NCBI GenBank assembly: GCA_019118645.1
Contig: DWYN01000058.1
Coordinates: forward strand, 18,392-82,391
DNA from: Candidatus Blautia excrementipullorum
GTDB taxonomy: Bacteria; Bacillota; Clostridia; Lachnospirales; Lachnospiraceae
DNA length: 64,000 bases
Direction of reading: 5' to 3'
In this document: in pieces, positions 1 to 64,000 of the stretch
Layout of the letters: each line of letters begins with the position of its first letter
Position numbering within the stretch: position 1 is the first letter of the stretch
The notes under the pieces: generated by a model
Seen by the model: the letters and a program-made list of their open reading frames with translations, nothing else
What the model was told of the DNA's origin: nothing
Databases searched by the model: none
Program-made: the position numbers and the translations under genes

Positions 1-1394
1 TCCGGCTCTTCCAGAAGCTTGTCGATTTCTCCCTGTACTGTAAGCAGCTGAAGGGGAAGCGGTCCCGGACTTTCCAGAACCTGAAAGTCTTCACATTCCT
101 TTTCAAGCTCCAGGAGCTGGCGGCTGACCTTCCCCAGTGCCCGGAACAGCTTTGCGCTGTATGGCTTCACAAAGCGCCGGGCATCCAGCACTTCTTTTCT
201 GGTGAGGACAGCGCTGTACATTTCTCTTCCCCTCTCTACCAGATTGTGGGCTTCGTCAATCAGGAAAATATAATCTCCTGCCACGTTTTCCCCGAAAAAT
301 CTTTTCAGATGCACGTTCGGATCAAAGGCATAGTTATAGTCACAGATCACCGCGTCCACCCAGACAGCCAGGTCAAGACACATCTCAAAGGGGCAGACTC
401 TGAATTTCTCTGCCTGCGCTAAAATCGCATCCCGGTCAAAAGCCTGTCCGGAAGTCCACAGGTCATAAACTGCTCTGTTCACTCGGTCAAAGTGCCCTTT
501 CGCATAGGGGCATGTTTTTGGCGTACATTCCGGTGTTTCGCAGAAGCACAGCTTTTCTTTTGCCGTTATGACCACCGACTGAAAGAGAAGCCCTTTCTCT
601 CTGAGTATGGAAAACGCATCCTGAGCCACCGTTCTTGTGATTGTCTTTGCCGTCAGATAGAAAATAACATCTCCCCTGCCCTGGCCAAGGGCTCTCACCG
701 CGGGAAAAACTGCAGACATGGTTTTTCCTACTCCGGTGGGCGCCTGCACGAAAATCTGCTTCCGGCTGGAAATCGCATGGTATACTCCCGACACCATTTC
801 TCTCTGCCCTTTTCTGTATGGGAAGGGAAATTCCAGTCCTTCCATGGAAGCGTTTCTCCGGCGGATCCACTGCCTGCGCCAGGATACCCATCTATGGTAT
901 TCATTCAGAAGATTCCGGTACCATTCTCCAAGCTCATCGACGAAAAATGTCTCCCGGAAACGGCGGATTTCCTCTGTATCCAGATTGGCGTAAGTCATTT
1001 GGACTCCGATCTCGCTCAGCCCGTTCTGGCTGGCATAGATCCAGGCATAACACATTGCCTGGGCGCGGTGTACCGCAGCCGGCTCCTCCAGAGAATTCAC
1101 ATCTTTATAAATTCCTTTTATCTCATCAATACAGGCAGTATCCCCTTCCGGCAGAATTCCGTCGGCCCGGCCCTCCACTCGGATCGTAAGATCCTCAAAT
1201 TCCGTATCCAGTTTTAAAGGAACCTCAGCGTGGTAGCCGCCTTTCATCTGTTTCTGAATTTTTCTGTGGAGACGGCTGCCTTTCAGCATCGCCTCCCGGT
1301 CAGCCGCCCCGCTTCCGCTGCTGTCCAGATCACCGCTTCGTAAAATGAATTCCACCAGATTGCGGACAGAAATACGAACAACTTCTTTTTCCAT
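1..1394 (-). CDS. ATP-dependent DNA helicase, XPD/DinG-like, with N-terminal PD-(D/E)XK nuclease domain (3' end outside window)
   Basis: The ORF track misses this gene because it runs off the left edge. I translated it from the ATG at 1394 (MEKEVVRISVRNLVEF). The first ~150 residues carry a Cas4/RecB-like nuclease signature, EGRADGIL followed by IDEIKG. Next come a Walker A motif in QAPTGVGKT, four cysteines of an iron-sulphur domain (CFCETPECTPKTC, then CPFEMC) and the helicase DEAH box in FLIDEAHNLVERG. This order is that of superfamily 2 iron-sulphur helicases (XPD/DinG/Rad3) used in DNA repair. About 465 residues are present and the C-terminal helicase half is missing from the window. The domain assignments are seen directly; a role in repair is inferred from the family. 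The neighbouring radical SAM pair may share that theme. Confidence 0.85.
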   Translation of the reverse strand, partial: MEKEVVRISVRNLVEFILRSGDLDSSGSGAADREAMLKGSRLHRKIQKQMKGGYHAEVPLKLDTEFEDLTIRVEGRADGILPEGDTACIDEIKGIYKDVNSLEEPAAVHRAQAMCYAWIYASQNGLSEIGVQMTYANLDTEEIRRFRETFFVDELGEWYRNLLNEYHRWVSWRRQWIRRRNASMEGLEFPFPYRKGQREMVSGVYHAISSRKQIFVQAPTGVGKTMSAVFPAVRALGQGRGDVIFYLTAKTITRTVAQDAFSILREKGLLFQSVVITAKEKLCFCETPECTPKTCPYAKGHFDRVNRAVYDLWTSGQAFDRDAILAQAEKFRVCPFEMCLDLAVWVDAVICDYNYAFDPNVHLKRFFGENVAGDYIFLIDEAHNLVERGREMYSAVLTRKEVLDARRFVKPYSAKLFRALGKVSRQLLELEKECEDFQVLESPGPLPLQLLTVQGEIDKLLEEP

Positions 1395-1440
1395 ATCAGT
1401 CTTATACCTTCCCCTGAAACAATCTTCGGGCCTGCAACTG

Positions 1441-1474
1441 TAAAAGGCGCATATCTTATCAGGATATACGCCTC
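1441..1474 (-). terminator. Intrinsic terminator after the HPr-like gene
   Basis: On the minus strand a GGCGTATATC / GATATGCGCC stem with a short loop is followed by TTTT, 20 bases after the stop codon of the HPr-like gene. Confidence 0.7.
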
Positions 1475-1493
1475 AAATACTCATATTTTCTGG

Positions 1494-1721
1494 TCAGCCC
1501 ACGGCAAATTTCGCTATCACTTCATTAAAGCCCGGATTATCACCATAGCATTTAACCGTAAGCTCTTTCGTCAGATCCATACTTAAAATACCCAGTATTG
1601 ATTTTGCATCGATAATAATTCTGTTATAGAAAATGTCTATATCAAAATCACATTTACTTGCCGCATTCACAAACTCTCTTACATCTTCCGCCGCATTTAA
1701 TCTGATCTGATGCTGCACCAT
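1494..1721 (-). CDS. HPr-like (Crh-like) phosphocarrier homologue lacking the active-site histidine
   Basis: 75 residues. The track starts at 1745, but AGGAGG lies inside that extension, 9 bases before the ATG at 1721, so the shorter start is preferred. The fold signature of HPr is clear: FVNAASKCDFDIDI, then DAKSILGILSM, which contains the regulatory serine (Ser41 here, equivalent to Ser46 of HPr). By alignment the position of catalytic His15 is alanine (LNAAEDVREF instead of GIHARPA). HPr needs His15 to pass phosphate through the sugar phosphotransferase system. Bacillus Crh also lacks His15 and works only through Ser46-P as a co-regulator of catabolite repression. I infer a regulatory, Crh-like role. 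It is monocistronic, with a terminator just downstream. Confidence 0.8.
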   Translation of the reverse strand: MVQHQIRLNAAEDVREFVNAASKCDFDIDIFYNRIIIDAKSILGILSMDLTKELTVKCYGDNPGFNEVIAKFAVG

Positions 1722-1873
1722 CTTCTTTAACCTCCTGATTGACATGATATCTTATCATTGCGTATTTTGTCACCGCATTTTTCATTTGTCAACAGAATTA
1801 AATCTTTCTTTACATTTTTCAACAAATTAACTAATTATTCCCTTGAAAAATCCTCCTTTTCTATTCATTAAGA

Positions 1874-2647
1874 CTATGAAAATTCTGTCATATTTGAACG
1901 AAATTTTAAGGGAACGAACTGCTTCTGAAGTTCCGGATTCTCTCTTTCCGGGATTGCAACGGACTGGCAGAACGCCCTCCACAGGTTCTCATATTCATCT
2001 GCGCCGGCTATTCTTTTCTCTTCCTCCTGATCAGCGCGGACCTCCCTGTATACTGTACATTCACCGCCTTTTGGATGCGTTACAACCTTATGTCTGGCCT
2101 GATCATAGATCATCCAGTTCTCATTCGGAAAACGGTCAGCAAAATGAGGAGCCAGAAATTCCAGTATGTCATTCTGCGGCGAAACAGCAGAATACAGGAC
2201 GCCTCCCCCGAGTTCGCGGAAACGGACAAATCCGTAAAATCTGTGAAGCTCATGCCTTACTTTCACCTGCAGAGAAGAGACAAGATTTACCGCCGGGTCT
2301 GCCAGAGCTTCCAGCACATGTCTGTCGCACCGGCCCTGTCCAAGCGCCCTTCTGAGAAGGTAAAAGACAGCCGTCCCTTTATCCGGGTGCGTAGATACCG
2401 CCGCATAACAGACCGCCCGGTAAGTAGTTTCCCCCAGTTTTTTTCTTACGGATCTGGCTACTTTCGCTGCCTTTTCACTGTCCGGCGGAATCTCCATAAT
2501 GGTGCTGAACAGTTCCGGATATTCCGGTTCACAGGTAGCAATCTCTACCTGAAGTCCCCTGGCTCCCCATAGCCATCCATCATATACTGCGGTAAAAATC
2601 CCCTCCACAGAGTCCTGACAGACCAGTATTTTTTTCTCATAAGCCAT
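1874..2647 (-). CDS. DUF4130/TIGR03915-family probable DNA metabolism protein
   Basis: 257 residues starting MAYEKKILVCQDSVEG. The ATG at 2647 is chosen over the track start at 2689 because GGAGG precedes it closely and the upstream extension lies inside the radical SAM gene. The family (TIGR03915, 'SAM_7_link_chp') occurs beside, and in some genomes fused to, a uracil-DNA-glycosylase-type domain, and nearly always next to the radical SAM family TIGR03916. Here it is not fused. The start overlaps the end of the radical SAM gene by 11 bases, so the two are translationally coupled and probably act together on DNA. The biochemical activity is unknown. The 3' end is followed by about 150 AT-rich bases before the HPr-like gene. 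Confidence 0.8.
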   Translation of the reverse strand: MAYEKKILVCQDSVEGIFTAVYDGWLWGARGLQVEIATCEPEYPELFSTIMEIPPDSEKAAKVARSVRKKLGETTYRAVCYAAVSTHPDKGTAVFYLLRRALGQGRCDRHVLEALADPAVNLVSSLQVKVRHELHRFYGFVRFRELGGGVLYSAVSPQNDILEFLAPHFADRFPNENWMIYDQARHKVVTHPKGGECTVYREVRADQEEEKRIAGADEYENLWRAFCQSVAIPERENPELQKQFVPLKFRSNMTEFS

Positions 2648-3965
2648 TGCCGACGCCTCCTTCCGTGCAGGCAGAGAAATTCCAGTCATCGAAAAGAGAA
2701 ATCTGGCGATAGGTGATTCCGGCAGATGAATCGGAGATCTTACTTTCCTGACTCAGCAAATTTCTCACTATATAATCCTCTTCCATTTTCACCGGATACA
2801 TCTGCCGTCCGTTGCAGGTAATAAAATAAATAGCTCTTTTCAAAACCACGCCTATTTTGCGAAGATCAGAAAAATCAAGTGTATGATATCTTCTGGCTCC
2901 GACTATCCTTCTGGCCGACTTTTCACCAATCCCCGGCACCCTCAGAAGCATCCAGTAGTCTGCCCTGTTGATTTCCACAGGAAAGTTCTCCAGATGGCTG
3001 ACCGCCCAGTCGCATTTCGGATCAAGAAAAAGATTAAAATTCGGATGCTTTTCTGACAGCAGCTCCTCAGCCTGAAATCCGTAAAAGCGCATCAGCCAGT
3101 CCGCCTGATACAGCCTGTGCTCTCTCAGAAGCGGCGGACCCTGGGGGAGCACCGGCAGCGCCCGGTCCTCATTGACCGATACAAAAGCAGAGTAGAAGAC
3201 TCTTTTCAGAGAGAAATTCCGGTACAGAGCCTCCGCCACCGATATGATCTGAAAGTCACTCTCCCCTGATGCTCCGATGATCATCTGCGTGCTCTGTCCC
3301 GCAGGAACAAACCTTGGCGTATGCCGGTAAACTGCCAATTCCGCTTTATTTTCCTCGGATCCGATCTGTATCTGCTTCATTGGCCTGAGAATCGTTCTCC
3401 GGCTTTTGTGAGGCGCCAGGCGCTTCAGGCTCTCGGCAGTGGAAAGTTCCAGGTTGACGCTCATGCGGTCCGCCAGGTATCCGGCTCTCTGTATCAGTTC
3501 CGGAGATGCTCCCGGAATCGCCTTCAAATGAATATATCCGCGGAAATGATAGCGGTTCCTGAGTATCTCGGCGGAACGTACCAGCTCTTCCATTGTCTCG
3601 TCCGGCGAGCCTTTTACGCCGGAGCTTAAAAACAGCCCCTCTATATAGTTTCTTCTGTAGAATTCTATCGTAAGGCGGCTGATCTCCTCCGGAGTAAAAC
3701 TGGCTCTCACAATATCGTTGGAAGAACGGTTCAGGCAGTATTTGCAGTCGTAAACACACTCGTTGGTATACAGCACCTTAAGAAGGCTGATGCACCGGCC
3801 ATCGCTGGAAAAGCTATGGCAGATACCGGCTCCTATGCTGTTTCCCATTCCCTGGCCGCCGCCCTTCCTGTCCACCCCGCTGGATGTGCAGGCCACATCG
3901 TACTTCGCCGCATCAGATAAAATCTGAAGTTTTTCCATTATCGTCATGGATTCCCGCGTAATCAT
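2637..3965 (-). CDS. Putative DNA modification/repair radical SAM protein (TIGR03916-like)
   Basis: 442 residues from the ATG at 3965, which has GGAGGG 6 bases upstream; the extra 25 residues in the track would start inside the promoter. The N-terminal half has the radical SAM cluster motif CVYDCKYC (C-x3-C-x2-C), which binds the [4Fe-4S] cluster used to cleave S-adenosylmethionine. The C-terminal part has a helix-hairpin-helix DNA-binding motif (VPGIGEKSARRIV). Members are annotated as putative DNA modification or repair enzymes linked to uracil-DNA glycosylase-like partners, and no substrate is established. Its promoter contains two matching CAAAC-N4-GTTTG operators. It forms an overlapping two-gene operon with the DUF4130 gene. 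Confidence 0.88.
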   Translation of the reverse strand: MITRESMTIMEKLQILSDAAKYDVACTSSGVDRKGGGQGMGNSIGAGICHSFSSDGRCISLLKVLYTNECVYDCKYCLNRSSNDIVRASFTPEEISRLTIEFYRRNYIEGLFLSSGVKGSPDETMEELVRSAEILRNRYHFRGYIHLKAIPGASPELIQRAGYLADRMSVNLELSTAESLKRLAPHKSRRTILRPMKQIQIGSEENKAELAVYRHTPRFVPAGQSTQMIIGASGESDFQIISVAEALYRNFSLKRVFYSAFVSVNEDRALPVLPQGPPLLREHRLYQADWLMRFYGFQAEELLSEKHPNFNLFLDPKCDWAVSHLENFPVEINRADYWMLLRVPGIGEKSARRIVGARRYHTLDFSDLRKIGVVLKRAIYFITCNGRQMYPVKMEEDYIVRNLLSQESKISDSSAGITYRQISLFDDWNFSACTEGGVGNGL

Positions 3966-3975
3966 AGTCTCCCTC

Positions 3976-3989
3976 CAAACAAATGTTTG
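3976..3989. promoter_or_regulatory. Operator 1 (CAAAC-N4-GTTTG) between -10 and the radical SAM start
   Basis: CAAACAAATGTTTG has 6-base arms (CAAACA/TGTTTG). It is the exact reverse complement of operator 2, with centres 27 bp apart. It sits just after the -10 box and next to the ribosome binding site, where a bound repressor would block initiation. Confidence 0.6.
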
Positions 3990-3993
3990 TATT

Positions 3994-4022
3994 ATTCTAT
4001 TCCAAACATTTGTTTGTGTCAA
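3994..4022 (-). promoter_or_regulatory. Sigma-A promoter of the radical SAM/DUF4130 operon
   Basis: -35 TTGACA (4017-4022), 17-base spacer, -10 TAGAAT (3994-3999) on the minus strand. Operator 2 fills most of the spacer. Confidence 0.75.
4003..4016. promoter_or_regulatory. Operator 2 (CAAAC-N4-GTTTG) in the spacer of the radical SAM promoter
   Basis: CAAACATTTGTTTG lies between -35 and -10. The layout resembles a LexA box (CGAAC-N4-GTTCG) with one base changed per arm, but TetR-type sites can look similar, so the regulator is not assigned. Confidence 0.6.
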
Positions 4023-4041
4023 CCCAATAAAACGGGACAAT

Positions 4042-4075
4042 AAAAAAATCCCAGAATATTTCTGAGATTTTTTTT
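4042..4075 (-). terminator. Terminator after aspartokinase
   Basis: AAAATCTCAG and CTGGGATTTT form a stem around AAATATT, followed by a T-run on the minus strand, 25 bases past the lysC stop and just before the radical SAM promoter. The A-run on the other side suggests it could work both ways. Confidence 0.75.
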
Positions 4076-4099
4076 ATGCTCTTTTTCTATTTTGTCCGA

Positions 4100-5419
4100 T
4101 CAGATCTGCGTCATCACAAAAATGTCGTAAATCGCTTTCACAGCAGCCTCAAAATCCCTGTTTTCCACACCGATAATAATATTCAGCTCGCTGGATCCCT
4201 GATCGATCATCTTCACATTCACATGGGCATGGGCCAAAGCGGAAAATACACGGCCGGCCGTCCCTCTCTGGGATTTCATTCCCCGTCCTACAACCGCGAT
4301 CAGAGCCAGATCTGATTCCATCTCTATAAAATCCGGATTTACCGCACGGTGGATTCCGGCAATCACCTGCTGTTCCTTTTCCTCAAATTCGTCCTGGTGA
4401 ACATAAACCGTCATTGTATCAATTCCGGAGGGAACATGCTCAAAATTAATTCCCTGTTCCTCAAATACCTGAAGAACCTTCCTTCCGAATCCAATTTCGC
4501 TGTTCATCATGGATTTTTCAATATTAATGGAGCAGAAGCCTTTTTTTCCGGCAATTCCGGTAATCACATATTTCGGTTTGCGGCAGGTGCTCTCCACAAT
4601 CAGCGTACCCTTGTCCTCCGGACGGTTGGTATTTCTGATATTGATGGGGATCCCCTCTTTCTGAACCGGGAAGATCGCGTCCTCGTGAAGGACCGTAGCT
4701 CCCATATAGGACAGCTCACGCAGTTCACGGTAAGTGATCGTCTCAATCACTGCCGGATCATCCACGATTCTTGGATCTGTCACCAGGAAGCCGGAAACAT
4801 CTGTCCAGTTCTCATAGAGATCCGCATGCACCGCTTTTGCCACCAGAGATCCGGTGATATCGGAGCCTCCTCTGGAAAAAGTTTTCACTGTGCCGTCTTC
4901 CATAGCTCCATAAAAGCCCGGAACGACTGCGCGCTCACATTTTGAAAGACGCTTTTCAAGAAGCCTGTCTGTTTTTTCTTCGTCAAAAACACCGTTTTTG
5001 TCAAAGCGGATCACCGAAGCCGCGTCTACGAACTCATATCCGAGATAAGCCGCCATAATCTTTCCGTTCAGGAACTCGCCTCTGGACGCCGCGTAATCTG
5101 TACCTGCCTGGGCCCGAAAATCCTCCTCGATCTGTCTGAACTCTTCCTCCAGGGACAGATCCAGCTCCAGGCCTTTGATGATTTCATAGTATCGCTCCTT
5201 GATTTCCGCCAGCATCCCGCTGAAATCTTCTCCTGCCGCCGCGCTCTTATAGCAGGAGTACAAAAGATCCGTCACCTTAATATCTTCCGGAAATCTTTTG
5301 CCGGGGGCAGACGGCACCACATAGCGTCTGCTCTCCTCGCTCCTGATGATTTCTCCCACTTTGCGGAACTGGTCGGAATTGGCCAGGGAACTTCCTCCGA
5401 ATTTTACAACTTTCTTCAT
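4100..5419 (-). CDS. lysC: Aspartate kinase
   Basis: 439 residues. Aspartokinase phosphorylates aspartate, the first step to lysine, threonine, methionine and diaminopimelate for the cell wall. The N-terminus MKKVVKFGGSSLAN is the nucleotide-binding signature of the amino-acid kinase fold, and FSRGGSDITG is the second conserved motif. The C-terminal ~140 residues contain two ACT-type segments (ITGIAGKKGFCSINIEKS and ALIAVVGRGM), the usual allosteric sites for end-product inhibition. Length matches the monofunctional class. It stands alone between a promoter and a terminator, with no homoserine dehydrogenase or dapA neighbour. Confidence 0.93.
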   Translation of the reverse strand: MKKVVKFGGSSLANSDQFRKVGEIIRSEESRRYVVPSAPGKRFPEDIKVTDLLYSCYKSAAAGEDFSGMLAEIKERYYEIIKGLELDLSLEEEFRQIEEDFRAQAGTDYAASRGEFLNGKIMAAYLGYEFVDAASVIRFDKNGVFDEEKTDRLLEKRLSKCERAVVPGFYGAMEDGTVKTFSRGGSDITGSLVAKAVHADLYENWTDVSGFLVTDPRIVDDPAVIETITYRELRELSYMGATVLHEDAIFPVQKEGIPINIRNTNRPEDKGTLIVESTCRKPKYVITGIAGKKGFCSINIEKSMMNSEIGFGRKVLQVFEEQGINFEHVPSGIDTMTVYVHQDEFEEKEQQVIAGIHRAVNPDFIEMESDLALIAVVGRGMKSQRGTAGRVFSALAHAHVNVKMIDQGSSELNIIIGVENRDFEAAVKAIYDIFVMTQI

Positions 5420-5472
5420 GATAATGCTCTCACCCTTCTGTAATTCTCTTTTCCAATAAAAATCTGTATTCT

Positions 5473-5501
5473 ATTTTATTGAAAAACAGAGGATTTTGCA
5501 A
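5473..5501 (-). promoter_or_regulatory. Likely lysC promoter
   Basis: -35 TTGCAA (5496-5501), 17-base spacer, -10 TAAAAT (5473-5478), about 55 bases upstream of the start codon. Confidence 0.5.
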
Positions 5502-5522
5502 GCATTTCTTTTGGATGTTTAT

Positions 5523-5804
5523 TTATGCGCAGTACTCCCGGAGAACATTCTGAAGCGCGGAAGCGCTGCTGGAATGACATCTGCACACCGGAATCGATTT
5601 TCTCTTTGCCTCTTCCACGGCGCAGTTTACCATTTTATGAGATACCGTACTGGTAAACAGGATCAGAAGATCCGGATCCCCGATTTTTTTCTTCATTGCC
5701 CCTTTTTCTTTCGCAAAAATCTTCGCCTTGCATCCATAGCATTTACAGATGTCCTCATACTGACATACCATACGTTCATTCCCGCCTACGATTACGATAC
5801 TCAT
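5523..5804 (-). CDS. DUF2325 domain-containing protein
   Basis: 93 residues matching the small DUF2325 family: an N-terminal MSIVIVGGNERM, a cysteine-containing CKCYGCKAKIF segment, a conserved FTSTVSHKM block and a CRCHSSSASALQNVL end. These proteins are common in Firmicutes. Their function is not established; the conserved cysteines and frequent association with metal transport genes hint at metal or redox binding. It has its own upstream region with two inverted repeats and no obvious operon partner. Start ATG follows an AGGAGAGGTG ribosome site. Confidence 0.85.
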   Translation of the reverse strand: MSIVIVGGNERMVCQYEDICKCYGCKAKIFAKEKGAMKKKIGDPDLLILFTSTVSHKMVNCAVEEAKRKSIPVCRCHSSSASALQNVLREYCA

Positions 5805-5820
5805 ATATCACCTCTCCTTT

Positions 5821-5836
5821 GTTAATCTAAACTAAC
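5821..5836. promoter_or_regulatory. Inverted repeat GTTAATCTAAACTAAC upstream of DUF2325
   Basis: Imperfect palindrome with GTTA/TAAC ends, 17 bases upstream of the DUF2325 start. It shares the GTTAG/CTAAC theme with the neighbouring repeat. DtxR-type iron regulators use TTAGGTTAG-like half-sites, so metal regulation is possible but unproven. Confidence 0.35.
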
Positions 5837-5853
5837 TTCTGTTTTTAAAATTA

Positions 5854-5871
5854 AGTTAGCAAAAGCTAACT
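5854..5871. promoter_or_regulatory. Perfect inverted repeat AGTTAGC-N4-GCTAACT upstream of DUF2325
   Basis: AGTTAGCAAAAGCTAACT has seven-base arms and a 4-base centre, about 50 bases upstream of the DUF2325 start. It is a candidate operator. Confidence 0.45.
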
Positions 5872-5926
5872 GTGTATTGAAATACTACCACACTTTTTTT
5901 GATTTGTCAAAGGATTTTTCATTTTT

Positions 5927-6637
5927 TTACCGCTTATTTTTGTCATACTCGGATATGCCGCATACAGTAAGCACGCTGCCGTTCACCTGAAAGCGGATAT
6001 TTTTTTTGCCGTAGGCGAGCCCGTATACACGGTCCGGATCTGACTGATAGCCGGGACGGGGATCATTTTCCAGAACCTCCGTAAGGGCCCTTCTCTTCTC
6101 TTCCGGAATCATTTCCAGCCATTCTTCCGGAAAAACCACCTGCAGTTTATGATCCTCGATACGGTCCGTAAATCCGCCTGAGGCTTCCGGATGACTGTCG
6201 GACGGTATATAGGGCTTAATGTCAAAGATAGGCGTCCCATCCATCAGATCAGCTCCGGAAACATAAAGCACCGGCCCCAGGTCCCGCTGAAATTCTATTT
6301 TATCCAGACGGACTGAGGAAAGGCCCAGGCTGTTCGGCCTGAAGGGAGACCTGGTGGCAAACACTCCCTTCCGCACATTTCCGCCCAGCCGGGGCGGCCT
6401 GACTGTAGGCGACCAGGTATCCCTGACATTTTCCGAAAACTGCCAGATCAGCCAGATATGGGTATATTCCTCCAGCCCCCGAAAAGCCTCCGGTACCCGG
6501 TATTCCGGTTCAAAAACGATCCGGGCATGCTGTTCCTTCAGTCTGCCGCTCTGATGAGGAATTCCGAATTTCTCCGGAAAATCATTGTGAATCCTTGCAA
6601 TTGCCCTGATTTCTGCTGTCACTTTATCTTCATGCAT
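5927..6637 (-). CDS. trmO: tRNA (N6-threonylcarbamoyladenosine37-N6)-methyltransferase TrmO
   Basis: 236 residues. TrmO adds a methyl group to t6A37 of tRNA-Thr using S-adenosylmethionine. The conserved blocks of the TsaA/YaeB family are present: IARIHNDFPEKFGIPHQ, FATRSPFRPNSLGLS, and DLMDGTPIFDIKPYIPSD. The ATG at 6637 is preferred over the track start at 6670: GAGGA lies 9 bases before it, and it overlaps the SGNH gene stop by 8 bases (ATGCATGA), which indicates translational coupling. A link between a tRNA methylase and an envelope acyltransferase pair is probably co-transcription only. Confidence 0.9.
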   Translation of the reverse strand: MHEDKVTAEIRAIARIHNDFPEKFGIPHQSGRLKEQHARIVFEPEYRVPEAFRGLEEYTHIWLIWQFSENVRDTWSPTVRPPRLGGNVRKGVFATRSPFRPNSLGLSSVRLDKIEFQRDLGPVLYVSGADLMDGTPIFDIKPYIPSDSHPEASGGFTDRIEDHKLQVVFPEEWLEMIPEEKRRALTEVLENDPRPGYQSDPDRVYGLAYGKKNIRFQVNGSVLTVCGISEYDKNKR

Positions 6638-7709
6638 TACCCGATTCCTCGAACACACTGTCATAATCAAAAGAAAGATAAAAGTCCTCCGTCTTCTGGA
6701 TTTTCTCCTGATAGTTTTCCTCGGTCAGAAGACCTTCTCCTTCATATATCCAGTCGATGAGTTTGTCGCTGATTTTGGATCCGTAATGTGTGGGATCCAT
6801 ATAATTGTCCAGATTTTCTGTTATATCAAAATGATCCGCAAAGGTATAAAGCTTTACATTGTCATAGGGAAGCAGAAGTTCCGCCTGAAGCTTTTCCGCT
6901 TCAAAATAGCGGATCAGATCTCCGTTTCGTTCCGCCTCATCCCAGAAGGCGACACTGTAGGGCGGCGTGTAGAAATAAAACATTGTATCCGGATTTTCTT
7001 CCACTGTCCTCAGCACATTCTCTGTCACGTTATCCGTTACGGTCTCTCTGTCCTCTTCGGAGAACGGCTTCTGCTCTTCGGCTTTTGTTTCCGGTCTCTG
7101 ATAGGCCTCCAGCACATGTTCTTTTCCAACGGGATGCTCCCATTCCCAAAAACTGTAATCGTCCATGGAAGTGGTCTTTTTCCCGTCCAGATTGTATTTG
7201 ATTACAGGCAGAGTGCTGTCCAGAAAAATTTCTTTGTTGAATACATAGTTGACGTCATTGAAAATATTGTCGTCATAGAGATAATCCGGATAGTCATTGT
7301 AATTGCGGACTTCTCCGGCCTGAAAAATTTTATTGTAGTCCAGGCAGCGGAAAATGCACTTTGTATCCGGATTTTCTTCCAGGACCTTCCTCACTTCCTG
7401 GTCAATGACATAATAGGTTTCCGCCGTATAGGTAACTTTAATAGACTTTGTCCCGAACAGTTTATCAAACTGGGATGCCTTAAAGTTCTGCATCATGGAA
7501 GTCCCCACTATAGCAGCGTCATAATCATAAGTTTTGATAATCCCGTCATTGAGGTATCTCTCCATTCCGTCAACCAGAGGATATTCCACACCATCCAGGG
7601 CCTTATGAAAATGGAAGAACGGATCCAGCACCACCGTGGCCCCTCCGGCTATAATAAGAGCGGCTGCCGTCCCTCCCAAAACAACTTGTACAAATCTGCG
7701 GCTGTTCAT
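6630..7709 (-). CDS. SGNH/GDSL-like membrane-anchored partner of the MBOAT acyltransferase
   Basis: 359 residues with one N-terminal membrane anchor (VVLGGTAAALIIAGGATVVL); the rest lies outside the membrane. A GTSMMQNF motif near residue 70 holds the likely nucleophilic serine, and DPTHYGSK near the C-terminus gives the D-x-x-H of the SGNH hydrolase fold. In DltBD, AlgIJX and PatAB type systems such a protein receives an acyl group from the MBOAT partner and transfers it to a cell-surface polymer. The MBOAT gene lies 8 bases upstream in the same operon. The acylated polymer is not known here; no dltA/C or polysaccharide genes are adjacent. Confidence 0.78.
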   Translation of the reverse strand: MNSRRFVQVVLGGTAAALIIAGGATVVLDPFFHFHKALDGVEYPLVDGMERYLNDGIIKTYDYDAAIVGTSMMQNFKASQFDKLFGTKSIKVTYTAETYYVIDQEVRKVLEENPDTKCIFRCLDYNKIFQAGEVRNYNDYPDYLYDDNIFNDVNYVFNKEIFLDSTLPVIKYNLDGKKTTSMDDYSFWEWEHPVGKEHVLEAYQRPETKAEEQKPFSEEDRETVTDNVTENVLRTVEENPDTMFYFYTPPYSVAFWDEAERNGDLIRYFEAEKLQAELLLPYDNVKLYTFADHFDITENLDNYMDPTHYGSKISDKLIDWIYEGEGLLTEENYQEKIQKTEDFYLSFDYDSVFEESGNA

Positions 7710-7717
7710 TATTCCTC

Positions 7718-9199
7718 CTAGAAATTAAAGTACAAAAATTCCGATACTCCTGACAGGGACATAATTCCCCAGACAAGGTAAATAATGGCTGTCACCGAGC
7801 GCCTTACCGTAGGCTTAAATTCCAGTTCCTGATTATTTTTAAAGGCAAGACAGATCACCAGCGCCAGCGTCATCAGAAGCAGCGCGTCAAACCCTCTGAT
7901 CGATGAAATGATATCATTAAGTCCCGGAATTTTCTCATAGATAAAGGCAAACTCTGTCAGTTTGAACTGATTCAGCATAGACGCCCTTACATTCAGATTC
8001 TGGAATCCCAGTATCCTTTTAAGCACTGTAACTGCCTGGGATATGGAATCCGCCCGGAAAAAGATCCATGTCACATTTACAAACAAAAAGGTAACTATCC
8101 AGCGGAGCACCGTATGTATGGAATTCCACTGTTTCTTGAACATCCTGGTCAGCGCATTCGCCACTCCGTGAAGAAATCCCCAGAAAATAAACGTCCAGTT
8201 GGCTCCGTGCCACAGCCCGCTGACAAGAAATACAATAATAATATTGATATATGTGCGGACAGTTCCCCTGCGGCTTCCCCCAAGCGGGAAATATACATAA
8301 GTCCTCAGGAACCGGGTCAGAGTCAGATGCCAGCGATCCCAGAAATCCACCACGGAAAGAGCTTTATACGGCGAATTGAAATTCATGGGTATCTTAATAT
8401 TAAACATGTATCCAAGTCCCGTCGCCATATCGCAGTATCCGCTGAAATCAAAGTAAATCTGAAAAGCATAGGCAAACATCATCAGAATTCCTTCCATGGA
8501 AGTAATTCCCGCCGACACATTTCCATATCCCCAGGTTACGGCCTTGCTGAGCGTGTCTGCTATGATCACCTTCTTTACAAGTCCTGCAGAAAACACATAG
8601 ATTCCGTGGGCCATGTTCCTGGATTTCATCTTCCAGTTCTTTTCATCCGCAAACTGAGGCAGCACCTCATTGTGAAGCACGATAGGCCCCGCCACAAGCT
8701 GCGGGAAAAAGGTGACAAACAGAGAATAGTCCAGAATATTATACTCTCTTGTCTGGCCTCTGTAGGAATCGATCACATAGGACACCTGCTGGAAAGTAAA
8801 GAAACTGATTCCCAGCGGCAGTACAATATGACGAAGATGAAAATCTGTGGAAAACGCCTTGTTCAGGTTGTCCACAAAGAAATCATAATATTTGTAGTAG
8901 AAAATCAGGCCCAGATTAAAAGCCAGTCCTATCGCCAGAAGCACCTTTTTCAGAAGGCGTATTCTGGATTCCGTCATCTGCCATTTTCTCTGAAAGAGCT
9001 GGGACAGCACATAGTTTACGCAGATGCTGCTCCCCATAATCCACAGATAGCTTGGATTAAAATATCCATAAAACCAGAATGACATCAGCACAAGCTCCAG
9101 CTTCGCCATCATATGCCATCCCAACCGGTGAAGTCCAAAATATCCAAGCAGTGTCACCGGAAGAAAAAATAAAATAAAAATGTAAGAATTAAAAAGCAT
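7718..9199 (-). CDS. MBOAT family O-acyltransferase (AlgI/DltB-like)
   Basis: 493 residues with about ten membrane helices. Conserved MBOAT features include FDFSGYCDMATGLGYMFNIK, FWDRWHLTLTRFLRTYVYFPLGG and the catalytic-histidine region GLWHGANWTFIFWG. Family members move an acyl group (acetyl or D-alanyl) across the membrane onto a surface polymer. The start ATG follows GGGAG. It is the first gene of the operon MBOAT - SGNH protein - trmO. The context supports envelope glycan or teichoic acid modification; the exact acyl donor is unknown. Confidence 0.9.
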   Translation of the reverse strand: MLFNSYIFILFFLPVTLLGYFGLHRLGWHMMAKLELVLMSFWFYGYFNPSYLWIMGSSICVNYVLSQLFQRKWQMTESRIRLLKKVLLAIGLAFNLGLIFYYKYYDFFVDNLNKAFSTDFHLRHIVLPLGISFFTFQQVSYVIDSYRGQTREYNILDYSLFVTFFPQLVAGPIVLHNEVLPQFADEKNWKMKSRNMAHGIYVFSAGLVKKVIIADTLSKAVTWGYGNVSAGITSMEGILMMFAYAFQIYFDFSGYCDMATGLGYMFNIKIPMNFNSPYKALSVVDFWDRWHLTLTRFLRTYVYFPLGGSRRGTVRTYINIIIVFLVSGLWHGANWTFIFWGFLHGVANALTRMFKKQWNSIHTVLRWIVTFLFVNVTWIFFRADSISQAVTVLKRILGFQNLNVRASMLNQFKLTEFAFIYEKIPGLNDIISSIRGFDALLLMTLALVICLAFKNNQELEFKPTVRRSVTAIIYLVWGIMSLSGVSEFLYFNF

Positions 9200-9336
9200 T
9201 TTTTTACTCCCTCGCCCATTTTTCCCTGCTTGCCATTATACAAAACCGCCGTTTTGATTGCAATACTTTTGTAATGATTTGTAAATAAATTTTATATTTT
9301 ATTTCATTTTATAGAAAAAAAGTGAATACGCAAAAA

Positions 9337-9392
9337 GAAAAAGCTTCCGCACCTCACTCTCCACACTGGAAAATGAGCTGCAGAAGCCTTTA
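9337..9392 (-). terminator. Terminator after the alanine symporter
   Basis: Minus strand GGCTTCTGCAGCTCATTTTCC pairs with GGAGAGTGAGGTGCGGAAGC, followed by TTTTTCTTTTT. Confidence 0.8.
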
Positions 9393-9426
9393 TACCTGCT
9401 ATTTGAAATTCAGTCCCGCTGTAATG

Positions 9427-10806
9427 TCACCGGTCAAGAACGTCTATTTTTGTATCGTCCTTCGCATCCAGATTGTTAATATACTTCTTCGTCTCCCTCA
9501 CCACCACATTGGAAAGCAGAAGAAGCGCTATCAGGTTTGGAATCGCCATCAGGGCATTGAGAATATCCGCAATGGTCCATACAAGATTCAGAGAAATCAC
9601 AGGTGCAATTGCAGCCACAGCCACATACAGCACTCTGTAAGGAATAAGTCCCGCTTTTCCGGAGAAATATTCCACGCAGCGTTCTCCATAATAGGCCCAT
9701 CCAAGTACTGTGGAATAAGCAAAGGAAATGATGCCAACCACCAGAATCACCGGCCCGATCACCGGAATCTGCTGAAAAGCAAGGGTCGTAAGAATTCCTC
9801 CGTCAGTGATATTTCCCATATCAATGGCGGGATTTTTCATAATGCTTGTCACCAGGACAAGTCCTGTCATCAGACATACCACCACTGTGTCCCAGAAGGT
9901 ACCGGTACTGGATACCAGCGCCTGGCGCACCGGATTTCTTGTCTGGGCAGCCGCAGCCGCGATCGGCGCAGAGCCCATACCGGATTCATTGGAAAACAGT
10001 CCCCTGGCAATCCCATACTGCATGGCTATCATAATTCCCCGTCCTACAAGGCCGCCTGCAGCGGCTCCCGGTGTGAACGCAAGACGGCAGATTGTCTGTA
10101 CGGCCGGAATAATATAATCGAAATTGATTCCAAGGATAATCAGGCATCCAAGCACGTAGAACACTGCCATAAAAGGAACCAGTTTTTCACAGACATTTGC
10201 AATGGATTTGATTCCGCCGAAAATTACAAGAGCTGTAAGCACTGCCACTACAATTCCGACCGCGGCAGGAGGAATGCTCAAGTTTTCTTCGCAGACTGTG
10301 GCAATCGCGTTGACCTGGGTGGCGCATCCGATTCCAAAAGACGCGAAGCCTCCGAAAAACGCAAAAAGAACAGCCAGCCATTTCATATGCAGTCCGCGCT
10401 CCAGAGCATACATAGCGCCTCCCTGCATTCTTCCGTCCTTTGTTTTTACCCTATACTTTACTGCGATCAGAGATTCTCCGTATTTTGTAGCAATTCCGAA
10501 CACTCCCGTAAGCCAGCACCACAGAACCGCGCCGGGGCCTCCAAGGGCAACTGCCGTACCCACGCCTATGATATTTCCGGTTCCTATTGTGGAAGCCAGC
10601 GCAGTCGTCAGCGCGCCAAACTGGCTGACCTCGCCTTCCGCGTCAGGGTCCTTCGTCACTGACAGGCGGATTCCCGTAAAAATCTTTCTCTGGATGAACC
10701 CTGTCCGGATCGTCATAAAAATATGCGTTCCCAAGAGCAGAAGGATCATCCACCAGCCCCACACCCATTGGTCGATCTGGTTGATCAAATTGGTAATTGT
10801 TTCCAT
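9427..10806 (-). CDS. Sodium:alanine symporter (AgcS family)
   Basis: 459 residues from the ATG at 10806 (METITNLINQIDQWVWG), preceded by GGAGGG; the 53 extra residues of the track lie in the leader. The protein is all membrane helices with the AGCS family signature blocks FGALTTALASTIGTGNIIGVGTA and GIARGLFSNESGMGSAPIAAAAA. It would import alanine or glycine with sodium. It is a single-gene unit with its own promoter and terminator. A leader of about 180 bases between promoter and start holds no ORF I would call. Confidence 0.92.
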   Translation of the reverse strand: METITNLINQIDQWVWGWWMILLLLGTHIFMTIRTGFIQRKIFTGIRLSVTKDPDAEGEVSQFGALTTALASTIGTGNIIGVGTAVALGGPGAVLWCWLTGVFGIATKYGESLIAVKYRVKTKDGRMQGGAMYALERGLHMKWLAVLFAFFGGFASFGIGCATQVNAIATVCEENLSIPPAAVGIVVAVLTALVIFGGIKSIANVCEKLVPFMAVFYVLGCLIILGINFDYIIPAVQTICRLAFTPGAAAGGLVGRGIMIAMQYGIARGLFSNESGMGSAPIAAAAAQTRNPVRQALVSSTGTFWDTVVVCLMTGLVLVTSIMKNPAIDMGNITDGGILTTLAFQQIPVIGPVILVVGIISFAYSTVLGWAYYGERCVEYFSGKAGLIPYRVLYVAVAAIAPVISLNLVWTIADILNALMAIPNLIALLLLSNVVVRETKKYINNLDAKDDTKIDVLDR

Positions 10807-10994
10807 TATTCTTTCCCTCCCGTGCTGTCCGATACTTGTCAAAATGATTGCACACGCAGATACGCCGCACCACCGCGGTAAAAACACCGGCAGTATAAAG
10901 AGACGGCTGTAAAGTATACATAAAGGGCATACACCCGCCTGAACGTTGTACACCCTTGTACTCACTTATCTCAAATATCAGTTTTAACGAAAAC

Positions 10995-11023
10995 ATTATA
11001 TCGAATATTGCCAGGCAATGCAA
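10995..11023 (-). promoter_or_regulatory. Promoter of the alanine symporter gene
   Basis: -35 TTGCAT (11018-11023), 17-base spacer, perfect -10 TATAAT (10995-11000). It leaves a leader of about 180 nt. Confidence 0.6.
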
Positions 11024-11100
11024 TACTTTATTGCGTTTTTACTGCACTTTGCTGAAGTTTTTCGGCAGATTCCCTCTTACTCCCGTTAAAAGCAATCATT

Positions 11101-11967
11101 TTATTTCTGCATGCCTGCATCTTTTGCCGCATCCAGCCATACTTTCAATTCCTTTATACATCTCCGGGCGTCATTTTTTCCAATATCATACACTCTCTGT
11201 ATCTCATCAAGGTCGCGCTCCATGCGGCCGATTGTAAGTTTTTCGCTGGGCCGGATTACAAAAACCTCCCCTGTTTTTTCCATCTCACGAATGTCCTTCA
11301 GGGTTTGATTATATACCCGATGCCGGTTTTTCAGCGTTTCTGCAAAAAGAGGATAACGACGGTATCTCAGTTCCGCCATCCGTGCGTTCTGAGGCTTCTT
11401 TTCGTAGCCGTCTTCTCTTGTGAGAACCACTACGTTTCTCTCATAACCCATTTTCCGGAACTGTTTTACCGGGATGCTGTCTGCACAGCCGCCGTCCAGA
11501 AGCTTTTTTCCGTCATAAGTAACAATTTTCGATACATAAGGCATGGAGGCGGAAGCTCTCATAGCATCAATCTGTCCCATCATATCTGTAACTTTGATAT
11601 ATTCCGCCTTTCCCGTTTTCAGATTGGTGCAGGTAACATAAAAATCTGTATCGGATTTTGCAAACGCTTCATAATCAAAGGGATCCAGGCGCTCCGGAAT
11701 ATCATGATAGCAAAATTTTTCTCCCACGATTTCTCCGGTGCGCAGAAGATTCCAGAAACCCATAAAGTGCTTGTCATTCCGGTATTTTTTATAATACCGG
11801 ATGCTTCTGCCCTTCTGATTCGATACGAAGGAGCACCCGTGAAGAGCTCCCGCCGAAACGCCGATCACACCGTCAAAATGCAGACTGTTCTCCATAAATA
11901 CGTCCAGCACTCCGGCCGTATAAATGCCGCGCATGGCTCCGCCTTCCAAAACCAACCCTGTCCTCAT
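11101..11967 (-). CDS. Patatin-like phospholipase family protein
   Basis: 288 residues from the ATG at 11967 (MRTGLVLEGGAMRGIYTAG). Motifs of bacterial patatins are complete: oxyanion loop GGAMRG, nucleophile GVSAG (Ser in G-x-S-x-G), and the catalytic aspartate in LDGGCADSIP. The family hydrolyses acyl esters of lipids. No signal peptide, so cytoplasmic. The gene begins 7 bases after larC and is the last gene of the larB-larC run. A functional link to nickel cofactor synthesis is not known and may be only shared transcription. Confidence 0.88.
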   Translation of the reverse strand: MRTGLVLEGGAMRGIYTAGVLDVFMENSLHFDGVIGVSAGALHGCSFVSNQKGRSIRYYKKYRNDKHFMGFWNLLRTGEIVGEKFCYHDIPERLDPFDYEAFAKSDTDFYVTCTNLKTGKAEYIKVTDMMGQIDAMRASASMPYVSKIVTYDGKKLLDGGCADSIPVKQFRKMGYERNVVVLTREDGYEKKPQNARMAELRYRRYPLFAETLKNRHRVYNQTLKDIREMEKTGEVFVIRPSEKLTIGRMERDLDEIQRVYDIGKNDARRCIKELKVWLDAAKDAGMQK

Positions 11968-11974
11968 ATAAATC

Positions 11975-13294
11975 TCACCTTTCTCTGTCCCAACTGTTCT
12001 GAATCTGTCTGTATGCCTCCTGGTAGCTGATTCCATTATCTGCCGCAATGGCTGCCGCACTTTCATACTCCGGATAGCAGACCGTTCGCCCGTCCGGAAG
12101 CGTGCAGATTTTTACTGCCGCAGAGCCCAAGGGCGTCCGGATATTCTCTGTCTTTCTTTTTAAAATTGTGCGCTCCATAGCGATCCGCCGGATGCCGATG
12201 GTCGTTGTCTCCTCAAAAATAATCTTTTCCATCTGCCGGATGTCCTCCGCCCTGCAGATTACCGTCAGCTCATAGGCCGGCCGGTTTTTCTTCATATATA
12301 TCGGAGTATAGTGCACTTCTCTGGCGCCTGAGCGAAAAAGTTTTTCCGCTGCAAGTCCCATTGTCTCTCCGGAACAGTCGTCAATGTCCGTCTCCAGGCG
12401 ATAAATTTCATCCTGCTCTGTCCGGCCGGAAACATTTTCTGTCCGAATCAGCATTGCGCGCAGGAATCCCGGACAGTCGTACTGCCGCTTTCCTGCTCCC
12501 AGGCCAATTTTTTCTATCACAAAGTTTTCCGGAAGCTGATCAGAAGTACGGACCGCAGCCGCAATAGCCGCTCCGGTAGGCGTTACCAGCTCTCCCTCCA
12601 CCTCCGTAATCTTCAGTCTCAGGCCATTCTGCTCCGCAATATTGGCCACTGCAGGTACCGGCACAGGAAGCACCCCGTGCTGGCAGCGGACACTTCCCGT
12701 ACCCTCCCGGAGTTCCGGAACAATCACCTCGGCGATGTCAAGATTGTCCAGACATACAGCCGCAGCCGCAATGTCCACAATGGAATCCACTGCCCCCACT
12801 TCGTGAAAATGCACCTGTTCCACAGGCACGCCATGTGCCTTGGCCTCCGCTTTTGCCAGAATCTCAAAAACAGTCAGGGCGATCGTTTTCGCTTTCTCTG
12901 TCATGGCTGAAGAGAGAATAATTTCCCGAATCTCCTTCATCCCTCTGTGTTCATGGCGGCCGTGATGGCCTTCCCCATGCGGATGCCCGCCTTCATGAGA
13001 ATGTTCCGGACCGTGATGGCCATGTGTTTCCTCATGAGAGTGCCGGCTGTGTCCGTGCAGATATTCCATGTCATGATCATGGTTTTCGTGGGCTTCATCC
13101 AAAATCACCGCAAAATCGCAGGTATCCAGGCCCGATTTTTTCACCCTGGTAATCTCTGTACGAAATCCGCTTACTTTAAGACTTCCAAGCGCCGTCTCCA
13201 GCACTTTCCGGTCAGCTCCCAGATCCAGAAGAGCCGCCACGGTCATATCTCCGCTTATGCCGGAATAACATTCCAGATATAAAGTTTTTCCCAT
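11975..13294 (-). CDS. larC: Nickel-pincer cofactor biosynthesis protein LarC
   Basis: 439 residues. LarC inserts nickel into the pyridinium dithiocarboxylate cofactor of lactate racemase-type enzymes, using CTP. The N-terminus LYLECYSGISGDMTVAALLDLG, the VHFHEVGAVDSIVDI block and the C-terminal region with VTPTGAAIAAA and ETDIDDCSGETMG match LarC. Residues about 69-116 form a histidine-rich stretch (about 18 His), likely nickel-binding. In Lactobacillus plantarum larC is split into larC1/larC2 joined by frameshifting; here it is one intact frame. larB lies 11 bases upstream. larA and larE are not in the window. Confidence 0.93.
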   Translation of the reverse strand: MGKTLYLECYSGISGDMTVAALLDLGADRKVLETALGSLKVSGFRTEITRVKKSGLDTCDFAVILDEAHENHDHDMEYLHGHSRHSHEETHGHHGPEHSHEGGHPHGEGHHGRHEHRGMKEIREIILSSAMTEKAKTIALTVFEILAKAEAKAHGVPVEQVHFHEVGAVDSIVDIAAAAVCLDNLDIAEVIVPELREGTGSVRCQHGVLPVPVPAVANIAEQNGLRLKITEVEGELVTPTGAAIAAAVRTSDQLPENFVIEKIGLGAGKRQYDCPGFLRAMLIRTENVSGRTEQDEIYRLETDIDDCSGETMGLAAEKLFRSGAREVHYTPIYMKKNRPAYELTVICRAEDIRQMEKIIFEETTTIGIRRIAMERTILKRKTENIRTPLGSAAVKICTLPDGRTVCYPEYESAAAIAADNGISYQEAYRQIQNSWDRER

Positions 13295-13305
13295 TGTATC
13301 CTCCG

Positions 13306-14064
13306 CTATTTTTCCTGTTCCCGGATGCCAAGTCTGTTGATCTGCGTCGCAATATACCCGGCTCCGTATCCATTGTCAATATTTACCACTGCGATCCCGT
13401 TGGCACAGGAATTGATCATTGTCAGAAGAGCGGACAAACCGTTCATGCTTGCCCCGTATCCTACAGAAGTAGGCACTGCGATTACAGGCTTATCCACCAG
13501 ACCTCCCAGCACACTGGCCAGAGCTCCTTCCATGCCGGCCACCGCAATCACGCAGTTGGCATCCTGAATGGTGTCCAGCCTGGACAGAAGCCGGTGAATC
13601 CCGCTCACTCCAATGTCATAAATACGCTCCACCCGGGATCCGAAATACTCCGCTGTCTGTGCCGCTTCCTCCGCCACGGAAATATCCGCCGTACCTGCGG
13701 TGCAGACCGCAATCTTCCCCTTCAGCTCCTTGTTCTTCTTTTCAATCTTAATAATATGAGAGAGCTCATCGTATTCCACCCCCGGAAGAAGATCTTTTAC
13801 CAGTTCATACTGATGCTGCGAAGCTCTTGTTCCCAGCACTTCCCCGTTATCTTCATACAGTCTCTGAAAGATGCGGACAAAATGCTCATCGGCCTTTCTG
13901 CTGCAGAAAATCACTTCCGGAAAGCCGCTGCGGATTTCCCTGTGGGAATCCAGCTTCGCATACTCTCCCATTTCTTCAAAAGGTCCCTTTCGGAAATAAT
14001 GCTCCGCCTCCTCCAGGCTGATTTCATTGTTTTTAAATCTGGTCAGAATTTCCCTTGTTTCCAT
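13306..14064 (-). CDS. larB: Nickel-pincer cofactor biosynthesis protein LarB (PurE-like carboxylase)
   Basis: 252 residues from the ATG at 14064 (METREILTRFKNNEIS), which has AAGGAGAGG upstream. LarB carboxylates and hydrolyses nicotinic acid adenine dinucleotide, the first step of the nickel-pincer nucleotide pathway. The C-terminal half is a PurE/AIR carboxylase-like domain: AVCTAGTADISVAEEA, AGMEGALASVLGGLV and PTSVGYGASMNGLSALLTMINSC. It is directly followed by larC. A LarE sulphur transferase and a LarA-type racemase must lie elsewhere in the genome if the cofactor is made. Confidence 0.92.
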   Translation of the reverse strand: METREILTRFKNNEISLEEAEHYFRKGPFEEMGEYAKLDSHREIRSGFPEVIFCSRKADEHFVRIFQRLYEDNGEVLGTRASQHQYELVKDLLPGVEYDELSHIIKIEKKNKELKGKIAVCTAGTADISVAEEAAQTAEYFGSRVERIYDIGVSGIHRLLSRLDTIQDANCVIAVAGMEGALASVLGGLVDKPVIAVPTSVGYGASMNGLSALLTMINSCANGIAVVNIDNGYGAGYIATQINRLGIREQEK

Positions 14065-14154
14065 TATATACCTCTCCTTGAAAAAAGAAAGGAGTCTGCC
14101 GTCCATATGCTTCCTGCATACTTTCTGCATTCTCCTTCCAGTAATTTCCCTCGT

Positions 14155-14766
14155 TTACATGCGGTACAGAATCATACCGCCTTTTCTTTCATAACCGGTA
14201 TCCCACAGTTCCTCCAGGGACAGCCATTTGCTTTCTCCATATGTAACAGCCTTAACCTGAAAGCCTTCTTCTGTCTCTCGGTATCCTGTCAGCATAAACC
14301 AGTGCCAGACATAATCATCCAGCTTCAGGTTCTTATGTTTCAGAAGAAGATAAGGAATCGGACATGACTTGTCAATCTGTCCGCGGATCGCATCCGCGGC
14401 TTCCTGCCAGGTATGCTCTCCGTGAAAAGGCTTCATCTCAAGCTGCGTATCTCCCACATCGTGAAGATATCCCTCAAAGCCTTCCATAAACATTTCCAGA
14501 GTGTCAATCCCATTTGGTCTCGGACAAAGATAAGGTTTCATCTGATAAGCGAACCTGATATATTCGTCCTTGTCAATTTCCTTTGTCTCATAAGGATAGA
14601 GATCGGTCTTTCCCGCCTGACGCGCAAAATAAATACAGCTCTCACAGGCTGCCACTGCGCCGCATCCTCCGTCTCTCATAGAAGATTCCGGAAACCAGTC
14701 CTGATTTCCGCCATACGATCCATCTACCTGAAAATAATTCAGCTCGTTTTTCTGCATTCTTTCCAA
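14155..14766 (-). CDS. Papain-like (C39-type) cysteine peptidase fold protein, function unknown
   Basis: 203 residues in the track, where the start codon is TTG at 14766 with GGGAG five bases upstream. An ATG nine bases later (14757) is the alternative, giving 200 residues with a longer spacing. The layout suggests a papain-like fold: NQDWF, then DGGCGAVAACESC with a candidate nucleophile cysteine, and later VWHWFMLTGYRE with a candidate histidine. There is no signal peptide or membrane segment. I do not recognise a named family member. It is transcribed toward larB, 90 bases away with no clear promoter between, so it may head the larB-larC-patatin operon. Direct repeats overlap its likely transcription start. 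Confidence 0.6.
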   Translation of the reverse strand: MERMQKNELNYFQVDGSYGGNQDWFPESSMRDGGCGAVAACESCIYFARQAGKTDLYPYETKEIDKDEYIRFAYQMKPYLCPRPNGIDTLEMFMEGFEGYLHDVGDTQLEMKPFHGEHTWQEAADAIRGQIDKSCPIPYLLLKHKNLKLDDYVWHWFMLTGYRETEEGFQVKAVTYGESKWLSLEELWDTGYERKGGMILYRM

Positions 14767-14810
14767 GTTCTCTCCCGTCCCTCTCTAATTAAAATTCCTC
14801 ATAATGGTGC

Positions 14811-14830
14811 AAATGCGCATGAAATGCGCA
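14811..14830. promoter_or_regulatory. Tandem direct repeat AAATGCGCA x2, 11-bp period, near the start of the larBC run
   Basis: AAATGCGCA at 14811-14819 and 14822-14830, one helical turn apart, just downstream of an extended -10-like TGTTATAGT (minus strand; core 14837-14842). It is placed where a repressor could act. Confidence 0.45.
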
Positions 14831-14893
14831 GAATTTACTATAACACATTTCCTCTGGAAATAAAATACTGTTTTTCAAAATATTTTAAGAAAT

Positions 14894-15682
14894 TTATGCC
14901 TCTTTTATTTTCAGATTTTTCTCAGAAGTTTCTTTTTCCGTCTGTTCCTCCAGAACGGAAAGAATCTCCCGTTTATAGTCCAGAAAGGCTCCGGTCAAAT
15001 TGAAATCCTTTCTTCTCGGCTTTGGCTCGCGGATGACAATCTCCCTGGTGATTTCTCCCGGCCGCCCTGTCAGCAGACAGATTCTGTCGGAGAGAAGTAT
15101 CGCTTCATCAATATCATGCGTGATAAAAAGCGTAGACAGCTTAATCTTTTCCATGATATTCAGGTACCAGGCGTGCATGCTGCTTTTTGTGATTGTATCG
15201 AGGGCGGAAAACGGCTCGTCCAGAAGCGCCACATTCCGGGAAAACATGTAAGTCCTCATCAGGGCCGCCCGCTGCCGCATTCCCCCCGAAAGCTGACGGG
15301 GATACTGTTTCTGTGTTCCTTCAAGGCCGAACTCCTCAAAGTAAGGCGCCACCTGGATTCTGGCCTCTTTTTTCTTCATTCCTCTGATCAGAAGCGGGAG
15401 AGCCACATTATCCTCAATCGTCCGGTAGGGAAGAAGCAGATCCTTCTGCAGCATATAGCTGATCTTACCCGGTGTTCCGGTAATGTCCCTGCCGTCCAGA
15501 AGCACCTGTCCCTCATCCGGCTCTGTCAGTCCGGAAATCACATTGAACAAAGTTGTTTTTCCTCCCCCGCTGACACCCAGGATACTGACCAGCTCTCCCT
15601 GATGCAGAGTCAGATTTATATTCTGTATAATCTTTTTCCCGTCAAAGGATTTGCTTACATTTTTTACTGTCAGTTCCGACAT
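14894..15682 (-). CDS. thiZ: ABC transporter ATP-binding protein, thiamine-precursor import (ThiZ-like)
   Basis: 262 residues. Walker A GVSGGGKTT, Q-loop region YMLQKDLLLPYRT, signature LSGGMRQRAALMRT, Walker B VALLDEPFSALD and H-loop FITHDIDEA are all present, in the nitrate/taurine/HMP subfamily. It energises uptake through the permease encoded upstream. Last gene of the TPP-riboswitch operon, 14 bases after the binding-protein gene. The substrate, probably hydroxymethylpyrimidine or a thiamine breakdown product, is inferred from the riboswitch and the NMT1-like binding protein. Confidence 0.88.
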   Translation of the reverse strand: MSELTVKNVSKSFDGKKIIQNINLTLHQGELVSILGVSGGGKTTLFNVISGLTEPDEGQVLLDGRDITGTPGKISYMLQKDLLLPYRTIEDNVALPLLIRGMKKKEARIQVAPYFEEFGLEGTQKQYPRQLSGGMRQRAALMRTYMFSRNVALLDEPFSALDTITKSSMHAWYLNIMEKIKLSTLFITHDIDEAILLSDRICLLTGRPGEITREIVIREPKPRRKDFNLTGAFLDYKREILSVLEEQTEKETSEKNLKIKEA

Positions 15683-15696
15683 ATTCCGCTTCCTTC

Positions 15697-16689
15697 CTAT
15701 TCCGGAAGATAATCATTGGAAAATCCCGCATTATCCGGAATCTCCGTCTCCGTCAGACCGTTTTCATTCAGCCACTGATAGAAAGCGTTCCATCTTTCCG
15801 GATCGATATAGCCCCACTGATCCACTTCCGCTTTATACTGGTCTTTCAGGTATTCCTGGCTGGCAAGCACCAGATCTTTGTCCAGCTCCGGCGCAGCTTC
15901 ACAGAGAATATCTGCCGCCTCTTTTGGGTTTTCAATGGCGTATTCATAGCCGTCCCGCAGTGCCGTAAGGAATTTCTCTGCAGTCTCCGGCTCCTCTTCC
16001 AGGAAGTCATTGTTGGCAATTACTACCGGAGTATAATAATCAAATACAGGGTTGATATCTTTGAAAGCGAAATAATCCGTTTCGATTCCGCTCAGTTCAA
16101 ATTTCACTCCTGCCCAGGCATAAAAAATCCAGATCGCGTCTACGGACTTTGATTCCAGAGCGGACACCTCGTCTGTAACCGTACTGGGGATCATCTCCAC
16201 TTTACTGAAATCTCCTCCGTCCTCTTCCACCACATTCTGGATCATCGCCACCTCAATCGGACTGTCCCATGTGGCATATTTCTTTCCCTCCATTCCTTTC
16301 GGGGTATCCATGCCCTCTCCCTTTCGGGAAATGATTCCGGATGTATTGTGCTGGATAAGAGCAGCCACCGCTGTGGTAGGAAGGGCGTTGTCGCCGGCCA
16401 CGCCAGGAGCCATCGTATCCTGGAAAGAGACTCCGAACTGAGCTTTTCCGGAGGCAACCAATGCATCTGCCCCGTCTTCCGGCGGCTGCACAATCTCCAC
16501 CTCAAGGCCCTGGTCGTCAAAATAACCGAGGCTCTGAGCCGCATACAGACCTGTGTGATTTGTGTTCGGCGTCCAGTCCAGTACAAATGTGATTTTTTCT
16601 TTTTCCCCGCTCTCTGCAGCGACAGGAACTGCTGCTGATACCGCCGTTATCGCGGCGATTCCCGCCGCAAGCCATCTTTTTTTATTCAT
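15697..16689 (-). CDS. thiY: ABC transporter substrate-binding protein, NMT1/THI5-like (ThiY-like)
   Basis: 330 residues. The mature part opens with ITFVLDWTPNTNHTGLYAAQSLGYF, the signature of NMT1/THI5-type binding proteins for pyrimidine precursors of thiamine. A signal peptide (MNKKRWLAAGIAAITAVSAAVPVAAES) ends in AxA and has no lipobox cysteine, which is unusual for a Gram-positive ABC binding protein. It overlaps the permease gene by 8 bases. Under control of the TPP riboswitch, so thiamine pyrophosphate should switch it off. Confidence 0.88.
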   Translation of the reverse strand: MNKKRWLAAGIAAITAVSAAVPVAAESGEKEKITFVLDWTPNTNHTGLYAAQSLGYFDDQGLEVEIVQPPEDGADALVASGKAQFGVSFQDTMAPGVAGDNALPTTAVAALIQHNTSGIISRKGEGMDTPKGMEGKKYATWDSPIEVAMIQNVVEEDGGDFSKVEMIPSTVTDEVSALESKSVDAIWIFYAWAGVKFELSGIETDYFAFKDINPVFDYYTPVVIANNDFLEEEPETAEKFLTALRDGYEYAIENPKEAADILCEAAPELDKDLVLASQEYLKDQYKAEVDQWGYIDPERWNAFYQWLNENGLTETEIPDNAGFSNDYLPE

Positions 16690-17449
16690 GTGTATCCTCC
16701 CATGGCATACATTTTTTCTGTAAATAATCCACCAGCTTCATCAGAAGAAGGCTGATGATCGAAATTAGAAAAATAACAGCAAACATTTTGTCAAAGGCAA
16801 ACGCCTTTTTCACTCTGGTCATATAAACTCCCAGTCCGTTAAATCCGCCCAGCCACTCTGAGATCACTGCTCCTACAACAGAGTATGCCGCCGATATCCT
16901 GAGACTTGAAAAAAACTGGCCCATGGCTCCCGGCAGTTTTACATACCGAAAAATCTGCATTCTGCCGGCTCCCATGGACCGCAGAAGGTTCATGGTATCC
17001 TTGTCCGCACTTCTCAGCCCGGTCAGCACACCTACCGTAATCGGGAAAAAGGTAGTAATCACAATCAGAATGATCTTCGGCAGCATCTCATAGCCGAACC
17101 ACAGAACCAGAAGAGGCGCAATCGCAACTGTGGGAACCGTCTGTGTCAGTACCACCAGAGGGTAAACCGCTCTGTACAGCCCTTCAAAGCGGTCCATAAG
17201 AACTGCCATTGCGAATCCGAAGGCTACCCCGCACAGCAGACCAAGGAATGCTTCTGTCAGCGTCACCCGAAGGTGAGACATCAAAAGAGGGAATTCCTCC
17301 ACAAAGGCCGCCGCCACCTGAACCGGCGACGGCAGCATATACCCCGGCACAATTCCCAGTACGCAGACAATCTGCCACACGGCCAGCAGCACCAGAAGCG
17401 CTGCCAGTGTATTAATCGTCGAGGTGATGTTTTGTAACCTTTTTCTCAA
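16682..17449 (-). CDS. thiX: ABC transporter permease, thiamine-precursor import (ThiX-like)
   Basis: 255 residues if the TTG at 17449 is the start. That codon has GGGAGAGG nine bases upstream, whereas the track start at 17527 lies deep inside the upstream gene. About six membrane helices; the permease EAA-like loop is LRSMGAGRMQIFRYVKLPGAMGQFF. It overlaps the thiamine-binding protein gene by 38 bases, suggesting coupled translation. It pairs with the ThiY-like and ThiZ-like proteins encoded next. Confidence 0.87.
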   Translation of the reverse strand: MRKRLQNITSTINTLAALLVLLAVWQIVCVLGIVPGYMLPSPVQVAAAFVEEFPLLMSHLRVTLTEAFLGLLCGVAFGFAMAVLMDRFEGLYRAVYPLVVLTQTVPTVAIAPLLVLWFGYEMLPKIILIVITTFFPITVGVLTGLRSADKDTMNLLRSMGAGRMQIFRYVKLPGAMGQFFSSLRISAAYSVVGAVISEWLGGFNGLGVYMTRVKKAFAFDKMFAVIFLISIISLLLMKLVDYLQKKCMPWEDTHE

Positions 17450-17714
17450 TGGTAAGCACCTCTCCCTCCGGGCGGTAAGTAACCTTAATATAAGCAGCCA
17501 CAGACGGCGCACCCGCACGAATGGCAATGTGCTGACATTCTTTTACAATATCCATCAGTTCATCATAATCCCCTTCGATGGCCGTCTCAAAAGGCCCGAC
17601 ATAACAGTTCAGCCCCGTGCTCTTAATATAGGCAATCACCTCGTCCACCACACGGATCAGTTCCTCATCATCTTTTGCTTCAGGAAGTACCTGAATAGCT
17701 ACACTTGCGTTCAT
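17412..17714 (-). CDS. Thiamine-binding protein, MTH1187/YkoF family
   Basis: 100 residues starting MNASVAIQVLPEAKDDEELIRVV. The ATG at 17714 sits 8 bases after GGAGG, a better spacing than the ATG two codons upstream, and the track extension has no support. MTH1187/YkoF-type proteins (Thiamine_BP) are small ferredoxin-fold proteins that bind thiamine or its pyrimidine part in the cytoplasm; YPGFETAIEG-like text appears as GPFETAIEGDYDE. It is the first gene of the TPP-riboswitch operon. Confidence 0.88.
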   Translation of the reverse strand: MNASVAIQVLPEAKDDEELIRVVDEVIAYIKSTGLNCYVGPFETAIEGDYDELMDIVKECQHIAIRAGAPSVAAYIKVTYRPEGEVLTIEKKVTKHHLDD

Positions 17715-17811
17715 TTTCATTTCCTCCTTTTTATCAATAGGCAGCCGCCTGCACAAACCAGCTGCGGAGACTGGGCTCCGGAGATTCCTCCGGAGTTTCA
17801 TGTGCTGCGCC

Positions 17812-17845
17812 CAAAACAAAACTCCCGCAGAGAACTACGGGAGTC
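17812..17845 (-). terminator. Riboswitch-controlled terminator of the thiamine operon
   Basis: Minus strand GACTCCCGTAG / CTGCGGGAGT stem followed by TTTTGTTTTG, between the TPP aptamer and the first gene. This is the expected off-state of the switch. A second hairpin (CTCCGGAG arms, 17776-17795) lies between it and the ribosome site. Confidence 0.8.
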
Positions 17846-17876
17846 AGCTTTCTCAGAAAGCACAAAAATCCTCTAT

Positions 17877-17965
17877 GTTCCCTACGCTGGCATTATCCAG
17901 GTCAGGTCAGCGGGTCCGATACGAATACGGTATCCATCTCAGCCGGGCTTTCCCCAGCACCCCTT
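17877..17965 (-). ncRNA. TPP riboswitch (THI element)
   Basis: The minus strand carries the conserved THI-box pieces in order: GGGGTGCTGGGG, GGCTGAGATGG, GACCCGCTGACCTGACCTGG and ATAATGCCAGCGTAGGGA. The aptamer is followed by an intrinsic terminator and the four-gene ABC operon. Bound thiamine pyrophosphate should favour termination. Confidence 0.95.
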
Positions 17966-17987
17966 TGTACTGCTTGTTTCTACAAAA

Positions 17988-18015
17988 AGTCTACCATGAA
18001 ATAGAAAAATGTCAA
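17988..18015 (-). promoter_or_regulatory. Promoter of the TPP-riboswitch operon
   Basis: -35 TTGACA (18010-18015), 16-base spacer, -10 TAGACT (17988-17993), about 20 bases upstream of the aptamer. Confidence 0.65.
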
Positions 18016-18125
18016 GAGTTTTTCCTGTGGCGTGCCAGATTCTCTGATATATTCTGAAAACAGATGAAATTGAAACAGAGACTCTGCGAATCCTTCGGCA
18101 GGTTCTGAAAAGAACCGCAGAAATC

Positions 18126-18154
18126 TTGACATCTTTCTATAAATATGGTATCTT
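18126..18154 (+). promoter_or_regulatory. Promoter upstream of the structured leader of the CNNM/CorC gene
   Basis: -35 TTGACA (18126-18131), 17-base spacer, -10 TATCTT (18149-18154). It leaves a leader of about 215 nt before the next gene. Confidence 0.6.
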
Positions 18155-18160
18155 TTCTTG

Positions 18161-18337
18161 ATAAGAGAAAGGATGTGAGATTTGCGTGGAAGATTCATCT
18201 GACGATTGCCACACTATTGATTCCCGCATAAAAATCATGTATATATAGAGGTATAGCTTGTGAGCGCAGCTTACAGGCTATACCTTTTTGTGTTCTTTTG
18301 CAAAAGGTTCCAGACCTTCCAAAGTGGAAATTTTGCA
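18161..18337 (+). ncRNA. Candidate structured leader RNA or small RNA upstream of the CNNM/CorC gene
   Basis: Between the promoter and the gene there is a strong terminator-like hairpin (18249-18289), and then a second stem GCAAAAGGTTCCA / TGGAAATTTTGC (18300-18337). This is the layout of a transcription-attenuated leader, or of a ~130-nt small RNA. I could not match the upstream part to a riboswitch class I know. Confidence 0.4.
18249..18289 (+). terminator. Strong intrinsic terminator in the CNNM/CorC leader
   Basis: GGTATAGC-T-TGTGAGC / GCTTACA-G-GCTATACC stem followed by TTTTT. No gene ends upstream on this strand, so it terminates the leader transcript itself. Confidence 0.75.
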
Positions 18338-18377
18338 TGATTCAGTAAATAGCAGGAGGATTTAAAGAAAGTATATT

Positions 18378-19691
18378 ATGATAGGTTCCATTATATTAAT
18401 TATTGTTTTTACATTTTTAAACGCAATTTTTGCAAGCGCGGAAATCGCCGTTATCTCCATGAGCGAGACAAAGCTGAAATGCCTGGTAGACGAGGGCAAC
18501 AAGCGGGCGAAAAAGCTTTCCGCCCTGACAGAACAGCCGGCGCGGTTCCTGGCTACCATTCAGGTTGCCATCACCTTATCCGGATTTTTGAACAGTGCAT
18601 TTGCCTCTGACAACTTTGCCGGAATTATTGTGGACGCCCTGCTCTCCGCAGGAGTGCCTGTGCCGGAAAAAACTCTGAATTCCATTGCCATGGTCATCAT
18701 CACTGTGATTCTTTCTTATATCAGTATCGTCTTCGGCGAACTGGTTCCCAAAAGAATCGCCATGAAAAATTCCGAGTCTCTTTCTCTCGGTCTGGCTCCC
18801 ACCCTGTACGGAGTCGCAAAAGTGTTCTCTCCGCTTGTATCTCTGCTGACAGTTTCTACAAACCTGATTCTGAAGCTGCTCGGAATCAACCCGGCGGAAA
18901 ACGATGACCAGGTAACAAAAGAAGAAATTCAGATGATGCTGATGGAAGGCAACGCCCAGGGCGTGATTGATACCCAGGAAAACGAGTTTATTCAGAATAT
19001 TTTTGAATTCCATGATATTACCACTGAGCAGGTCTGCACACACCGCACCGATGTGATTGTCCTGGATACCGAGGATTCTATGGAAGAGTGGAAAGAAACC
19101 ATTTACCAGAACCGTCACAGCTATTATCCCGTATGTCAGGAAACAAAGGATAATATCATCGGTATTCTGGATACCAAAGATTATTTCCGTCTGGAAGACT
19201 ACTCCCGCGAAAATGTTCTTGCCAAAGCGGTAAAACCGGCTCACTTCATTCCGGAAAGCATGAAGGCAGCCAAGCTTTTCGATCATATGAAGCAGACAAG
19301 AAACTACTTTGCCGTTCTGCTCAATGAATACGGAGAAATGTCCGGCATTGCCACACTTCACGATCTCCTGGAAGAGCTTGTGGGGGATATTTATGAGGAG
19401 AACGAAGAAAATCCTGAAAAGATCCAGAAGCTCTCTCCTACTTCCTGGCTTGTCCGCGGCGATGTGGAAATGGATGACGTTGCCGAGGCCCTGCACCTTA
19501 CGCTTCCGGAGGGCGACTACGATACCTTTAACGGTTTCATTTACAGTATTATAGACAGTATTCCTGAAGACGGAAGCCAGTTCACCTGTGAAAGCAGCGG
19601 CATGATCATCCATGTAAAATCCGTTGCAAAGCACAAAATTGTGGAGGCTATTGTAGAAGTGCCGGAATCTCCTCAAAAAGAAGAGGACTGA
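18378..19691 (+). CDS. CNNM/HlyC-CorC family transporter (DUF21-CBS-CorC domains)
   Basis: 437 residues. N-terminal DUF21 membrane domain with about four helices (IILIIVFTFLNAIFASAEIAVISMSE... SIVFGELVPKRIAMKN), then a pair of CBS domains (from about residue 215) and a C-terminal CorC_HlyC domain (about 350-430). Family members export magnesium or act in metal homeostasis; older names call them hemolysins. The nearest AGGAGG is about 18 bases upstream of the ATG, further than normal, and an in-frame TAA blocks an upstream start. The structured leader suggests regulation before or during translation. Confidence 0.9.
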   Translation: MIGSIILIIVFTFLNAIFASAEIAVISMSETKLKCLVDEGNKRAKKLSALTEQPARFLATIQVAITLSGFLNSAFASDNFAGIIVDALLSAGVPVPEKTLNSIAMVIITVILSYISIVFGELVPKRIAMKNSESLSLGLAPTLYGVAKVFSPLVSLLTVSTNLILKLLGINPAENDDQVTKEEIQMMLMEGNAQGVIDTQENEFIQNIFEFHDITTEQVCTHRTDVIVLDTEDSMEEWKETIYQNRHSYYPVCQETKDNIIGILDTKDYFRLEDYSRENVLAKAVKPAHFIPESMKAAKLFDHMKQTRNYFAVLLNEYGEMSGIATLHDLLEELVGDIYEENEENPEKIQKLSPTSWLVRGDVEMDDVAEALHLTLPEGDYDTFNGFIYSIIDSIPEDGSQFTCESSGMIIHVKSVAKHKIVEAIVEVPESPQKEED

Positions 19692-19697
19692 ACAGTC

Positions 19698-19743
19698 AAA
19701 AAAAAGAATTCGGAAGGAACTTTTCCTTCCGGATTCTTTTTTT
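19698..19743. terminator. Bidirectional terminator between convergent genes
   Basis: AAAAAAAGAATTCGGAAGGA and TCCTTCCGGATTCTTTTTTT form a stem with A- and T-runs on both sides. Confidence 0.85.
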
Positions 19744-19754
19744 ATAACTAATAA

Positions 19755-20867
19755 CTAAAACGAAGTAAATCCCAGTTCTCCGATGGACAGACCAACTCTT
19801 GATCTGATCAGATCATGGCATCCTTCAAGGGTAAGATTCAGGCACTCGCCTCCTAAATCAGAAACCTCATACGGTGCAGTCTTTCCGCCCATGTAAAACG
19901 CCAGATTATCATCTTCTCTGTAATTCGGCACATAAAGACGTGTATAGGAATTCACCTGCAGCCCCTGTACCGTCACAATATTTTTTACCGTTGCATCTTT
20001 GGATTTCACTGCGTTTACCAGAATGTCTGTGACAATCTGAATTCCTTCTGATCTTTCCGCCAGAACAGAACGCAGATTTATCTGATCTGTTTTTTTGAAA
20101 TAACGGACAATAAATTTGAGGTCTCCGCCCTGGTACATACTCAGCAGATATTTATTGCCGGCGCCGTCTGTCCGACCATACCTGCTGATATAATTTTTCA
20201 GCGTGGAATAATCCCGCGCCAGCTTAGAGGAAGCGGAAGACTTATTTTTCACAGTAACTTTGCAAGTGAATTTTTTGCTTCCAAGGCTTGCGGTAATTGT
20301 CGCCGTTCCCGGCCTCTTTGCAAGAATGCGTCCGTTTCTGTACACCCACACAATCCCGCTGTTGCTTGATTTCCATGTCGGCCGAATCTTTGTGCCATTT
20401 ATCTTAAGATCATAATAATCTCCCACATAAAGATTTTTTCGATATACATTTATCTTCAGATAGTTCAGTCCTGCTATCGTTGTAACGCCTCTTACCTGAT
20501 AACTGCTCCAGATAACTTTTCCGCCGCTTCTTCTATACGCTCTCACCGTATATGTATACTTATTTCCGGAAACGACTTTCGTATCCGAATAAGAAACATT
20601 TCTATATCCGGAAATGTTCTTCTGCGCCTGCCATTTTCCGCCGTTTGTCCTTCTGTACACGCGGTATCCCGTCGCTCCTCTTACCGGTTTCCATCTCAGC
20701 ACGGTCTTCGTTTTTCCATAAGGACGTACTGAAACAAGTGAGGGAGCCGTCAAGCCAGAGGCGGCCTGAACTTCAGACACAGCAGGAAGTCCCGGACTCA
20801 TCGCAGGAACTGCAAATAGCATCATGAACGCCAGCACAAGAGCACACAAAAGTTTTTTCTTTTTCAT
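19755..20867 (-). CDS. Secreted protein with fibronectin type III and bacterial Ig-like (BIG2) domains
   Basis: 370 residues starting MKKKKLLCALVLAF. The second ATG (20867) has GGAGG 9 bases upstream, better than the first at 20873. Signal peptide to about residue 36 (EVQAAS). FN3-like domain about 40-130 (VLRWKPVRGATGYRVYRRTN), BIG2-like domain about 135-210 (KRPGTATITASLGSKKFTCKVTV), then a C-terminal region of about 145 residues that I do not recognise. There is no LPxTG sorting signal or clear membrane anchor. Such modular proteins are common on Lachnospiraceae surfaces. It is monocistronic and convergent with the CNNM gene. Confidence 0.8.
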   Translation of the reverse strand: MKKKKLLCALVLAFMMLFAVPAMSPGLPAVSEVQAASGLTAPSLVSVRPYGKTKTVLRWKPVRGATGYRVYRRTNGGKWQAQKNISGYRNVSYSDTKVVSGNKYTYTVRAYRRSGGKVIWSSYQVRGVTTIAGLNYLKINVYRKNLYVGDYYDLKINGTKIRPTWKSSNSGIVWVYRNGRILAKRPGTATITASLGSKKFTCKVTVKNKSSASSKLARDYSTLKNYISRYGRTDGAGNKYLLSMYQGGDLKFIVRYFKKTDQINLRSVLAERSEGIQIVTDILVNAVKSKDATVKNIVTVQGLQVNSYTRLYVPNYREDDNLAFYMGGKTAPYEVSDLGGECLNLTLEGCHDLIRSRVGLSIGELGFTSF

Positions 20868-21113
20868 ACCCATGTTCCTCCAAAAATATTTGATTTATAA
20901 GACAACTTTACTACATATCTTCTGAATTTTCAACCGTATTATGTTTATTCACAAAATATTTTTGCAGATTTTTGATCTATATTTTTCATCAGTAAATACT
21001 CGCATATTTTTCTCGTTATAGTTGAAAAAATCTGTTATACTGAAATCAGATTTTACCGGCGTCTATACACGGCGCGGCAGGTGCTGCAAAAAATTTTATC
21101 GGGAGGATTCTTT

Positions 21114-21995
21114 ATGAAACACATACTGGAAAACGAAATGCTCCGCATAGAAATTAACGATCACGGCGCGGAGCTGTCTGAAATTTATGATAAGGAGAAA
21201 GACCGCCAGGTGCTCTGGGGCGCAGATCCGGTTCACTGGAAGCGCCATGCCCCTGTCCTCTTTCCCAATGTAGGAAGATATTATAAGGACCGCTGCCTGA
21301 TCAGCGGAAAAACTTATTCCTGCGGTCAGCACGGTTTTGCCAGAGACATGGAATTTCTATGTACAGATAAATCCGAAAATTCCGTCACCCATCTTCTTAA
21401 TTCTTCTGCGGCCACAAAGGAAAAGTATCCTTTTGACTTTAAACTTTTTATTACCCATCAGCTTTCCGGAAGAGACATCACAGTTTCCTGGAAGGTAGTC
21501 AATGCAGGTTCGGAAACTATGTATTTCACCATTGGCGGCCATCCGGCTTTTCGTGTGCCTGTGCTTCCCGGCACCAGCCGCGACCAGTATTTTCTTACCT
21601 TCAGCGGCCAGAAAGAGCTTACCTACTGTCTGCTGGATCTCTCCACCGGCACAGCTCTCCCGGATCAGACACGCATCCTGAATCTGGAAAATGGAGTCTG
21701 CCGTATTGCTCCCCATATGTTTGACAAGGATGCTCTGGTTTTTGACAACGGGCAGATTACCAAGGCCGGAATCGCGCTGCCTGACGGCACTCCCTATGTG
21801 GAGCTCACCTGCGAAGGTTTCCCGAACTTCGGCATCTGGTCTTCCTCCATGGACGCTCCTTTTGTCTGCCTGGAGCCCTGGATGGGCCGCTGCGATAATT
21901 CCGGCTTTGAAGGTGAACTCAGCGCCAAGCCGGGAATCAACCGCCTGGATGCCGGAGATGTATTTGAAAAGTCTTATAGTATTTCTATAAAGTAG
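21114..21995 (+). CDS. Aldose 1-epimerase family protein
   Basis: 293 residues from the ATG at 21114 (MKHILENEMLRIEIND) with GGGAGGA upstream; the 11 extra residues of the track are in the leader. Galactose mutarotase-like fold of the YeaD/LACX group: FPNVGRYYKD, a conserved histidine in GQHGFARDMEF, a second in FTIGGHPAFRVP, and the glutamate near VCLEPWMGR. It interconverts alpha and beta anomers of sugars; the substrate is not predictable. It is a single gene and no sugar operon is adjacent. Confidence 0.87.
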   Translation: MKHILENEMLRIEINDHGAELSEIYDKEKDRQVLWGADPVHWKRHAPVLFPNVGRYYKDRCLISGKTYSCGQHGFARDMEFLCTDKSENSVTHLLNSSAATKEKYPFDFKLFITHQLSGRDITVSWKVVNAGSETMYFTIGGHPAFRVPVLPGTSRDQYFLTFSGQKELTYCLLDLSTGTALPDQTRILNLENGVCRIAPHMFDKDALVFDNGQITKAGIALPDGTPYVELTCEGFPNFGIWSSSMDAPFVCLEPWMGRCDNSGFEGELSAKPGINRLDAGDVFEKSYSISIK

Positions 21996-22019
21996 AACTC
22001 AGGGCGTCACATATATCCC

Positions 22020-22931
22020 TCACATTCCGCTGAGCCACTCCGTAGCTCCCATCGCAGAAACCGCTTTGGCACCCCATCGGTTTCCCTGTTTTGCACAGTC
22101 CCTGACGCTCTTTCCCTCTGAAAGAGCGTACAGGAAACCTGCGGTAAAGCTGTCACCCGCACCTGTGGTATCCAGACATACCACATCTTTCTCTGCGGGA
22201 ATCCAGGTCTTCTCCTGGCAGCAGTCCAGATAGCAGCCTCTGCTTCCGCACTTGATCACCACATGACTGACTCCGGCGCCCCGAAGTTCCGCCGCTGCCT
22301 CCTCCACAGTATCCTTTCCGGTAAGCAGCATAGCCTCCTCGTCATTCGGAATCAGATAGTCCACATATTCCAGGGCCAAAGAGAGATCCTTCACTGTCTC
22401 TCCGTTCTTCCGCTTTGTCATATCAGCACATACTAATTTTCCCTGCTCCTTTGCCTTTTTAAAGATTGTCCGCAGTTCTGCCGGGCCTATTTCAGGGAAC
22501 ACAAAAATACTGGCAAAGCAGATAATTCCTGTGCTTTCCGGGAAAGGCATATGAATATCTTTTATAGAAAGCTTCCTCAGACTGCCTGAAGGATTGGTCA
22601 GAAAATGTCTGGAACCGTCCCTGCTTACCAGAACTACATTAATTCCTGTAGGAATTTCTGATCTTATGCAGTCAGCGCCAAGAAGAATGCCTGCCTCCCG
22701 GCAGTGGTCTGTGACATATTTTCCGGCTTTGTCAGATCCGATCACTGTTTCCAGCCGGACTGTTTTTCCCATCTTAGAAAGAACCGTTGCCTCATTCAGC
22801 CCGTCTCCTCCCACGGACAGACGAATTTCTTCTGCCGGAGAGGAGCCGTTCTGAAATACCTCCGCATCTGCCGGACGGACAAGCACATCCAGAATCGCCG
22901 CCCCAATAATCACAATTTCCGGATTTTTCAT
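22020..22931 (-). CDS. PfkB family carbohydrate/nucleoside kinase (ribokinase-like)
   Basis: 303 residues. The ribokinase signature is complete: an N-terminal substrate site with SVGGDGLNEATVLSKMG and the C-terminal DTTGAGDSFTAGFLYAL, which holds the catalytic aspartate and anion hole. Start ATG follows GGAGGAAAG. It is the last gene after merR and the P1 peptidase, 53 bases downstream. Substrates of the family include ribose, nucleosides and other sugars; the exact one is unknown. Confidence 0.85.
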   Translation of the reverse strand: MKNPEIVIIGAAILDVLVRPADAEVFQNGSSPAEEIRLSVGGDGLNEATVLSKMGKTVRLETVIGSDKAGKYVTDHCREAGILLGADCIRSEIPTGINVVLVSRDGSRHFLTNPSGSLRKLSIKDIHMPFPESTGIICFASIFVFPEIGPAELRTIFKKAKEQGKLVCADMTKRKNGETVKDLSLALEYVDYLIPNDEEAMLLTGKDTVEEAAAELRGAGVSHVVIKCGSRGCYLDCCQEKTWIPAEKDVVCLDTTGAGDSFTAGFLYALSEGKSVRDCAKQGNRWGAKAVSAMGATEWLSGM

Positions 22932-22984
22932 TTCTTCTTTCCTCCTGACCTTTTTTTCCTGATTCAGCCTTTTTTATGCTTTTC

Positions 22985-23965
22985 CTAATTGCGGGGCATA
23001 TTTCTAAATTCGTGTACAGACGGAAACCCGTATCTGCTCTCCGCACTGGTCACCGCGCGGATAATCGCCTCACTCATCACCTCAGCGGCAAGTGTTCCCA
23101 CAAGATCCTGATCTGCTTTTATATTTCCCAGCGAAACCGCGTAAATACTGTCGCCGTCTGCGGTAGTATGCACCGGCCTTATGGAACGGGCATACCCGTC
23201 ATGAGCCATTCCCGCTATTTTACAAAGAGAAGGCTTTGAAAATTCTCCATTTGTGAGAATAATTCCGATGGTGGTATTCCCGGTAAATTTATTTTCCACC
23301 ACTTCTGTATTTGCATACATCAGTTCTTCTGTCTGACGGAACGATTTTCTGTCCTCTGACAGGAGACCCGCAATCTTTTCTCCTGTTTTCCAGTCATAAA
23401 TATCTCCCAGGGCATTTACCGCCACAATGGCGCCTACCTGCAGTTCTCCTATCTGAAGAGCATAGCTGCCGATTCCGGATTTCATGCAGAAATCCATTCC
23501 AGCAAATTTCCCCACAGTAGCGCCGCAGCCTGCTCCGTAATTTCCGTCCCGGTAATTTCCTTTCTCAGAATTTACACAGGCCTGATATCCCATCTCCTTG
23601 TCCGGCCTGACAGAGGAGTTTCCCACAGTAAGGTCAAACAAATCCGCCTGGCACACCAGAGGCACTTTTGTCACACCTACATCGAATCCAATGCCCCTCT
23701 GTTCCAGATACTCCATAACTCCGTCTGCAGCGCCCAGGCCGAAGGCGCTCCCTCCTGCCAGCACCACTGCATGGATCTCCGCTGCCGCGGTCAGAGGATC
23801 CATCAGTTCCGATTCTCTGGACGCCGGTCCCCCGCCTCTTACGTCAAGTCCCGCAGCCATTCCTTTCTCCGATATCAGAACCGTACATCCTGTTCCCGCC
23901 TCCGTGTTTTCTGCCTGTCCGATTCTAATTCCGCCGATTTCCGTTATCTGAATTTCCTGTTTCAT
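22985..23965 (-). CDS. P1 family peptidase (DmpA/L-aminopeptidase D-esterase, S58)
   Basis: 326 residues. Family hallmarks are the N-terminal GLDVRGGGPASRESELMDP, the VLAGGSAFGLGAADGVMEYLE block, and GNYGAGCGATVGKFAG. These are self-processing N-terminal nucleophile enzymes that cleave short peptides, beta-peptides or amides; the precursor is cut internally to expose the nucleophile. It starts 14 bases after the MerR gene, so the pair is co-transcribed. No signal peptide, so cytoplasmic. Confidence 0.9.
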   Translation of the reverse strand: MKQEIQITEIGGIRIGQAENTEAGTGCTVLISEKGMAAGLDVRGGGPASRESELMDPLTAAAEIHAVVLAGGSAFGLGAADGVMEYLEQRGIGFDVGVTKVPLVCQADLFDLTVGNSSVRPDKEMGYQACVNSEKGNYRDGNYGAGCGATVGKFAGMDFCMKSGIGSYALQIGELQVGAIVAVNALGDIYDWKTGEKIAGLLSEDRKSFRQTEELMYANTEVVENKFTGNTTIGIILTNGEFSKPSLCKIAGMAHDGYARSIRPVHTTADGDSIYAVSLGNIKADQDLVGTLAAEVMSEAIIRAVTSAESRYGFPSVHEFRNMPRN

Positions 23966-23979
23966 TTCTTTCCTCCCCG

Positions 23980-24417
23980 CTAATCCTGTGCCATATCATA
24001 AAGCGCCTGAATTTCCTCTGGAAGATGATCGGGAAGCATTTCTTTTATCCGTTCCTCGCTTCCATTCTCTATGGCCTGCTCATAATACCATTTTTTATAT
24101 TGTATCATAGCAAGAACCTTTTCCATTTTGCGCATTTCTTCCTTTACCGCTTCTTCCTGCCTGACAAACAGCTCCAGCCTCTGCGGATATGTGCTGCTTC
24201 CCTGGGCGCACCATTTCATAAATACCTTTATTTCTTTAATTTCCAGTCCCGATTTTTTCAGACATTCAATTACACGCAGGGCCTCTATCTCCCGCTCGCT
24301 GAATCTCCTTACTCCGCCGCTTCTCTGAAGATTCGGGAACAGACCTTCCTTATCGTAATACCGCAGCGTAGATATGGGAATCTGAAACATTTCCGCAATC
24401 TGTCCAATTGTATACAT
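23980..24417 (-). CDS. MerR family transcriptional regulator
   Basis: 145 residues from the ATG at 24417 (MYTIGQIAEMFQIPISTLRYYDKEGL), which is the canonical MerR helix-turn-helix start; the track adds 22 unsupported residues. The N-terminal DNA-binding domain and wing (about 1-70, FPNLQRSGGVRRFSE) are followed by a coiled-coil dimer helix (about 80-120) and a short C-terminal tail. The pattern fits the NmlR/AdhR-like group, though the cysteine content does not prove redox or aldehyde sensing. It heads the operon with the P1 peptidase and PfkB kinase. A matching dyad promoter lies 100 bases upstream on the other strand. Confidence 0.9.
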   Translation of the reverse strand: MYTIGQIAEMFQIPISTLRYYDKEGLFPNLQRSGGVRRFSEREIEALRVIECLKKSGLEIKEIKVFMKWCAQGSSTYPQRLELFVRQEEAVKEEMRKMEKVLAMIQYKKWYYEQAIENGSEERIKEMLPDHLPEEIQALYDMAQD

Positions 24418-24512
24418 TCCTGACCACTCCTTTTGCCTTACAGACAATGTATGGGAAACATAGAATTCTATTTTTCCTGCCAAATTTTTCAGATAAAAAT
24501 CGTAAAATTTAT

Positions 24513-24543
24513 CTTGACCTAAAGTCAGATTTAGGTACTATAA
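24513..24543 (+). promoter_or_regulatory. MerR-type promoter with 19-bp spacer and dyad
   Basis: -35 TTGACC, 19-base spacer, -10 TATAAT on the plus strand. The spacer region contains ACCTAAA-N6-TTTAGGT. The over-long spacer with a central dyad is the hallmark of MerR-activated promoters. It faces away from merR and reads into about 85 bases with no convincing gene before a terminator. Confidence 0.6.
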
Positions 24544-24628
24544 TGACCTTACCACGAAGCAGAGACAATGTCAACACACATTTCTGGTTTATACACAAAA
24601 TACAGTTCCGGCCAGTTCATCTGCGTAG

Positions 24629-24671
24629 AAAAATACCCCCGGCGGAAGCCCTCCTGCCGGGGGTATTTCTT
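24629..24671. terminator. Bidirectional terminator after deoD
   Basis: AAATACCCCCGGC / GCCGGGGGTATTT stem with A/T runs on both sides. It serves deoD on the minus strand and would also end any transcript from the MerR-type promoter on the plus strand. Confidence 0.85.
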
Positions 24672-24715
24672 AATGTTTTCAGATAGCCGCAAAATCAAAC
24701 CACGGCTCCTGCCTC

Positions 24716-25420
24716 TTAAATTCCAAGGGCAATCTCCATCATCTTATTGAAGGAGGTCTGGCGGGCCTCTGCAGAAATCGCTTCCTCGCGGTACATATGA
24801 TCAGAAATCGTAAGAATTCCAAGCGCCTGCTTTCCTGCTCTGGCTGCGTTCATATAAAGAGCCGCGCACTCCATCTCCGCGCAGAGAACGCCCATCTTTC
24901 TCCATGCGTCCTGCTTTGTGGGATCATCACTGTAGAACACGTCGGAAGATACCACATTTCCTACGCGGACAGGCGTCCCCTGTTCTTTTGCCACTTCCAC
25001 AGCTCTTTCAAGAAGACTGTAGCTTGCTGTGGGAGCAAAAGTTCCCGGCAGGCAGTAATTGCTTGCATAATTTGAATCTGTGCAGGCTCCGATGGCAATA
25101 ACGATATCCATTACATTAATGTCATCCTGAAGAGCCCCGGCGGAACCGATGCGGATAATCTTATCTACATCGTAAAAATTAAACAGCTCATAGCTGTAGA
25201 TGCCCATGGAAGGCATTCCCATTCCGCTTCCCATAACGGAAACTTCCTGGCCTTTGTAGGTACCGGTAAATCCGAACATATTGCGGACGGTATTAAAGCA
25301 TACCGGATTTTCCAGGTAGGTCTCCGCAATATATTTCGCGCGGAGCGGATCTCCCGGAAGAAGCACTTTCTTTGCGATATCTCCTTTTTTCGCGGTGTTG
25401 TGTGGTGTTGGAATACTCAT
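24716..25420 (-). CDS. deoD: Purine-nucleoside phosphorylase DeoD
   Basis: 234 residues, the normal size for the hexameric bacterial enzyme. It splits purine (deoxy)nucleosides with phosphate into base and (deoxy)ribose-1-phosphate. Signature text includes KVLLPGDPLRAKYIAETYL, GSGMGMPSMGIYSYEL, the GSAGAL phosphate-site region and CAEMECAALYMNA. It follows deoB by 43 bases; DeoB converts the sugar product to (deoxy)ribose-5-phosphate. Confidence 0.95.
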   Translation of the reverse strand: MSIPTPHNTAKKGDIAKKVLLPGDPLRAKYIAETYLENPVCFNTVRNMFGFTGTYKGQEVSVMGSGMGMPSMGIYSYELFNFYDVDKIIRIGSAGALQDDINVMDIVIAIGACTDSNYASNYCLPGTFAPTASYSLLERAVEVAKEQGTPVRVGNVVSSDVFYSDDPTKQDAWRKMGVLCAEMECAALYMNAARAGKQALGILTISDHMYREEAISAEARQTSFNKMMEIALGI

Positions 25421-25463
25421 AATGTTTACCTCCGTTTCTTTATTTTTCCTCTGTGTATTAAAC

Positions 25464-26639
25464 TTACTGTTTCAGAACCTCCGGCAGGAAGCTTGTTCCC
25501 TCCGTTCCCTCTGTGTCGAAGATGTCCAGCACAGTAGCGGCGATATCCGCAAAGGTTGGCCGCGTTCCGAGATCAACTCCAGCTTTGACAGGCTCTCCGT
25601 ACATCAGCATGGGCACATATTCTCTGGAATGATCTGTGCTGCAGGTAAATCCGGGATCGCATCCGTGATCCGCAGTAATGATCAGGATATCATCCTTTCT
25701 CATTTTTTTCATAAATTCTCCCAGCTGGCGGTCAAATTCCGTTGCCGCGTTGGCGTAGCCGTCCACATTATTTCTGTGTCCGTAGACCATATCGAAATCC
25801 ACCAGATTTACAAAACAGAGCCCTGTAAAGTCCTGATCCATAATCTGAATCGTCTTGTTCATTCCATCTGTATTGTTTTCGATAGGAGTTGTCTGCTTTA
25901 CATTTTTTCCGGCAAAGATATCATAAATTTTTCCTACGCCGATGGTGTCGAACCCCTTTTCTGCCAGCACGTCCAGCATTGTTGTCTTGGGCGGCTCCAG
26001 AGAAAAATCGTGGCGGTGGGGCGTTCTCTGATAATCCGGATATTTCCCCACAAACGGCCGGGCGATCACCCGTCCTACTGCATGTTTTCCGGTAAGAATT
26101 TCTCTTGCCTGGCGGCAGTACCGATACAGATCCTCCAGAGGAACCACTTCTTCGTGGGCCGCAATCTGGAATACGCTGTCTGCAGAAGTATAGACGATCA
26201 GATCCCCTGTTTTCTCATGCTCCTGGCCGTAGTCCTTAATTACTTCTGTACCGGAATAAGGCTTGTTGCAGAGTATGCCTCTTCCGGTGGCCTTCCTGAA
26301 GGGTTCCAGCACTTCCTCCGGAAATCCCTCCGGATAGGTGGGCATGGGATTGGGGGAAATCACTCCCGCGATCTCCCAGTGTCCGATGGTTGTATCCTTC
26401 CCCATGGAAGCTTCTCTGAGTCTTGCGAAGGAGCCTGCAGGGTTCTCCACCCCTTCCGCGCAGTCCACTCCTTCAATATTAAAAAGTCCGATCTTCTTCA
26501 TATTTGGAGTATCATACTTTTCTGATTTTACGATTGACGCCAGTGTGTTGGCGCCCACATCTCCAAACTTGTCCGCATCCGGCTCATAACCGATTCCGTA
26601 GCTGTCAAGAACTATGATAAATACTCTTTTTGCTTTCAA
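25464..26639 (-). CDS. deoB: Phosphopentomutase DeoB
   Basis: 391 residues. DeoB is an alkaline-phosphatase-superfamily metalloenzyme that moves phosphate from C1 to C5 of ribose or deoxyribose. N-terminal metal site IIVLDSYGIGYEPDADKFGDVGANTL, cap domain in the middle, and C-terminal metal ligands in ITADHGCDPGFTCSTDHSREYVP. It lies between an amidohydrolase and deoD on the same strand, with short gaps (31 and 43 bases), so all three are probably one operon for nucleoside breakdown. Confidence 0.95.
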   Translation of the reverse strand: MKAKRVFIIVLDSYGIGYEPDADKFGDVGANTLASIVKSEKYDTPNMKKIGLFNIEGVDCAEGVENPAGSFARLREASMGKDTTIGHWEIAGVISPNPMPTYPEGFPEEVLEPFRKATGRGILCNKPYSGTEVIKDYGQEHEKTGDLIVYTSADSVFQIAAHEEVVPLEDLYRYCRQAREILTGKHAVGRVIARPFVGKYPDYQRTPHRHDFSLEPPKTTMLDVLAEKGFDTIGVGKIYDIFAGKNVKQTTPIENNTDGMNKTIQIMDQDFTGLCFVNLVDFDMVYGHRNNVDGYANAATEFDRQLGEFMKKMRKDDILIITADHGCDPGFTCSTDHSREYVPMLMYGEPVKAGVDLGTRPTFADIAATVLDIFDTEGTEGTSFLPEVLKQ

Positions 26640-26670
26640 AATTTTTCCTCCATTTTTCTTTTTCCCGGCC

Positions 26671-27975
26671 TCAATAGGTGACTTCAGCCTTTCCTTTTCC
26701 TCTTGCCAGAAGCGCTTTCTGCAGGCGAATCGCCTCTTTCATAAGCCCGGCAGCATCCATCTTCAGCCTTCCGTCATACTTCAGGAATTCTCCGGCTACC
26801 ATGGTATATTTTACATTCTGGCTGCCGCTGCTGTAAAGGATTGCGGAAACAGGATTATAAAAGGGGAAGGTGTCCAGTTGATGAAGATCCCAGATTACCA
26901 GGTCCGCCGGCGCTCCCTCTTTCATTTTCCCGCTTCCGAAGGGAAAGGCCTGGTGGCTGTTCATCAGATGCCGCCATATTTCCGATGCTGTATAAGCCGC
27001 GGAATTCCGGTCCTGATATTTTCCCAGAAGGGCGAACAGACGCGCCTGTTCCACCGGATTCAGCGTATTGGAGCTGGCGGCTCCGTCTGTTCCGAAGCCA
27101 TAATTCAGCTGCTTGTAATAGTCAAAAAATCCCCCTTTTCCGGAAGCAAGCTTCATATAGGTCTTCGGGCAAAAAGCAAACCAGGTATCCTCCCGAAGGT
27201 ATTTCAGATCATCCTCCTCAATCCACAGTCCGTGTCCGATCAGGACTTTGCAGTCAAATCCTCCCGCCTCATAGAGAATGCCAAAGGGAGTCAGGCCGGT
27301 CTCGGCTCTCGCCTTTTCCACCTGCACATCCTCCTCCGACACATGGAGATGAATAGGCAGATCCAGTTCTTTTGCTGCGTCCACAATCTGTCCCAGGGTT
27401 GGAGCCGGACAGGTATAATTTGCATGAGGCCCCATGTGAAAGGAAATTTTGTCTGAATCATTTCTGTGATTCACAATAAACTCCTTCACCTGTTCCAGAC
27501 GCTCCGGAAACTCCGGAGTGGCGCCGAACAATGTGGGCGCCAGGTCGCCCCGGATTCCAGTCTCTTTGACTGCCTTCAGCACTTGTTCCTCGCCGAAGTA
27601 ATGATCTGCAAATACAGTAACGCCATTGTTCAGCATTTCCGCAATTCCAAGCAGAGTCCCCACATAGACATCATCGTCTGTCATTTTGCTCTCATAGGGC
27701 CAGATCATCTCGTTAAACCAGGCGTCCGCCGTTACATCCTCTGCAATTCCCTTAAAAATATTCATTGCTGTGTGGGTATGCAGGTTCGCAAGTCCCGGGC
27801 TTACATAAAATCTGCTGCAGTCCAGGATTTCCTGTGCTTCAATGGAGGCGTCATCTTCGTTTTGATGGACAATTTTTAATATTTTTCCATCCCGCACATA
27901 TAAATTCTGATTCTGTATGCACTCCGCTTTTTCATTCAGAAGGGATGCATTTTTTAACAAAATTGTTTTTCCCAT
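26671..27975 (-). CDS. Amidohydrolase, MTA/SAH or related nucleoside deaminase-like
   Basis: 434 residues of the SsnA/MtaD subfamily of metal-dependent amidohydrolases. Metal ligands are visible: NLHTHTAM (HxH), LPIHLHVSEE (His), LIGHG (His) and YGFGTDGAASSNTLN (Asp). The group deaminates 5'-methylthioadenosine, S-adenosylhomocysteine, 5'-deoxyadenosine or similar purine compounds. Its position directly before deoB and deoD supports an adenine-nucleoside deaminase role, giving an inosine-type product that DeoD could cleave. First gene of this three-gene run. Confidence 0.82.
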   Translation of the reverse strand: MGKTILLKNASLLNEKAECIQNQNLYVRDGKILKIVHQNEDDASIEAQEILDCSRFYVSPGLANLHTHTAMNIFKGIAEDVTADAWFNEMIWPYESKMTDDDVYVGTLLGIAEMLNNGVTVFADHYFGEEQVLKAVKETGIRGDLAPTLFGATPEFPERLEQVKEFIVNHRNDSDKISFHMGPHANYTCPAPTLGQIVDAAKELDLPIHLHVSEEDVQVEKARAETGLTPFGILYEAGGFDCKVLIGHGLWIEEDDLKYLREDTWFAFCPKTYMKLASGKGGFFDYYKQLNYGFGTDGAASSNTLNPVEQARLFALLGKYQDRNSAAYTASEIWRHLMNSHQAFPFGSGKMKEGAPADLVIWDLHQLDTFPFYNPVSAILYSSGSQNVKYTMVAGEFLKYDGRLKMDAAGLMKEAIRLQKALLARGKGKAEVTY

Positions 27976-28115
27976 AAATTCTCCTTTCCGTATTGCCAGT
28001 AAAATAAAACTGTGGTAGCATAAGCTCCGTAGTCTTTTTGCATTTCACAGAGGCATCCGCCTCATCTCATACAGCAGGAGTTTAACGGCGCCTGCAAATA
28101 ACCAAAGGAGCTGTC

Positions 28116-29018
28116 ATGAAAAAAATATTAGTAATCGGATCTACTGTAGTAGATATCATTGTGGAACTTATGGAACGTCTTCCCAGAACCGGAGAGGATG
28201 TCCATGTACGCCGTCAGCAGATGTCTCTCGGCGGCTGTGCTTATAATGTATCAGATTCTGTCCGCCATTTCCAGGTTCCCTACATTCTTTTTTCTCCCGT
28301 AGGCACAGGAATCTATGGATACTATGTGCGGGAAGAACTGAAAAAGCGCGGCATTTCCTCTCCCATTCCGTCTCCGAATCTGGATAATGGCTGCTGCTAC
28401 TGTTTTGTGGAGAGCAGCGGAGAAAGAACCTTTGTCTCCTATCACGGCGCCGAATATCTGTTTCGCCGGGAATGGTTCGACCTTATAGATACAGAAGAAA
28501 TCGATTCTGTATATATCTGCGGTCTGGAAATTGAGGAGACAACCGGCAGTGTGATCGTTGAATTTCTGGAAAAAAATCCCCAGTTAAAAATCTTTTTTGC
28601 CCCCGGTCCAAGACTGACGGTTATTGATCCGGAGCTGGTTCAGCGTATTTACAGGCTGTCCCCTATTCTGCATCTGAATGAGAATGAGGCGCTGGAAGTC
28701 ACTGGTGCATCCTCACTTTCTGAGGCAGCCCTCTGTCTTTATGAAAAAACGCAGAATGCCGTAATCATCACCCTCGGCGAAAGGGGATGCTATTATTACG
28801 ACGGGAGCAAAGAGGAAATCATTCCTGCTGTAAAAAGCCGCCAGATTGATACCATAGGCGCCGGAGATTCCCATATCGGTTCCGTTATCGCCTGTCTGAA
28901 ACTTGGCCAGCCGCTTCCGGCAGCTATTGCAAACGCAAATAAGGTGGCCGCCGCGGTTGTGGAAAATTCCTCCGCCATTCTTCCTGATGAAGAATTCGCC
29001 AAACTGCGTTTCGTCTGA
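28116..29018 (+). CDS. PfkB family carbohydrate/nucleoside kinase
   Basis: 300 residues. SLGGCAYNVSDSVRHF is the N-terminal substrate motif, and DTIGAGDSHIGSVIACL near the end carries the catalytic GAGD. It lacks the usual Phe after GDS (GDSHIG), a small change. It lies divergent from the amidohydrolase and convergent with the nucleoside hydrolase, so its substrate is probably a free nucleoside or ribose released by them; this is inference from context. It has its own terminator. Confidence 0.83.
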   Translation: MKKILVIGSTVVDIIVELMERLPRTGEDVHVRRQQMSLGGCAYNVSDSVRHFQVPYILFSPVGTGIYGYYVREELKKRGISSPIPSPNLDNGCCYCFVESSGERTFVSYHGAEYLFRREWFDLIDTEEIDSVYICGLEIEETTGSVIVEFLEKNPQLKIFFAPGPRLTVIDPELVQRIYRLSPILHLNENEALEVTGASSLSEAALCLYEKTQNAVIITLGERGCYYYDGSKEEIIPAVKSRQIDTIGAGDSHIGSVIACLKLGQPLPAAIANANKVAAAVVENSSAILPDEEFAKLRFV

Positions 29019-29036
29019 AATTCTATTTGAGTAGAG

Positions 29037-29067
29037 AACAGCTTCGATTTTCACGAAGCTGTTTTTT
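29037..29067 (+). terminator. Terminator after the PfkB kinase gene
   Basis: AACAGCTTCG-ATTTTCA-CGAAGCTGTT stem followed by TTTT. Confidence 0.85.
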
Positions 29068-29104
29068 CTGCCCGGGAAATTTCCGCTCTGTCCGTCCCGG
29101 TTTT

Positions 29105-30061
29105 CTATTTTCTTTTTGCGTCCAGCATACGGACTGCCTCCAGGAGATATTCCTGGAATTTTGATCCGTCCGCATCCATCAGAACAGTCACGGTAAGTCC
29201 CTCCTCAGGAACCGTCCCGCGCATATCGCAGAGCGTATTGCCCCTCATGGGGCCGTCCGAACAGTCCACGGATACTGGCATTTTTACCCCATTGTATATT
29301 TCCGGATGCATCAGATACATAAAGGTAACCGCATCGTGGATGCAGGCGGCATCTTTTTCCTTATATGCCGGGCTTTTCAGATAAAACTGAACCATTCCTC
29401 CAACAGCAGCGGCAATTTTTCCGCCATGCTCCACAAGATCCGCGGCGTTTTCTCTGTTCACGCCGCACAGATGCGTGGCGTCCAGCCCGCACATCACAAT
29501 CGGAAGGCCGCTTCTGAATACAATCGCCGCAGCCTCCGGATCCTCATAAATATTGAATTCACTGGCCGCAGTTACGTTTCCTCCAACTGCCGCTCCTCCC
29601 ATCAGGACAATCTCCTCTACCTGATCCTTTATCTCCGGAAAAAGGTCAAACATCAGCGCTATATTGGTAAGGGGTCCGGTGGGAACCAGAGTAATTTTCT
29701 CTCCCTCCGGAAGTTCATCAAAAATTTTTTTCATAAACAGAACCGCATGTTCCGGCACTGTTTTTCTGTCCGTCTCCGGAATCTCGATATCTCCGATTCC
29801 GTTTTTCCCGTGAATATCTGAAGCAGTCACCGGAGGACGCATGATGGGGGTGCCGGCTCCCTTTGCCACTGGTATATCCAGGCCATAAAAATCCACCAGC
29901 CGGAGAGCGTTCTCCGTTACTTTTTCAATGGTCTGGTTGCCGGCAACCGTAGTAATGCCCACAATATCAAAAGCCTCCGGATGCGCGGCCGCCAGACAGA
30001 GAGCCACCGCGTCGTCAATTCCCGGATCACAGTCCATTATAATTTTTCTTTTACTTGCCAC
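29105..30061 (-). CDS. Nucleoside hydrolase (ribonucleoside hydrolase RihA/RihB-like)
   Basis: 318 residues. The calcium-binding motif DCDPGIDDA near the N-terminus defines the inosine-uridine nucleoside N-ribohydrolase family; ITTVAGNQTIEKVTENALRL and the FNIYEDPEAAAIVF block agree. It cleaves nucleosides to base and ribose without phosphate, in the cytoplasm. Its start overlaps the end of the permease gene by 11 bases, making it the last gene of the nucleoside transporter operon. Pyrimidine versus purine preference cannot be read from the sequence. Confidence 0.92.
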   Translation of the reverse strand: MASKRKIIMDCDPGIDDAVALCLAAAHPEAFDIVGITTVAGNQTIEKVTENALRLVDFYGLDIPVAKGAGTPIMRPPVTASDIHGKNGIGDIEIPETDRKTVPEHAVLFMKKIFDELPEGEKITLVPTGPLTNIALMFDLFPEIKDQVEEIVLMGGAAVGGNVTAASEFNIYEDPEAAAIVFRSGLPIVMCGLDATHLCGVNRENAADLVEHGGKIAAAVGGMVQFYLKSPAYKEKDAACIHDAVTFMYLMHPEIYNGVKMPVSVDCSDGPMRGNTLCDMRGTVPEEGLTVTVLMDADGSKFQEYLLEAVRMLDAKRK

Positions 30062-30971
30062 TCAACCGCTCCTTCTTTCTCTTCTGGCTGTAATAGTAAA
30101 TGCCAAGACCCACCAGAGTTGTCAGATATGGTACCATCAGAATAATTTCGTACGGCATAACAGATGTCAGCTGCATGATGTTCGCAAGCGCCTGGGCCGC
30201 TCCGAAAAGAAGGGATACTAAAAAGCCGCCTACCGGTGTATTTCCGCCCATGCTGGAAGCAGCAAGCGCAATATAGCCTCGGCCTCCTGCCATATCTTTT
30301 GTAAACATATTCATGTATCCGCCGGACAGGAAGAACCCTCCCATCGCCGCCAGGGCGCCGCTTATTATCAGCGCGATATACTGTACTTTTCTGGAACTGA
30401 TTCCTACGGATTCCGCTGCGTTTTTATTTTCTCCGACCGCCCGGATAGACAGACCCATTGGCGTCTTATACAGAAACAGATGCATTACGATCACCGCCAG
30501 CAGGGCCAGCCAGGTCAGGGCATTCTGTCCGGAAAGAACTTCTCCGATAAACGGAATCTTATCAATCAGAGGGATTGTTACTGTCGGCGTGGCAAAACTT
30601 CTGATAGAGGACGATACTCCTCGGTCTCCGGAAAAATACAGCATAATAAGTACCGTTCCTCCTGTGGCCGCCAGGTTTATGGCAATCGCCGCCAGAATTT
30701 CGTCTGTTTTCAGGTTCAGAATAAAAAATGCAAGCACAAGGCCGATGAGACCTCCGATAACCACAGTGATAATCAGGCCCAGCCACGCACTTTGTGTCAG
30801 AGAGGAAAAGATTACTCCAAACAGTGCGGAAAAAAGCAGAATTCCCTCAAGGGCCATATTTGTAATGCCTGATTTCGCCGCAATTCCGGCTGCCAGAGTT
30901 GCGAACAGGATCGGTGTCGCAGATCTTAAAATTGCGCTGAAAAAATCAGGGGATAAAATCGCGCTCCACAT
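30051..30971 (-). CDS. Nucleoside ABC transporter permease 2 (NupQ-like)
   Basis: 306 residues, about nine membrane helices, of the BPD_transp_2 family (GITNMALEGILLFSALFGV, GLSIRAVGENKNAAESVGIS). It pairs with the second permease encoded 2 bases upstream and with the BMP-type binding protein. Imports nucleosides. Confidence 0.9.
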   Translation of the reverse strand: MWSAILSPDFFSAILRSATPILFATLAAGIAAKSGITNMALEGILLFSALFGVIFSSLTQSAWLGLIITVVIGGLIGLVLAFFILNLKTDEILAAIAINLAATGGTVLIMLYFSGDRGVSSSIRSFATPTVTIPLIDKIPFIGEVLSGQNALTWLALLAVIVMHLFLYKTPMGLSIRAVGENKNAAESVGISSRKVQYIALIISGALAAMGGFFLSGGYMNMFTKDMAGGRGYIALAASSMGGNTPVGGFLVSLLFGAAQALANIMQLTSVMPYEIILMVPYLTTLVGLGIYYYSQKRKKERLSGK

Positions 30972-30973
30972 AC

Positions 30974-32038
30974 TTATGCCACCTCCTCCTCTTTAAGTGC
31001 GGCTTTCGCCTCTTTTGCAATCATCTTATGCTTATATCTGCTCAGGAACTGCTCCGCGACAACCAGCATAATGATAATGCCCTGTGTAATCTGAACAATT
31101 TCCAGAGTAACATCTGTCCTTCTGGACATGATGGAAGCTCCTGTCCTCAGATAAGCCAGGAAGAAAGCTGCAAAAGGTGTATACAGCGGATTATTCTTAG
31201 CCAGGGTACAGATAACGATGGCGTCCCAGCCATATCCCAGCAGCGCTGTCCAGGTAAAGCGCTGATAAATGGGGCTCAGCATTTCCACACCGCCGCCGAG
31301 ACCTGCTATGAAACCGCCGACAAGCTGTGAAACCAGAATAACTTTCACAATATTAATGCCTGAATACTTCGCAAACTCTCCGTTTTCACCTGTAAGACGC
31401 AGTTCATAGCCGATTTTTGTTCTGTACAGGAAAATATAGCCCAGAACTGCAACCAGGATGGCAATGACAAATCCAAGATGCACGCGGGTGCCGTCGATTA
31501 AGACCGGAAGCTTTGACGCATCGGAAAGAACATAGGAAGCCGCGCTGGCTTTCGGGTCTCCGATAACATTGTTCAGCATATAGTTTCCGAAGTACAGAGC
31601 AAGATAGTTAATCATCAGCGAGGAAACCAGTTCCGGAGCTGATGTGGTTATTTTCATGATCGCAGGAATTGCTGTAAAAATCGCGCCCACAATACCCGCA
31701 CAGACCATAGCGCAGATCGGCGACATGAATCTTGTCGTCATATTAATCGCTACGCAGGTGGCGATCAGGCCGCCCACATGGAACGCTCCCTCACTTGCCA
31801 GGTTAATCTGGTTCGCGGAAAACATAATACATACGCCGGTTCCTGTAAAAATAAGGGGAACCATGGACTCCAGTACATTGCCGAAATTACGTTTACTGGA
31901 CAATGGGCCTGTCAGAAGCTGCTTGATAGCCTCCACAGGCTGTTCGCTTACAAAAAAGATAATAACAAATGAGATTGCAAGTGCGACCAGTACGGCAAAC
32001 ACCGTCCGAATAACTTCAAATTTTTTTGCACTACTCAT
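30974..32038 (-). CDS. Nucleoside ABC transporter permease 1 (NupP-like)
   Basis: 354 residues with about eight to ten membrane helices of the BPD_transp_2 family (FSANQINLASEGAFHVGGLIAT, YELRLTGENGEFAKYSGIN). Its start overlaps the ATPase gene end by 8 bases. The longer N-terminal region is typical for the first permease of BMP-type nucleoside importers such as NupNOPQ and BmpA systems. Confidence 0.9.
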   Translation of the reverse strand: MSSAKKFEVIRTVFAVLVALAISFVIIFFVSEQPVEAIKQLLTGPLSSKRNFGNVLESMVPLIFTGTGVCIMFSANQINLASEGAFHVGGLIATCVAINMTTRFMSPICAMVCAGIVGAIFTAIPAIMKITTSAPELVSSLMINYLALYFGNYMLNNVIGDPKASAASYVLSDASKLPVLIDGTRVHLGFVIAILVAVLGYIFLYRTKIGYELRLTGENGEFAKYSGINIVKVILVSQLVGGFIAGLGGGVEMLSPIYQRFTWTALLGYGWDAIVICTLAKNNPLYTPFAAFFLAYLRTGASIMSRRTDVTLEIVQITQGIIIMLVVAEQFLSRYKHKMIAKEAKAALKEEEVA

Positions 32039-33584
32039 ACATTACGCCCTCCAATACATCGTCCTGCTTGATGCCCAGCATATGCTGGCCAAGCTCGTCC
32101 TCCGTTACCTTCTCCACATCGGTAAAGAATCCGGCAAATTTTCCTTTATACATAACTGCCAGACGGTCACTGAGGGAGAAAATCTCCGTTAAGTCGGCTG
32201 AAATCAGCAGCACCGCGCATCCGGCATCGCGGAATTCCAGAAGTCTCTTTCGGATAAAGGCAGCCGCGCCTACGTCGATTCCCCGGGTAGGCTGGTTCGC
32301 GATAATCAGATCCGGTCCGGTGGAAAACTCTCTGGCCACGATTACCTTCTGAATATTTCCTCCGGAAAGCATTCCCACGTTCTGCTTTCTGTTTTTGCAC
32401 TTTATCATATATTCCTTAATCAGTTCATCGCTTCTGTTTTCTATGGCTTTCCGCTTCATGAAAAAACGTCCGGAATATTTGGAATCACGATACTGGTTGG
32501 AGAACAGATTTTCCTGTATGCTTAAAGTGCCTGCACATCCGGAGGACATGCGGTCCTCAGGAATGTTTGCGAGCTTCATATCGCGGATATCCGCTATAGA
32601 AGAATTCGCAATATCCTGGCCTTTAATCTGAATCTCGCCTTTATAGCGCTTATTCAGTCCTGTCAGCGTGTCCACAAGTTCCGTCTGACCATTTCCCTCT
32701 ACACCTGCAATACCGAGGATTTCTCCGCCCTTCAGGTCAAAGGAAAGATTGTCCACCTTCAGGACGCCCTGAGAGTTATGTACCGTCAGATTTCTCACTT
32801 TCAGGAAAACATTGTCTGTAAGCTTCTGTTCTTTTTTATCAAACGTCAGAGAAATCTCTCTGCCCACCATCAGCCTCGACATTTCCTGGGTGGAAATATC
32901 CGCCACCTCATAGGTTCCCATGCTTCGTCCGTTTCTCATAATCGTAGCCCGGTTGCAGATCTGCTTGATCTCATCCAGCTTATGAGAAATAAAAATAATC
33001 GTATGGCCCTTTTCACGAAGCTTTATCAGCTGGGCAAAAAGCTCTTCCGTTTCCTGGGGAGTCAGAACAGCCGTAGGCTCATCAAGAATCAGAATTTCCG
33101 CTCCTCTGTAAAGAGCTTTCAGAATCTCTACTTTCTGCTTGATTCCGACTGGAATCTCCTCCACCTTCTGGCGGACGTCAATATCGAAATTATATTCTTT
33201 TGCAATATTTTCCGCCGCCTCCAGAGCTTTGTCCATGTCAATAAACAGGCCTTTTTTCGGAGCAACTCCCAGAATAATATTTTCCGCCACCGTCAAAGAC
33301 GGTACCAGCATAAAATGCTGATGCACCATACCGATCCCCTTGCTGATGGCATCCTGCGGCGATTTGATCACTGTCTTTTTTCCATTAAGCAGTATCTCTC
33401 CCTGATCTGGGGATTCAATTCCAAAAAGCACTTTCATCAATGTACTTTTTCCTGCTCCGTTTTCTCCCAGCAGAGCATGAATCTCACCTTTTCGGAGCTC
33501 TAAGGATACATCTTCGTTTGCCACCACACCATTTCCATAAATTTTCATGATGTGATTCATCTGTAATACAATCTGATTATCCAA
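32031..33584 (-). CDS. Nucleoside ABC transporter ATP-binding protein (NupO-like, double ATPase)
   Basis: 517 residues with two ABC domains, as in sugar and nucleoside importers. Domain 1 has Walker A GENGAGKST and Walker B ILILDEPTAVL; domain 2 has a degenerate Walker A GVEGNGQTE, signature SGGNIQKVIVARE and ANQPTRGIDVG. The change of the second P-loop is normal for this subfamily. Preceded by a hairpin that separates it from the binding-protein gene. Confidence 0.92.
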   Translation of the reverse strand: MDNQIVLQMNHIMKIYGNGVVANEDVSLELRKGEIHALLGENGAGKSTLMKVLFGIESPDQGEILLNGKKTVIKSPQDAISKGIGMVHQHFMLVPSLTVAENIILGVAPKKGLFIDMDKALEAAENIAKEYNFDIDVRQKVEEIPVGIKQKVEILKALYRGAEILILDEPTAVLTPQETEELFAQLIKLREKGHTIIFISHKLDEIKQICNRATIMRNGRSMGTYEVADISTQEMSRLMVGREISLTFDKKEQKLTDNVFLKVRNLTVHNSQGVLKVDNLSFDLKGGEILGIAGVEGNGQTELVDTLTGLNKRYKGEIQIKGQDIANSSIADIRDMKLANIPEDRMSSGCAGTLSIQENLFSNQYRDSKYSGRFFMKRKAIENRSDELIKEYMIKCKNRKQNVGMLSGGNIQKVIVAREFSTGPDLIIANQPTRGIDVGAAAFIRKRLLEFRDAGCAVLLISADLTEIFSLSDRLAVMYKGKFAGFFTDVEKVTEDELGQHMLGIKQDDVLEGVMYE

Positions 33585-33658
33585 ATCTGCTCACCTCTTC
33601 TTTTCTGATTTTGAGAATAAATTTTTAATAAAATTTTATTCTTTGTTTATATAATTCA

Positions 33659-33699
33659 TAAAAAAATTCCAGCCCCGGCCAAATACCCGGGGCTGGATT
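33659..33699 (-). terminator. Terminator/attenuating hairpin between binding-protein and ATPase genes
   Basis: Minus strand CCAGCCCCGG-GTATTTG-CCGGGGCTGG followed by AATTTTTTT. It probably lets the binding protein be made in excess over the membrane parts. Confidence 0.85.
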
Positions 33700-33723
33700 A
33701 CAGGGCCCAGGCCCGCATCAAGC

Positions 33724-34854
33724 TTATCCTACCTGTACAGAATCGATAAGCGCCTGAATCTCATCTTCACTCATTGCATTTTCACCGAGAGCAGACTGAA
33801 CTTCAATCTCTCCGTTTGTGATCTGTTCCTGCATCTCGTCAATCTGAGTACGGATATCTTCAGGAACAACTTCTTCATAATGGGCATCCTTTACCAGCTC
33901 TACGCCGCCTTCAGCAAATCCCATGTACTCCAGTGTGCCATAGGGAAGTTCGCCTTCCATATCCAGTTTAATCGCACGAATCAGAGAGTTTCCTACATTC
34001 TTAATTGCAGATGTGGGGATGTTTGCTGCATAGTCCGGCAGAAGGGCCGCCTGGTCAGAGTCAACGCCGAATGCGTATCTTCCGGAGTCAACTGCCGCTT
34101 CAATCTGTCCGAGACCGGCGCTTCCCGCAACATTGAATCCGATATCAGCGCCGTTCTGATACTGGGTAAGGGCCATATCTTTTCCTGCCGCGGAATCATA
34201 GAAGTTGCCCACATAAGCCAGGGCCACCTGAATATCCGGGTTTACAGCCTGTGCTCCCTGAATATAGCCTACCAGGAAGTCTTTGATAACAGAGTTTTCC
34301 ATTCCTCCCAGGAATCCGATGATGCTGTTGGAAGGATCAACCATCTCAAGAGAATCGTCTGTAGTCATAAGGGCTGCCATAGCGCCTACCAGATAAGAAA
34401 CCTCGTTCTGTTTGTACATAACATTGTACACATTTTCTTCTCCGCCTGCACTGTAGTCAAATGCCTCATCAAAATAGATGAACTTCTGATCCGGATAATC
34501 ATTTGCCGCATTTGTAAGCGCCGCCAGCATCTGGAAAGTTCCGCAGATGATTACATCGTAAGAGCCGTCATCGCAGTAGTCATACAGCGTAGGCTCCCAT
34601 TTTGCTTCGTCCGCAGCAGTAGCGCCCATCTGTTCCACCTTAAAGGTAAATACATCCTCGCCCAGCTCTTCCTGTAGAGCTGTGAGACCTGCATTGGCGG
34701 AATCATAGAAAGATTTATCTCCAAGAGTACCGTTCAGAAGGAGGGCGGCTTTATACGGTTCGCCGTCATCCTCTGCCATTACAGGCACTGTAGATACTCC
34801 CAGGGACAAAGCCATCGCCATGGAAAGTGCTGCTGCTAAGAATTTTTTCTTCAT
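33724..34854 (-). CDS. BMP family nucleoside-binding protein
   Basis: 376 residues. Basic membrane protein (BMP/PnrA) fold that binds purine and pyrimidine nucleosides: YKAALLLNGTLGDKSFYDSANAGL, FIYFDEAFDYS, and IGFLGGMENSVIKDFLVGYIQGAQ. The signal peptide MKKKFLAAALSMAMALSLGVSTVPVMAEDDG contains no lipobox cysteine, so it is either released or held by an uncleaved signal sequence; members in Gram-positives are normally lipoproteins. Second gene of the operon, followed by a terminator-like hairpin and then the ATPase gene. Confidence 0.9.
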   Translation of the reverse strand: MKKKFLAAALSMAMALSLGVSTVPVMAEDDGEPYKAALLLNGTLGDKSFYDSANAGLTALQEELGEDVFTFKVEQMGATAADEAKWEPTLYDYCDDGSYDVIICGTFQMLAALTNAANDYPDQKFIYFDEAFDYSAGGEENVYNVMYKQNEVSYLVGAMAALMTTDDSLEMVDPSNSIIGFLGGMENSVIKDFLVGYIQGAQAVNPDIQVALAYVGNFYDSAAGKDMALTQYQNGADIGFNVAGSAGLGQIEAAVDSGRYAFGVDSDQAALLPDYAANIPTSAIKNVGNSLIRAIKLDMEGELPYGTLEYMGFAEGGVELVKDAHYEEVVPEDIRTQIDEMQEQITNGEIEVQSALGENAMSEDEIQALIDSVQVG

Positions 34855-34869
34855 ATTTTTATCCTCCTT

Positions 34870-36270
34870 TTATTTTTCTTGCTCAGCTTTTCTGATGCTT
34901 GTGATAGTTTTCTGAATCAATTCTTCCATAGTGATCCTGCGGAAGCCGCCTCTCATGTAAGTAACCAGCTCTCCGAACGCCGGATGAATCAATTCCCGGG
35001 GAATCGAATCAATTCCCTTTTGTATTGCCAGAACCGGCATAATCATTCCCGCGTTGCAGTCCACATCAATTCCGCACATGGTAATAATGTGAAGCGTTTC
35101 CCGGAAATCGCCGTTTCCGTATATTAATGCAATGATTTCACAGCAGGCATTGGGATATGCATGAATCCAGTTATACCTGTGGTATTTTTCCTCGCAGGCA
35201 TGAAGGGCATCCTGCCAACGTTCATACCGGAGGCAGCAGTCATACGCAAATGAAATCACTGAATAATATTCACTGTCCTTTGGGATCAGGTTGATTGCTT
35301 TTTTTACAATCTCTTTTACATCATCTGTAACAAAAGCCAGAGACGTCATCACCGCATTAAAAACTTCGCCTAAAATCCCGTTGTTGGCATGGGACACTTC
35401 CCCGTCCTTCCAGGCAAGTTCCGCTGCCAGACGCGCGTCTCCCGGAGCCGCCATGCCGCAGACACCCGCCCGCATCTGTGCGCCGATCCATTCATTGAAG
35501 GGATTTCTCCATGTGCCGCTTTCCGGAGGAAAGATGCCGTTTTTAATATTACGGATGGCAAGCTCTTCCGCCGACCAGCCGCAGGGAATCAGCCCCACCC
35601 AGGAAAGCGCGATATCTTCAGAAGTCACCTGGTATCCTTTCTCTGAAAAGGCGTCCAGAAATGCCAGCTCAAAGGTAATATCATCATTGTAGGTATTCGG
35701 CTCTCTGAGATATCCGGTCACATCTCCGAAGGCTTTGACCAGGTTTTCATGAGTATAGCCTTCCACCATCGTGCCCATTGCGCCGCCGATCAGCTGCGCC
35801 AGCCATCCGGCGTGGATTTTTTCTCTGAAAGCCTCCCCGGATGTATCCACCGGGATTTTATCCGGAAAGCGAACTTTCTTTTCATACTCTTCGAAAGAAT
35901 TATAAACTGTATAATCCCAGTAAGAAGAGTTTTCGTCTTTTTCAGCATTCGCAAGCTCTCTGCGCAGCAGCGCGGATGCTTTATGAAGCTTTACGAAGTC
36001 CTTCTGTTCATGGGCGGCAAGTCCCTCTTCCAGATACTGGTATCCTTTTTCGCTTACTTTGTAGCCTCTGTTTTCCAGTGCCTGAACCGCCGCTACCATG
36101 ATTTTTTCCGGCGCTCCGGACCCCGGCACATTGCTGCCCCAGTCCAGCAGCAGGTTCTGGTCATAGAAACCGGATACGTCAATGTTGTCTGTCCAGGTCT
36201 GCTCCTCTTCCGTGCGGACAACTGGAACTGCTTCTGTAAAGACCTTCTGCGCAATTTTCCATGCTTTCAT
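34870..36270 (-). CDS. ADP-ribosylglycohydrolase family protein heading the nucleoside transporter operon
   Basis: 466 residues. The first ~150 residues are an unassigned extension; the rest resembles the ADP-ribosyl-glycohydrolase fold. GGAMGTMVEG (about 162), YNDDITFELAFL (about 194) and CGIDVDCNAGM (about 413) correspond to the family's TDDT and DTDT metal-binding motifs. The acidic residues are kept but the threonines are replaced. The gene is 15 bases before the BMP binding-protein gene, so it is co-transcribed with the importer and the nucleoside hydrolase. I infer that it removes ribosyl groups from an imported nucleoside-like compound rather than from protein. Confidence 0.8.
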   Translation of the reverse strand: MKAWKIAQKVFTEAVPVVRTEEEQTWTDNIDVSGFYDQNLLLDWGSNVPGSGAPEKIMVAAVQALENRGYKVSEKGYQYLEEGLAAHEQKDFVKLHKASALLRRELANAEKDENSSYWDYTVYNSFEEYEKKVRFPDKIPVDTSGEAFREKIHAGWLAQLIGGAMGTMVEGYTHENLVKAFGDVTGYLREPNTYNDDITFELAFLDAFSEKGYQVTSEDIALSWVGLIPCGWSAEELAIRNIKNGIFPPESGTWRNPFNEWIGAQMRAGVCGMAAPGDARLAAELAWKDGEVSHANNGILGEVFNAVMTSLAFVTDDVKEIVKKAINLIPKDSEYYSVISFAYDCCLRYERWQDALHACEEKYHRYNWIHAYPNACCEIIALIYGNGDFRETLHIITMCGIDVDCNAGMIMPVLAIQKGIDSIPRELIHPAFGELVTYMRGGFRRITMEELIQKTITSIRKAEQEK

Positions 36271-36370
36271 GAACTTTTCTCCTTTTTGTCGCGTTTATAC
36301 CAGCCTTTTGTTCAAATCTTCACAAATACTCTTAAAGTATCAACTCTATTTTATAACATTTTTCAACAAA

Positions 36371-36400
36371 TTACTATACTTTTTAGTAAAATTATGTCAA
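36371..36400 (-). promoter_or_regulatory. Promoter with inverted repeat for the ADP-ribosylglycohydrolase/nucleoside operon
   Basis: -35 TTGACA (36395-36400), 16-base spacer, -10 TATAGT (36373-36378). The palindrome TTACTAAAAAGTATAGTAA (36371-36389) covers the -10, a natural repressor site. No local regulator gene is evident. Confidence 0.6.
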
Positions 36401-36540
36401 ATTATTTTTCCCCATGTTATTGCAATTTTATATAACTTATGTCATACTCACTTATTAGAATTTTGTCACCGGCGAAGTCCCTGGTCGGGATATATCATAC
36501 ATATCCTCTGTCCGGTCCGGAAATCGAAAGGAGACCTTAT

Positions 36541-36963
36541 ATGTACGCATTGTTTACTCTTCTGGCAGGAGCCTGCCAATCCGCCATGGCCAGCCTGAAC
36601 GGTATGCTCACAGATCATATAGGTATGTTCGGAATGAGCTTCTGCGTTCACGCCATCGGAGGAATTCTTCTCATACTGTATATGAAAGCCACTACCCATG
36701 AAAGGCTGAAAATTTCCGGAATGCCCTGGTATCTTTATTCAGCGGGTTTTTTCGGAATTTTCCTCGTGGTAAGCTCCAGCTACTGCATCGGAGTTCTGGG
36801 GGTTTCCTTTATGACCTGCATCTCTGTGACAGGACAGCTTGTTATTTCCGCTGTCATTGATCATTTCGGCTGGTTCGGAGTGCCGAAGATCCCCTTTAAC
36901 CGAAAACGGCTTCCCTGTTTTATCCTGATACTTGCCGGACTGATTATCTTAAATCTTTCCTGA
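36541..36963 (+). CDS. DMT/YdcZ (DUF606) family transporter, subunit A
   Basis: 140 residues from the ATG at 36541 (MYALFTLLAGACQSAMASLNG), preceded by AAAGGAGA; the track extension is leader. Five membrane helices. YdcZ-type proteins are half-size drug/metabolite transporters that usually come as a pair of adjacent genes forming a heterodimer, as here. Substrate unknown. Directly followed (15 bases) by the second subunit. Confidence 0.85.
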   Translation: MYALFTLLAGACQSAMASLNGMLTDHIGMFGMSFCVHAIGGILLILYMKATTHERLKISGMPWYLYSAGFFGIFLVVSSSYCIGVLGVSFMTCISVTGQLVISAVIDHFGWFGVPKIPFNRKRLPCFILILAGLIILNLS

Positions 36964-36978
36964 CAGAAAGGAGTTCCT

Positions 36979-37434
36979 ATGGCTTTTGTATTAACACTGG
37001 CGTTTTTAAACGGATGCGCCACCGTTATCTCAAAAATGATCAATTACCGCTGTACGAAATATCTGGGAACAAACAACGGTTCTCTGGTAAACTATGTCGT
37101 AGCCTCTGTATTGTCCCTCGTCCTGCTCCTGGTGTTTTCCGGATCATCGGCAGATCTGAATGATTTCCGGCAGACCCCCTGGTGGCTGTATCTGGGCGGA
37201 GCTTTTGGCATTGTCGCTTTTATTATATCTATGATCACACTCTCCCGCCTGAAGGTGATGGAGTCCACCATCCTTCTTCTTGTCGGGCAGCTCACAGCCG
37301 GAATTCTTTTTGACGCCTTTGTCTTCCGGGACATCAGCATCAGGAAAATTTTCGGCATTGTCCTGGTAGCCGCCGGCATTATCTGGGATAACAAAATATC
37401 TTCTGCATCCAGGGAGAAATCGTCCGGGGACTGA
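36979..37434 (+). CDS. DMT/YdcZ (DUF606) family transporter, subunit B
   Basis: 151 residues, five membrane helices, same family as the gene before it (MAFVLTLAFLNGCATVISKMINY, GAFGIVAFIISMITLSRLKVMESTILLLVGQLTAGILFDAF). GAAAGGAG precedes the ATG. The two genes sit inside the nucleoside region on the opposite strand, so nucleobase or sugar export is possible, but this is only a guess. Confidence 0.85.
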   Translation: MAFVLTLAFLNGCATVISKMINYRCTKYLGTNNGSLVNYVVASVLSLVLLLVFSGSSADLNDFRQTPWWLYLGGAFGIVAFIISMITLSRLKVMESTILLLVGQLTAGILFDAFVFRDISIRKIFGIVLVAAGIIWDNKISSASREKSSGD

Positions 37435-37452
37435 TTCCTCCCTGGATTTTTT
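37407..37452 (+). terminator. Terminator after the YdcZ pair
   Basis: ATCCAGGGAG / CTCCCTGGAT stem followed by TTTTT. It overlaps the last codons and the stop of subunit B. Confidence 0.75.
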
Positions 37453-37453
37453 A

Positions 37454-38239
37454 TTACTGTTTTCCGCTTCTTTCTCTGTCCTGTGCAATCAGGCGGCGCA
37501 ATGCTCCCACGCCTACACGCACAGCCATATCTGTATCATGTATCTGCGGATTATCCATGCCCCGCTTTGCTCTTTCCTGATTTCCTACTGCCAGAAAAGC
37601 GGAACCGCAGCGTACTCTCAAATAGCTTGCCACAGTAAACAGGGCAGCGGACTCCATTTCTGAAGCCAGGCATCCCAGTCTCATCCATGCTTCCCATTTA
37701 TTTTCCAGCTCATAATTTACCGGCTTTGTCTCCGGTGAATGCTGTCCATAGAAAGAATCCTTGCACTGCACAACGCCGGTATGGAAAGTGACTCCCAGGT
37801 CAGAAGCAGATCCCACAAGTGCATTTACAACGTCAAGATCTGCCACCGCCGGAAATTCAATAGGGGCGTATTCCCTGCTTGTGCCCTCCATACGAATGGC
37901 CCCGGTAGCTACAATAATATCGCCGCCTTTTACAGACAGATCCATACCTCCGCAGGTTCCCACTCTGACAAAGGTATCGGCCCCGCACTGCACCAGTTCT
38001 TCCATGGCAATGGAAGCGGAAGGGCCTCCTATGCCGGTGGATGTGACGCTGACCTTTTCCCCGTCAAGATATCCTGTATAAGTGATAAATTCCCTGTTGT
38101 CCGCTATCATCACGGGATCATCAAAATACTTTGCTATGGAAGCGCAGCGCTTGGGATCACCGGGCAGAATTACATATTTTCCGACTTCCCCCTCAGCCAC
38201 CTTAATGTGATACGCTCTTCCGTCATTCGAATAAACCAT
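37454..38239 (-). CDS. Nucleoside phosphorylase, uridine phosphorylase family
   Basis: 261 residues of the NP-I family: [47 protein letters not shown] and [14 protein letters not shown]. These enzymes split nucleosides with phosphate. Uridine phosphorylase is the nearest type, and the QNR-like [12 protein letters not shown] region would contact the base. Last gene of a leftward run of three (amidohydrolase, flavin reductase, this gene). Confidence 0.88.
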
Positions 38240-38298
38240 TCCGTACTCTCCTTTTCTACTTTTTTATTTTTTTTGCAGAAGTCCTCTCCTGCTTCAGA

Positions 38299-38901
38299 TT
38301 ACAGAGCAAGCTGGCGGCATACCCGACGGGTGTCTTCCCTGGCTTTCTCCATAATGGCTCCGGCGTCCAGCTCCTGAATATCGACCCCGTCCGCATATAC
38401 GCAATAATAACTGTCTATGCCGAAAAACCTGGATAGGGCTTCCATGTAGGGACTTCCCTGCTCCATATCACTGTCTGCCCAGAGGCCTCCTCTTGTTGTA
38501 AGAAAGAGAAGCCATTTGCCGCGGCAGATTCCATGAAGCCCATCTGCGCTGCTGGCAAACGTAATCTGATCTGCCGAGACATTCTCAATATATACCTTGA
38601 GCACAGCGGGAACACTCAAATCCCAGAAAGGAGCCGCCGCAATAATTCCGTCCGCTTCTCTGAACTGGCGGCCATATCTGAATACAGGATGTCCGTATTC
38701 TTTTTTTGCAAGAAGTGCGTCTCTTTCTTTCAGCGTTTCTGTATTCCAGTATTTCAGATCCAGTTCCATCAGATTCAGGATTTCGAAGTTCCAGTCCGGA
38801 TGCAGTTCCCTCAGTTCACCTACCGCGGTATCCATCAATTGCTTTGTCCGGGATTCCTCCCTTCTTACACAGGCGTCAATCACAAGTACGTTTTTTCCCA
38901 A
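38299..38901 (-). CDS. NAD(P)H-dependent FMN oxidoreductase, flavodoxin-like fold
   Basis: 200 residues, AzoR/NQO-type flavodoxin fold: VLVIDACVRREESRTKQL is the FMN phosphate-binding start, and AAPFWDLSVPAVLKVYIENV and TRGGLW are the conserved loops near FMN. Such enzymes reduce quinones, azo dyes or nitro compounds with NAD(P)H. Located between the nucleoside phosphorylase and amidohydrolase genes on the same strand with short gaps; its link to nucleosides is not clear. Confidence 0.85.
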   Translation of the reverse strand: MGKNVLVIDACVRREESRTKQLMDTAVGELRELHPDWNFEILNLMELDLKYWNTETLKERDALLAKKEYGHPVFRYGRQFREADGIIAAAPFWDLSVPAVLKVYIENVSADQITFASSADGLHGICRGKWLLFLTTRGGLWADSDMEQGSPYMEALSRFFGIDSYYCVYADGVDIQELDAGAIMEKAREDTRRVCRQLAL

Positions 38902-38929
38902 ATAGCATTCCTCCTGTCTTATAGACCTG

Positions 38930-40282
38930 TCAAATCATCGGAAATCTGTCCGGCAGAGAAATATTTCCCCGTCTGCAGATGGCAGCGGCATGTTCCTTCC
39001 CAAGGCGGATAATTTCTTTTTCATCGATGGTCAGAAGCACTCTGTCCTTCATCAGCCATTTTCCATCGCACATGGTACACTGAATATTCGTGCTGTGCAT
39101 GGAGGTAACCAGGTTCGCAATCGGATCATGAACCGGCACCATATCCGGACTGATATCCGGGGCAATAACAATCAGATCTGCCTTCTTCCCGGCTTCCAGA
39201 CTTCCGTAAAGTTCCTCTTCCCCTACTGCTTTTGCTCCGTTAATAGTCGCCATGGCAAGTATTTCTTCCGCCTTCACCACATCCGGTTCCAGTCTCCATC
39301 CTTTGTGGATCAGCGATGTCACCCACATTTCATCCACCATATTCATACGGTTATTTGTAGGAGCGCCGTCAGTCCCCAGGGCAACGCAGACGCCTTCCCG
39401 AAGCATTCTCGGAATTTTCGCAAAGCCAAGAACACGCATGGCGGACGCAGGATTGTGAGATACCTTTACACCGTGATCCCGGAACATCTCTACTTCCTCA
39501 TTCGTCAGCCAGACGGCATGAGCGGCTATCACATTTTTATCCAGAAAGCCGAGGCGATTCAGATGGGTGACTGTTGTGCATCCTCTTGTCTCCTTTGCGT
39601 ACTCTACCTCTGATTTTGCCTCCGCAATATGCATATGTACGCCCACGCCGTATTTGTCCGCAAGCTCTTTTGTCCTCATAATCAGGTCATCTGTTGCGTT
39701 AAAGATCGTCCGGATGCCAAACCATACTTTTACTCTGCCGTCCGCGGTATTATGGTATTTTCTGAGATCCTCCTCCTGTTTTGCCAGTTCCTCATCCGTA
39801 TTGCGCTGCCAGGGACCGGGAAGGCCCTCTCCGCAGTCCATCACGGATTTTGCGAGTTTTCCACGAATACCGGCCTCTGTGACCGCCTTCGCCATACCAG
39901 ATACATATTGTCCGCCGGGTTCTGCAATAGAAGTGCATCCTGCTTTAATCTGCTCCGCGCAGAACAGAAGCGTGGAAATATAGGAATCTTCTTCCGTCAT
40001 ATTGCTTTCATACGGCCAGATGCGTTCTCTGAGCCAGGTGAGAAGATCCACGTCATCCGCCAGGCCTCTGGCCAGCTGCTGGGAAGTATGCGTATGGGTA
40101 TTGACAAAACTGGGCATGACGATTTTTCCCTCGCAGTCCATCACTTCATCACAGTCATCCGGATACTCAAAATGCCCGATCTTCGCAATTCTGTCGTTCT
40201 CAATCAGGACATCCCCTTTGCGGTAAACTTCGCGTTTTTCATTCATGGTTATGACCATGGCGTTTTTTAATAATATTTTCAT
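38930..40282 (-). CDS. Amidohydrolase, 5'-deoxyadenosine/MTA/SAH deaminase-like
   Basis: 450 residues. Metal-site motifs of the SsnA/MtaD group: PSFVNTHTHTSQQLARG (HxH), VGVHMHIAEAKSE (His), IAAHAVWL (His) and VALGTDGAPTNNRMNMVDEMW (Asp). Likely deaminates an adenine nucleoside such as 5'-deoxyadenosine, a by-product of radical SAM enzymes. The phosphorylase encoded two genes on could then cleave the product. It is the second MtaD-like gene in the window. ATG follows AGGAGGAAGC. Confidence 0.85.
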   Translation of the reverse strand: MKILLKNAMVITMNEKREVYRKGDVLIENDRIAKIGHFEYPDDCDEVMDCEGKIVMPSFVNTHTHTSQQLARGLADDVDLLTWLRERIWPYESNMTEEDSYISTLLFCAEQIKAGCTSIAEPGGQYVSGMAKAVTEAGIRGKLAKSVMDCGEGLPGPWQRNTDEELAKQEEDLRKYHNTADGRVKVWFGIRTIFNATDDLIMRTKELADKYGVGVHMHIAEAKSEVEYAKETRGCTTVTHLNRLGFLDKNVIAAHAVWLTNEEVEMFRDHGVKVSHNPASAMRVLGFAKIPRMLREGVCVALGTDGAPTNNRMNMVDEMWVTSLIHKGWRLEPDVVKAEEILAMATINGAKAVGEEELYGSLEAGKKADLIVIAPDISPDMVPVHDPIANLVTSMHSTNIQCTMCDGKWLMKDRVLLTIDEKEIIRLGKEHAAAICRRGNISLPDRFPMI

Positions 40283-40313
40283 AAGCTTCCTCCTGTTTTA
40301 CCCCTTTGTTTTA

Positions 40314-40341
40314 GTATAAATATTACAAAAAAAAAGTCAAG
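40314..40341 (-). promoter_or_regulatory. Promoter of the deaminase - flavin reductase - phosphorylase run
   Basis: -35 TTGACT (40336-40341), 16-base spacer rich in T, -10 TATACT (40314-40319), about 32 bases from the start codon. Confidence 0.6.
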
Positions 40342-40401
40342 ACAAACAAAAAATCTGTCATCTGTATTCTTTCAAGAAGGGAACGCAGCATGTTTCTCCC
40401 G

Positions 40402-40450
40402 AAAAAAAGCGGGATAAAGCCGCGGACACAGTGCCCGCGCTTTATCCCGT
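40402..40450 (-). terminator. Terminator of the CO dehydrogenase operon
   Basis: Minus strand GGGATAAAGCGCGG-N-CCGCGGCTTTATCCC hairpin followed by GCTTTTTTT, 40 bases past the oxidoreductase stop. Confidence 0.85.
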
Positions 40451-40489
40451 CTGTAATTTTTTTGCAAATATACCTGTTTTCCGGAAATT

Positions 40490-41719
40490 TTATACTGAGT
40501 ACAGATATTCTCCATTCTCCTTTACACCGTAAAAATCGGCAAAACTCAAAGAGAATATCTCTCCCTCACGTCCGGTAAGATCAATTCCGTTCTTGATCAG
40601 ATACTGATAGATACCGTCATGAGAGATGTCGCCCTGCTGAAGGAAGCCCACAAGCCGGTGATTCCGGAAAATCGCCCTTTCATACTGGTTTCTGCTCTCT
40701 TTTGCGATCACCTGATCTCCCTCCTCCGGATTCAGGGTGCCTACGCACAGAGACACCAGTCCGAAGAAATTGATAGTATTCTTCGCCGCAAACCGATCCA
40801 CATACATAAATTTATTTCCGAGAACCATATTCTGGGCAGCAATTTTCCCCTGTTTCTGAGCATTCGGCCAGATACCGGAAAGGCCGGTTACGTCTCCCGC
40901 CGCATACACATCGGAAACGCCGGTCTGCATATAATCGTTCACCTGAATTCCCCGGTCAATGGCAAGGCCGCTGTCCTCAAATCCTGCCACAGCGCTTCTC
41001 ACGCCGGCTGCCACGATCACCATATCGCACTCCAATTTTTCCCCGTTATCGAGAACCACATGGGTGATCTCGCCTTTTTCATTGGAAACCGTATCTGCTC
41101 CTCTTCGTCCCAGGCAGAAGCGGCATCCTGCTTTTTCAAAACGCTTCTGGTATTCCGCAGCCCCTCTCTCATCAAGCTGGATAGGAAGAATCCGCTCCGC
41201 CATCTCCACAATCGTAATCTTCTTTCCCTGTTCCAGAAGTCCATAGGCCGCATCGAGGCCGACAAGGCCGGAACCGATGATCACCACTTTTTCAGACTTT
41301 GCCGCTCTTTCATCAATGGCTTTGGCGTCGCTGAGATGGCGAAGCCCGAAAACATTGGGAGCATTTCTCAAATCTCCCACAGGAGGAATGAAGCTTTCCG
41401 CACCTGTGGCGATGAGAAGCTTGTCATAGTCACAGGCATATCCCTCTGTTCCATAATATACTTTTTTCGCTTTGGTATCCAGCCTAGTCACTCTCTGTCC
41501 GGCAATCTGCCAGATATGATTCTTTTCGAAAAAGTCTGCCGGGACAAAGTTCAGCCCCGCCGCATCGCGCTCATGGCTTAAATACTTATGCAGCATGCAG
41601 CGGGAATGCGGCTTTTCATCCACAGAGATCATCACGATCTCGTCCTGAGGAGCCAGCTCCCGAAGAGTTCTGGCTGCGGTCATACCCGCCGCGCCGATTC
41701 CGATAATCACATATTTCAT
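40490..41719 (-). CDS. NAD(P)/FAD-dependent oxidoreductase of the CO dehydrogenase operon
   Basis: 409 residues from the ATG at 41719 (MKYVIIGIGAAGMTAARTL); GGAGG lies 10 bases upstream, and the track extension is inside cooF. FAD-binding GxGxxG at the N-terminus, NAD(P)-binding VVIIGSGLVGLDAAYGL near residue 145, and the second FAD motif VYAAGDVTG near 275. It resembles the NADH:rubredoxin/ferredoxin reductase group. In the cooS-cooF-FNOR layout known from clostridia it passes electrons between ferredoxin and NAD(P)H. It starts 5 bases after cooF. Confidence 0.87.
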   Translation of the reverse strand: MKYVIIGIGAAGMTAARTLRELAPQDEIVMISVDEKPHSRCMLHKYLSHERDAAGLNFVPADFFEKNHIWQIAGQRVTRLDTKAKKVYYGTEGYACDYDKLLIATGAESFIPPVGDLRNAPNVFGLRHLSDAKAIDERAAKSEKVVIIGSGLVGLDAAYGLLEQGKKITIVEMAERILPIQLDERGAAEYQKRFEKAGCRFCLGRRGADTVSNEKGEITHVVLDNGEKLECDMVIVAAGVRSAVAGFEDSGLAIDRGIQVNDYMQTGVSDVYAAGDVTGLSGIWPNAQKQGKIAAQNMVLGNKFMYVDRFAAKNTINFFGLVSLCVGTLNPEEGDQVIAKESRNQYERAIFRNHRLVGFLQQGDISHDGIYQYLIKNGIDLTGREGEIFSLSFADFYGVKENGEYLYSV

Positions 41720-41724
41720 CTTCG

Positions 41725-42168
41725 TCACACCTCCTCCACATGGATGGCCTGCTTCGGACAGGCTTTCACACAGCTGGGTTCTCCGCCAAGATCTCTGCAG
41801 AAATCGCACTTGATCACAATACTGTGCGTCTCATCGTCCGGTTTCAGCACGCCGTAAGGACAGTTCATCACGCACATAAAGCAGGAGCCGCATTTCTCTT
41901 TATCGTAGTATACATGTCCGTCTTCCGGACTCTTGGTCAGTGCGCCGCTCATGCAGGCAAGCACGCACTCCGGCTCGTCGCAGTGACGGCAGAAAACCGG
42001 CTTGTATCCGTCTGCTGTTTTGTATATAAAATTGCGGCTTTCATTTGCCGGATCGTTCAGATCCAGTGTATAGATATCGCCCGTATCCTTCCGGTGGGCC
42101 TGCATGCATGCCAGGCTGCAGCTTTTGCAGCCGTCACATTTTTCCGCGTCAATGATAATTCTTTTCAT
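41725..42168 (-). CDS. cooF: CooF-type multi-[4Fe-4S] ferredoxin
   Basis: 147 residues from the second ATG (42168), which is 7 bases after GGGGG; the first ATG at 42174 is only one base from it. Four cysteine clusters are visible: CDGCKSCSLAC, CRHCDEPECVLAC, CGSCFMCVMNC and CDFCRDLGGEPSCVKAC, fitting four [4Fe-4S] clusters as in CooF/HycB-type electron carriers. It would carry electrons from the CO dehydrogenase to the flavoprotein. It lies 15 bases after cooS. Confidence 0.9.
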   Translation of the reverse strand: MKRIIIDAEKCDGCKSCSLACMQAHRKDTGDIYTLDLNDPANESRNFIYKTADGYKPVFCRHCDEPECVLACMSGALTKSPEDGHVYYDKEKCGSCFMCVMNCPYGVLKPDDETHSIVIKCDFCRDLGGEPSCVKACPKQAIHVEEV

Positions 42169-42183
42169 GGTCATGCCCCCTTA

Positions 42184-44067
42184 TCAGATATTCAGACCAG
42201 CACGTTTTTCCATAATGATCTTTTCCAGAATATCTGCGCTCTCCTTTGCGTCGCCGTTGATGATTACCTGTCCTCCGGTAAGCTGTTTCATATCCTCTGT
42301 CAGAAGCTTCACCGCAAGTTTGCTTCCTGTGACAAAAGGCGGAAGTCCCAGATGCAGCGGCAGCCCCAGAGCCAGTCCGAAGCATCCGTCTGCCAGCGCC
42401 TGCTCTTCCAGCCACTGAGCCGCGGAGAGAACCAGCGGAAGCTGAGGAAGATCCACGCCTACTTCTTTTGCAAGCTCTGTGGCCACAATTTCCAGACGTC
42501 CGATGGCCAGACATGGGCCAAAGTTCAGAACGGGCGGAATTCCCAGTTTCTCACAGACTGCACGAAGCTTCGGTCCTGCAAGCTCCGCCGCTTTGGGTTC
42601 CATCAGGCCGCAGTTTTCGATTCCTCCTGAAGAACATCCGGCTGTCAGCACAAGAATGTCTTTCGCGATCAGTTCCTTGGTAAGCTCAACGGAGAGAACG
42701 TCATGGCCTCCTGCCGTCAGGTTGGAGCATCCTACCACTCCGGCAATACCCTTGATATCTCCGGACACCAGCAGATCAATCAGCGGCTTCCAGGAATCTC
42801 CCAGGAATTTCTTGAGAGATCCTTCGCTGACACCGGTCAGAGTATCGTCGTTTCCATGTTCCGGAAACAGATTCATGGGAACGTTTCCTCTTCTCTCTTT
42901 ATAAGCTTCCACGATCTCGTCAATGATCTCCATGCTCTGCTGCTCTCTGTTTTCAAATACAAAAGGCTTCAGTTCCGCATTGGCTTTCTTTGCCACATCA
43001 TCAAGACAGATCTGTTTGATCTTAAGTTCGTCACAGATCGGCTCGATTCCCGGAAGAGTACAGTTAAACTCGGAAAGAACCGCATCGATGGCTCCTGTAG
43101 CCAGAACAGCCTCGCTTGTATAGTTGTTTCCTGCATGGCCCTCAAAAATTTCTGCATAGTGAGCGCCGCGAAGCTGCAGATCCTGGCCTACGCAGGTACA
43201 GCCTACCAGCTTGAATCCCTTGGCTCCTGCCGCTTTTGCCTTTGCCACTGCCTCTTCGCTGGTAAGTCTCTCCTGAAGGTCCACAAAAATTGTGTGCTGA
43301 TGTCCGGTGATCATAATATTGATGTAATCCGGGTCCACAACACGGAGACCTACCGGAGCCATGCGGATTTCCGGCTCTCCCAGGAGCACATCGTTGAGAA
43401 GGTTGGTAAGTGTCAGTCCGTAAAGTCCGGTGGAAATTCCAAGCTTCAGACAGTCGGTGTACATATCCACAGGATCAGAATTCAGATTGGTGGAGCATTT
43501 TACAACACCATGGAACACTTCGCCTTTTGCTCCGCCCGGAAGGATTCCAAGCTCCTTCCATCTTTCAAATCGTGGAGCATACGCCAGTTTTTCCACCAGC
43601 TCCATTTTTACATATTCCGGCTTGTACAGATCGTCCAGCACCTTCTGAGCGACCTTTTCCGCTTTTTCATATTTGTCTTCCGATTCGATGCCAAAAACCT
43701 CTGCAAGATGATTCAGTGCGTTTTCGCCCTTGATCTCGCCTTTAGTCTGAGCGGTTTTCAGTACATTGAGAGCCGTATTCTCTACAATATGTATGTAGCA
43801 TCCGGAACCGGCTGCCACTGCTCGTAAAAAGTTTCTCGCCACAATCACATCCGCTGTAGCTCCGCAGATTCCCCTAGGCGCCTTCGGCGTAATACGGCAG
43901 GGTCCGTTGGAACAGAGACGGCAGCATACACCCTGCAGGCCGAAACCGCATTTCGTACTCTGACTCTCTACTCTGTGGTGGGAAGTTTCCATCGGCAGAC
44001 CCGCGATGTAATTCTCCAGCGGTTTGTCTGCGCTCTTACATGTGGAACATCCAAAACATTCGTTCAT
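42184..44067 (-). CDS. cooS: Anaerobic Ni-Fe carbon monoxide dehydrogenase catalytic subunit homologue, with altered second-sphere residues
   Basis: 627 residues, near the normal CooS length. CooS oxidises CO to CO2 at a [Ni-4Fe-4S] C-cluster. D-cluster (C40, C48) and B-cluster (C49, C52, C57, C68) cysteines are present in KCGFGLQGVCCRLC...GICGAT. All six C-cluster ligand positions appear kept: H256 (TGHQH), C292, C336, C447 (VVGCSN), C478 and C519 (NFGPC). Compared from memory with Carboxydothermus CODH-II, the catalytic Lys563 is Gln556 (EEQA instead of HEKA), Ile567 is Asp560, and relay His96/His99 are Glu96/Ala99, while His93 is kept. An extra C-x2-C-x2-C (MNECFGCSTC) sits at the N-terminus. 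Normal CO activity is therefore uncertain. First gene of the cooS-cooF-flavoprotein operon; GGAGG precedes the ATG. Confidence 0.9.
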   Translation of the reverse strand: MNECFGCSTCKSADKPLENYIAGLPMETSHHRVESQSTKCGFGLQGVCCRLCSNGPCRITPKAPRGICGATADVIVARNFLRAVAAGSGCYIHIVENTALNVLKTAQTKGEIKGENALNHLAEVFGIESEDKYEKAEKVAQKVLDDLYKPEYVKMELVEKLAYAPRFERWKELGILPGGAKGEVFHGVVKCSTNLNSDPVDMYTDCLKLGISTGLYGLTLTNLLNDVLLGEPEIRMAPVGLRVVDPDYINIMITGHQHTIFVDLQERLTSEEAVAKAKAAGAKGFKLVGCTCVGQDLQLRGAHYAEIFEGHAGNNYTSEAVLATGAIDAVLSEFNCTLPGIEPICDELKIKQICLDDVAKKANAELKPFVFENREQQSMEIIDEIVEAYKERRGNVPMNLFPEHGNDDTLTGVSEGSLKKFLGDSWKPLIDLLVSGDIKGIAGVVGCSNLTAGGHDVLSVELTKELIAKDILVLTAGCSSGGIENCGLMEPKAAELAGPKLRAVCEKLGIPPVLNFGPCLAIGRLEIVATELAKEVGVDLPQLPLVLSAAQWLEEQALADGCFGLALGLPLHLGLPPFVTGSKLAVKLLTEDMKQLTGGQVIINGDAKESADILEKIIMEKRAGLNI

Positions 44068-44168
44068 TTTTCTGATCCTCCTTTGGTATATTCTTTGCTA
44101 TATTTACAATATATCAATGAAAAGACCGTTTGTCTATTCAGTTATATTGTTTTTTAAAGTCCACTTGC

Positions 44169-44198
44169 ATTATATCAATTCTGGATTAAATTAGTCAA
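44169..44198 (-). promoter_or_regulatory. Promoter of the cooS operon
   Basis: -35 TTGACT (44193-44198), 18-base spacer, -10 TATAAT (44169-44174). The transcript leader of about 95 nt contains the small palindrome TATATT-GTA-AATATA (44099-44113). The rest of the 340-base gap to the next gene holds nothing I recognise. Confidence 0.55.
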
Positions 44199-44407
44199 CA
44201 TTAACTCATAAAGATTTCTTCTCGCATCCAGCATTACAATATTTATAATTTTCCTTATACATACTGTAATTCATTCGCAAAACTCCGGTCCGGCAATTGC
44301 TTTTTTCTGATCATCATGATATATTTTACATAATCCTTAACCTATCTATCTATATATGGACATACGATTCAATGTCATTGAAGCTTTGCGGAACAAAGGA
44401 GAAAGAT

Positions 44408-46687
44408 ATGATTGAAAAAAAACTGCAGAAACGGTTAAAAAAAGCTGTAATTCTGGTAGCCTGCATATGCGTGCTGTTTCTTATATGCGGCGGAGCATTC
44501 TCAGCCTATCTGAAAGACGCCAAAAATCAGCTTCTCAGAGAGCAGGGGATTCTGGAAGCAGAAGAATATAAATCCAGAATTCTAAAACAGCTTCAGGCAG
44601 ATTTTCAGACTTTGTCCTCATTATCTATATTCCTTGGCAGTGATTACAGTTTAGACCAGGATCTATTGGCAGAACGCCTGAGCCAGACACAAAAATACAA
44701 TAACTTTGTTACTATTGCCTACTATGATCAGGATCTCAAAGGGGTCATTTCCAACAAAGATAAAAACACTTTAACCAGAGCCGGTCTTTCTGAACTCTCC
44801 GCCGAAGGACAGGAAGGAATAAAAAAAGCTATGTCCGGAGAATCGTCTGTTTCAAAGTTATTTAAAAGTACAATTTCAAATAGTTATGTATTTGTATACA
44901 GTGTGCCTGTCTTTGAAGGAAATGAAATAACCGGAGCGCTTTCCGCCAGCAGTCATATTGAGATTTTTTCCGACATTCTCTCAGGCAATACAGTATTGGG
45001 CGGCGGCGGTTATATCCATCTGATCAATTCCGACGGAGATTTCCTCATCCGTTCTTCAAACACTGTTGTCAAAGAAGATGTTCCTTCTATTTTTGAAGGG
45101 CCTTACCTGTCAGAGTCATCTAAAGCCGAAGTGCAGGAAGCACTGCAAGATCAGGAAAGGATTTTTTCCAGCTTTACCTATAACGGCCAGACATATCCTT
45201 TTCTGTTGGAGCCTGTAGGACTGAATAACTGGTATTTATTCTGTGTTAATACAGGCGGAGGACTGAACAGCGGTTCCGTTCTTTCCATCCGTGTGGTCCA
45301 GATCCTGTTTGCCGCCATAGTTCTGCTTATTGTTTTTCTGATGCTCTATGGTTATCGGCTTCTGCGCAATTATAATCAGGCGCTGCTTCAGCTTGCCTAT
45401 TACGATACTCTTACCGGAGCCGAGAATATGTCACGCTTTCGGCAGAGACTTGCTGACGCCCTGAAAAGCACCCGGGGATGCATCATAGCATTCAGTATCC
45501 GTCAGTTTCCTTTCCTGACCGAAATCTTCGGTAAAGAAAAGTCGGATCAGCTCCTTTGCCAGATCAAAGAAATTGCGGAAAGGCATATAGAAACGGGAGA
45601 ATTTTTCTGCCGCGATGCAGAGGACCGCTTTTATCTCTTTTATAAAGAAACAGACACAGGCATCATACGCAGGCGTCTGGAAAATCTTATAAAAGAAATT
45701 GAAACAAACTCTTTGTTCCGCCGGACAGATTATCAGCTGGCTATCTACTGCGGCGTAACGATCTCTTCTGTCGGCAGCGATCCTCAGGAGGAGGCGGAAA
45801 GTATGCTGACACGAATCCATTTTGCCCTGGATAAAGCAAAGGGAGGCCACAGCAGTACTATCTGGTTCTTTGATACAGAACTGCACAAACAGGAAGAATT
45901 GGAAAATTATATAGAAAGCCATATGCACGGTGCACTGCAGAACGGAGAATTCAAACTGTTTTTACAGCCTAAAACAGATTTAAAAAGCGGCTCTTTATGC
46001 GGTGCAGAGGCTCTGGTACGCTGGCAGTCTAACAATGGAAGGATGATTTTCCCAAATCAGTTCATCCCCCTATTTGAAACAAACGGCTTTTGCACGAATC
46101 TGGATCTTTATATGGCAGAGCAGGCCTGCCGCCAGATCCGGTACTGGATGGACAATGGCATCGATCCTGTGCCTATTTCTGTAAATCAGTCAAAGCTTTT
46201 GTTTTTTGAAGGAGATTATGTTCAAAAAATGACGGATCTTCTAAAAAAATACCGGATTCCCGCCCAGTTTATCACCCTCGAAATTCTTGAAGGCATGGCC
46301 CTTGATAATGTAGATGAACTGAATGCCAAAATCATTCAGCTGCAGAATGAAGGGTTCCGGATCTCTCTGGACGATTTCGGAAGCGGATATTCTTCTCTGA
46401 ACATACTTGGGAATCTAAAAATCGATGAAGTAAAGCTGGACAGAGATTTCCTGATAAGCGCGGCAGATCAGAAACAAAACCGCGTAAGACTGATCATGGA
46501 AGAAATTGTCCGTCTGGCAGGACGGCTTGGCATTTCTACCCTGGCAGAGGGTGTGGAAACTCCAGAGGATGAACAGCTAATCCGGACAATCGGATGCGAT
46601 ACAGGGCAGGGCTATCTCTACAGCAGGCCGCTGAGCATTTCAGATTTCAATAAAAAATATATGGAGCACAGACTTCAGAAAGTATAA
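44408..46687 (+). CDS. Membrane-bound c-di-GMP phosphodiesterase (sensor - degenerate GGDEF - EAL)
   Basis: 759 residues from the ATG at 44408 (MIEKKLQKRLKKAV), which has AAAGGAG upstream. TM1 about 13-35, extracellular sensor (Cache-like size) to about 290, TM2 about 295-317. A GGDEF-type domain (about 330-500) has DAEDRFYLF where the GGDEF active site should be, so it cannot make c-di-GMP. The EAL domain (about 525-755) keeps EALVRW, the Asn in PISVNQS, LEILEG, LDDFGSGYSSL, the KLD lysine, AEGVET and GQGYLYSRP, so it should hydrolyse c-di-GMP in response to an outside signal. Divergent from cooS. Confidence 0.9.
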   Translation: MIEKKLQKRLKKAVILVACICVLFLICGGAFSAYLKDAKNQLLREQGILEAEEYKSRILKQLQADFQTLSSLSIFLGSDYSLDQDLLAERLSQTQKYNNFVTIAYYDQDLKGVISNKDKNTLTRAGLSELSAEGQEGIKKAMSGESSVSKLFKSTISNSYVFVYSVPVFEGNEITGALSASSHIEIFSDILSGNTVLGGGGYIHLINSDGDFLIRSSNTVVKEDVPSIFEGPYLSESSKAEVQEALQDQERIFSSFTYNGQTYPFLLEPVGLNNWYLFCVNTGGGLNSGSVLSIRVVQILFAAIVLLIVFLMLYGYRLLRNYNQALLQLAYYDTLTGAENMSRFRQRLADALKSTRGCIIAFSIRQFPFLTEIFGKEKSDQLLCQIKEIAERHIETGEFFCRDAEDRFYLFYKETDTGIIRRRLENLIKEIETNSLFRRTDYQLAIYCGVTISSVGSDPQEEAESMLTRIHFALDKAKGGHSSTIWFFDTELHKQEELENYIESHMHGALQNGEFKLFLQPKTDLKSGSLCGAEALVRWQSNNGRMIFPNQFIPLFETNGFCTNLDLYMAEQACRQIRYWMDNGIDPVPISVNQSKLLFFEGDYVQKMTDLLKKYRIPAQFITLEILEGMALDNVDELNAKIIQLQNEGFRISLDDFGSGYSSLNILGNLKIDEVKLDRDFLISAADQKQNRVRLIMEEIVRLAGRLGISTLAEGVETPEDEQLIRTIGCDTGQGYLYSRPLSISDFNKKYMEHRLQKV

Positions 46688-46689
46688 CA

Positions 46690-46736
46690 GCAGGGCTCCT
46701 TACCGCGTCATAACTCTCAGCGGACAGGAGCCCTGC
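46690..46736 (+). terminator. Possible terminator after the EAL protein gene
   Basis: GCAGGGCTCCT / AGGAGCCCTGC stem with a long loop but no T-run after it. It could be a weak or factor-dependent stop. Confidence 0.35.
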
Positions 46737-46792
46737 ATGATCTCAAAAACAATGCATCATATTTATTTTCCCTATTCCGAATCTTTCTGCAC

Positions 46793-47033
46793 TCATACTG
46801 TCTCCCTGTCTATAATTTCCATTTCCATGATCGTCTGATGATTTCGGGTTCTTCCGTCCAGAATATCTGTGAGTATATGGGCCGACAAAACTGTGGACAG
46901 ACCGAGCATGGTGTCCATTGATGTCAGGCGGGGCTTGCATACCTCGCATAGTTCCGAATTGTCCTCTCCTATTACGGATACATCTTCCGGCACATTTTTT
47001 CCAAGATTTCTCTGTTCCTGGTCGTTTATCCAT
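46793..47033 (-). pseudogene. C-terminal remnant of a LacI/PurR-family regulator
   Basis: About 80 codons. VPEDVSVIGEDNSELCEVCKP-RLTSMD matches the conserved last part of the LacI ligand-binding domain (VPEDVSVIGFDN...P.LT), and the frame ends naturally with EIIDRETV. The DNA-binding domain and most of the core are missing, and the open frame begins where the sortase gene ends (8-base overlap). The supplied track calls a GTG at 46993 as a start. I read it as a truncated, non-functional leftover. Confidence 0.7.
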
Positions 47034-47883
47034 CGTTTTCACTCCTGGTCAAAACCGCCTGTACAAGATACCTGGACTGCGTCTGGCCTCCGACACAGGT
47101 AGACATTGTTATAATATGGTCATCTGCAGTTACACTGACATCTTCACGTATATTCGCATCCATTGCCCGTACGGAAAACACCTCGTCGAGATACTGCTGG
47201 AATACTGCAGGATCATTAAAATCAAAGGAATTCATGATATGTCTGTCATCATAAGTATAGGCTGCGAACACTGTATATTTCAGGACACCTTCCGGAGTAT
47301 AAATGTACACATCCGGATGGCTTTTAAAAAAATCCGGGTCCGCAAAGAGATGGAGGTTCTGAAACATGGACTGATTTTTCATATTATGTCCGTAAATCAC
47401 CGTATTGGGATCCATAAAATCCTTGCTGTTGCAGTCTTCTGTATAGATGCAGCCGGCGAAACGCGGTTCCTGATACATATCGTGGCTCAGATAGAAAGAG
47501 TCATCCCCCGCTCTTTGGGCAATCGGATAATCTATTTTTGTGTCCGGAATGCGTATCCATGCATAAATGTCTGTATTGATCGCCTGAAGTTCCTCAAAAT
47601 TAATAGGATTTTCCATATCCACAAAGAAACTCTCAGAAATCTCCGCCTCTTCCCCTTCCTGTTCTCCGGTAAATTCCGCATTTTCTATTTCTTCCAGTGT
47701 CGGCTGTTCTTCTGCAGGCTCAACGGCAGTCTCCTTTGCAGTATTCATTTCTTCCTGCAGCTCCTGATATTCTTTTTGCACCTGATATGTCTGATATACA
47801 TACCAGCCAAAAAAGCCGGCACAGCAAAGACAGCCGATAATTGAAAGAACGAAAATGATTTTCCATCCTGATCTTTTTTTCAT
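47026..47883 (-). CDS. srtB: Class B sortase
   Basis: 285 residues. N-terminal membrane anchor (IIFVLSIIGCLCCAGFFGWYVY), a glutamate-rich linker (about 40-85), then the sortase barrel. Catalytic residues are visible: His in VIYGHNMKN, Cys in ITMSTCVGG and Arg in QTQSRYLVQAVL. The TxxTC-type motif and extra N-terminal helices fit class B. Class B sortases link secreted proteins, often for haem or pili, to peptidoglycan. No substrate with a sorting signal is in the window. Confidence 0.9.
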   Translation of the reverse strand: MKKRSGWKIIFVLSIIGCLCCAGFFGWYVYQTYQVQKEYQELQEEMNTAKETAVEPAEEQPTLEEIENAEFTGEQEGEEAEISESFFVDMENPINFEELQAINTDIYAWIRIPDTKIDYPIAQRAGDDSFYLSHDMYQEPRFAGCIYTEDCNSKDFMDPNTVIYGHNMKNQSMFQNLHLFADPDFFKSHPDVYIYTPEGVLKYTVFAAYTYDDRHIMNSFDFNDPAVFQQYLDEVFSVRAMDANIREDVSVTADDHIITMSTCVGGQTQSRYLVQAVLTRSENDG

Positions 47884-47940
47884 AAAATTCCTGCCCTTTC
47901 CATGCTCCTTCTGCCGGCACTCCGTGCCAAAATTTTTTTT

Positions 47941-47969
47941 ATTATAGCACCGGAAAAATGGATTCTCAA
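47941..47969 (-). promoter_or_regulatory. srtB promoter
   Basis: -35 TTGAGA (47964-47969), 17-base spacer, perfect -10 TATAAT (47941-47946), about 58 bases from the start codon. Confidence 0.65.
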
Positions 47970-48304
47970 GCGGTTATGCAAAAATAAAATGGATTTTTTT
48001 CTGTTAATTATGCACAAAAATATATCACATAAATCCAATTATGTTTATGCAATACACACTATAAAATGCTATTTCTAAGAACCCGAGTCTTTTTGAAAAG
48101 ACACGCCTTTCTATAGAGAATCCGCCGATTTTGCAGCTTATATTCCGCCCTGTTTCTTCCATTTTTCCGTAACTGCATATTCTTCTTTTTCCCATTTTTC
48201 ATAAATTGTATTATGTGCCTTGTGTATTGTGGAAAATTATCAGGATTTCCGTCATGAATTCCGGGGGATAAAGTTTCGTCCATCCAGCCAGCCTTCCCCG
48301 CAAT

Positions 48305-48355
48305 AAAAAAACCCTCTTCCAGGATTTCCGCCGCAGTCCTGTCAGAAGGTTTTTA
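48305..48355. terminator. Terminator after eutP
   Basis: AAACCTTCTGACAGGA / TCCTGGAAGAGGGTTT stem (minus strand) followed by a run of Ts; the T-run is also present on the other strand. Confidence 0.75.
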
Positions 48356-48387
48356 AATGATATGATTTTTATGAAATACAGAGGTAT

Positions 48388-48918
48388 TCAGGCGAGTTCT
48401 TTCGGATACTCCACCCCTTCCGGCAGAGGATCCCACTCATTCAGCCCAAGCTCCTGCTTGAACTTCGCCTGTTCCAGGGTGAGCTTTGGAAGGTCGTCTT
48501 TCAGATAGTCCAAAAGCTCGTCTATTCCCTCTCTTGTCACATTATTGACAAGAAAAATACGCTCGCAGCCCGCGTTGATCAGCCACTGTCTGACCATGGG
48601 AATGTTGGCGTAAGGAGAATCGGTCTTTGTGATAATCCCGATCAGCGGACGCTGGATAAAGCACCGGCTGCTGTCGCCAAACAGGTTAAAAGGCTCATCT
48701 GCCGCCTGGACAATCGCCACCACATCCGCCTCGAAGGAAAAGCAGGCCAGTCCAACGCTGAAGCGCTTGGACTCCGCGTACTCTCCCGGCGAATCGATCG
48801 TATCGTCTTCCGTAGTCGTATATTGAGTTTTTACATAATGAAGCTCCTCGCCTTTCAGAGCCTGCGTAAGAGAAGTCTTTCCCGCTTCGCTTCTGCCCAT
48901 CAAAAATAATTTCTTCAC
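48388..48918 (-). CDS. eutP: EutP/PduV family GTPase of bacterial microcompartment loci
   Basis: 176 residues. The P-loop GRSEAGKTSL and the guanine-recognition motif ITKTDS show a small Ras-like GTPase, and the overall sequence matches EutP/PduV, which associate with ethanolamine and propanediol microcompartments, possibly for positioning. It follows two EutS/PduU-type shell genes. No ethanolamine lyase, diol dehydratase or aldehyde dehydrogenase gene is in the window. Confidence 0.9.
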   Translation of the reverse strand: MKKLFLMGRSEAGKTSLTQALKGEELHYVKTQYTTTEDDTIDSPGEYAESKRFSVGLACFSFEADVVAIVQAADEPFNLFGDSSRCFIQRPLIGIITKTDSPYANIPMVRQWLINAGCERIFLVNNVTREGIDELLDYLKDDLPKLTLEQAKFKQELGLNEWDPLPEGVEYPKELA

Positions 48919-48966
48919 ATTGTCACCTTACTTTATTCTTATTGCAGCTGCTTCCGGCATGGCAGC

Positions 48967-49395
48967 TCAGCTTTTATGAATCTCACAGGTATGAAATCCC
49001 AGCACTTCTCCGAAAAACCGCACTACTTCCTCCACCGCAGTCTGCACTTCGGCAAGGCCTCCCGTGAGGATCAGAGATCCGCAGAACCTGTCCATAAATC
49101 CAATCTCCACATGCGCGCTTTTCACAGCCACATCGGCGGCCACCACCACCGACTCCCAGGGCGTAAACCGGATCAGACCTATGGACTCTCCTGTATGATC
49201 CTCTCCCTCATGCACGCCGATATGAAGAGCCAGATTATGATAAACGCTGGTATCTGAGGGCGTAATCACATGCGCAAGGCATACTTCTTTGCCCGGCACC
49301 CGGACACGGGTCATACGCAGTTTCTTCCCTTTCAGATGTTCATAGTCGTCATGGAACAGCTTCTCCAGCAGTTCCTCCTTAGTCATTCGAGCCAT
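48967..49395 (-). CDS. eutS: EutS/PduU-type microcompartment shell protein, copy A
   Basis: 142 residues from the ATG at 49395, which has AGGAAG 8 bases upstream; the GTG in the track is too close to that site. Circularly permuted BMC domain as in EutS/PduU: RVPGKEVCLAHVI, IGLIRFTPWESVVVAADVAVKSAHVEIGFMDRFCGSLILTGG. The N-terminus is longer (about 25 residues) than in typical EutS. Forms hexameric shell tiles. It follows copy B by 12 bases and differs clearly in sequence from it. Confidence 0.88.
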   Translation of the reverse strand: MARMTKEELLEKLFHDDYEHLKGKKLRMTRVRVPGKEVCLAHVITPSDTSVYHNLALHIGVHEGEDHTGESIGLIRFTPWESVVVAADVAVKSAHVEIGFMDRFCGSLILTGGLAEVQTAVEEVVRFFGEVLGFHTCEIHKS

Positions 49396-49407
49396 GGACC
49401 GCACTTC

Positions 49408-49773
49408 CTATCTCTTCGTAATATCGCAGACTACATATCCCAGAGAATCTCTGAAATAATTTACTATCTCTGTAAGCGCCGAGGTAACGTCTGAAATTTC
49501 ACCGGTAATAATCAAAGTGCCGGTAAAACGGTCGGCAAATCCAAGATAAACATTTCCGCTCTTTACCGCGATATCTGAGGCAATCACAGCAGACTCCGGA
49601 GGCGTCATGTTCATAATTCCAATTGCCGATGAACGGTAATCCAGCTGCGGATTCAGCCCCAGTTTCTGGTATATGATCGGAGCCGGACCGCCCATTACAT
49701 GGGCAAAAGTAATTTCCTTGCCCGCTACTGTCTCCTGTACGATTCTTATCTGTTCTCCATGATCATTTGCCAT
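49408..49773 (-). CDS. eutS: EutS/PduU-type microcompartment shell protein, copy B
   Basis: 121 residues from the ATG at 49773 (MANDHGEQIRIVQETVAGKEITFAHVMG); AGAGAGG lies upstream, and the track extension is in the promoter region. The conserved EutS text IGIMNMTPPESAVIASDIAVKSGNVYLGFADRFTGTLIITG is complete. First gene of the three-gene locus EutS-B, EutS-A, EutP. Confidence 0.9.
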   Translation of the reverse strand: MANDHGEQIRIVQETVAGKEITFAHVMGGPAPIIYQKLGLNPQLDYRSSAIGIMNMTPPESAVIASDIAVKSGNVYLGFADRFTGTLIITGEISDVTSALTEIVNYFRDSLGYVVCDITKR

Positions 49774-49813
49774 CTGTTGTTCCTCTCTTTCAAAAAATAT
49801 CCCACTTAAAAAA

Positions 49814-49842
49814 ATGATACTATCAGAGATTTTTTCTGTCAA
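49814..49842 (-). promoter_or_regulatory. Promoter of the eutS-eutS-eutP locus
   Basis: -35 TTGACA (49837-49842), 17-base spacer, -10 TATCAT (49814-49819). I see no EutV-type antitermination hairpins. Confidence 0.65.
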
Positions 49843-49878
49843 GCTGAAATCCTGAATATATTATTTTTGTGCATTCTA

Positions 49879-49907
49879 TTGACATATTAACATTTTTGTA
49901 TTATATT
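49879..49907 (+). promoter_or_regulatory. Promoter of the mcsA-like/clpC operon
   Basis: -35 TTGACA (49879-49884), 17-base spacer, -10 TATATT (49902-49907). No CtsR heptad (GGTCAAA) or CIRCE element is visible, so heat-shock control by the usual regulators is not supported. Confidence 0.7.
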
Positions 49908-49965
49908 ATTAAAAACTTAACTATTTAATATTGAATTTCTTACTTATTTAAAGAGGTGAACCTGA

Positions 49966-50331
49966 ATGCAGTGTCAATTTTGCAAAAGAAAACAAGCAGA
50001 TAAAATATTTTATATTTATTATGAAAATACATTCTATCAGATGCCCGTATGCAATGAGTGTCTCCAGAAAAGATGGCAGGCAGCCGTTTCGGCAGGGCAG
50101 ACAGAAAGCTTTAAGAAACGCACGGGCTGGTATCCGGGACAGCCGGATCCGAGACATCTTGGGGATCAGCCCTTTCCGCAGCTTGCGGTAGAGGGACTTC
50201 GGACCAAACGCAGGCTGAACGCTCTCCGTTCCCGGCTTGCGGAAGCTGCAAAACTGGAGAATTACGAAGAAGCCGCAAAACTGCGGGATGATATCGCAAT
50301 GGAAGAAAAGAGGTGCAATCATGGAAATTAA
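49966..50331 (+). CDS. Short McsA-like protein (one zinc finger plus UVR motif)
   Basis: 121 residues. Two CxxC pairs (QCQFCKR and VCNECLQ) form one probable zinc site, and a UVR motif (LENYEEAAKLRDDIA) lies at the C-terminus. McsA in Bacillus is longer, with more CxxC pairs, and activates the protein-arginine kinase McsB. Here there is no mcsB or ctsR beside it. It overlaps clpC by 11 bases, so a direct partnership with ClpC is likely. Confidence 0.8.
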   Translation: MQCQFCKRKQADKIFYIYYENTFYQMPVCNECLQKRWQAAVSAGQTESFKKRTGWYPGQPDPRHLGDQPFPQLAVEGLRTKRRLNALRSRLAEAAKLENYEEAAKLRDDIAMEEKRCNHGN

Positions 50332-52771
50332 TCTTGAAATATTCAGTCAGGAAACTGTCAGCCTTTTTCTCTCTGCAATCCGTTTTGTGCTTCATATGGG
50401 GCACCGCTTTGTGGGAAGCGAGCATCTTCTGTGGGCTCTGATCCAGAATCAGGGCAGGGCAGGACAGGTGCTGAGAAAAAGCGGGCTTGATCAGACTCTT
50501 GTGGAAGAGTATCTGCATCAGTACGACTGGGATGCAAAAACAGAATTAAACTCATGTGCCGTACAGATTTCCGAGGAAGCGGAACAAATTATCCATCTCT
50601 CAAGCGGCTACGCTAAAAACAAGGGAAACCGCCAGATCCGTCCGGAAGACATTCTCCATGGGATTCTGAACGTCGGTGACTGCGCGGCGGCTCAGCTGAT
50701 GCGGTCTCTGGAAATGGATCTGGAGGAAATCCGGTGCAGTCTGGACGCCCCCGGCGAACCGGTTCTGTCTGAACCGGCGGAATCTGCGGAAGCCTCGCCC
50801 CAGGAGCAGTCTGTTCTGGAGAAATATGGAACAGATATAACAGAGAAAGCCCGGGAAGGCGCTTTTGATCCCATGATCGGACGGGAAGAGATTATAGAGC
50901 GTCTGATACAGATCCTGTCCCGGCGAACGAAGAACAATCCCGTTCTTATCGGAGAACCCGGGGTAGGCAAAACAGCTGTAGCAGAAGGTCTCGCCCAGAG
51001 AATTGCCGACGGCAGTATTCCTTCCAATCTGAAAAATAAAAAAATCATTTCCATGGATCTGGTGGGAATGCTTTCCGGCACACGATACCGTGGAGATTTT
51101 GAAGAACGAATGAAGCTCTTTCTCGCGGATGCGGAAAAAGAAGGAGATGTCATTCTGTTTATTGATGAATTACATATGCTTATGGGCGCCGGCGCCGGAG
51201 GAGGTACCGTAGACGCCGCCAACATTTTGAAACCGGTGCTCGCACGGAGCGGACTGCAGGTTATCGGCGCCACTACGCAGCAGGAGTACCGCCGTTATGT
51301 TGAAAAAGACGCTGCTTTTGAACGGCGTTTTCAGCCGGTGGAGGTTCCTGAGCCGGACAAGGCAGACGCCATAGAGATTCTGAACGGTCTTCGGACAAAA
51401 TATGAAAAGTTTCACGGCCTGAAGATTACAAACGAGGCAGTTAAAGCCGCCGTGGAACTCTCCGACCGATACATTCAGGATCGTTTTCTTCCTGATAAAG
51501 CCGTGGACCTTATGGATGAAGCCGCCTCCAGAGTCCGCACAAAAGGGCTGACAATTCCTCCCCGTCTGGTTCATCTGGACAAAGAGATCAGGGAGATCCG
51601 CAAAAAGAAAAAAGAAGCCGCGGACAGGCAGGATTATGAAAACGCCGCTGTACTGCGTGACAGACAGGCGGCTCTGGAAAAAGAGCTCGACAGCAGGCGG
51701 ACATCCTGGCAGAAAAAACAGAGCCGCACTGTGAGAGCCGAAGATATCGCTCAGGTTGTTTCCTCCTGGACAAAGATTCCGGTAACTATGCTCACTGTCA
51801 GTGAAGCAGAAAATCTCCGGTCTCTGGAAGACACGCTTGGCAGATATGTAATCGGCCAGAAAGAGGCCGTCTCCGCCGTTTCCAAGGCAATCCGGCGAGG
51901 GCGGACAGGTGTTGCCGACCCAGATCGTCCCATCGGTTCGTTTCTCTTTCTTGGCCCCACCGGTGTCGGAAAGACAGAACTGTGCCGGGCGCTTGCCAAA
52001 GCTATGTTCCATAACGAAAACGCGATTATCCGTTTCGATATGTCCGAATATATGGAGTCCTACGCGGTATCCAAGCTGATTGGTTCTCCGCCTGGATATG
52101 TGGGATATGAGGAAGGCGGACAGCTCACCGAACTTGTCAGAAAACGGCCTTACAGCATTGTCCTCTTTGACGAAATCGAAAAAGCGCATCCGGATATCTG
52201 GAATTCCCTTCTTCAGATTCTGGACGACGGACGGCTTACTGACGGACAGGGACGGACCGTAAGCTTCAAGAATACCGTCATTGTCCTGACCTCCAATATC
52301 GGAGCAAGGGAGATTACCGGAAAGAAAGGGACTCTGGGATTTATACAGAAGGAGGAAGATGCAGCGGCGAAACAGGAGGAAATGGTAAGACAGCATGTTA
52401 TGGACGCTGTGAAGCAGACTTTCCGTCCGGAATTTCTAAACCGGCTGGACGAGGTTCTCATCTTCCATCCTCTCAGTCAGGAGGATATGCGCAAAATTGC
52501 AGATATTCAGATACAGAAGCTTGTCGACAGAATGAAAGCCAAGGGCATTGAGCTGGATGTAGCGGACAGCGCCCGGGATCTGCTTACTGAAGAAGGTTAT
52601 GATCCTTCCTATGGAGCCAGACCACTGAAGCGGGCAATTCAGTCTCTCCTGCAGAATGCTGTCGCAGACGCTCTGCTGGAAAATCAGCCCGGAAAGGGAG
52701 AAGCGCTTCTGGCATCCGCACAGAACGGCAAAGTGAAAATTTCCCGAAAAGAAAAAGAATATGCTCAGTAA
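50321..52771 (+). CDS. clpC: ATP-dependent Clp protease ATP-binding subunit ClpC
   Basis: 816 residues from the ATG at 50321 (MEINLEIFSQETVSLFLSAI), which follows AGAGG; the track start lies inside the upstream gene. Clp N-domain (to ~150), first AAA+ module with GEPGVGKTA and LFIDELHML, a middle domain containing a UVR-like segment (RQDYENAAVLRDRQAAL), and a second AAA+ module with GPTGVGKTE and LFDEIEKAH. A LGF tripeptide in GTLGFIQKE is at the place of the ClpP-docking loop. It unfolds proteins for ClpP. The downstream hairpin marks the operon end. Confidence 0.93.
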   Translation: MEINLEIFSQETVSLFLSAIRFVLHMGHRFVGSEHLLWALIQNQGRAGQVLRKSGLDQTLVEEYLHQYDWDAKTELNSCAVQISEEAEQIIHLSSGYAKNKGNRQIRPEDILHGILNVGDCAAAQLMRSLEMDLEEIRCSLDAPGEPVLSEPAESAEASPQEQSVLEKYGTDITEKAREGAFDPMIGREEIIERLIQILSRRTKNNPVLIGEPGVGKTAVAEGLAQRIADGSIPSNLKNKKIISMDLVGMLSGTRYRGDFEERMKLFLADAEKEGDVILFIDELHMLMGAGAGGGTVDAANILKPVLARSGLQVIGATTQQEYRRYVEKDAAFERRFQPVEVPEPDKADAIEILNGLRTKYEKFHGLKITNEAVKAAVELSDRYIQDRFLPDKAVDLMDEAASRVRTKGLTIPPRLVHLDKEIREIRKKKKEAADRQDYENAAVLRDRQAALEKELDSRRTSWQKKQSRTVRAEDIAQVVSSWTKIPVTMLTVSEAENLRSLEDTLGRYVIGQKEAVSAVSKAIRRGRTGVADPDRPIGSFLFLGPTGVGKTELCRALAKAMFHNENAIIRFDMSEYMESYAVSKLIGSPPGYVGYEEGGQLTELVRKRPYSIVLFDEIEKAHPDIWNSLLQILDDGRLTDGQGRTVSFKNTVIVLTSNIGAREITGKKGTLGFIQKEEDAAAKQEEMVRQHVMDAVKQTFRPEFLNRLDEVLIFHPLSQEDMRKIADIQIQKLVDRMKAKGIELDVADSARDLLTEEGYDPSYGARPLKRAIQSLLQNAVADALLENQPGKGEALLASAQNGKVKISRKEKEYAQ

Positions 52772-52777
52772 AAATCA

Positions 52778-52822
52778 AAGAAGACCTCGAACCGGTATGG
52801 GATGCCGGCCCGAGGTCTTCTT
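52778..52822 (+). terminator. Terminator after clpC
   Basis: AAGAAGACCTCG / CGAGGTCTTCTT stem with an inner CCGG/CCGG pairing; the T-run is weak. The symmetric ends could also serve marR on the other strand. Confidence 0.65.
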
Positions 52823-52867
52823 CGTCTATGTTTTTCTCAGCACTATAGTATCTGTTTATTGCGTCTT

Positions 52868-53308
52868 TTACTCGTCTCCTGTACAGCTGTCCAGCTCCTG
52901 AAGGAGCCCCACCAGCTTCTTCATGTTCTCTTCCCCGAAACGATCCAGGATCTCCGACCAGAGTTCTTCATATTTTCCCATAGACTTTTCGGCGACTGCC
53001 TTTCCCTCCATCGTAACGCGGATAGAGACTTTGCGCCGGTCTCTGGGATCAATTTCTCTGGTAATATAATTCTTTTTCTCCAGAGAATTCAATATGTAAG
53101 ATACCGCCGGCTTTGATATGCAGAGTTTTTCCTGTATTTTAGGGACATTAAGGTTCATGCAGGGATATTCCCGGCAGCAGGTTCCCGCAATGCTGTACAA
53201 AACCACCATTTCATTGATCTGTATCTCACATTCCGCCATAAGCGCGGACTCCAGTTTTCGGAAATGATTTATAATTGTAAAAAACTGTTCTCTCCATTCA
53301 GGATCCAT
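52868..53308 (-). CDS. MarR family transcriptional regulator
   Basis: 146 residues. Winged helix-turn-helix of the MarR type: LNVPKIQEKLCISKPAVSYILNSLEKKNYITREIDPRDRRKVSIRVTMEGKAV. The DPRDRRK wing loop is the family hallmark. Normally senses a small molecule or oxidant and represses nearby genes. Candidate targets are itself and the EamA gene upstream on the same strand. Two TTAATTAA repeats lie in its own promoter region. Confidence 0.92.
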   Translation of the reverse strand: MDPEWREQFFTIINHFRKLESALMAECEIQINEMVVLYSIAGTCCREYPCMNLNVPKIQEKLCISKPAVSYILNSLEKKNYITREIDPRDRRKVSIRVTMEGKAVAEKSMGKYEELWSEILDRFGEENMKKLVGLLQELDSCTGDE

Positions 53309-53320
53309 ATATTTAACTCC

Positions 53321-53343
53321 TTAATTAATAAGAATTTAATTAA
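53321..53343. promoter_or_regulatory. Repeated TTAATTAA sites upstream of marR
   Basis: Two palindromic TTAATTAA words (53321-53328 and 53336-53343) with a 15-bp period, 13 bases upstream of the start. They fit a MarR-type autoregulatory operator. Confidence 0.4.
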
Positions 53344-53505
53344 TTATACACCACTGTCCCTGATTTTTCAAGGCATATTGATCCTCTGATCCATTTCCTG
53401 TTCTCATGCAATCCCGGCCCGTTCTGACAGATTTATTCAAAAGAGGAGGACAAATCCAGGAAAATTTCATTTGCTAAACTTTATCATTATTCATGGCTCC
53501 ACACC

Positions 53506-53919
53506 TCATAATACCATGATCAAAGTTCCTGCAGTGATCAGAATACAGCCTGCCAGTGATTTTGCAGTAAACTCTTCATGCAGGAACACAAATGCCAGAA
53601 TCAGCGTAATCACAACACTCAGCTTATCAATCGGCACTACTTTTGAAGCGTCCCCCAGCTGCAGGGCACGGTAATAGCACAGCCATGACGCTCCTGTGGC
53701 CAGTCCTGACAAGATCAGAAAGATCCAGCTCTTTTTGCTTATCCCGGCAATTCCGCTCTGCGTATGGGTCAGAAATACCATTCCCCACGCCATTATAACC
53801 ACTACCACCGTCCGTATGGCTGTGGCAAGATTTGAGTTCACTCCCTCAATTCCGACCTTGGCAAGAATGGAAGTAAGGGCCGCAAATACCGCCGAAAGTA
53901 CAGCAAATATCATCCACAT
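53506..53919 (-). CDS. Half-size EamA/DMT family transporter
   Basis: 137 residues from the ATG at 53919 (MWMIFAVLSAVFAALTSILAKVG), which has AGGTGG 8 bases upstream. A single EamA unit with four to five membrane helices, half the size of usual two-domain EamA proteins; it presumably works as a dimer. Contains WLCYYRALQLGDASKVVPIDKLSVV, the conserved second half of the domain. Substrate unknown. Confidence 0.85.
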   Translation of the reverse strand: MWMIFAVLSAVFAALTSILAKVGIEGVNSNLATAIRTVVVVIMAWGMVFLTHTQSGIAGISKKSWIFLILSGLATGASWLCYYRALQLGDASKVVPIDKLSVVITLILAFVFLHEEFTAKSLAGCILITAGTLIMVL

Positions 53920-54055
53920 CTCAGTTTCCACCTTTCTCTGAATAAATTCTTTATTCTTCACTTTTTAGGATCAGACAACTGCATCCATATGCCTCGTTCC
54001 TAATTATACTCTCTGCCGTATATTCCGTAAACCGCTTTTTCCCTGCAGAACTGTT

Positions 54056-54790
54056 TCACAAAATACGAATCAGTCCAAGCAGCAAAAGGTGCGCCGGATA
54101 GAACCAGTAGAAAAACCACTTGGAAAAATTTTTCCCCCTCTCCGTCCGTTTTCCATTATACAGACAGATAATGACAATTCCGGAAAAAAAGATTCCCGCA
54201 ACGCTTGCAAGAGCATAAAGGATATTGACTGTCGCAGGAAAGCGCCCGGAGCCTCCTGCCAGATTCATCAGACCGAAAACAATGCCCGCTGTGAGAAAGG
54301 CTTTTTTCAATTTCTCCTCCGACCCCTTCGCCCAGGAAAAAAGAAGCGTAAACACCGGGGCCAGAACCGCCCAGTCCGAAAAGCAGGAAAGGAAAATCAA
54401 CCCGGCAATAATCATGTTCCGCAGAAAAATACTTTGAATTCTTTCCTCTGCCAGAAGGATAAAAAAGCATAAAAGGAGGGTAAAAATCATGTTCATTCCG
54501 TAAAATTCTATCACCCCTTCTTCTGTAAAAGCCAGACAGTAAGGGATTTCTGAGACAGCCGCAAATACAGCAAGTCTCTCTGCATATTTCTTTTTGGAGC
54601 GTGTATGCTGAGATCCTTCCACAAGAAAATAGCACATCGTAATCGCTGTAAAATATCCAATGTCCAGAAAAAGTTCGCCCAAAACCGTGCCCGGTTTCAT
54701 AAAAACAGTAGAAATGTGATTAAGAAGCATCGCCGCCACGGCAATATATTTAATCGCATCCCTGTTGAGAATCCTGTACTTTTCCTCCAT
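54056..54790 (-). CDS. TraX family membrane protein
   Basis: 244 residues, about eight membrane helices. It opens with NRDAIKYIAVAAMLLNHISTV and ends with WFFYWFYPAHLLLLGLI, the conserved ends of TraX/YmfC-like proteins (PF05857). The F-plasmid TraX acetylates pilin; chromosomal members in Firmicutes are of unknown role, probably acyltransferases. Gap on either side; nothing in the context points to conjugation. Confidence 0.88.
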   Translation of the reverse strand: MEEKYRILNRDAIKYIAVAAMLLNHISTVFMKPGTVLGELFLDIGYFTAITMCYFLVEGSQHTRSKKKYAERLAVFAAVSEIPYCLAFTEEGVIEFYGMNMIFTLLLCFFILLAEERIQSIFLRNMIIAGLIFLSCFSDWAVLAPVFTLLFSWAKGSEEKLKKAFLTAGIVFGLMNLAGGSGRFPATVNILYALASVAGIFFSGIVIICLYNGKRTERGKNFSKWFFYWFYPAHLLLLGLIRIL

Positions 54791-54989
54791 ATTCCAAGCC
54801 TTCTTTCATAATCTATCGTCTGTATAGTTTAACGATACAGCCCGTTCTTTTTCTTCATACGGCTGTGACACATCATCCTGTATTCCAGTATAGCACACTC
54901 TGTGCCGCCGGTCTTCCCTTTCCAGATGCATCCCGGATCAGGTCCTCTGCACCCCTCTTTCCCTCCTTGACACTTCACCGGAAACGCCG

Positions 54990-55013
54990 TACTATAATTC
55001 ACAGTATATAGTA
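54990..55013. promoter_or_regulatory. Inverted repeat over the -10 of the uvrA2-like gene
   Basis: TACTATA-N10-TATAGTA. The left arm overlaps a -10 TATAAT, and a TTGACA lies 20 bases upstream of that -10. A repressor or MerR-like site is possible. The rest of the 265-base gap to the TraX gene holds nothing else I recognise. Confidence 0.4.
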
Positions 55014-55055
55014 AAATCCGACATCCCCAAAAAGCTGAAAGGAAGGAGCCTTCAC

Positions 55056-57530
55056 ATGGCAGATAAAATCTTAATCCGCGGTGCAAAAGTACATAATCTG
55101 AAAAACATCAGCGTGGACATTCCTCTGGGAAAAATCGTGGGAATCGCCGGGGTTTCCGGATCCGGAAAATCTTCTCTGGCTCTGGGAGTTCTCTACGCGG
55201 AAGGCTCCCGCCGCTATCTGGAATCCCTTTCCACTTACACCCGCAGACGTATGACACAGGCCGCTAAAGCTCAGGTGGATGAAGTGCTGTATGTTCCCGC
55301 TGCCCTTGCTCTCCACCAGCGCCCGGGCATACCGGGAATACGAAGCACCTTCGGCACCGGCACGGAACTTCTCAACAGCCTCCGGCTGATGTTTTCACGT
55401 CTTGCCAGCCACCGCTGTCCAAACGGGCACTATCACCCTCCCACCCTGGCCGTGGCGGCTGATCAGGAGCTGGTCTGTCCTGTCTGCCGTGAAAAATTCT
55501 ACGCGCCCTCGGCCGAGGAGCTTGCCTTTAACAGCCAGGGCGCCTGCCGGACCTGCGACGGAACAGGGATTGTCCGGACCGTAGACCGTTCCACTCTGGT
55601 GCCGGATGAATCTCTCACCATCGACCAAGGGGCAGTGGCTCCCTGGAATTCTCTGATGTGGTCTTTGATGACAGATGTCTGCCGGGAAATGGGAGTCCGC
55701 ACAAATGTGCCCTTCCGCGATCTGACTGATAAAGAAAAAGAAATCGTCTTTGACGGCCCGGCGGAAAAGAAGCACATTTTTTATAAAGCAAAAAAATCCA
55801 ACCAGGCCGGAGAGCTTGACTTTACCTATTTTAACGCGGTCTATACTGTAGAAAACGCTCTGGCCAAGGTGAAAGATGAAAAAGGTATGAAAAGGGTGGA
55901 AAAATTTCTGAAAGAGGAGACATGTCCGGACTGCGGCGGGTCACGGCTTTCCGAAGCGGCAAGAGCGCCGAAGCTTGGGGGGCTGTCCCTGGATGAAGTG
56001 TGCCGGATGACGCTGGCTGATCTTATAGAATGGGTTAAAAACGTGCCCGAAACTCTTCCGGAAGAAATGCAGCCTATGGCCCGGAGTATCTGCAGTTCCT
56101 TTCTCTCAGCGGCAAAGCGGCTGATGGATCTCGGTCTTGGATATCTGACCCTGGACCGTGCCTCCTCCACTCTTTCCACTGGAGAACGTCAGCGAATGCA
56201 GCTTGCAAGAGCTGTCCGAAACCGTACCACAGGAGTTCTCTATGTACTGGACGAACCCTCCATTGGACTTCATCCCTCCAATATCACCGGCCTTACCGGT
56301 GTAATGCACGATCTGATTGACGACGGCAATTCTGTCGTTCTTGTGGATCATGATACGCAGATTCTCTCTGAGGCGGACTGGATTGTGGAAATGGGGCCCG
56401 GAGCCGGATCCTCCGGCGGTCTTTTGATTGCAGAAGGTACTGTCCGTGAAATTTCTCAGAATTCGCAGTCCAGAATCGGTCCTTTTCTGTCCGGAACCTC
56501 AGGTCTTCATCGGGACAGAGTAAAAAAAGAAGTTCTATTTTCAGAGGGCGCCATTTTTCTCTCTACCGGCCCGATCCATACGGTAAAGCCTCTGAATGTA
56601 AAAATCCCCAAAGGAAGGCTCACCGTTGTAACAGGAGTGTCCGGATCCGGCAAGACCACTCTGATTCTGGAAAGTCTGATTCCCGGCCTGACAGCTCTTC
56701 TGCAGGGAAAGAGGCTTCCGGACCATGTGCTTTTTGCAGAGGCAGAGGGTATTGGACAGATCAAGCTGATCGATGCCTCTCCCATCGGAATCAATGTCCG
56801 CTCCACCGTAGCCACCTACGCCAACGTGCATGATGAGCTCCGGAAGGTTTTCGCCAGAACCGCCGCTGCAAAAGAGCGCGGCTTTAAGGCCGGCGATTTT
56901 TCCTACAACACCGGAAAGCTCCGCTGCCCGGTATGTGACGGAACAGGACAGATCAGTCTGGACGTACAGTTTCTTCCCGATGTAAATATCCCCTGTCCGG
57001 AATGCAGAGGAGCGCGCTATTCCAAATCAGCCTATAAAATAAAGTATTCCTCTAAAAAAGGCAGGGAATATTCCCTGCCGGAGCTGATGTCCATGGATAT
57101 CAGCAAAGCCCTTGAAGCCTGCGAAGATCTGAAGCTGGTCCGCCAAAGGCTTCAGGTTCTCAACGATCTTGGTCTGGGCTACCTGACTCTTGGAGAAGAG
57201 ACGCCCAGCCTTTCCGGCGGGGAAGCTCAGCGGCTGAAGCTTGCCAGTGAACTGGGAAAAGGTCAGTCGGATTCTGTTTTTGTCTTTGACGAACCGACCA
57301 TCGGTCTTCATCCTCTGGATGTGCAGACACTGCTCCACGTATTTGAAAAGCTCATCGAAAACGGCGCCACGGTAATCGTCATTGAGCACGATCTGGATGT
57401 AATTCGTAACGCCGACTATATCATTGACATGGGACCGGGCGGAGGATCTGACGGCGGACAGATTGTTGCCGCAGGCACTCCGGAAGATATAAAAAATACC
57501 GCCGGCAGCATTACCGGAAAATATCTGTAG
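55056..57530 (+). CDS. UvrA2-type excinuclease ATPase (class II UvrA)
   Basis: 824 residues, about 115 shorter than housekeeping UvrA (about 940). Two ABC modules: Walker A GVSGSGKSSLA with signature LSTGERQRMQLA, and GVSGSGKTTLI with LSGGEAQRLKLA. Zinc-type cysteine motifs CPVCREKF/CRTCDGTG and CPVCDGTGQ/CPECRG are kept. The missing stretch corresponds to the UvrB-interaction region. Class II UvrAs are linked to tolerance of DNA-binding drugs and to antibiotic producers' self-protection rather than general excision repair. Stands alone with its own regulated-looking promoter. Confidence 0.87.
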   Translation: MADKILIRGAKVHNLKNISVDIPLGKIVGIAGVSGSGKSSLALGVLYAEGSRRYLESLSTYTRRRMTQAAKAQVDEVLYVPAALALHQRPGIPGIRSTFGTGTELLNSLRLMFSRLASHRCPNGHYHPPTLAVAADQELVCPVCREKFYAPSAEELAFNSQGACRTCDGTGIVRTVDRSTLVPDESLTIDQGAVAPWNSLMWSLMTDVCREMGVRTNVPFRDLTDKEKEIVFDGPAEKKHIFYKAKKSNQAGELDFTYFNAVYTVENALAKVKDEKGMKRVEKFLKEETCPDCGGSRLSEAARAPKLGGLSLDEVCRMTLADLIEWVKNVPETLPEEMQPMARSICSSFLSAAKRLMDLGLGYLTLDRASSTLSTGERQRMQLARAVRNRTTGVLYVLDEPSIGLHPSNITGLTGVMHDLIDDGNSVVLVDHDTQILSEADWIVEMGPGAGSSGGLLIAEGTVREISQNSQSRIGPFLSGTSGLHRDRVKKEVLFSEGAIFLSTGPIHTVKPLNVKIPKGRLTVVTGVSGSGKTTLILESLIPGLTALLQGKRLPDHVLFAEAEGIGQIKLIDASPIGINVRSTVATYANVHDELRKVFARTAAAKERGFKAGDFSYNTGKLRCPVCDGTGQISLDVQFLPDVNIPCPECRGARYSKSAYKIKYSSKKGREYSLPELMSMDISKALEACEDLKLVRQRLQVLNDLGLGYLTLGEETPSLSGGEAQRLKLASELGKGQSDSVFVFDEPTIGLHPLDVQTLLHVFEKLIENGATVIVIEHDLDVIRNADYIIDMGPGGGSDGGQIVAAGTPEDIKNTAGSITGKYL

Positions 57531-57561
57531 CCTTCCTGCGTTCCATTGATTTCCGGAAAAA

Positions 57562-58335
57562 TCAGTGCCTCTTTTCATCATCACTGTATACTTCACAGAA
57601 TCTGCATGCAAAAGAAGGTTCTTCGCCTTCCATTCGCAGATGTGAAGTATCTCCAATATGGAGGGCCCGGAAATAGGCGATGCCCCTCTCTCTTTCTTCT
57701 GTTACCACCTCAGTGAAAGAGGTGGGCAGCAGCGCCAGAGAATGCCACAGAATAAAGGGCGATACATTCCACAAATGAGACAGCATGGCGCAGGTCACGC
57801 CAAAATGGCAGAAGAAAGTCAGGGTTGTCCGGCTTTCTTTTTCCACACGGTAGCGGCTGCCCTCGCGGACATATCCGTATTCCGCAAGGAGCCTGTCAAG
57901 GTTACAGGTAAGTTTATCATATACCGCCACCGTATCGCTGCACCTGGCCACCTCTGAATTTCTCCAGCCTTCTCTGCTCATATATTCCGGATGAGAGGCA
58001 TAATAGGCCGGCACCATATCCCATGGAATCCGAGGGGCATATTTCTCTCCCTTTTTTATACAGTCCGGATAAGCTTTCTGAAGCTCAGGAGAGCGGTTAA
58101 GGTCAACTGTGCCGGGGAATTCCTGAAGCCATTCCAGTTCCCTTGCCTGTTTTCCTGTGCTTTTCAGACAGTATTCCGCCGTATGACGCGCACGTCCCAG
58201 CGGCGACACAAAACATTCTCCCAGATCCAGGGCGGGCGCCAGCTTTCCCAGAAGCGCCGCCTCCCGGTGGCCTTTTTCAGTCAGTGTATCATGTTCATAG
58301 TCCGGATCTCCATGACGGACAAAAAGAATTCTCAT
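57562..58335 (-). CDS. Histidine phosphatase family protein (phosphoglycerate mutase-like)
   Basis: 257 residues from the ATG at 58335 (MRILFVRHGDPDYEHDTLTEKG), which has AGGAGG 5 bases upstream. The RHG motif supplies the catalytic histidine, SPLGRARHTAEYC the second arginine, and FFCHFGVTCAM the second histidine. Substrate not predictable. Convergent with the uvrA2 gene. Confidence 0.88.
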   Translation of the reverse strand: MRILFVRHGDPDYEHDTLTEKGHREAALLGKLAPALDLGECFVSPLGRARHTAEYCLKSTGKQARELEWLQEFPGTVDLNRSPELQKAYPDCIKKGEKYAPRIPWDMVPAYYASHPEYMSREGWRNSEVARCSDTVAVYDKLTCNLDRLLAEYGYVREGSRYRVEKESRTTLTFFCHFGVTCAMLSHLWNVSPFILWHSLALLPTSFTEVVTEERERGIAYFRALHIGDTSHLRMEGEEPSFACRFCEVYSDDEKRH

Positions 58336-58576
58336 ATCATTTCCTCCTGCTGCGCAGCCTGTCAGAAGCTGCAGCATATGTACTGAATTTTAACGACATT
58401 ATTTTATCACAGTCCATATTTCCAAACAACGAAAACGTTGACGCTCCCTGTACTTTTTCTGTTTTTCTTGAACACAAAGTTCAAAGATGATATAATCTAT
58501 AAAAATATTTTATAGTAAATCATTAATATATTTCCCTGCAGAAAATTCAATAATATTTTTTATTTCAGGAGGAATT

Positions 58577-59452
58577 ATGAACACAATCCAGCTTGAATGT
58601 TTTATGACCGTAGCAGAACACCTGAATTTTTCCAGAGCATCCGAAATACTGAAAATCACGCAGCCCGCCGTCAGCCATCAGATACGTACTCTGGAAGCAG
58701 AGCTGGGAGTTAAGCTTTTCAAGCGCACCAGCAAAAGCGTCTCTCTCACCCCGGAAGGCATCCAGTTTCTTCCTGATGCAGACCTGATTCTAAAAACCGC
58801 TCTGTCCGCCAAAGAGCGGCTTACCCGCCATGAAAATTTTATCCCTTTCGAGATTGGCTGCCACAACTATATGGAACTGAATTTTCTTCCGCCGATATTA
58901 AAAAAACTGGGAGAGGAATTTCCCCTCCTGCGCCCTTCCATCCGCATTGTTCCCTTTCCTTCTCTTCTGGGCCTTGTGGAAAATCAGAAGCTTCACGCCG
59001 CTTTCAGCGTAAAAGAAGAGCAGAAAAAATCTGCCCTTTCTTTCCGGGAGCTTTATTCCGCTCCTGTTTCCTGTATATGTTCCCCGGAGCATCCGCTGGC
59101 TCAGTATAAATCCATTACAAAAGATATGCTGTCCGGCAGCATGATTGCCTGCTCTCCCCGGCAAATTTCCGGCTCTGTCTTCGCTGTCCAGGGAAAAGTC
59201 CTCTCCCAGCTTGCTCCCGCCCAGCAGTACTTTACCGAAAGTATAGAAAGCGCATTTACTCTGGTAAAAGCAGGCCTAGGATATACTTTATATCCGGATG
59301 TTCCTCCTGCCAGAGATCCTGAGCTTATCTATATCCCGATTACAGACCTGCCCTGTCTTCCTTTTGGAATTCATTACCGATACGATGATGATCTTCCGGC
59401 ACTGAAACGTTTTCTGCAGCTTTGCGCCGCTGCGTCCGAAAACGGTAATTAA
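58577..59452 (+). CDS. LysR family transcriptional regulator
   Basis: 291 residues. The N-terminal helix-turn-helix MNTIQLECFMTVAEHLNFSRASEILKITQPAVSHQIRTLEAELGVKLFKR is typical. The C-terminal effector domain fits the periplasmic-binding fold, including the VKAGLGYTLYPD segment. Its likely target would be the adjacent transporter, of which only a fragment remains, or the divergently encoded phosphatase. Confidence 0.93.
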   Translation: MNTIQLECFMTVAEHLNFSRASEILKITQPAVSHQIRTLEAELGVKLFKRTSKSVSLTPEGIQFLPDADLILKTALSAKERLTRHENFIPFEIGCHNYMELNFLPPILKKLGEEFPLLRPSIRIVPFPSLLGLVENQKLHAAFSVKEEQKKSALSFRELYSAPVSCICSPEHPLAQYKSITKDMLSGSMIACSPRQISGSVFAVQGKVLSQLAPAQQYFTESIESAFTLVKAGLGYTLYPDVPPARDPELIYIPITDLPCLPFGIHYRYDDDLPALKRFLQLCAAASENGN

Positions 59453-59475
59453 TCTTAATCTTCTGCTTTACATTC

Positions 59476-59637
59476 TTATTTTCCTGCCTGTACCCGGGCA
59501 TTCCTGGTACCGAAGACGGAAATAAAAATCAGCACCAGCGCACCGGCTGCCATCCAGAAAAACGCTATATTCATTCCATGCATCTGAGCCAGGTCTCCAT
59601 AAGAGGCAGCTGAGCGCTCACTGACCACGCCGCTGTT
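59476..59637 (-). pseudogene. C-terminal remnant of an MFS transporter (DHA2-like)
   Basis: 53 codons: ...DLAQMHGMNIAFFWMAAGALVLIFISVFGTRNARVQAGK then a stop. The single membrane helix and basic tail look like the last helix of an MFS drug exporter. An in-frame TAG precedes it, so nothing upstream is read. It lies between lysR and the M18 peptidase gene, suggesting a regulator-transporter pair that has lost its transporter. The family call rests on a short match. Confidence 0.5.
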
Positions 59638-59665
59638 CTAATTAATATTCCAACTGTAAAATTCA

Positions 59666-60937
59666 TCATGCAAACAGTACCTTTGCCGCCTTTATCAGAT
59701 ATTCCGTATCCCGCACTCCGGCCGTCTCATATGGGGAATGCATGGCAAGCTGAGGGAGTCCGATATCCACGGTATTCAGAGCCACCTTAGTATTCGATAT
59801 ATTTCCAAGAGTGGATCCTCCCGCCATATCGGAACGATTTACAAAAGTCTGAAACGGAACTCCGGCTTTTTGGCAGATATTCCGAAAGATCGCCGCGGAA
59901 ACTCCATCTGTACAATATTTTTGATTTGCATTAAATTTGATCACAATACCTTCATTGAGATAAGGGCGGTTTACAGGATCCGTCTTGTCTGTGTAGTTTG
60001 GGTGAACGGCATGGCCGTTGTCCGCGGAGACCATAAAGCTGTCCGCAAGATGTATCAGATAATCCTCCCTGGAATATCCCATTACTTCATGTACTCTTGT
60101 AACTGTATCATACAGGAAGGTAGACGCAGCCCCCTGCTTTGTTCCGCTTCCCACCTCTTCATTGTCCAGCACGCAGTGCACTGCCATATAATGTTTCTTT
60201 TCTCCGGCCAGGAATCCCTCCAGTGAAGCAAATGCACACTGAAGATCGTCCAGACGGCTGCAGGACAGGAATTCTTCCGAGGCGCCCCAGGTGCATCCCT
60301 TCTGTCTGTTGTACAGGAAAATATCATGCCCCATGATGTTCTCCTCCGGGACGCCGGCCGCCCCGGCAATCAACTTCATAAAACTGTCCTTCGATGCAGC
60401 ATCTCCATACAGCGGCAGCATATCTTTCTGTACATTATATTTGTATCCGTCGTTCACCTCCCGGTTCATATGTATGGCAAGGCTGGGTATCATCAGCAGA
60501 TCCCTGTCAATATTTACAAGAACAGATCTGAGTTTTCCCGTTTCCGGTTCCCGGACAATCACTCTCCCCGCTATGGACAGCGGCCTGTCAAACCATGGCG
60601 CGCAGATCATTCCTCCGTACTTTTCCACATTCAGTTTTACATAGTGTCCCTCTGTTTCTATTTCAGGATTTTCCTTTACCTTAAAACATGGAGAGTCACT
60701 GTGGCTTGCCATAATCCGCATGCCTTTCATCTCCCCCGCCGGAATCGTAAAAGCGATCAGAGAAGAATCATTCCTCGTCACAAAATACTGCCCTCCCTTT
60801 GTAATTTTCCACTTTTCATTCTCTTTTAATTCTGTAAATCCATTTTCCGCAAGTTTTGTCTTCATTGTTTCTGCCGCGTGAAAACAGGTAGGACTTTTCT
60901 CAATAAAAGCAAGCAGATTTTTTGTTATTGTGTCCAT
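59666..60937 (-). CDS. apeB: M18 family aspartyl aminopeptidase
   Basis: 423 residues. Dinuclear zinc peptidase of the ApeB/DNPEP type: RIMASHSDSPCFKVK supplies the first His and Asp, DNEEVGSGTKQGA the catalytic glutamates, and the closing LPQLAMHSPYETAG the last His. Removes acidic N-terminal residues from peptides in the cytoplasm. Its start overlaps the end of the broken CmpB-like gene by 13 bases. Confidence 0.93.
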   Translation of the reverse strand: MDTITKNLLAFIEKSPTCFHAAETMKTKLAENGFTELKENEKWKITKGGQYFVTRNDSSLIAFTIPAGEMKGMRIMASHSDSPCFKVKENPEIETEGHYVKLNVEKYGGMICAPWFDRPLSIAGRVIVREPETGKLRSVLVNIDRDLLMIPSLAIHMNREVNDGYKYNVQKDMLPLYGDAASKDSFMKLIAGAAGVPEENIMGHDIFLYNRQKGCTWGASEEFLSCSRLDDLQCAFASLEGFLAGEKKHYMAVHCVLDNEEVGSGTKQGAASTFLYDTVTRVHEVMGYSREDYLIHLADSFMVSADNGHAVHPNYTDKTDPVNRPYLNEGIVIKFNANQKYCTDGVSAAIFRNICQKAGVPFQTFVNRSDMAGGSTLGNISNTKVALNTVDIGLPQLAMHSPYETAGVRDTEYLIKAAKVLFA

Positions 60938-61652
60938 AAGCTTCTCCTCTCAGACTGTATATAAATTTTTTCCCCTGTCACAGTACTTTTCATTTTGGGA
61001 AAATATTTCTGCAAAACCTGATCTGTAAAGCAGTAATCCAGAAGATAATCAATATAATTTCCAGGTTTCTCCGCCTTTTGTCTTTCATGCATCCTCAGCA
61101 GCGCCGTACCCGTAATAATCTGGGAAAAAATCATGAAAAAAAGAAACAGATTCATGGCGAACCTCGGTATACTTTCCATCTGACTTTCCAGTTTTTTATT
61201 CAAAGAAGGGTAAATCTTCCGCACTCATATCACACCGATCAGCCCCCATACCAGACAGAACGGCGCATTTATGTATTTCCCGATATGAAAAGGTCTTCCC
61301 GAGTAATCCCAAAAAGTCACCTCCAGAAGGTGTTCTCCAAGATATCCGCAAAAAAATTCGAAAGCTGCCCCCAGAAAGGTACATTTCAAAAAAATATATC
61401 CCAAATGATTCCAGTGGTTTTTCACTGTCATCAGATAGATAAACATTCCTCCACCCCCCATACACAACCGATGGGAAAAAACAGATTGCTTGTCCTGCTG
61501 CTGAATTCCCGGAAATCGATCCAGCACCACAGCGTTTCTATAAGGAATCCTGCAGTGCCGCACACTACATATATCCAAAACAGCTTATACACGACTGCGA
61601 TTACATCCTCTTTTGTTAAGGGGTTTCCTTTGGCTTTCACAATTCTTTTCAT
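60925..61652 (-). pseudogene. Broken CmpB-like putative ABC transporter permease (frameshift plus in-frame TGA)
   Basis: Three track ORFs form one gene of the PF06541 type. Segment 1 (61652 down to about 61460) has YKLFWIYVVCGTAGFLIETLWCW...FFPIGCVWG. A frameshift at a G6 run (61454-61459, minus strand) leads to segment 2, GGMFIYL...TFLGAAFEFFCGYLGEHLLEVTFWDYSGRPFHIGKYINAPFCLVWGLIGVI. Then a TGA (61225-61227) in the same frame is followed directly by segment 3, VRKIYPSLNKKLESQ...ITGTALLRMHERQ. Adding one G restores frame 1 to 2. The two defects make it non-functional unless recoded. Confidence 0.75.
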
Positions 61653-61806
61653 AGTCTTTTTCCTGTTCCTTTTTTCCGTCTCTTCTGTGTCTCTCTACTT
61701 TAATAAAAGAATCGTACACCCAATTTATTTCAAAAATATCTGTTTTTGGTTTTAGAAATATTAATTTTTCTGCCCAAATTCAAAATACTGTATACAGATG
61801 CGCTTC

Positions 61807-62334
61807 CTATCTTTCTATCGTAACCTGGCAGCTTTCCATTACTTCCAGGGCCGCTTCATGTTTCTGCGGCGTAACGCCTGCGCAGCAGGAGGCATCCACA
61901 CTGACCGGCAGTTCCGGAGCCGCTGCCTTGATCAGCAGGGCATTGGACACAACACAGATATCCGTACAAAGCCCGGTCAGTTCTACAGAATCTATTTTTC
62001 CCTCCTCATAGAGCCGGCGGATATCCTCTGCAAGTTCTCTGCTTCCGAAGCAGTTCTTTTCATAGATCTCCGCCTGTTTTTCCTTCTGTATTTTTTCAAG
62101 TTCTTCCGGGAACTCCCATCCCGCCGTTCCCTTGACGCAATGGGGAACCGGAAGTTTCCTTCCCTCCTGCGTATCCAGATAATCGTCTCCATGGGTATCC
62201 TTTGTCATTATTATTCTGCCCTCAAATTCTGATGCTTTTTTCAGCAGAGCGGGGAGCATCTGCCGGGCTTCTGCTGTTCCCAGAGAGCCTGAAACAAAGT
62301 CATTCTGCACATCAATAATAATCAAGTACCGCAT
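61807..62334 (-). CDS. Cysteine hydrolase, nicotinamidase/isochorismatase-like
   Basis: 175 residues. The catalytic triad of nicotinamidase-type hydrolases is visible: Asp8 (IIIDVQNDF), Lys93 (EIYEKNCFGS) and Cys123 (LTGLCTDICVVSNA). Metal ligands fit TKDTHGDD and PHCVKGT. Probably converts nicotinamide to nicotinate in NAD recycling, which would fit the ADP-ribose and LarB (nicotinate dinucleotide) themes of the window, but related amidases cannot be excluded. Single gene. Confidence 0.87.
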   Translation of the reverse strand: MRYLIIIDVQNDFVSGSLGTAEARQMLPALLKKASEFEGRIIMTKDTHGDDYLDTQEGRKLPVPHCVKGTAGWEFPEELEKIQKEKQAEIYEKNCFGSRELAEDIRRLYEEGKIDSVELTGLCTDICVVSNALLIKAAAPELPVSVDASCCAGVTPQKHEAALEVMESCQVTIER

Positions 62335-62602
62335 TTTTATTCCTCCTCATATTTGTCAGGAATTCTTTTTTCCCGAATCTTAATTCCATGGTCCATATGT
62401 TTTTATTTCAGATAAATCCAGTACCTATTTTACCATACTGCAGCAGAATTTTATATCATAAATTTATGGTTTCTCCCATATGCTCTATTTGATATTGTCT
62501 CTTTTTCAGCAGCCTCTCTTTACACCCCCAATTCTTCTGCCTTTTTCATTTTCTCTTGCCGTTTCTTCTCACATTGATATGATCAATGGCTTTTTCTGTT
62601 CT

Positions 62603-62971
62603 TTACTTCAGCCCCTTTGTCAGAAGAATCAGGCACAGCAGAAGCACAATACCCACAATTCCGACTACAATACCGATGATCATATTGCTCCACACCATTG
62701 TCAGGCACATCCCGACTCCCAGAACAAGCGCTCCGGCGATTCCCAGCAGGACAGTACCGATTGTCTTTGCCGACAGCCGGATAGGACTCTTATTCTCCAT
62801 CTTTCTCCATACAAGAACCATAATCAGCAGTACAACAGCCCCTATTACTCCCATTACAACACCCTGGTTAAAGACATTCCATTCAGGAATCAGCGCCATA
62901 CACATTCCAAGTGCAAACAGAATTCCTCCGATTGTTCCTAAAATCATTGCTACAAAATTACTCTTCTTCAT
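62603..62971 (-). CDS. Hypothetical four-helix membrane protein
   Basis: 122 residues with four hydrophobic helices in two similar pairs (FVAMILGTIGGILFALGMCMALIPEW and TIGTVLLGIAGALVLGVGMCLTMVW; each followed by a second helix), which suggests an internal duplication. The ATG follows AGAGGAGAGG. It lies 22 bases after the 37-residue ORF and is probably translated with it. No family recognised. Confidence 0.75.
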   Translation of the reverse strand: MKKSNFVAMILGTIGGILFALGMCMALIPEWNVFNQGVVMGVIGAVVLLIMVLVWRKMENKSPIRLSAKTIGTVLLGIAGALVLGVGMCLTMVWSNMIIGIVVGIVGIVLLLCLILLTKGLK

Positions 62972-62993
62972 GATAATTTCCTCTCCTCTTTCT

Positions 62994-63107
62994 TTATCTG
63001 TTTTGTATTCCGGCCGCTTTTCTTTTTGCCAGCTCTTCTGCCAGTCTTATTTTGGCTTCCTCTACTGTTTCCCCGTCTTTTGTCAGAACAAGTTTTGATT
63101 TTGCCAT
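62994..63107 (-). CDS. Small 37-residue protein missing from the ORF track
   Basis: MAKSKLVLTKDGETVEEAKIRLAEELAKRKAAGIQNR. A near-perfect ribosome site, GAGGAGG, lies 8 bases before the ATG, and the stop is 22 bases before the next gene. The sequence is charged and helical (about residues 14-31), with no membrane segment, so it is probably a soluble partner of the membrane protein encoded next. I do not recognise a family. Confidence 0.65.
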   Translation of the reverse strand: MAKSKLVLTKDGETVEEAKIRLAEELAKRKAAGIQNR

Positions 63108-63450
63108 TACTGTTTCCTCCTCAATTTCTATTTCGTTTTCATGGTGTAAGAATACTCCGCTATTTTTTAAAAAACGTTTCCGTTTTGTTTCTGAAATATT
63201 AATTACGTTAAGGAGAAGAAATAAATTTATCTACCGTAAGATCCGGATATTTTCAAGCGTATATCTTAAAAAACATTATTTTTCATCGCCTGCATAGTTG
63301 ACTTTCTTTCTTTGTATTGTTATTATAAAAATTACATTGAGAATGTGTCATGTTAAACAAACTATAAATCACAAATATCAAAAAAAATTTTGGGCACAAA
63401 ATTCCGCCATGGAATATCTTTATGGCCATTCGGCCAGAAAGAGAGGAAAC
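63108..63450. other. AT-rich intergenic region with the rrf2 promoter
   Basis: About 340 bases. It holds the plus-strand promoter below. On the minus strand I find no clear promoter for the 37-residue ORF. No RNA gene seen. Confidence 0.6.
63298..63326 (+). promoter_or_regulatory. Promoter of the Rrf2 regulator gene
   Basis: -35 TTGACT (63298-63303), 17-base spacer, -10 TATTAT (63321-63326), about 120 bases upstream of the start. Confidence 0.5.
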
Positions 63451-63906
63451 ATGAAATACTCCAGAAAACTAAGCGATACCATTCACACCCTGGCTTTTAT
63501 CTGCCTGGGAGAAAACGAACATCTGACCAGCGCCAGAATCGCAGAAAGTGTAAAAACAAACCCTGCATATATCCGTCAGTTAATGGCGGCGCTGAAAAAT
63601 GCAGGGCTTATCTCCAATACCCGGGGACAGGCAAACGCCTGCCTTACAAAGCCTGCGGAGGAAATTACTATGTTGGATATTTATCGGGCAGTGGAGGGCG
63701 AGAAGCCTCTGCTTCACCTGGATATTGACACTAATCCGGAGTGCGGAGTAGGAATCCATGTCCAGCTTGCCATCGGAGATTTCTATGAAGAGATACAAGA
63801 AGCGGCAGAGCAGAAAATGAAAGAAATTACTCTTCAGGAAATCATTGACCGTTATCATGAAAAGCTAAAAAGCATCCATACAGCCGCTGATCAGAATGAA
63901 CATTAG
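63451..63906 (+). CDS. Rrf2 family transcriptional regulator
   Basis: 151 residues from the ATG at 63451 (MKYSRKLSDTIHTLAFI), preceded by AGAGG; the track adds 51 residues of leader. Winged helix of Rrf2 type: LTSARIAESVKTNPAYIRQLMAALKNAGLISNTRGQANACLTKPAEEITMLDIYRAVE. Only scattered cysteines remain (C in NPECGVG), so the three-cysteine [2Fe-2S] site of IscR/NsrR is not present. It may sense something other than iron-sulphur status. Confidence 0.9.
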   Translation: MKYSRKLSDTIHTLAFICLGENEHLTSARIAESVKTNPAYIRQLMAALKNAGLISNTRGQANACLTKPAEEITMLDIYRAVEGEKPLLHLDIDTNPECGVGIHVQLAIGDFYEEIQEAAEQKMKEITLQEIIDRYHEKLKSIHTAADQNEH

Positions 63907-64000
63907 AAAAAATTTCAGAAAGTTCTTCTCCCGCCGCCATGAGTACTGTTAATGCTCCCGAAGTTACCTCCAGACGGCATATCCTGGATGCAAAATTATC
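63907..64000. other. Right edge, possible 3' end of a leftward gene
   Basis: One minus-strand frame is open from the edge to a TGA at about 63912, giving ...DMPSGGNFGSINSTHGGGRRTF. It is too short to identify; I report it only as possible coding sequence. Confidence 0.2.

Follow-up and report, generated by a model that had tools for sequence, protein, structure and literature searches.

The window, i.e. the whole 64,000-nucleotide stretch of DNA that was analysed, comes from a Lachnospiraceae genome and carries on its minus strand a tight operon with the gene order cooS-cooF-FNOR, in which cooF begins 9 bp after cooS and FNOR begins 5 bp after cooF. The first-pass annotation had named CooF and a flavoprotein as operon partners of the CO dehydrogenase (CODH) homologue, and both genes do lie directly after cooS. 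The features of the operon are:

44169..44198, minus strand: promoter-like element TTGACT-N18-TATAAT, about 100 bp upstream of cooS

42184..44067, minus strand: cooS, clade C CODH catalytic subunit of 627 residues (TIGR01702, CODH-II column read-out, tree)

41725..42174, minus strand: cooF, polyferredoxin of 149 residues (Fer4_11, 66.1 bits; cysteine count)

40490..41719, minus strand: FNOR, FAD/NAD(P)-dependent oxidoreductase of 409 residues from its ATG (Pyr_redox_2, 202.6 bits)

The cooS reading frame is real and intact, and its product scores 762.6 bits against the NCBIfam family TIGR01702 (cut-off 478) as well as matching the Prismane/CODH Pfam family. CooF has 16 cysteines in total and would be expected to hold four 4Fe-4S clusters. 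The top NCBIfam match of FNOR is PadH, at 239 bits, which is under the PadH cut-off of 475; its sequence has a GxGxxG motif and then IVE, a combination that by the Rossmann rule goes with NADH, and this suggests NADH as its cofactor. On the other side of cooS, a divergent gene (44297-46687, plus strand) encoding a GGDEF/EAL protein of the c-di-GMP phosphodiesterase type is transcribed away from it. Downstream of FNOR, the segment 37454-40282 (minus strand) encodes a 5'-deoxyadenosine-deaminase-like amidohydrolase, an FMN-dependent azoreductase-like protein and a uridine phosphorylase, none of which lies beside cooS in the relatives examined.

We read the active site of CooS from an alignment with CODH-II, using a numbering reference that is 100% identical to PDB 1su6; the MAFFT columns were solid around the ligands and the 554-560 stretch, and those blocks were free of gaps. 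All six C-cluster ligands are kept (His256, Cys292, Cys336, Cys447, Cys478 and Cys519, corresponding in that order to His261, Cys295, Cys333, Cys446, Cys476 and Cys526 of CODH-II) and the B/D-cluster cysteines are complete (Cys40, 48, 49, 52, 57 and 68), both in agreement with the first-pass annotation. The spacing C40-X7-C48-C49 is that of a type II D-cluster, i.e. Cys-(X)7-13-Cys-Cys. The other informative positions of the protein are:

44038..44058, minus strand: N-terminal C4-x2-C7-x2-C10, a group C-1 feature read from the sequence and predicted to be disordered (AlphaFold pLDDT)

43795..43797, minus strand: codon of Tyr91, aligned with the CODH-II His93 column

43429..43431, minus strand: codon of Thr213, aligned with the CODH-II Asp219 column

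42400..42408, minus strand: codons of Glu554-Glu555-Gln556, aligned with the CODH-II His561-Glu562-Lys563 columns

42388..42390, minus strand: codon of Asp560, aligned with the CODH-II Ile567 column

The first-pass annotation had replaced Lys563 by Gln and Ile567 by Asp and had noted an extra N-terminal C-x2-C-x2-C, and these calls were borne out, with Gln556 and not a lysine at the CODH-II 563 position. It was mistaken, however, about the histidines. His93 had been taken as kept and His96/His99 as replaced by Glu/Ala, whereas the alignment gives Tyr91 for His93, Ile94 for His96, Asn97 for His99 and Leu100 for His102. The His93/Glu96/Ala99 of that reading are in the window protein's own numbering, which is two off from that of CODH-II, and the replacement of His93 was therefore missed; the changes of Asp219 to Thr213 and of His561 to Glu554 were also overlooked. 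An AlphaFold model of CooS has a CODH fold (pLDDT 82.7, falling below 50 over residues 1-12) with TM scores of 0.88-0.92 against PDB CODHs and CooS-V; we used the model for the fold only and drew no side-chain positions or active-site geometry from it. A search of the PDB for a clade C structure found none, the best sequence matches being 6t7j and 7b7q, which are ∼32-33% identical in the structure alignment.

Clade C was defined by complete C-cluster ligands together with Tyr/Gln for the acid-base His/Lys, members of group C-1 have in addition two to four cysteines in an N-terminal motif, and FNOR and CooF are associated with groups C-1 and C-2 (Inoue 2019, PMC6344411). The window CooS has the complete ligands, Tyr91/Gln556, a type II D-cluster, the N-terminal cysteines and CooF and FNOR as neighbours. 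Judged by its sequence, it is a member of structural group C-1, a class published in 2019, and not a one-off; nothing in the protein distinguishes it from that group, although its locus lacks the adjacent Rrf2-type regulator gene that lies directly upstream of cooS in 31 of the 78 named loci. The first-pass annotation was right that the acid-base residues are replaced, but its view of this as the mark of a deviant homologue that may do another reduction is not supported, the replacement being what defines the published clade. Clade C is also represented in human gut genomes, where a survey counts 179 such genes and includes FNOR among its context types (PMC11338639).

In our tree, clade C is one branch (support 100/100) that includes the window, T. 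kivui and C. ljungdahlii CooS, and its name rests on the published assignments of the latter two. The closest named relatives of the window CooS are from Blautia species, while the first offshoot of the branch consists of T. kivui CooS and a close relative. The rooting of the tree is unsure, and we therefore make no claim about the direction of each residue change. Two clade C operons (L138 and L141) were also seen on short contigs assigned by binning to the archaeon Candidatus Bathycorpusculum; in the tree L138 falls within Clostridia, reflecting either a recent transfer or a binning error.

To measure how constant the site is, we aligned 125 full-length clade C proteins (117 distinct) from family, phylum and class samples and 80 named loci; the genome samples are draws and the frequencies hold for these sets only. 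None of the six C-cluster ligands varies among the 125 proteins, Thr219, Glu561, Glu562, Gln563 and Asp567 (CODH-II numbering) are invariant in 125/125 rows, i.e. in all 117 distinct sequences, and Tyr93 is present in 124/124 proteins covering that position. The canonical clade E and F CODHs in the set have His93, Asp219, Lys563 and Ile567, and in the window CooS the canonical pair His93 and Lys563 gives way to Tyr91 and Gln556. Clade D has Tyr93, Glu561 and Asp567 in common with clade C but keeps Lys563, with Gln562, and the hybrid cluster proteins (HCPs) have Glu-Gln-Lys at 561-563; the His93 column of the HCPs was left out of the comparison, the alignment there being off by one column. As the tyrosine, Glu561 and Asp567 are common to clade D, it is Gln563 together with Tyr93 that is special to clade C. 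One clade C cooS of ∼80% identity (L026, G140:C7:65766-67919) has a frame of 722 residues, with extra sequence near residue 285-290.

The operon is conserved along with the site: CooF follows cooS in 69 of the 78 named loci with enough flank, and FNOR follows in 66 of the 75 testable ones. Seven loci, mostly from Clostridium, have the Rrf2-type gene but no CooF/FNOR downstream (L099, L102, L106, L109, L112, L113 and L121). The dN/dS of the window cooS against near relatives is 0.02-0.06, a rough figure because dS is near saturation, and it indicates that purifying selection acts on the gene. These observations bear on the idea that CooS is a degenerating CODH that has lost catalysis and is kept as a relic. 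Both textbook acid-base residues are indeed missing, and a purified cousin (T. kivui CooS, below) has an activity 15 to 231 times under that of AcsAB. However, the replacement residues occur without exception in the 117 distinct sequences, the low dN/dS and the conserved operon speak for maintenance, and the clade C enzyme is the only CODH in 10 of 24 Lachnospiraceae carriers. Because of this conservation, we consider a relic very improbable.

Upstream of cooS, the TTGACTAATTT core of the promoter-like element matches once in the window, where chance would give 0, and once in the host genome. The core recurs close to cooS in Blautia-type relatives and lies ∼500-640 bases before cooS in other relatives, several of which have an Rrf2-type gene in between. 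Palindromes such as AAACTATACTAAAATAGTATAGTTT occupy this upstream region in some loci from thermophiles and MAGs. Near-perfect examples (AAACTATACTAAAATAGTATAGTTT; AGTATACTAAAATAGTATACT) are found in L046 and L120, in both ∼35 bases upstream of cooS, and in L154-L157, and these palindromes look like operators. The host encodes an Rrf2-type protein elsewhere in its genome that is 37% identical to the tested one; a link between this protein and the cooS element would be a guess.

The first-pass annotation had cited CooS-V, a clade D protein of C. hydrogenoformans (PDB 7b7q), as a deviant homologue that holds a non-Ni cluster and does not oxidise CO. CooS-V is the top structural match of our model (TM 0.92) and has Tyr93, Glu561 and Asp567 as in the window, but it is a poor model because it lacks the Cys295 ligand, which is Glu, and keeps Lys563; no CO activity has been reported for it. 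Where clade D keeps Lys563 and, in group D-1, changes Cys295 to Glu, the window CooS has Gln556 and Cys292. Its score against the HCP family is 24.6 bits, far under the cut-off of 360.8, and together with the kept Cys295 this rules out membership of the CooS-V or HCP groups.

Membership aside, CooS might still be a stress or redox enzyme or a sensor with a CODH-like or hybrid-like cluster that reduces NO, hydroxylamine, peroxide or O2-derived species and oxidises CO as a side activity. Glu561 is common to clade D and HCP, where the matching residue of D. vulgaris HCP (Glu494) belongs to the hybrid cluster, CooS-V is the nearest solved fold, Rrf2-family genes precede cooS in the loci noted above, and the clade C operon of C. 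ljungdahlii responds to O2 exposure according to work cited in PMC6344411. On the other hand, the hybrid cluster of CooS-V is attributed mainly to the change of Cys295 to Glu, and Cys295 is kept in every clade C protein aligned; the HCP score is very low, and T. kivui CooS oxidises CO with a micromolar Km (PMC8683389). Taken together, these points make a stress or sensor role unlikely.

T. kivui CooS has been described as the sole isolated clade C enzyme (PMC13056359). We identified it as L160 (TKV_c08080) because its genome (G707; 2,397,824 bases) has exact matches to 8/8 cooS and 2/2 acsA primers of Jain 2021 (two stretches). The protein is 54% identical to the window CooS and has the same Tyr93, Thr219, Glu561, Glu562, Gln563 and Asp567, all of the ligands and an adjacent CooF gene. 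Unlike the window protein, it branches off first within the clade, carries a histidine where the window protein has Ile at position 96, and lacks both the N-terminal cysteine motif and an FNOR in its operon. According to PMC8683389, it is a CO:viologen and CO:ferredoxin oxidoreductase (13.9 U/mg CO:MV (methyl viologen), 0.5 U/mg CO:Fd) with a Km(CO) of 5 µM, CooF1 co-purifies with it, and growth on CO is lost when cooS is deleted.

We considered two other sources of this activity. A carry-over of AcsAB was rejected because it does not explain the MV and Fd activities at once: 6.5% AcsAB would give 7.2 U/mg with ferredoxin, where 0.5 was seen. A CO-adapted mutant form of the enzyme was likewise set aside: the gene was carried on a plasmid and expression was in DSM 2030 with glucose, although the strain used as template is not given, and in an independent CO adaptation the genes of CO metabolism shared no mutations. 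Provided that the published assay holds, CO oxidation in clade C survives the loss of Lys563 and His93, and this link between the clade C site and the activity of T. kivui CooS is new. It weakens the first-pass inference of another reduction, since CO oxidation is reported for a cousin with this very site; a one-way or biased reaction is conceivable. We know of no assayed clade C protein from a gut bacterium, and at 54% identity the activity is carried over to the window CooS by inference. Bohm and Land (2026, PMC13056359) anticipate that clade C has little or no activity with CO.

Genetic data come from T. kivui and C. autoethanogenum, and they bear on the possibility that CooS runs mainly in reverse, with FNOR and CooF passing electrons from NAD(P)H to CooS and surplus reductant being disposed of by the reduction of CO2 to CO. 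The clade C CooS of C. ljungdahlii (L108) is 69% identical to the window CooS, with the same site signature and the same cooS-cooF-FNOR order, in a different host, and the mutant phenotypes are only from the sister species C. autoethanogenum, whose CooS1 is presumably the orthologue of L108. A C. autoethanogenum acsA knockout that retained cooS1 and cooS2 consumed no CO and made some (PMC4895105), which points to CO2 reduction or inactivity. A cooS1 knockout of the same species grew better on H2/CO2 (PMC4895105), and deletion of cooS in T. kivui led to more acetate from H2 + CO2. However, in CODH-II bound CO2 is stabilised by Lys563 and His93, the two residues replaced here, and a protein that has lost them would be expected to reduce CO2 less well. 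NAD(P)H is also a weak reductant for the CO2/CO couple (E0' about -520 mV) and the reverse reaction would therefore need very low CO or a lower-potential donor, and T. kivui cannot grow on CO without cooS. We regard a mainly reverse mode as quite unlikely.

The host has two further CODHs, of clade E type (L002 and L003), and acsB lies a few kb from each of them on the same contig; L002 (at C98) has CooC-type genes directly on both sides. Like CODH-II, they have the fold and all of the cluster ligands of the window CooS but full canonical sites, i.e. His93, Asp219, Lys563 and Ile567. Of the 24 Lachnospiraceae genomes that carry clade C, a set that includes the host, 14 have acetyl-CoA synthase and a canonical CODH as well and 10 have neither, their sole CODH being of clade C (G123, G145, G253, G085, G148, G214, G084, G054, G149 and G119; 95-99% complete). 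Using the host's AcsA-linked CooC as query over the 24 genomes, we obtained strong matches in 14/14 genomes with a canonical CODH, whereas 9 of the 10 clade-C-only genomes contained no CooC-like protein and gave just short P-loop-type matches of at most 36.5 bits; the tenth, G148, has a nearly full-length match of 58 bits that is 30% identical. CooC, CooJ and CooT have been reported for clades A, E and F only (Bohm and Land, PMC13056359), and the genome-wide absence of CooC goes beyond that report. Two of these findings are new: ten genomes lack acetyl-CoA synthase and have no CODH other than clade C, and nine of the ten lack a CooC-like protein. Nickel loading in these nine is left unexplained, and their existence argues against clade C as a mere helper of another CODH.

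Our preferred reading, which we hold to be somewhat more likely than not, is that the window CooS is a clade C Ni,Fe-type CODH that forms a slow CO:NAD(P)+ oxidoreductase module with CooF and FNOR. The kept ligands, the activity of T. kivui CooS with the same site, the conservation of CooF and FNOR and the CODH fold were counted in its favour; the 54% identity, the CO-producing C. autoethanogenum mutant, the missing CooC and the expectation of Bohm and Land were counted against it. By analogy with T. kivui CooS only, the window CooS would interconvert CO and CO2 at a C-cluster containing nickel, and CO would be oxidised at this Ni-Fe site. Judging by the operon, the electrons would then travel via the B- and D-clusters to CooF, a ferredoxin expected to hold four clusters, on to the flavoprotein FNOR and finally to NAD(P)+. 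In place of Lys563/Asp219 and His93, the conserved set of Tyr91, Gln556, Thr213 and the carboxylates Glu554, Glu555 and Asp560 probably holds bound water and carboxylate by hydrogen bonds and not by charge, at a cost in rate, and there is probably more negative charge near this hydrogen-bonded site. The module would work apart from acetyl-CoA synthase, and is probably a CO sink or a redox valve.

The gut Lachnospiraceae that have clade C alone and lack CooC allow a further, more speculative view. Their cluster may be loaded in some other way or be free of nickel, and Tyr/Gln/Thr with Glu-Glu-Asp may be a different catalytic solution, for CO or another small molecule, and not a weakened CODH. 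We hold this to be possible but doubtful.

His93 and Lys563 are considered key residues for CO2 binding and proton transfer in CODHs. Both are dispensed with in every clade C member checked, one of which is reported to be active, and because a purified cousin with the same site oxidises CO slowly, a mechanism without the acid-base pair is a real, testable question. Clade C lets the minimal requirements of a Ni-Fe site be tested through a natural series and not through single mutants. The clade-C-only gut genomes, with no acetyl-CoA synthase and mostly with no CooC, indicate that clade C can exceed a helper role, and they are simple hosts in which to find what that role is.
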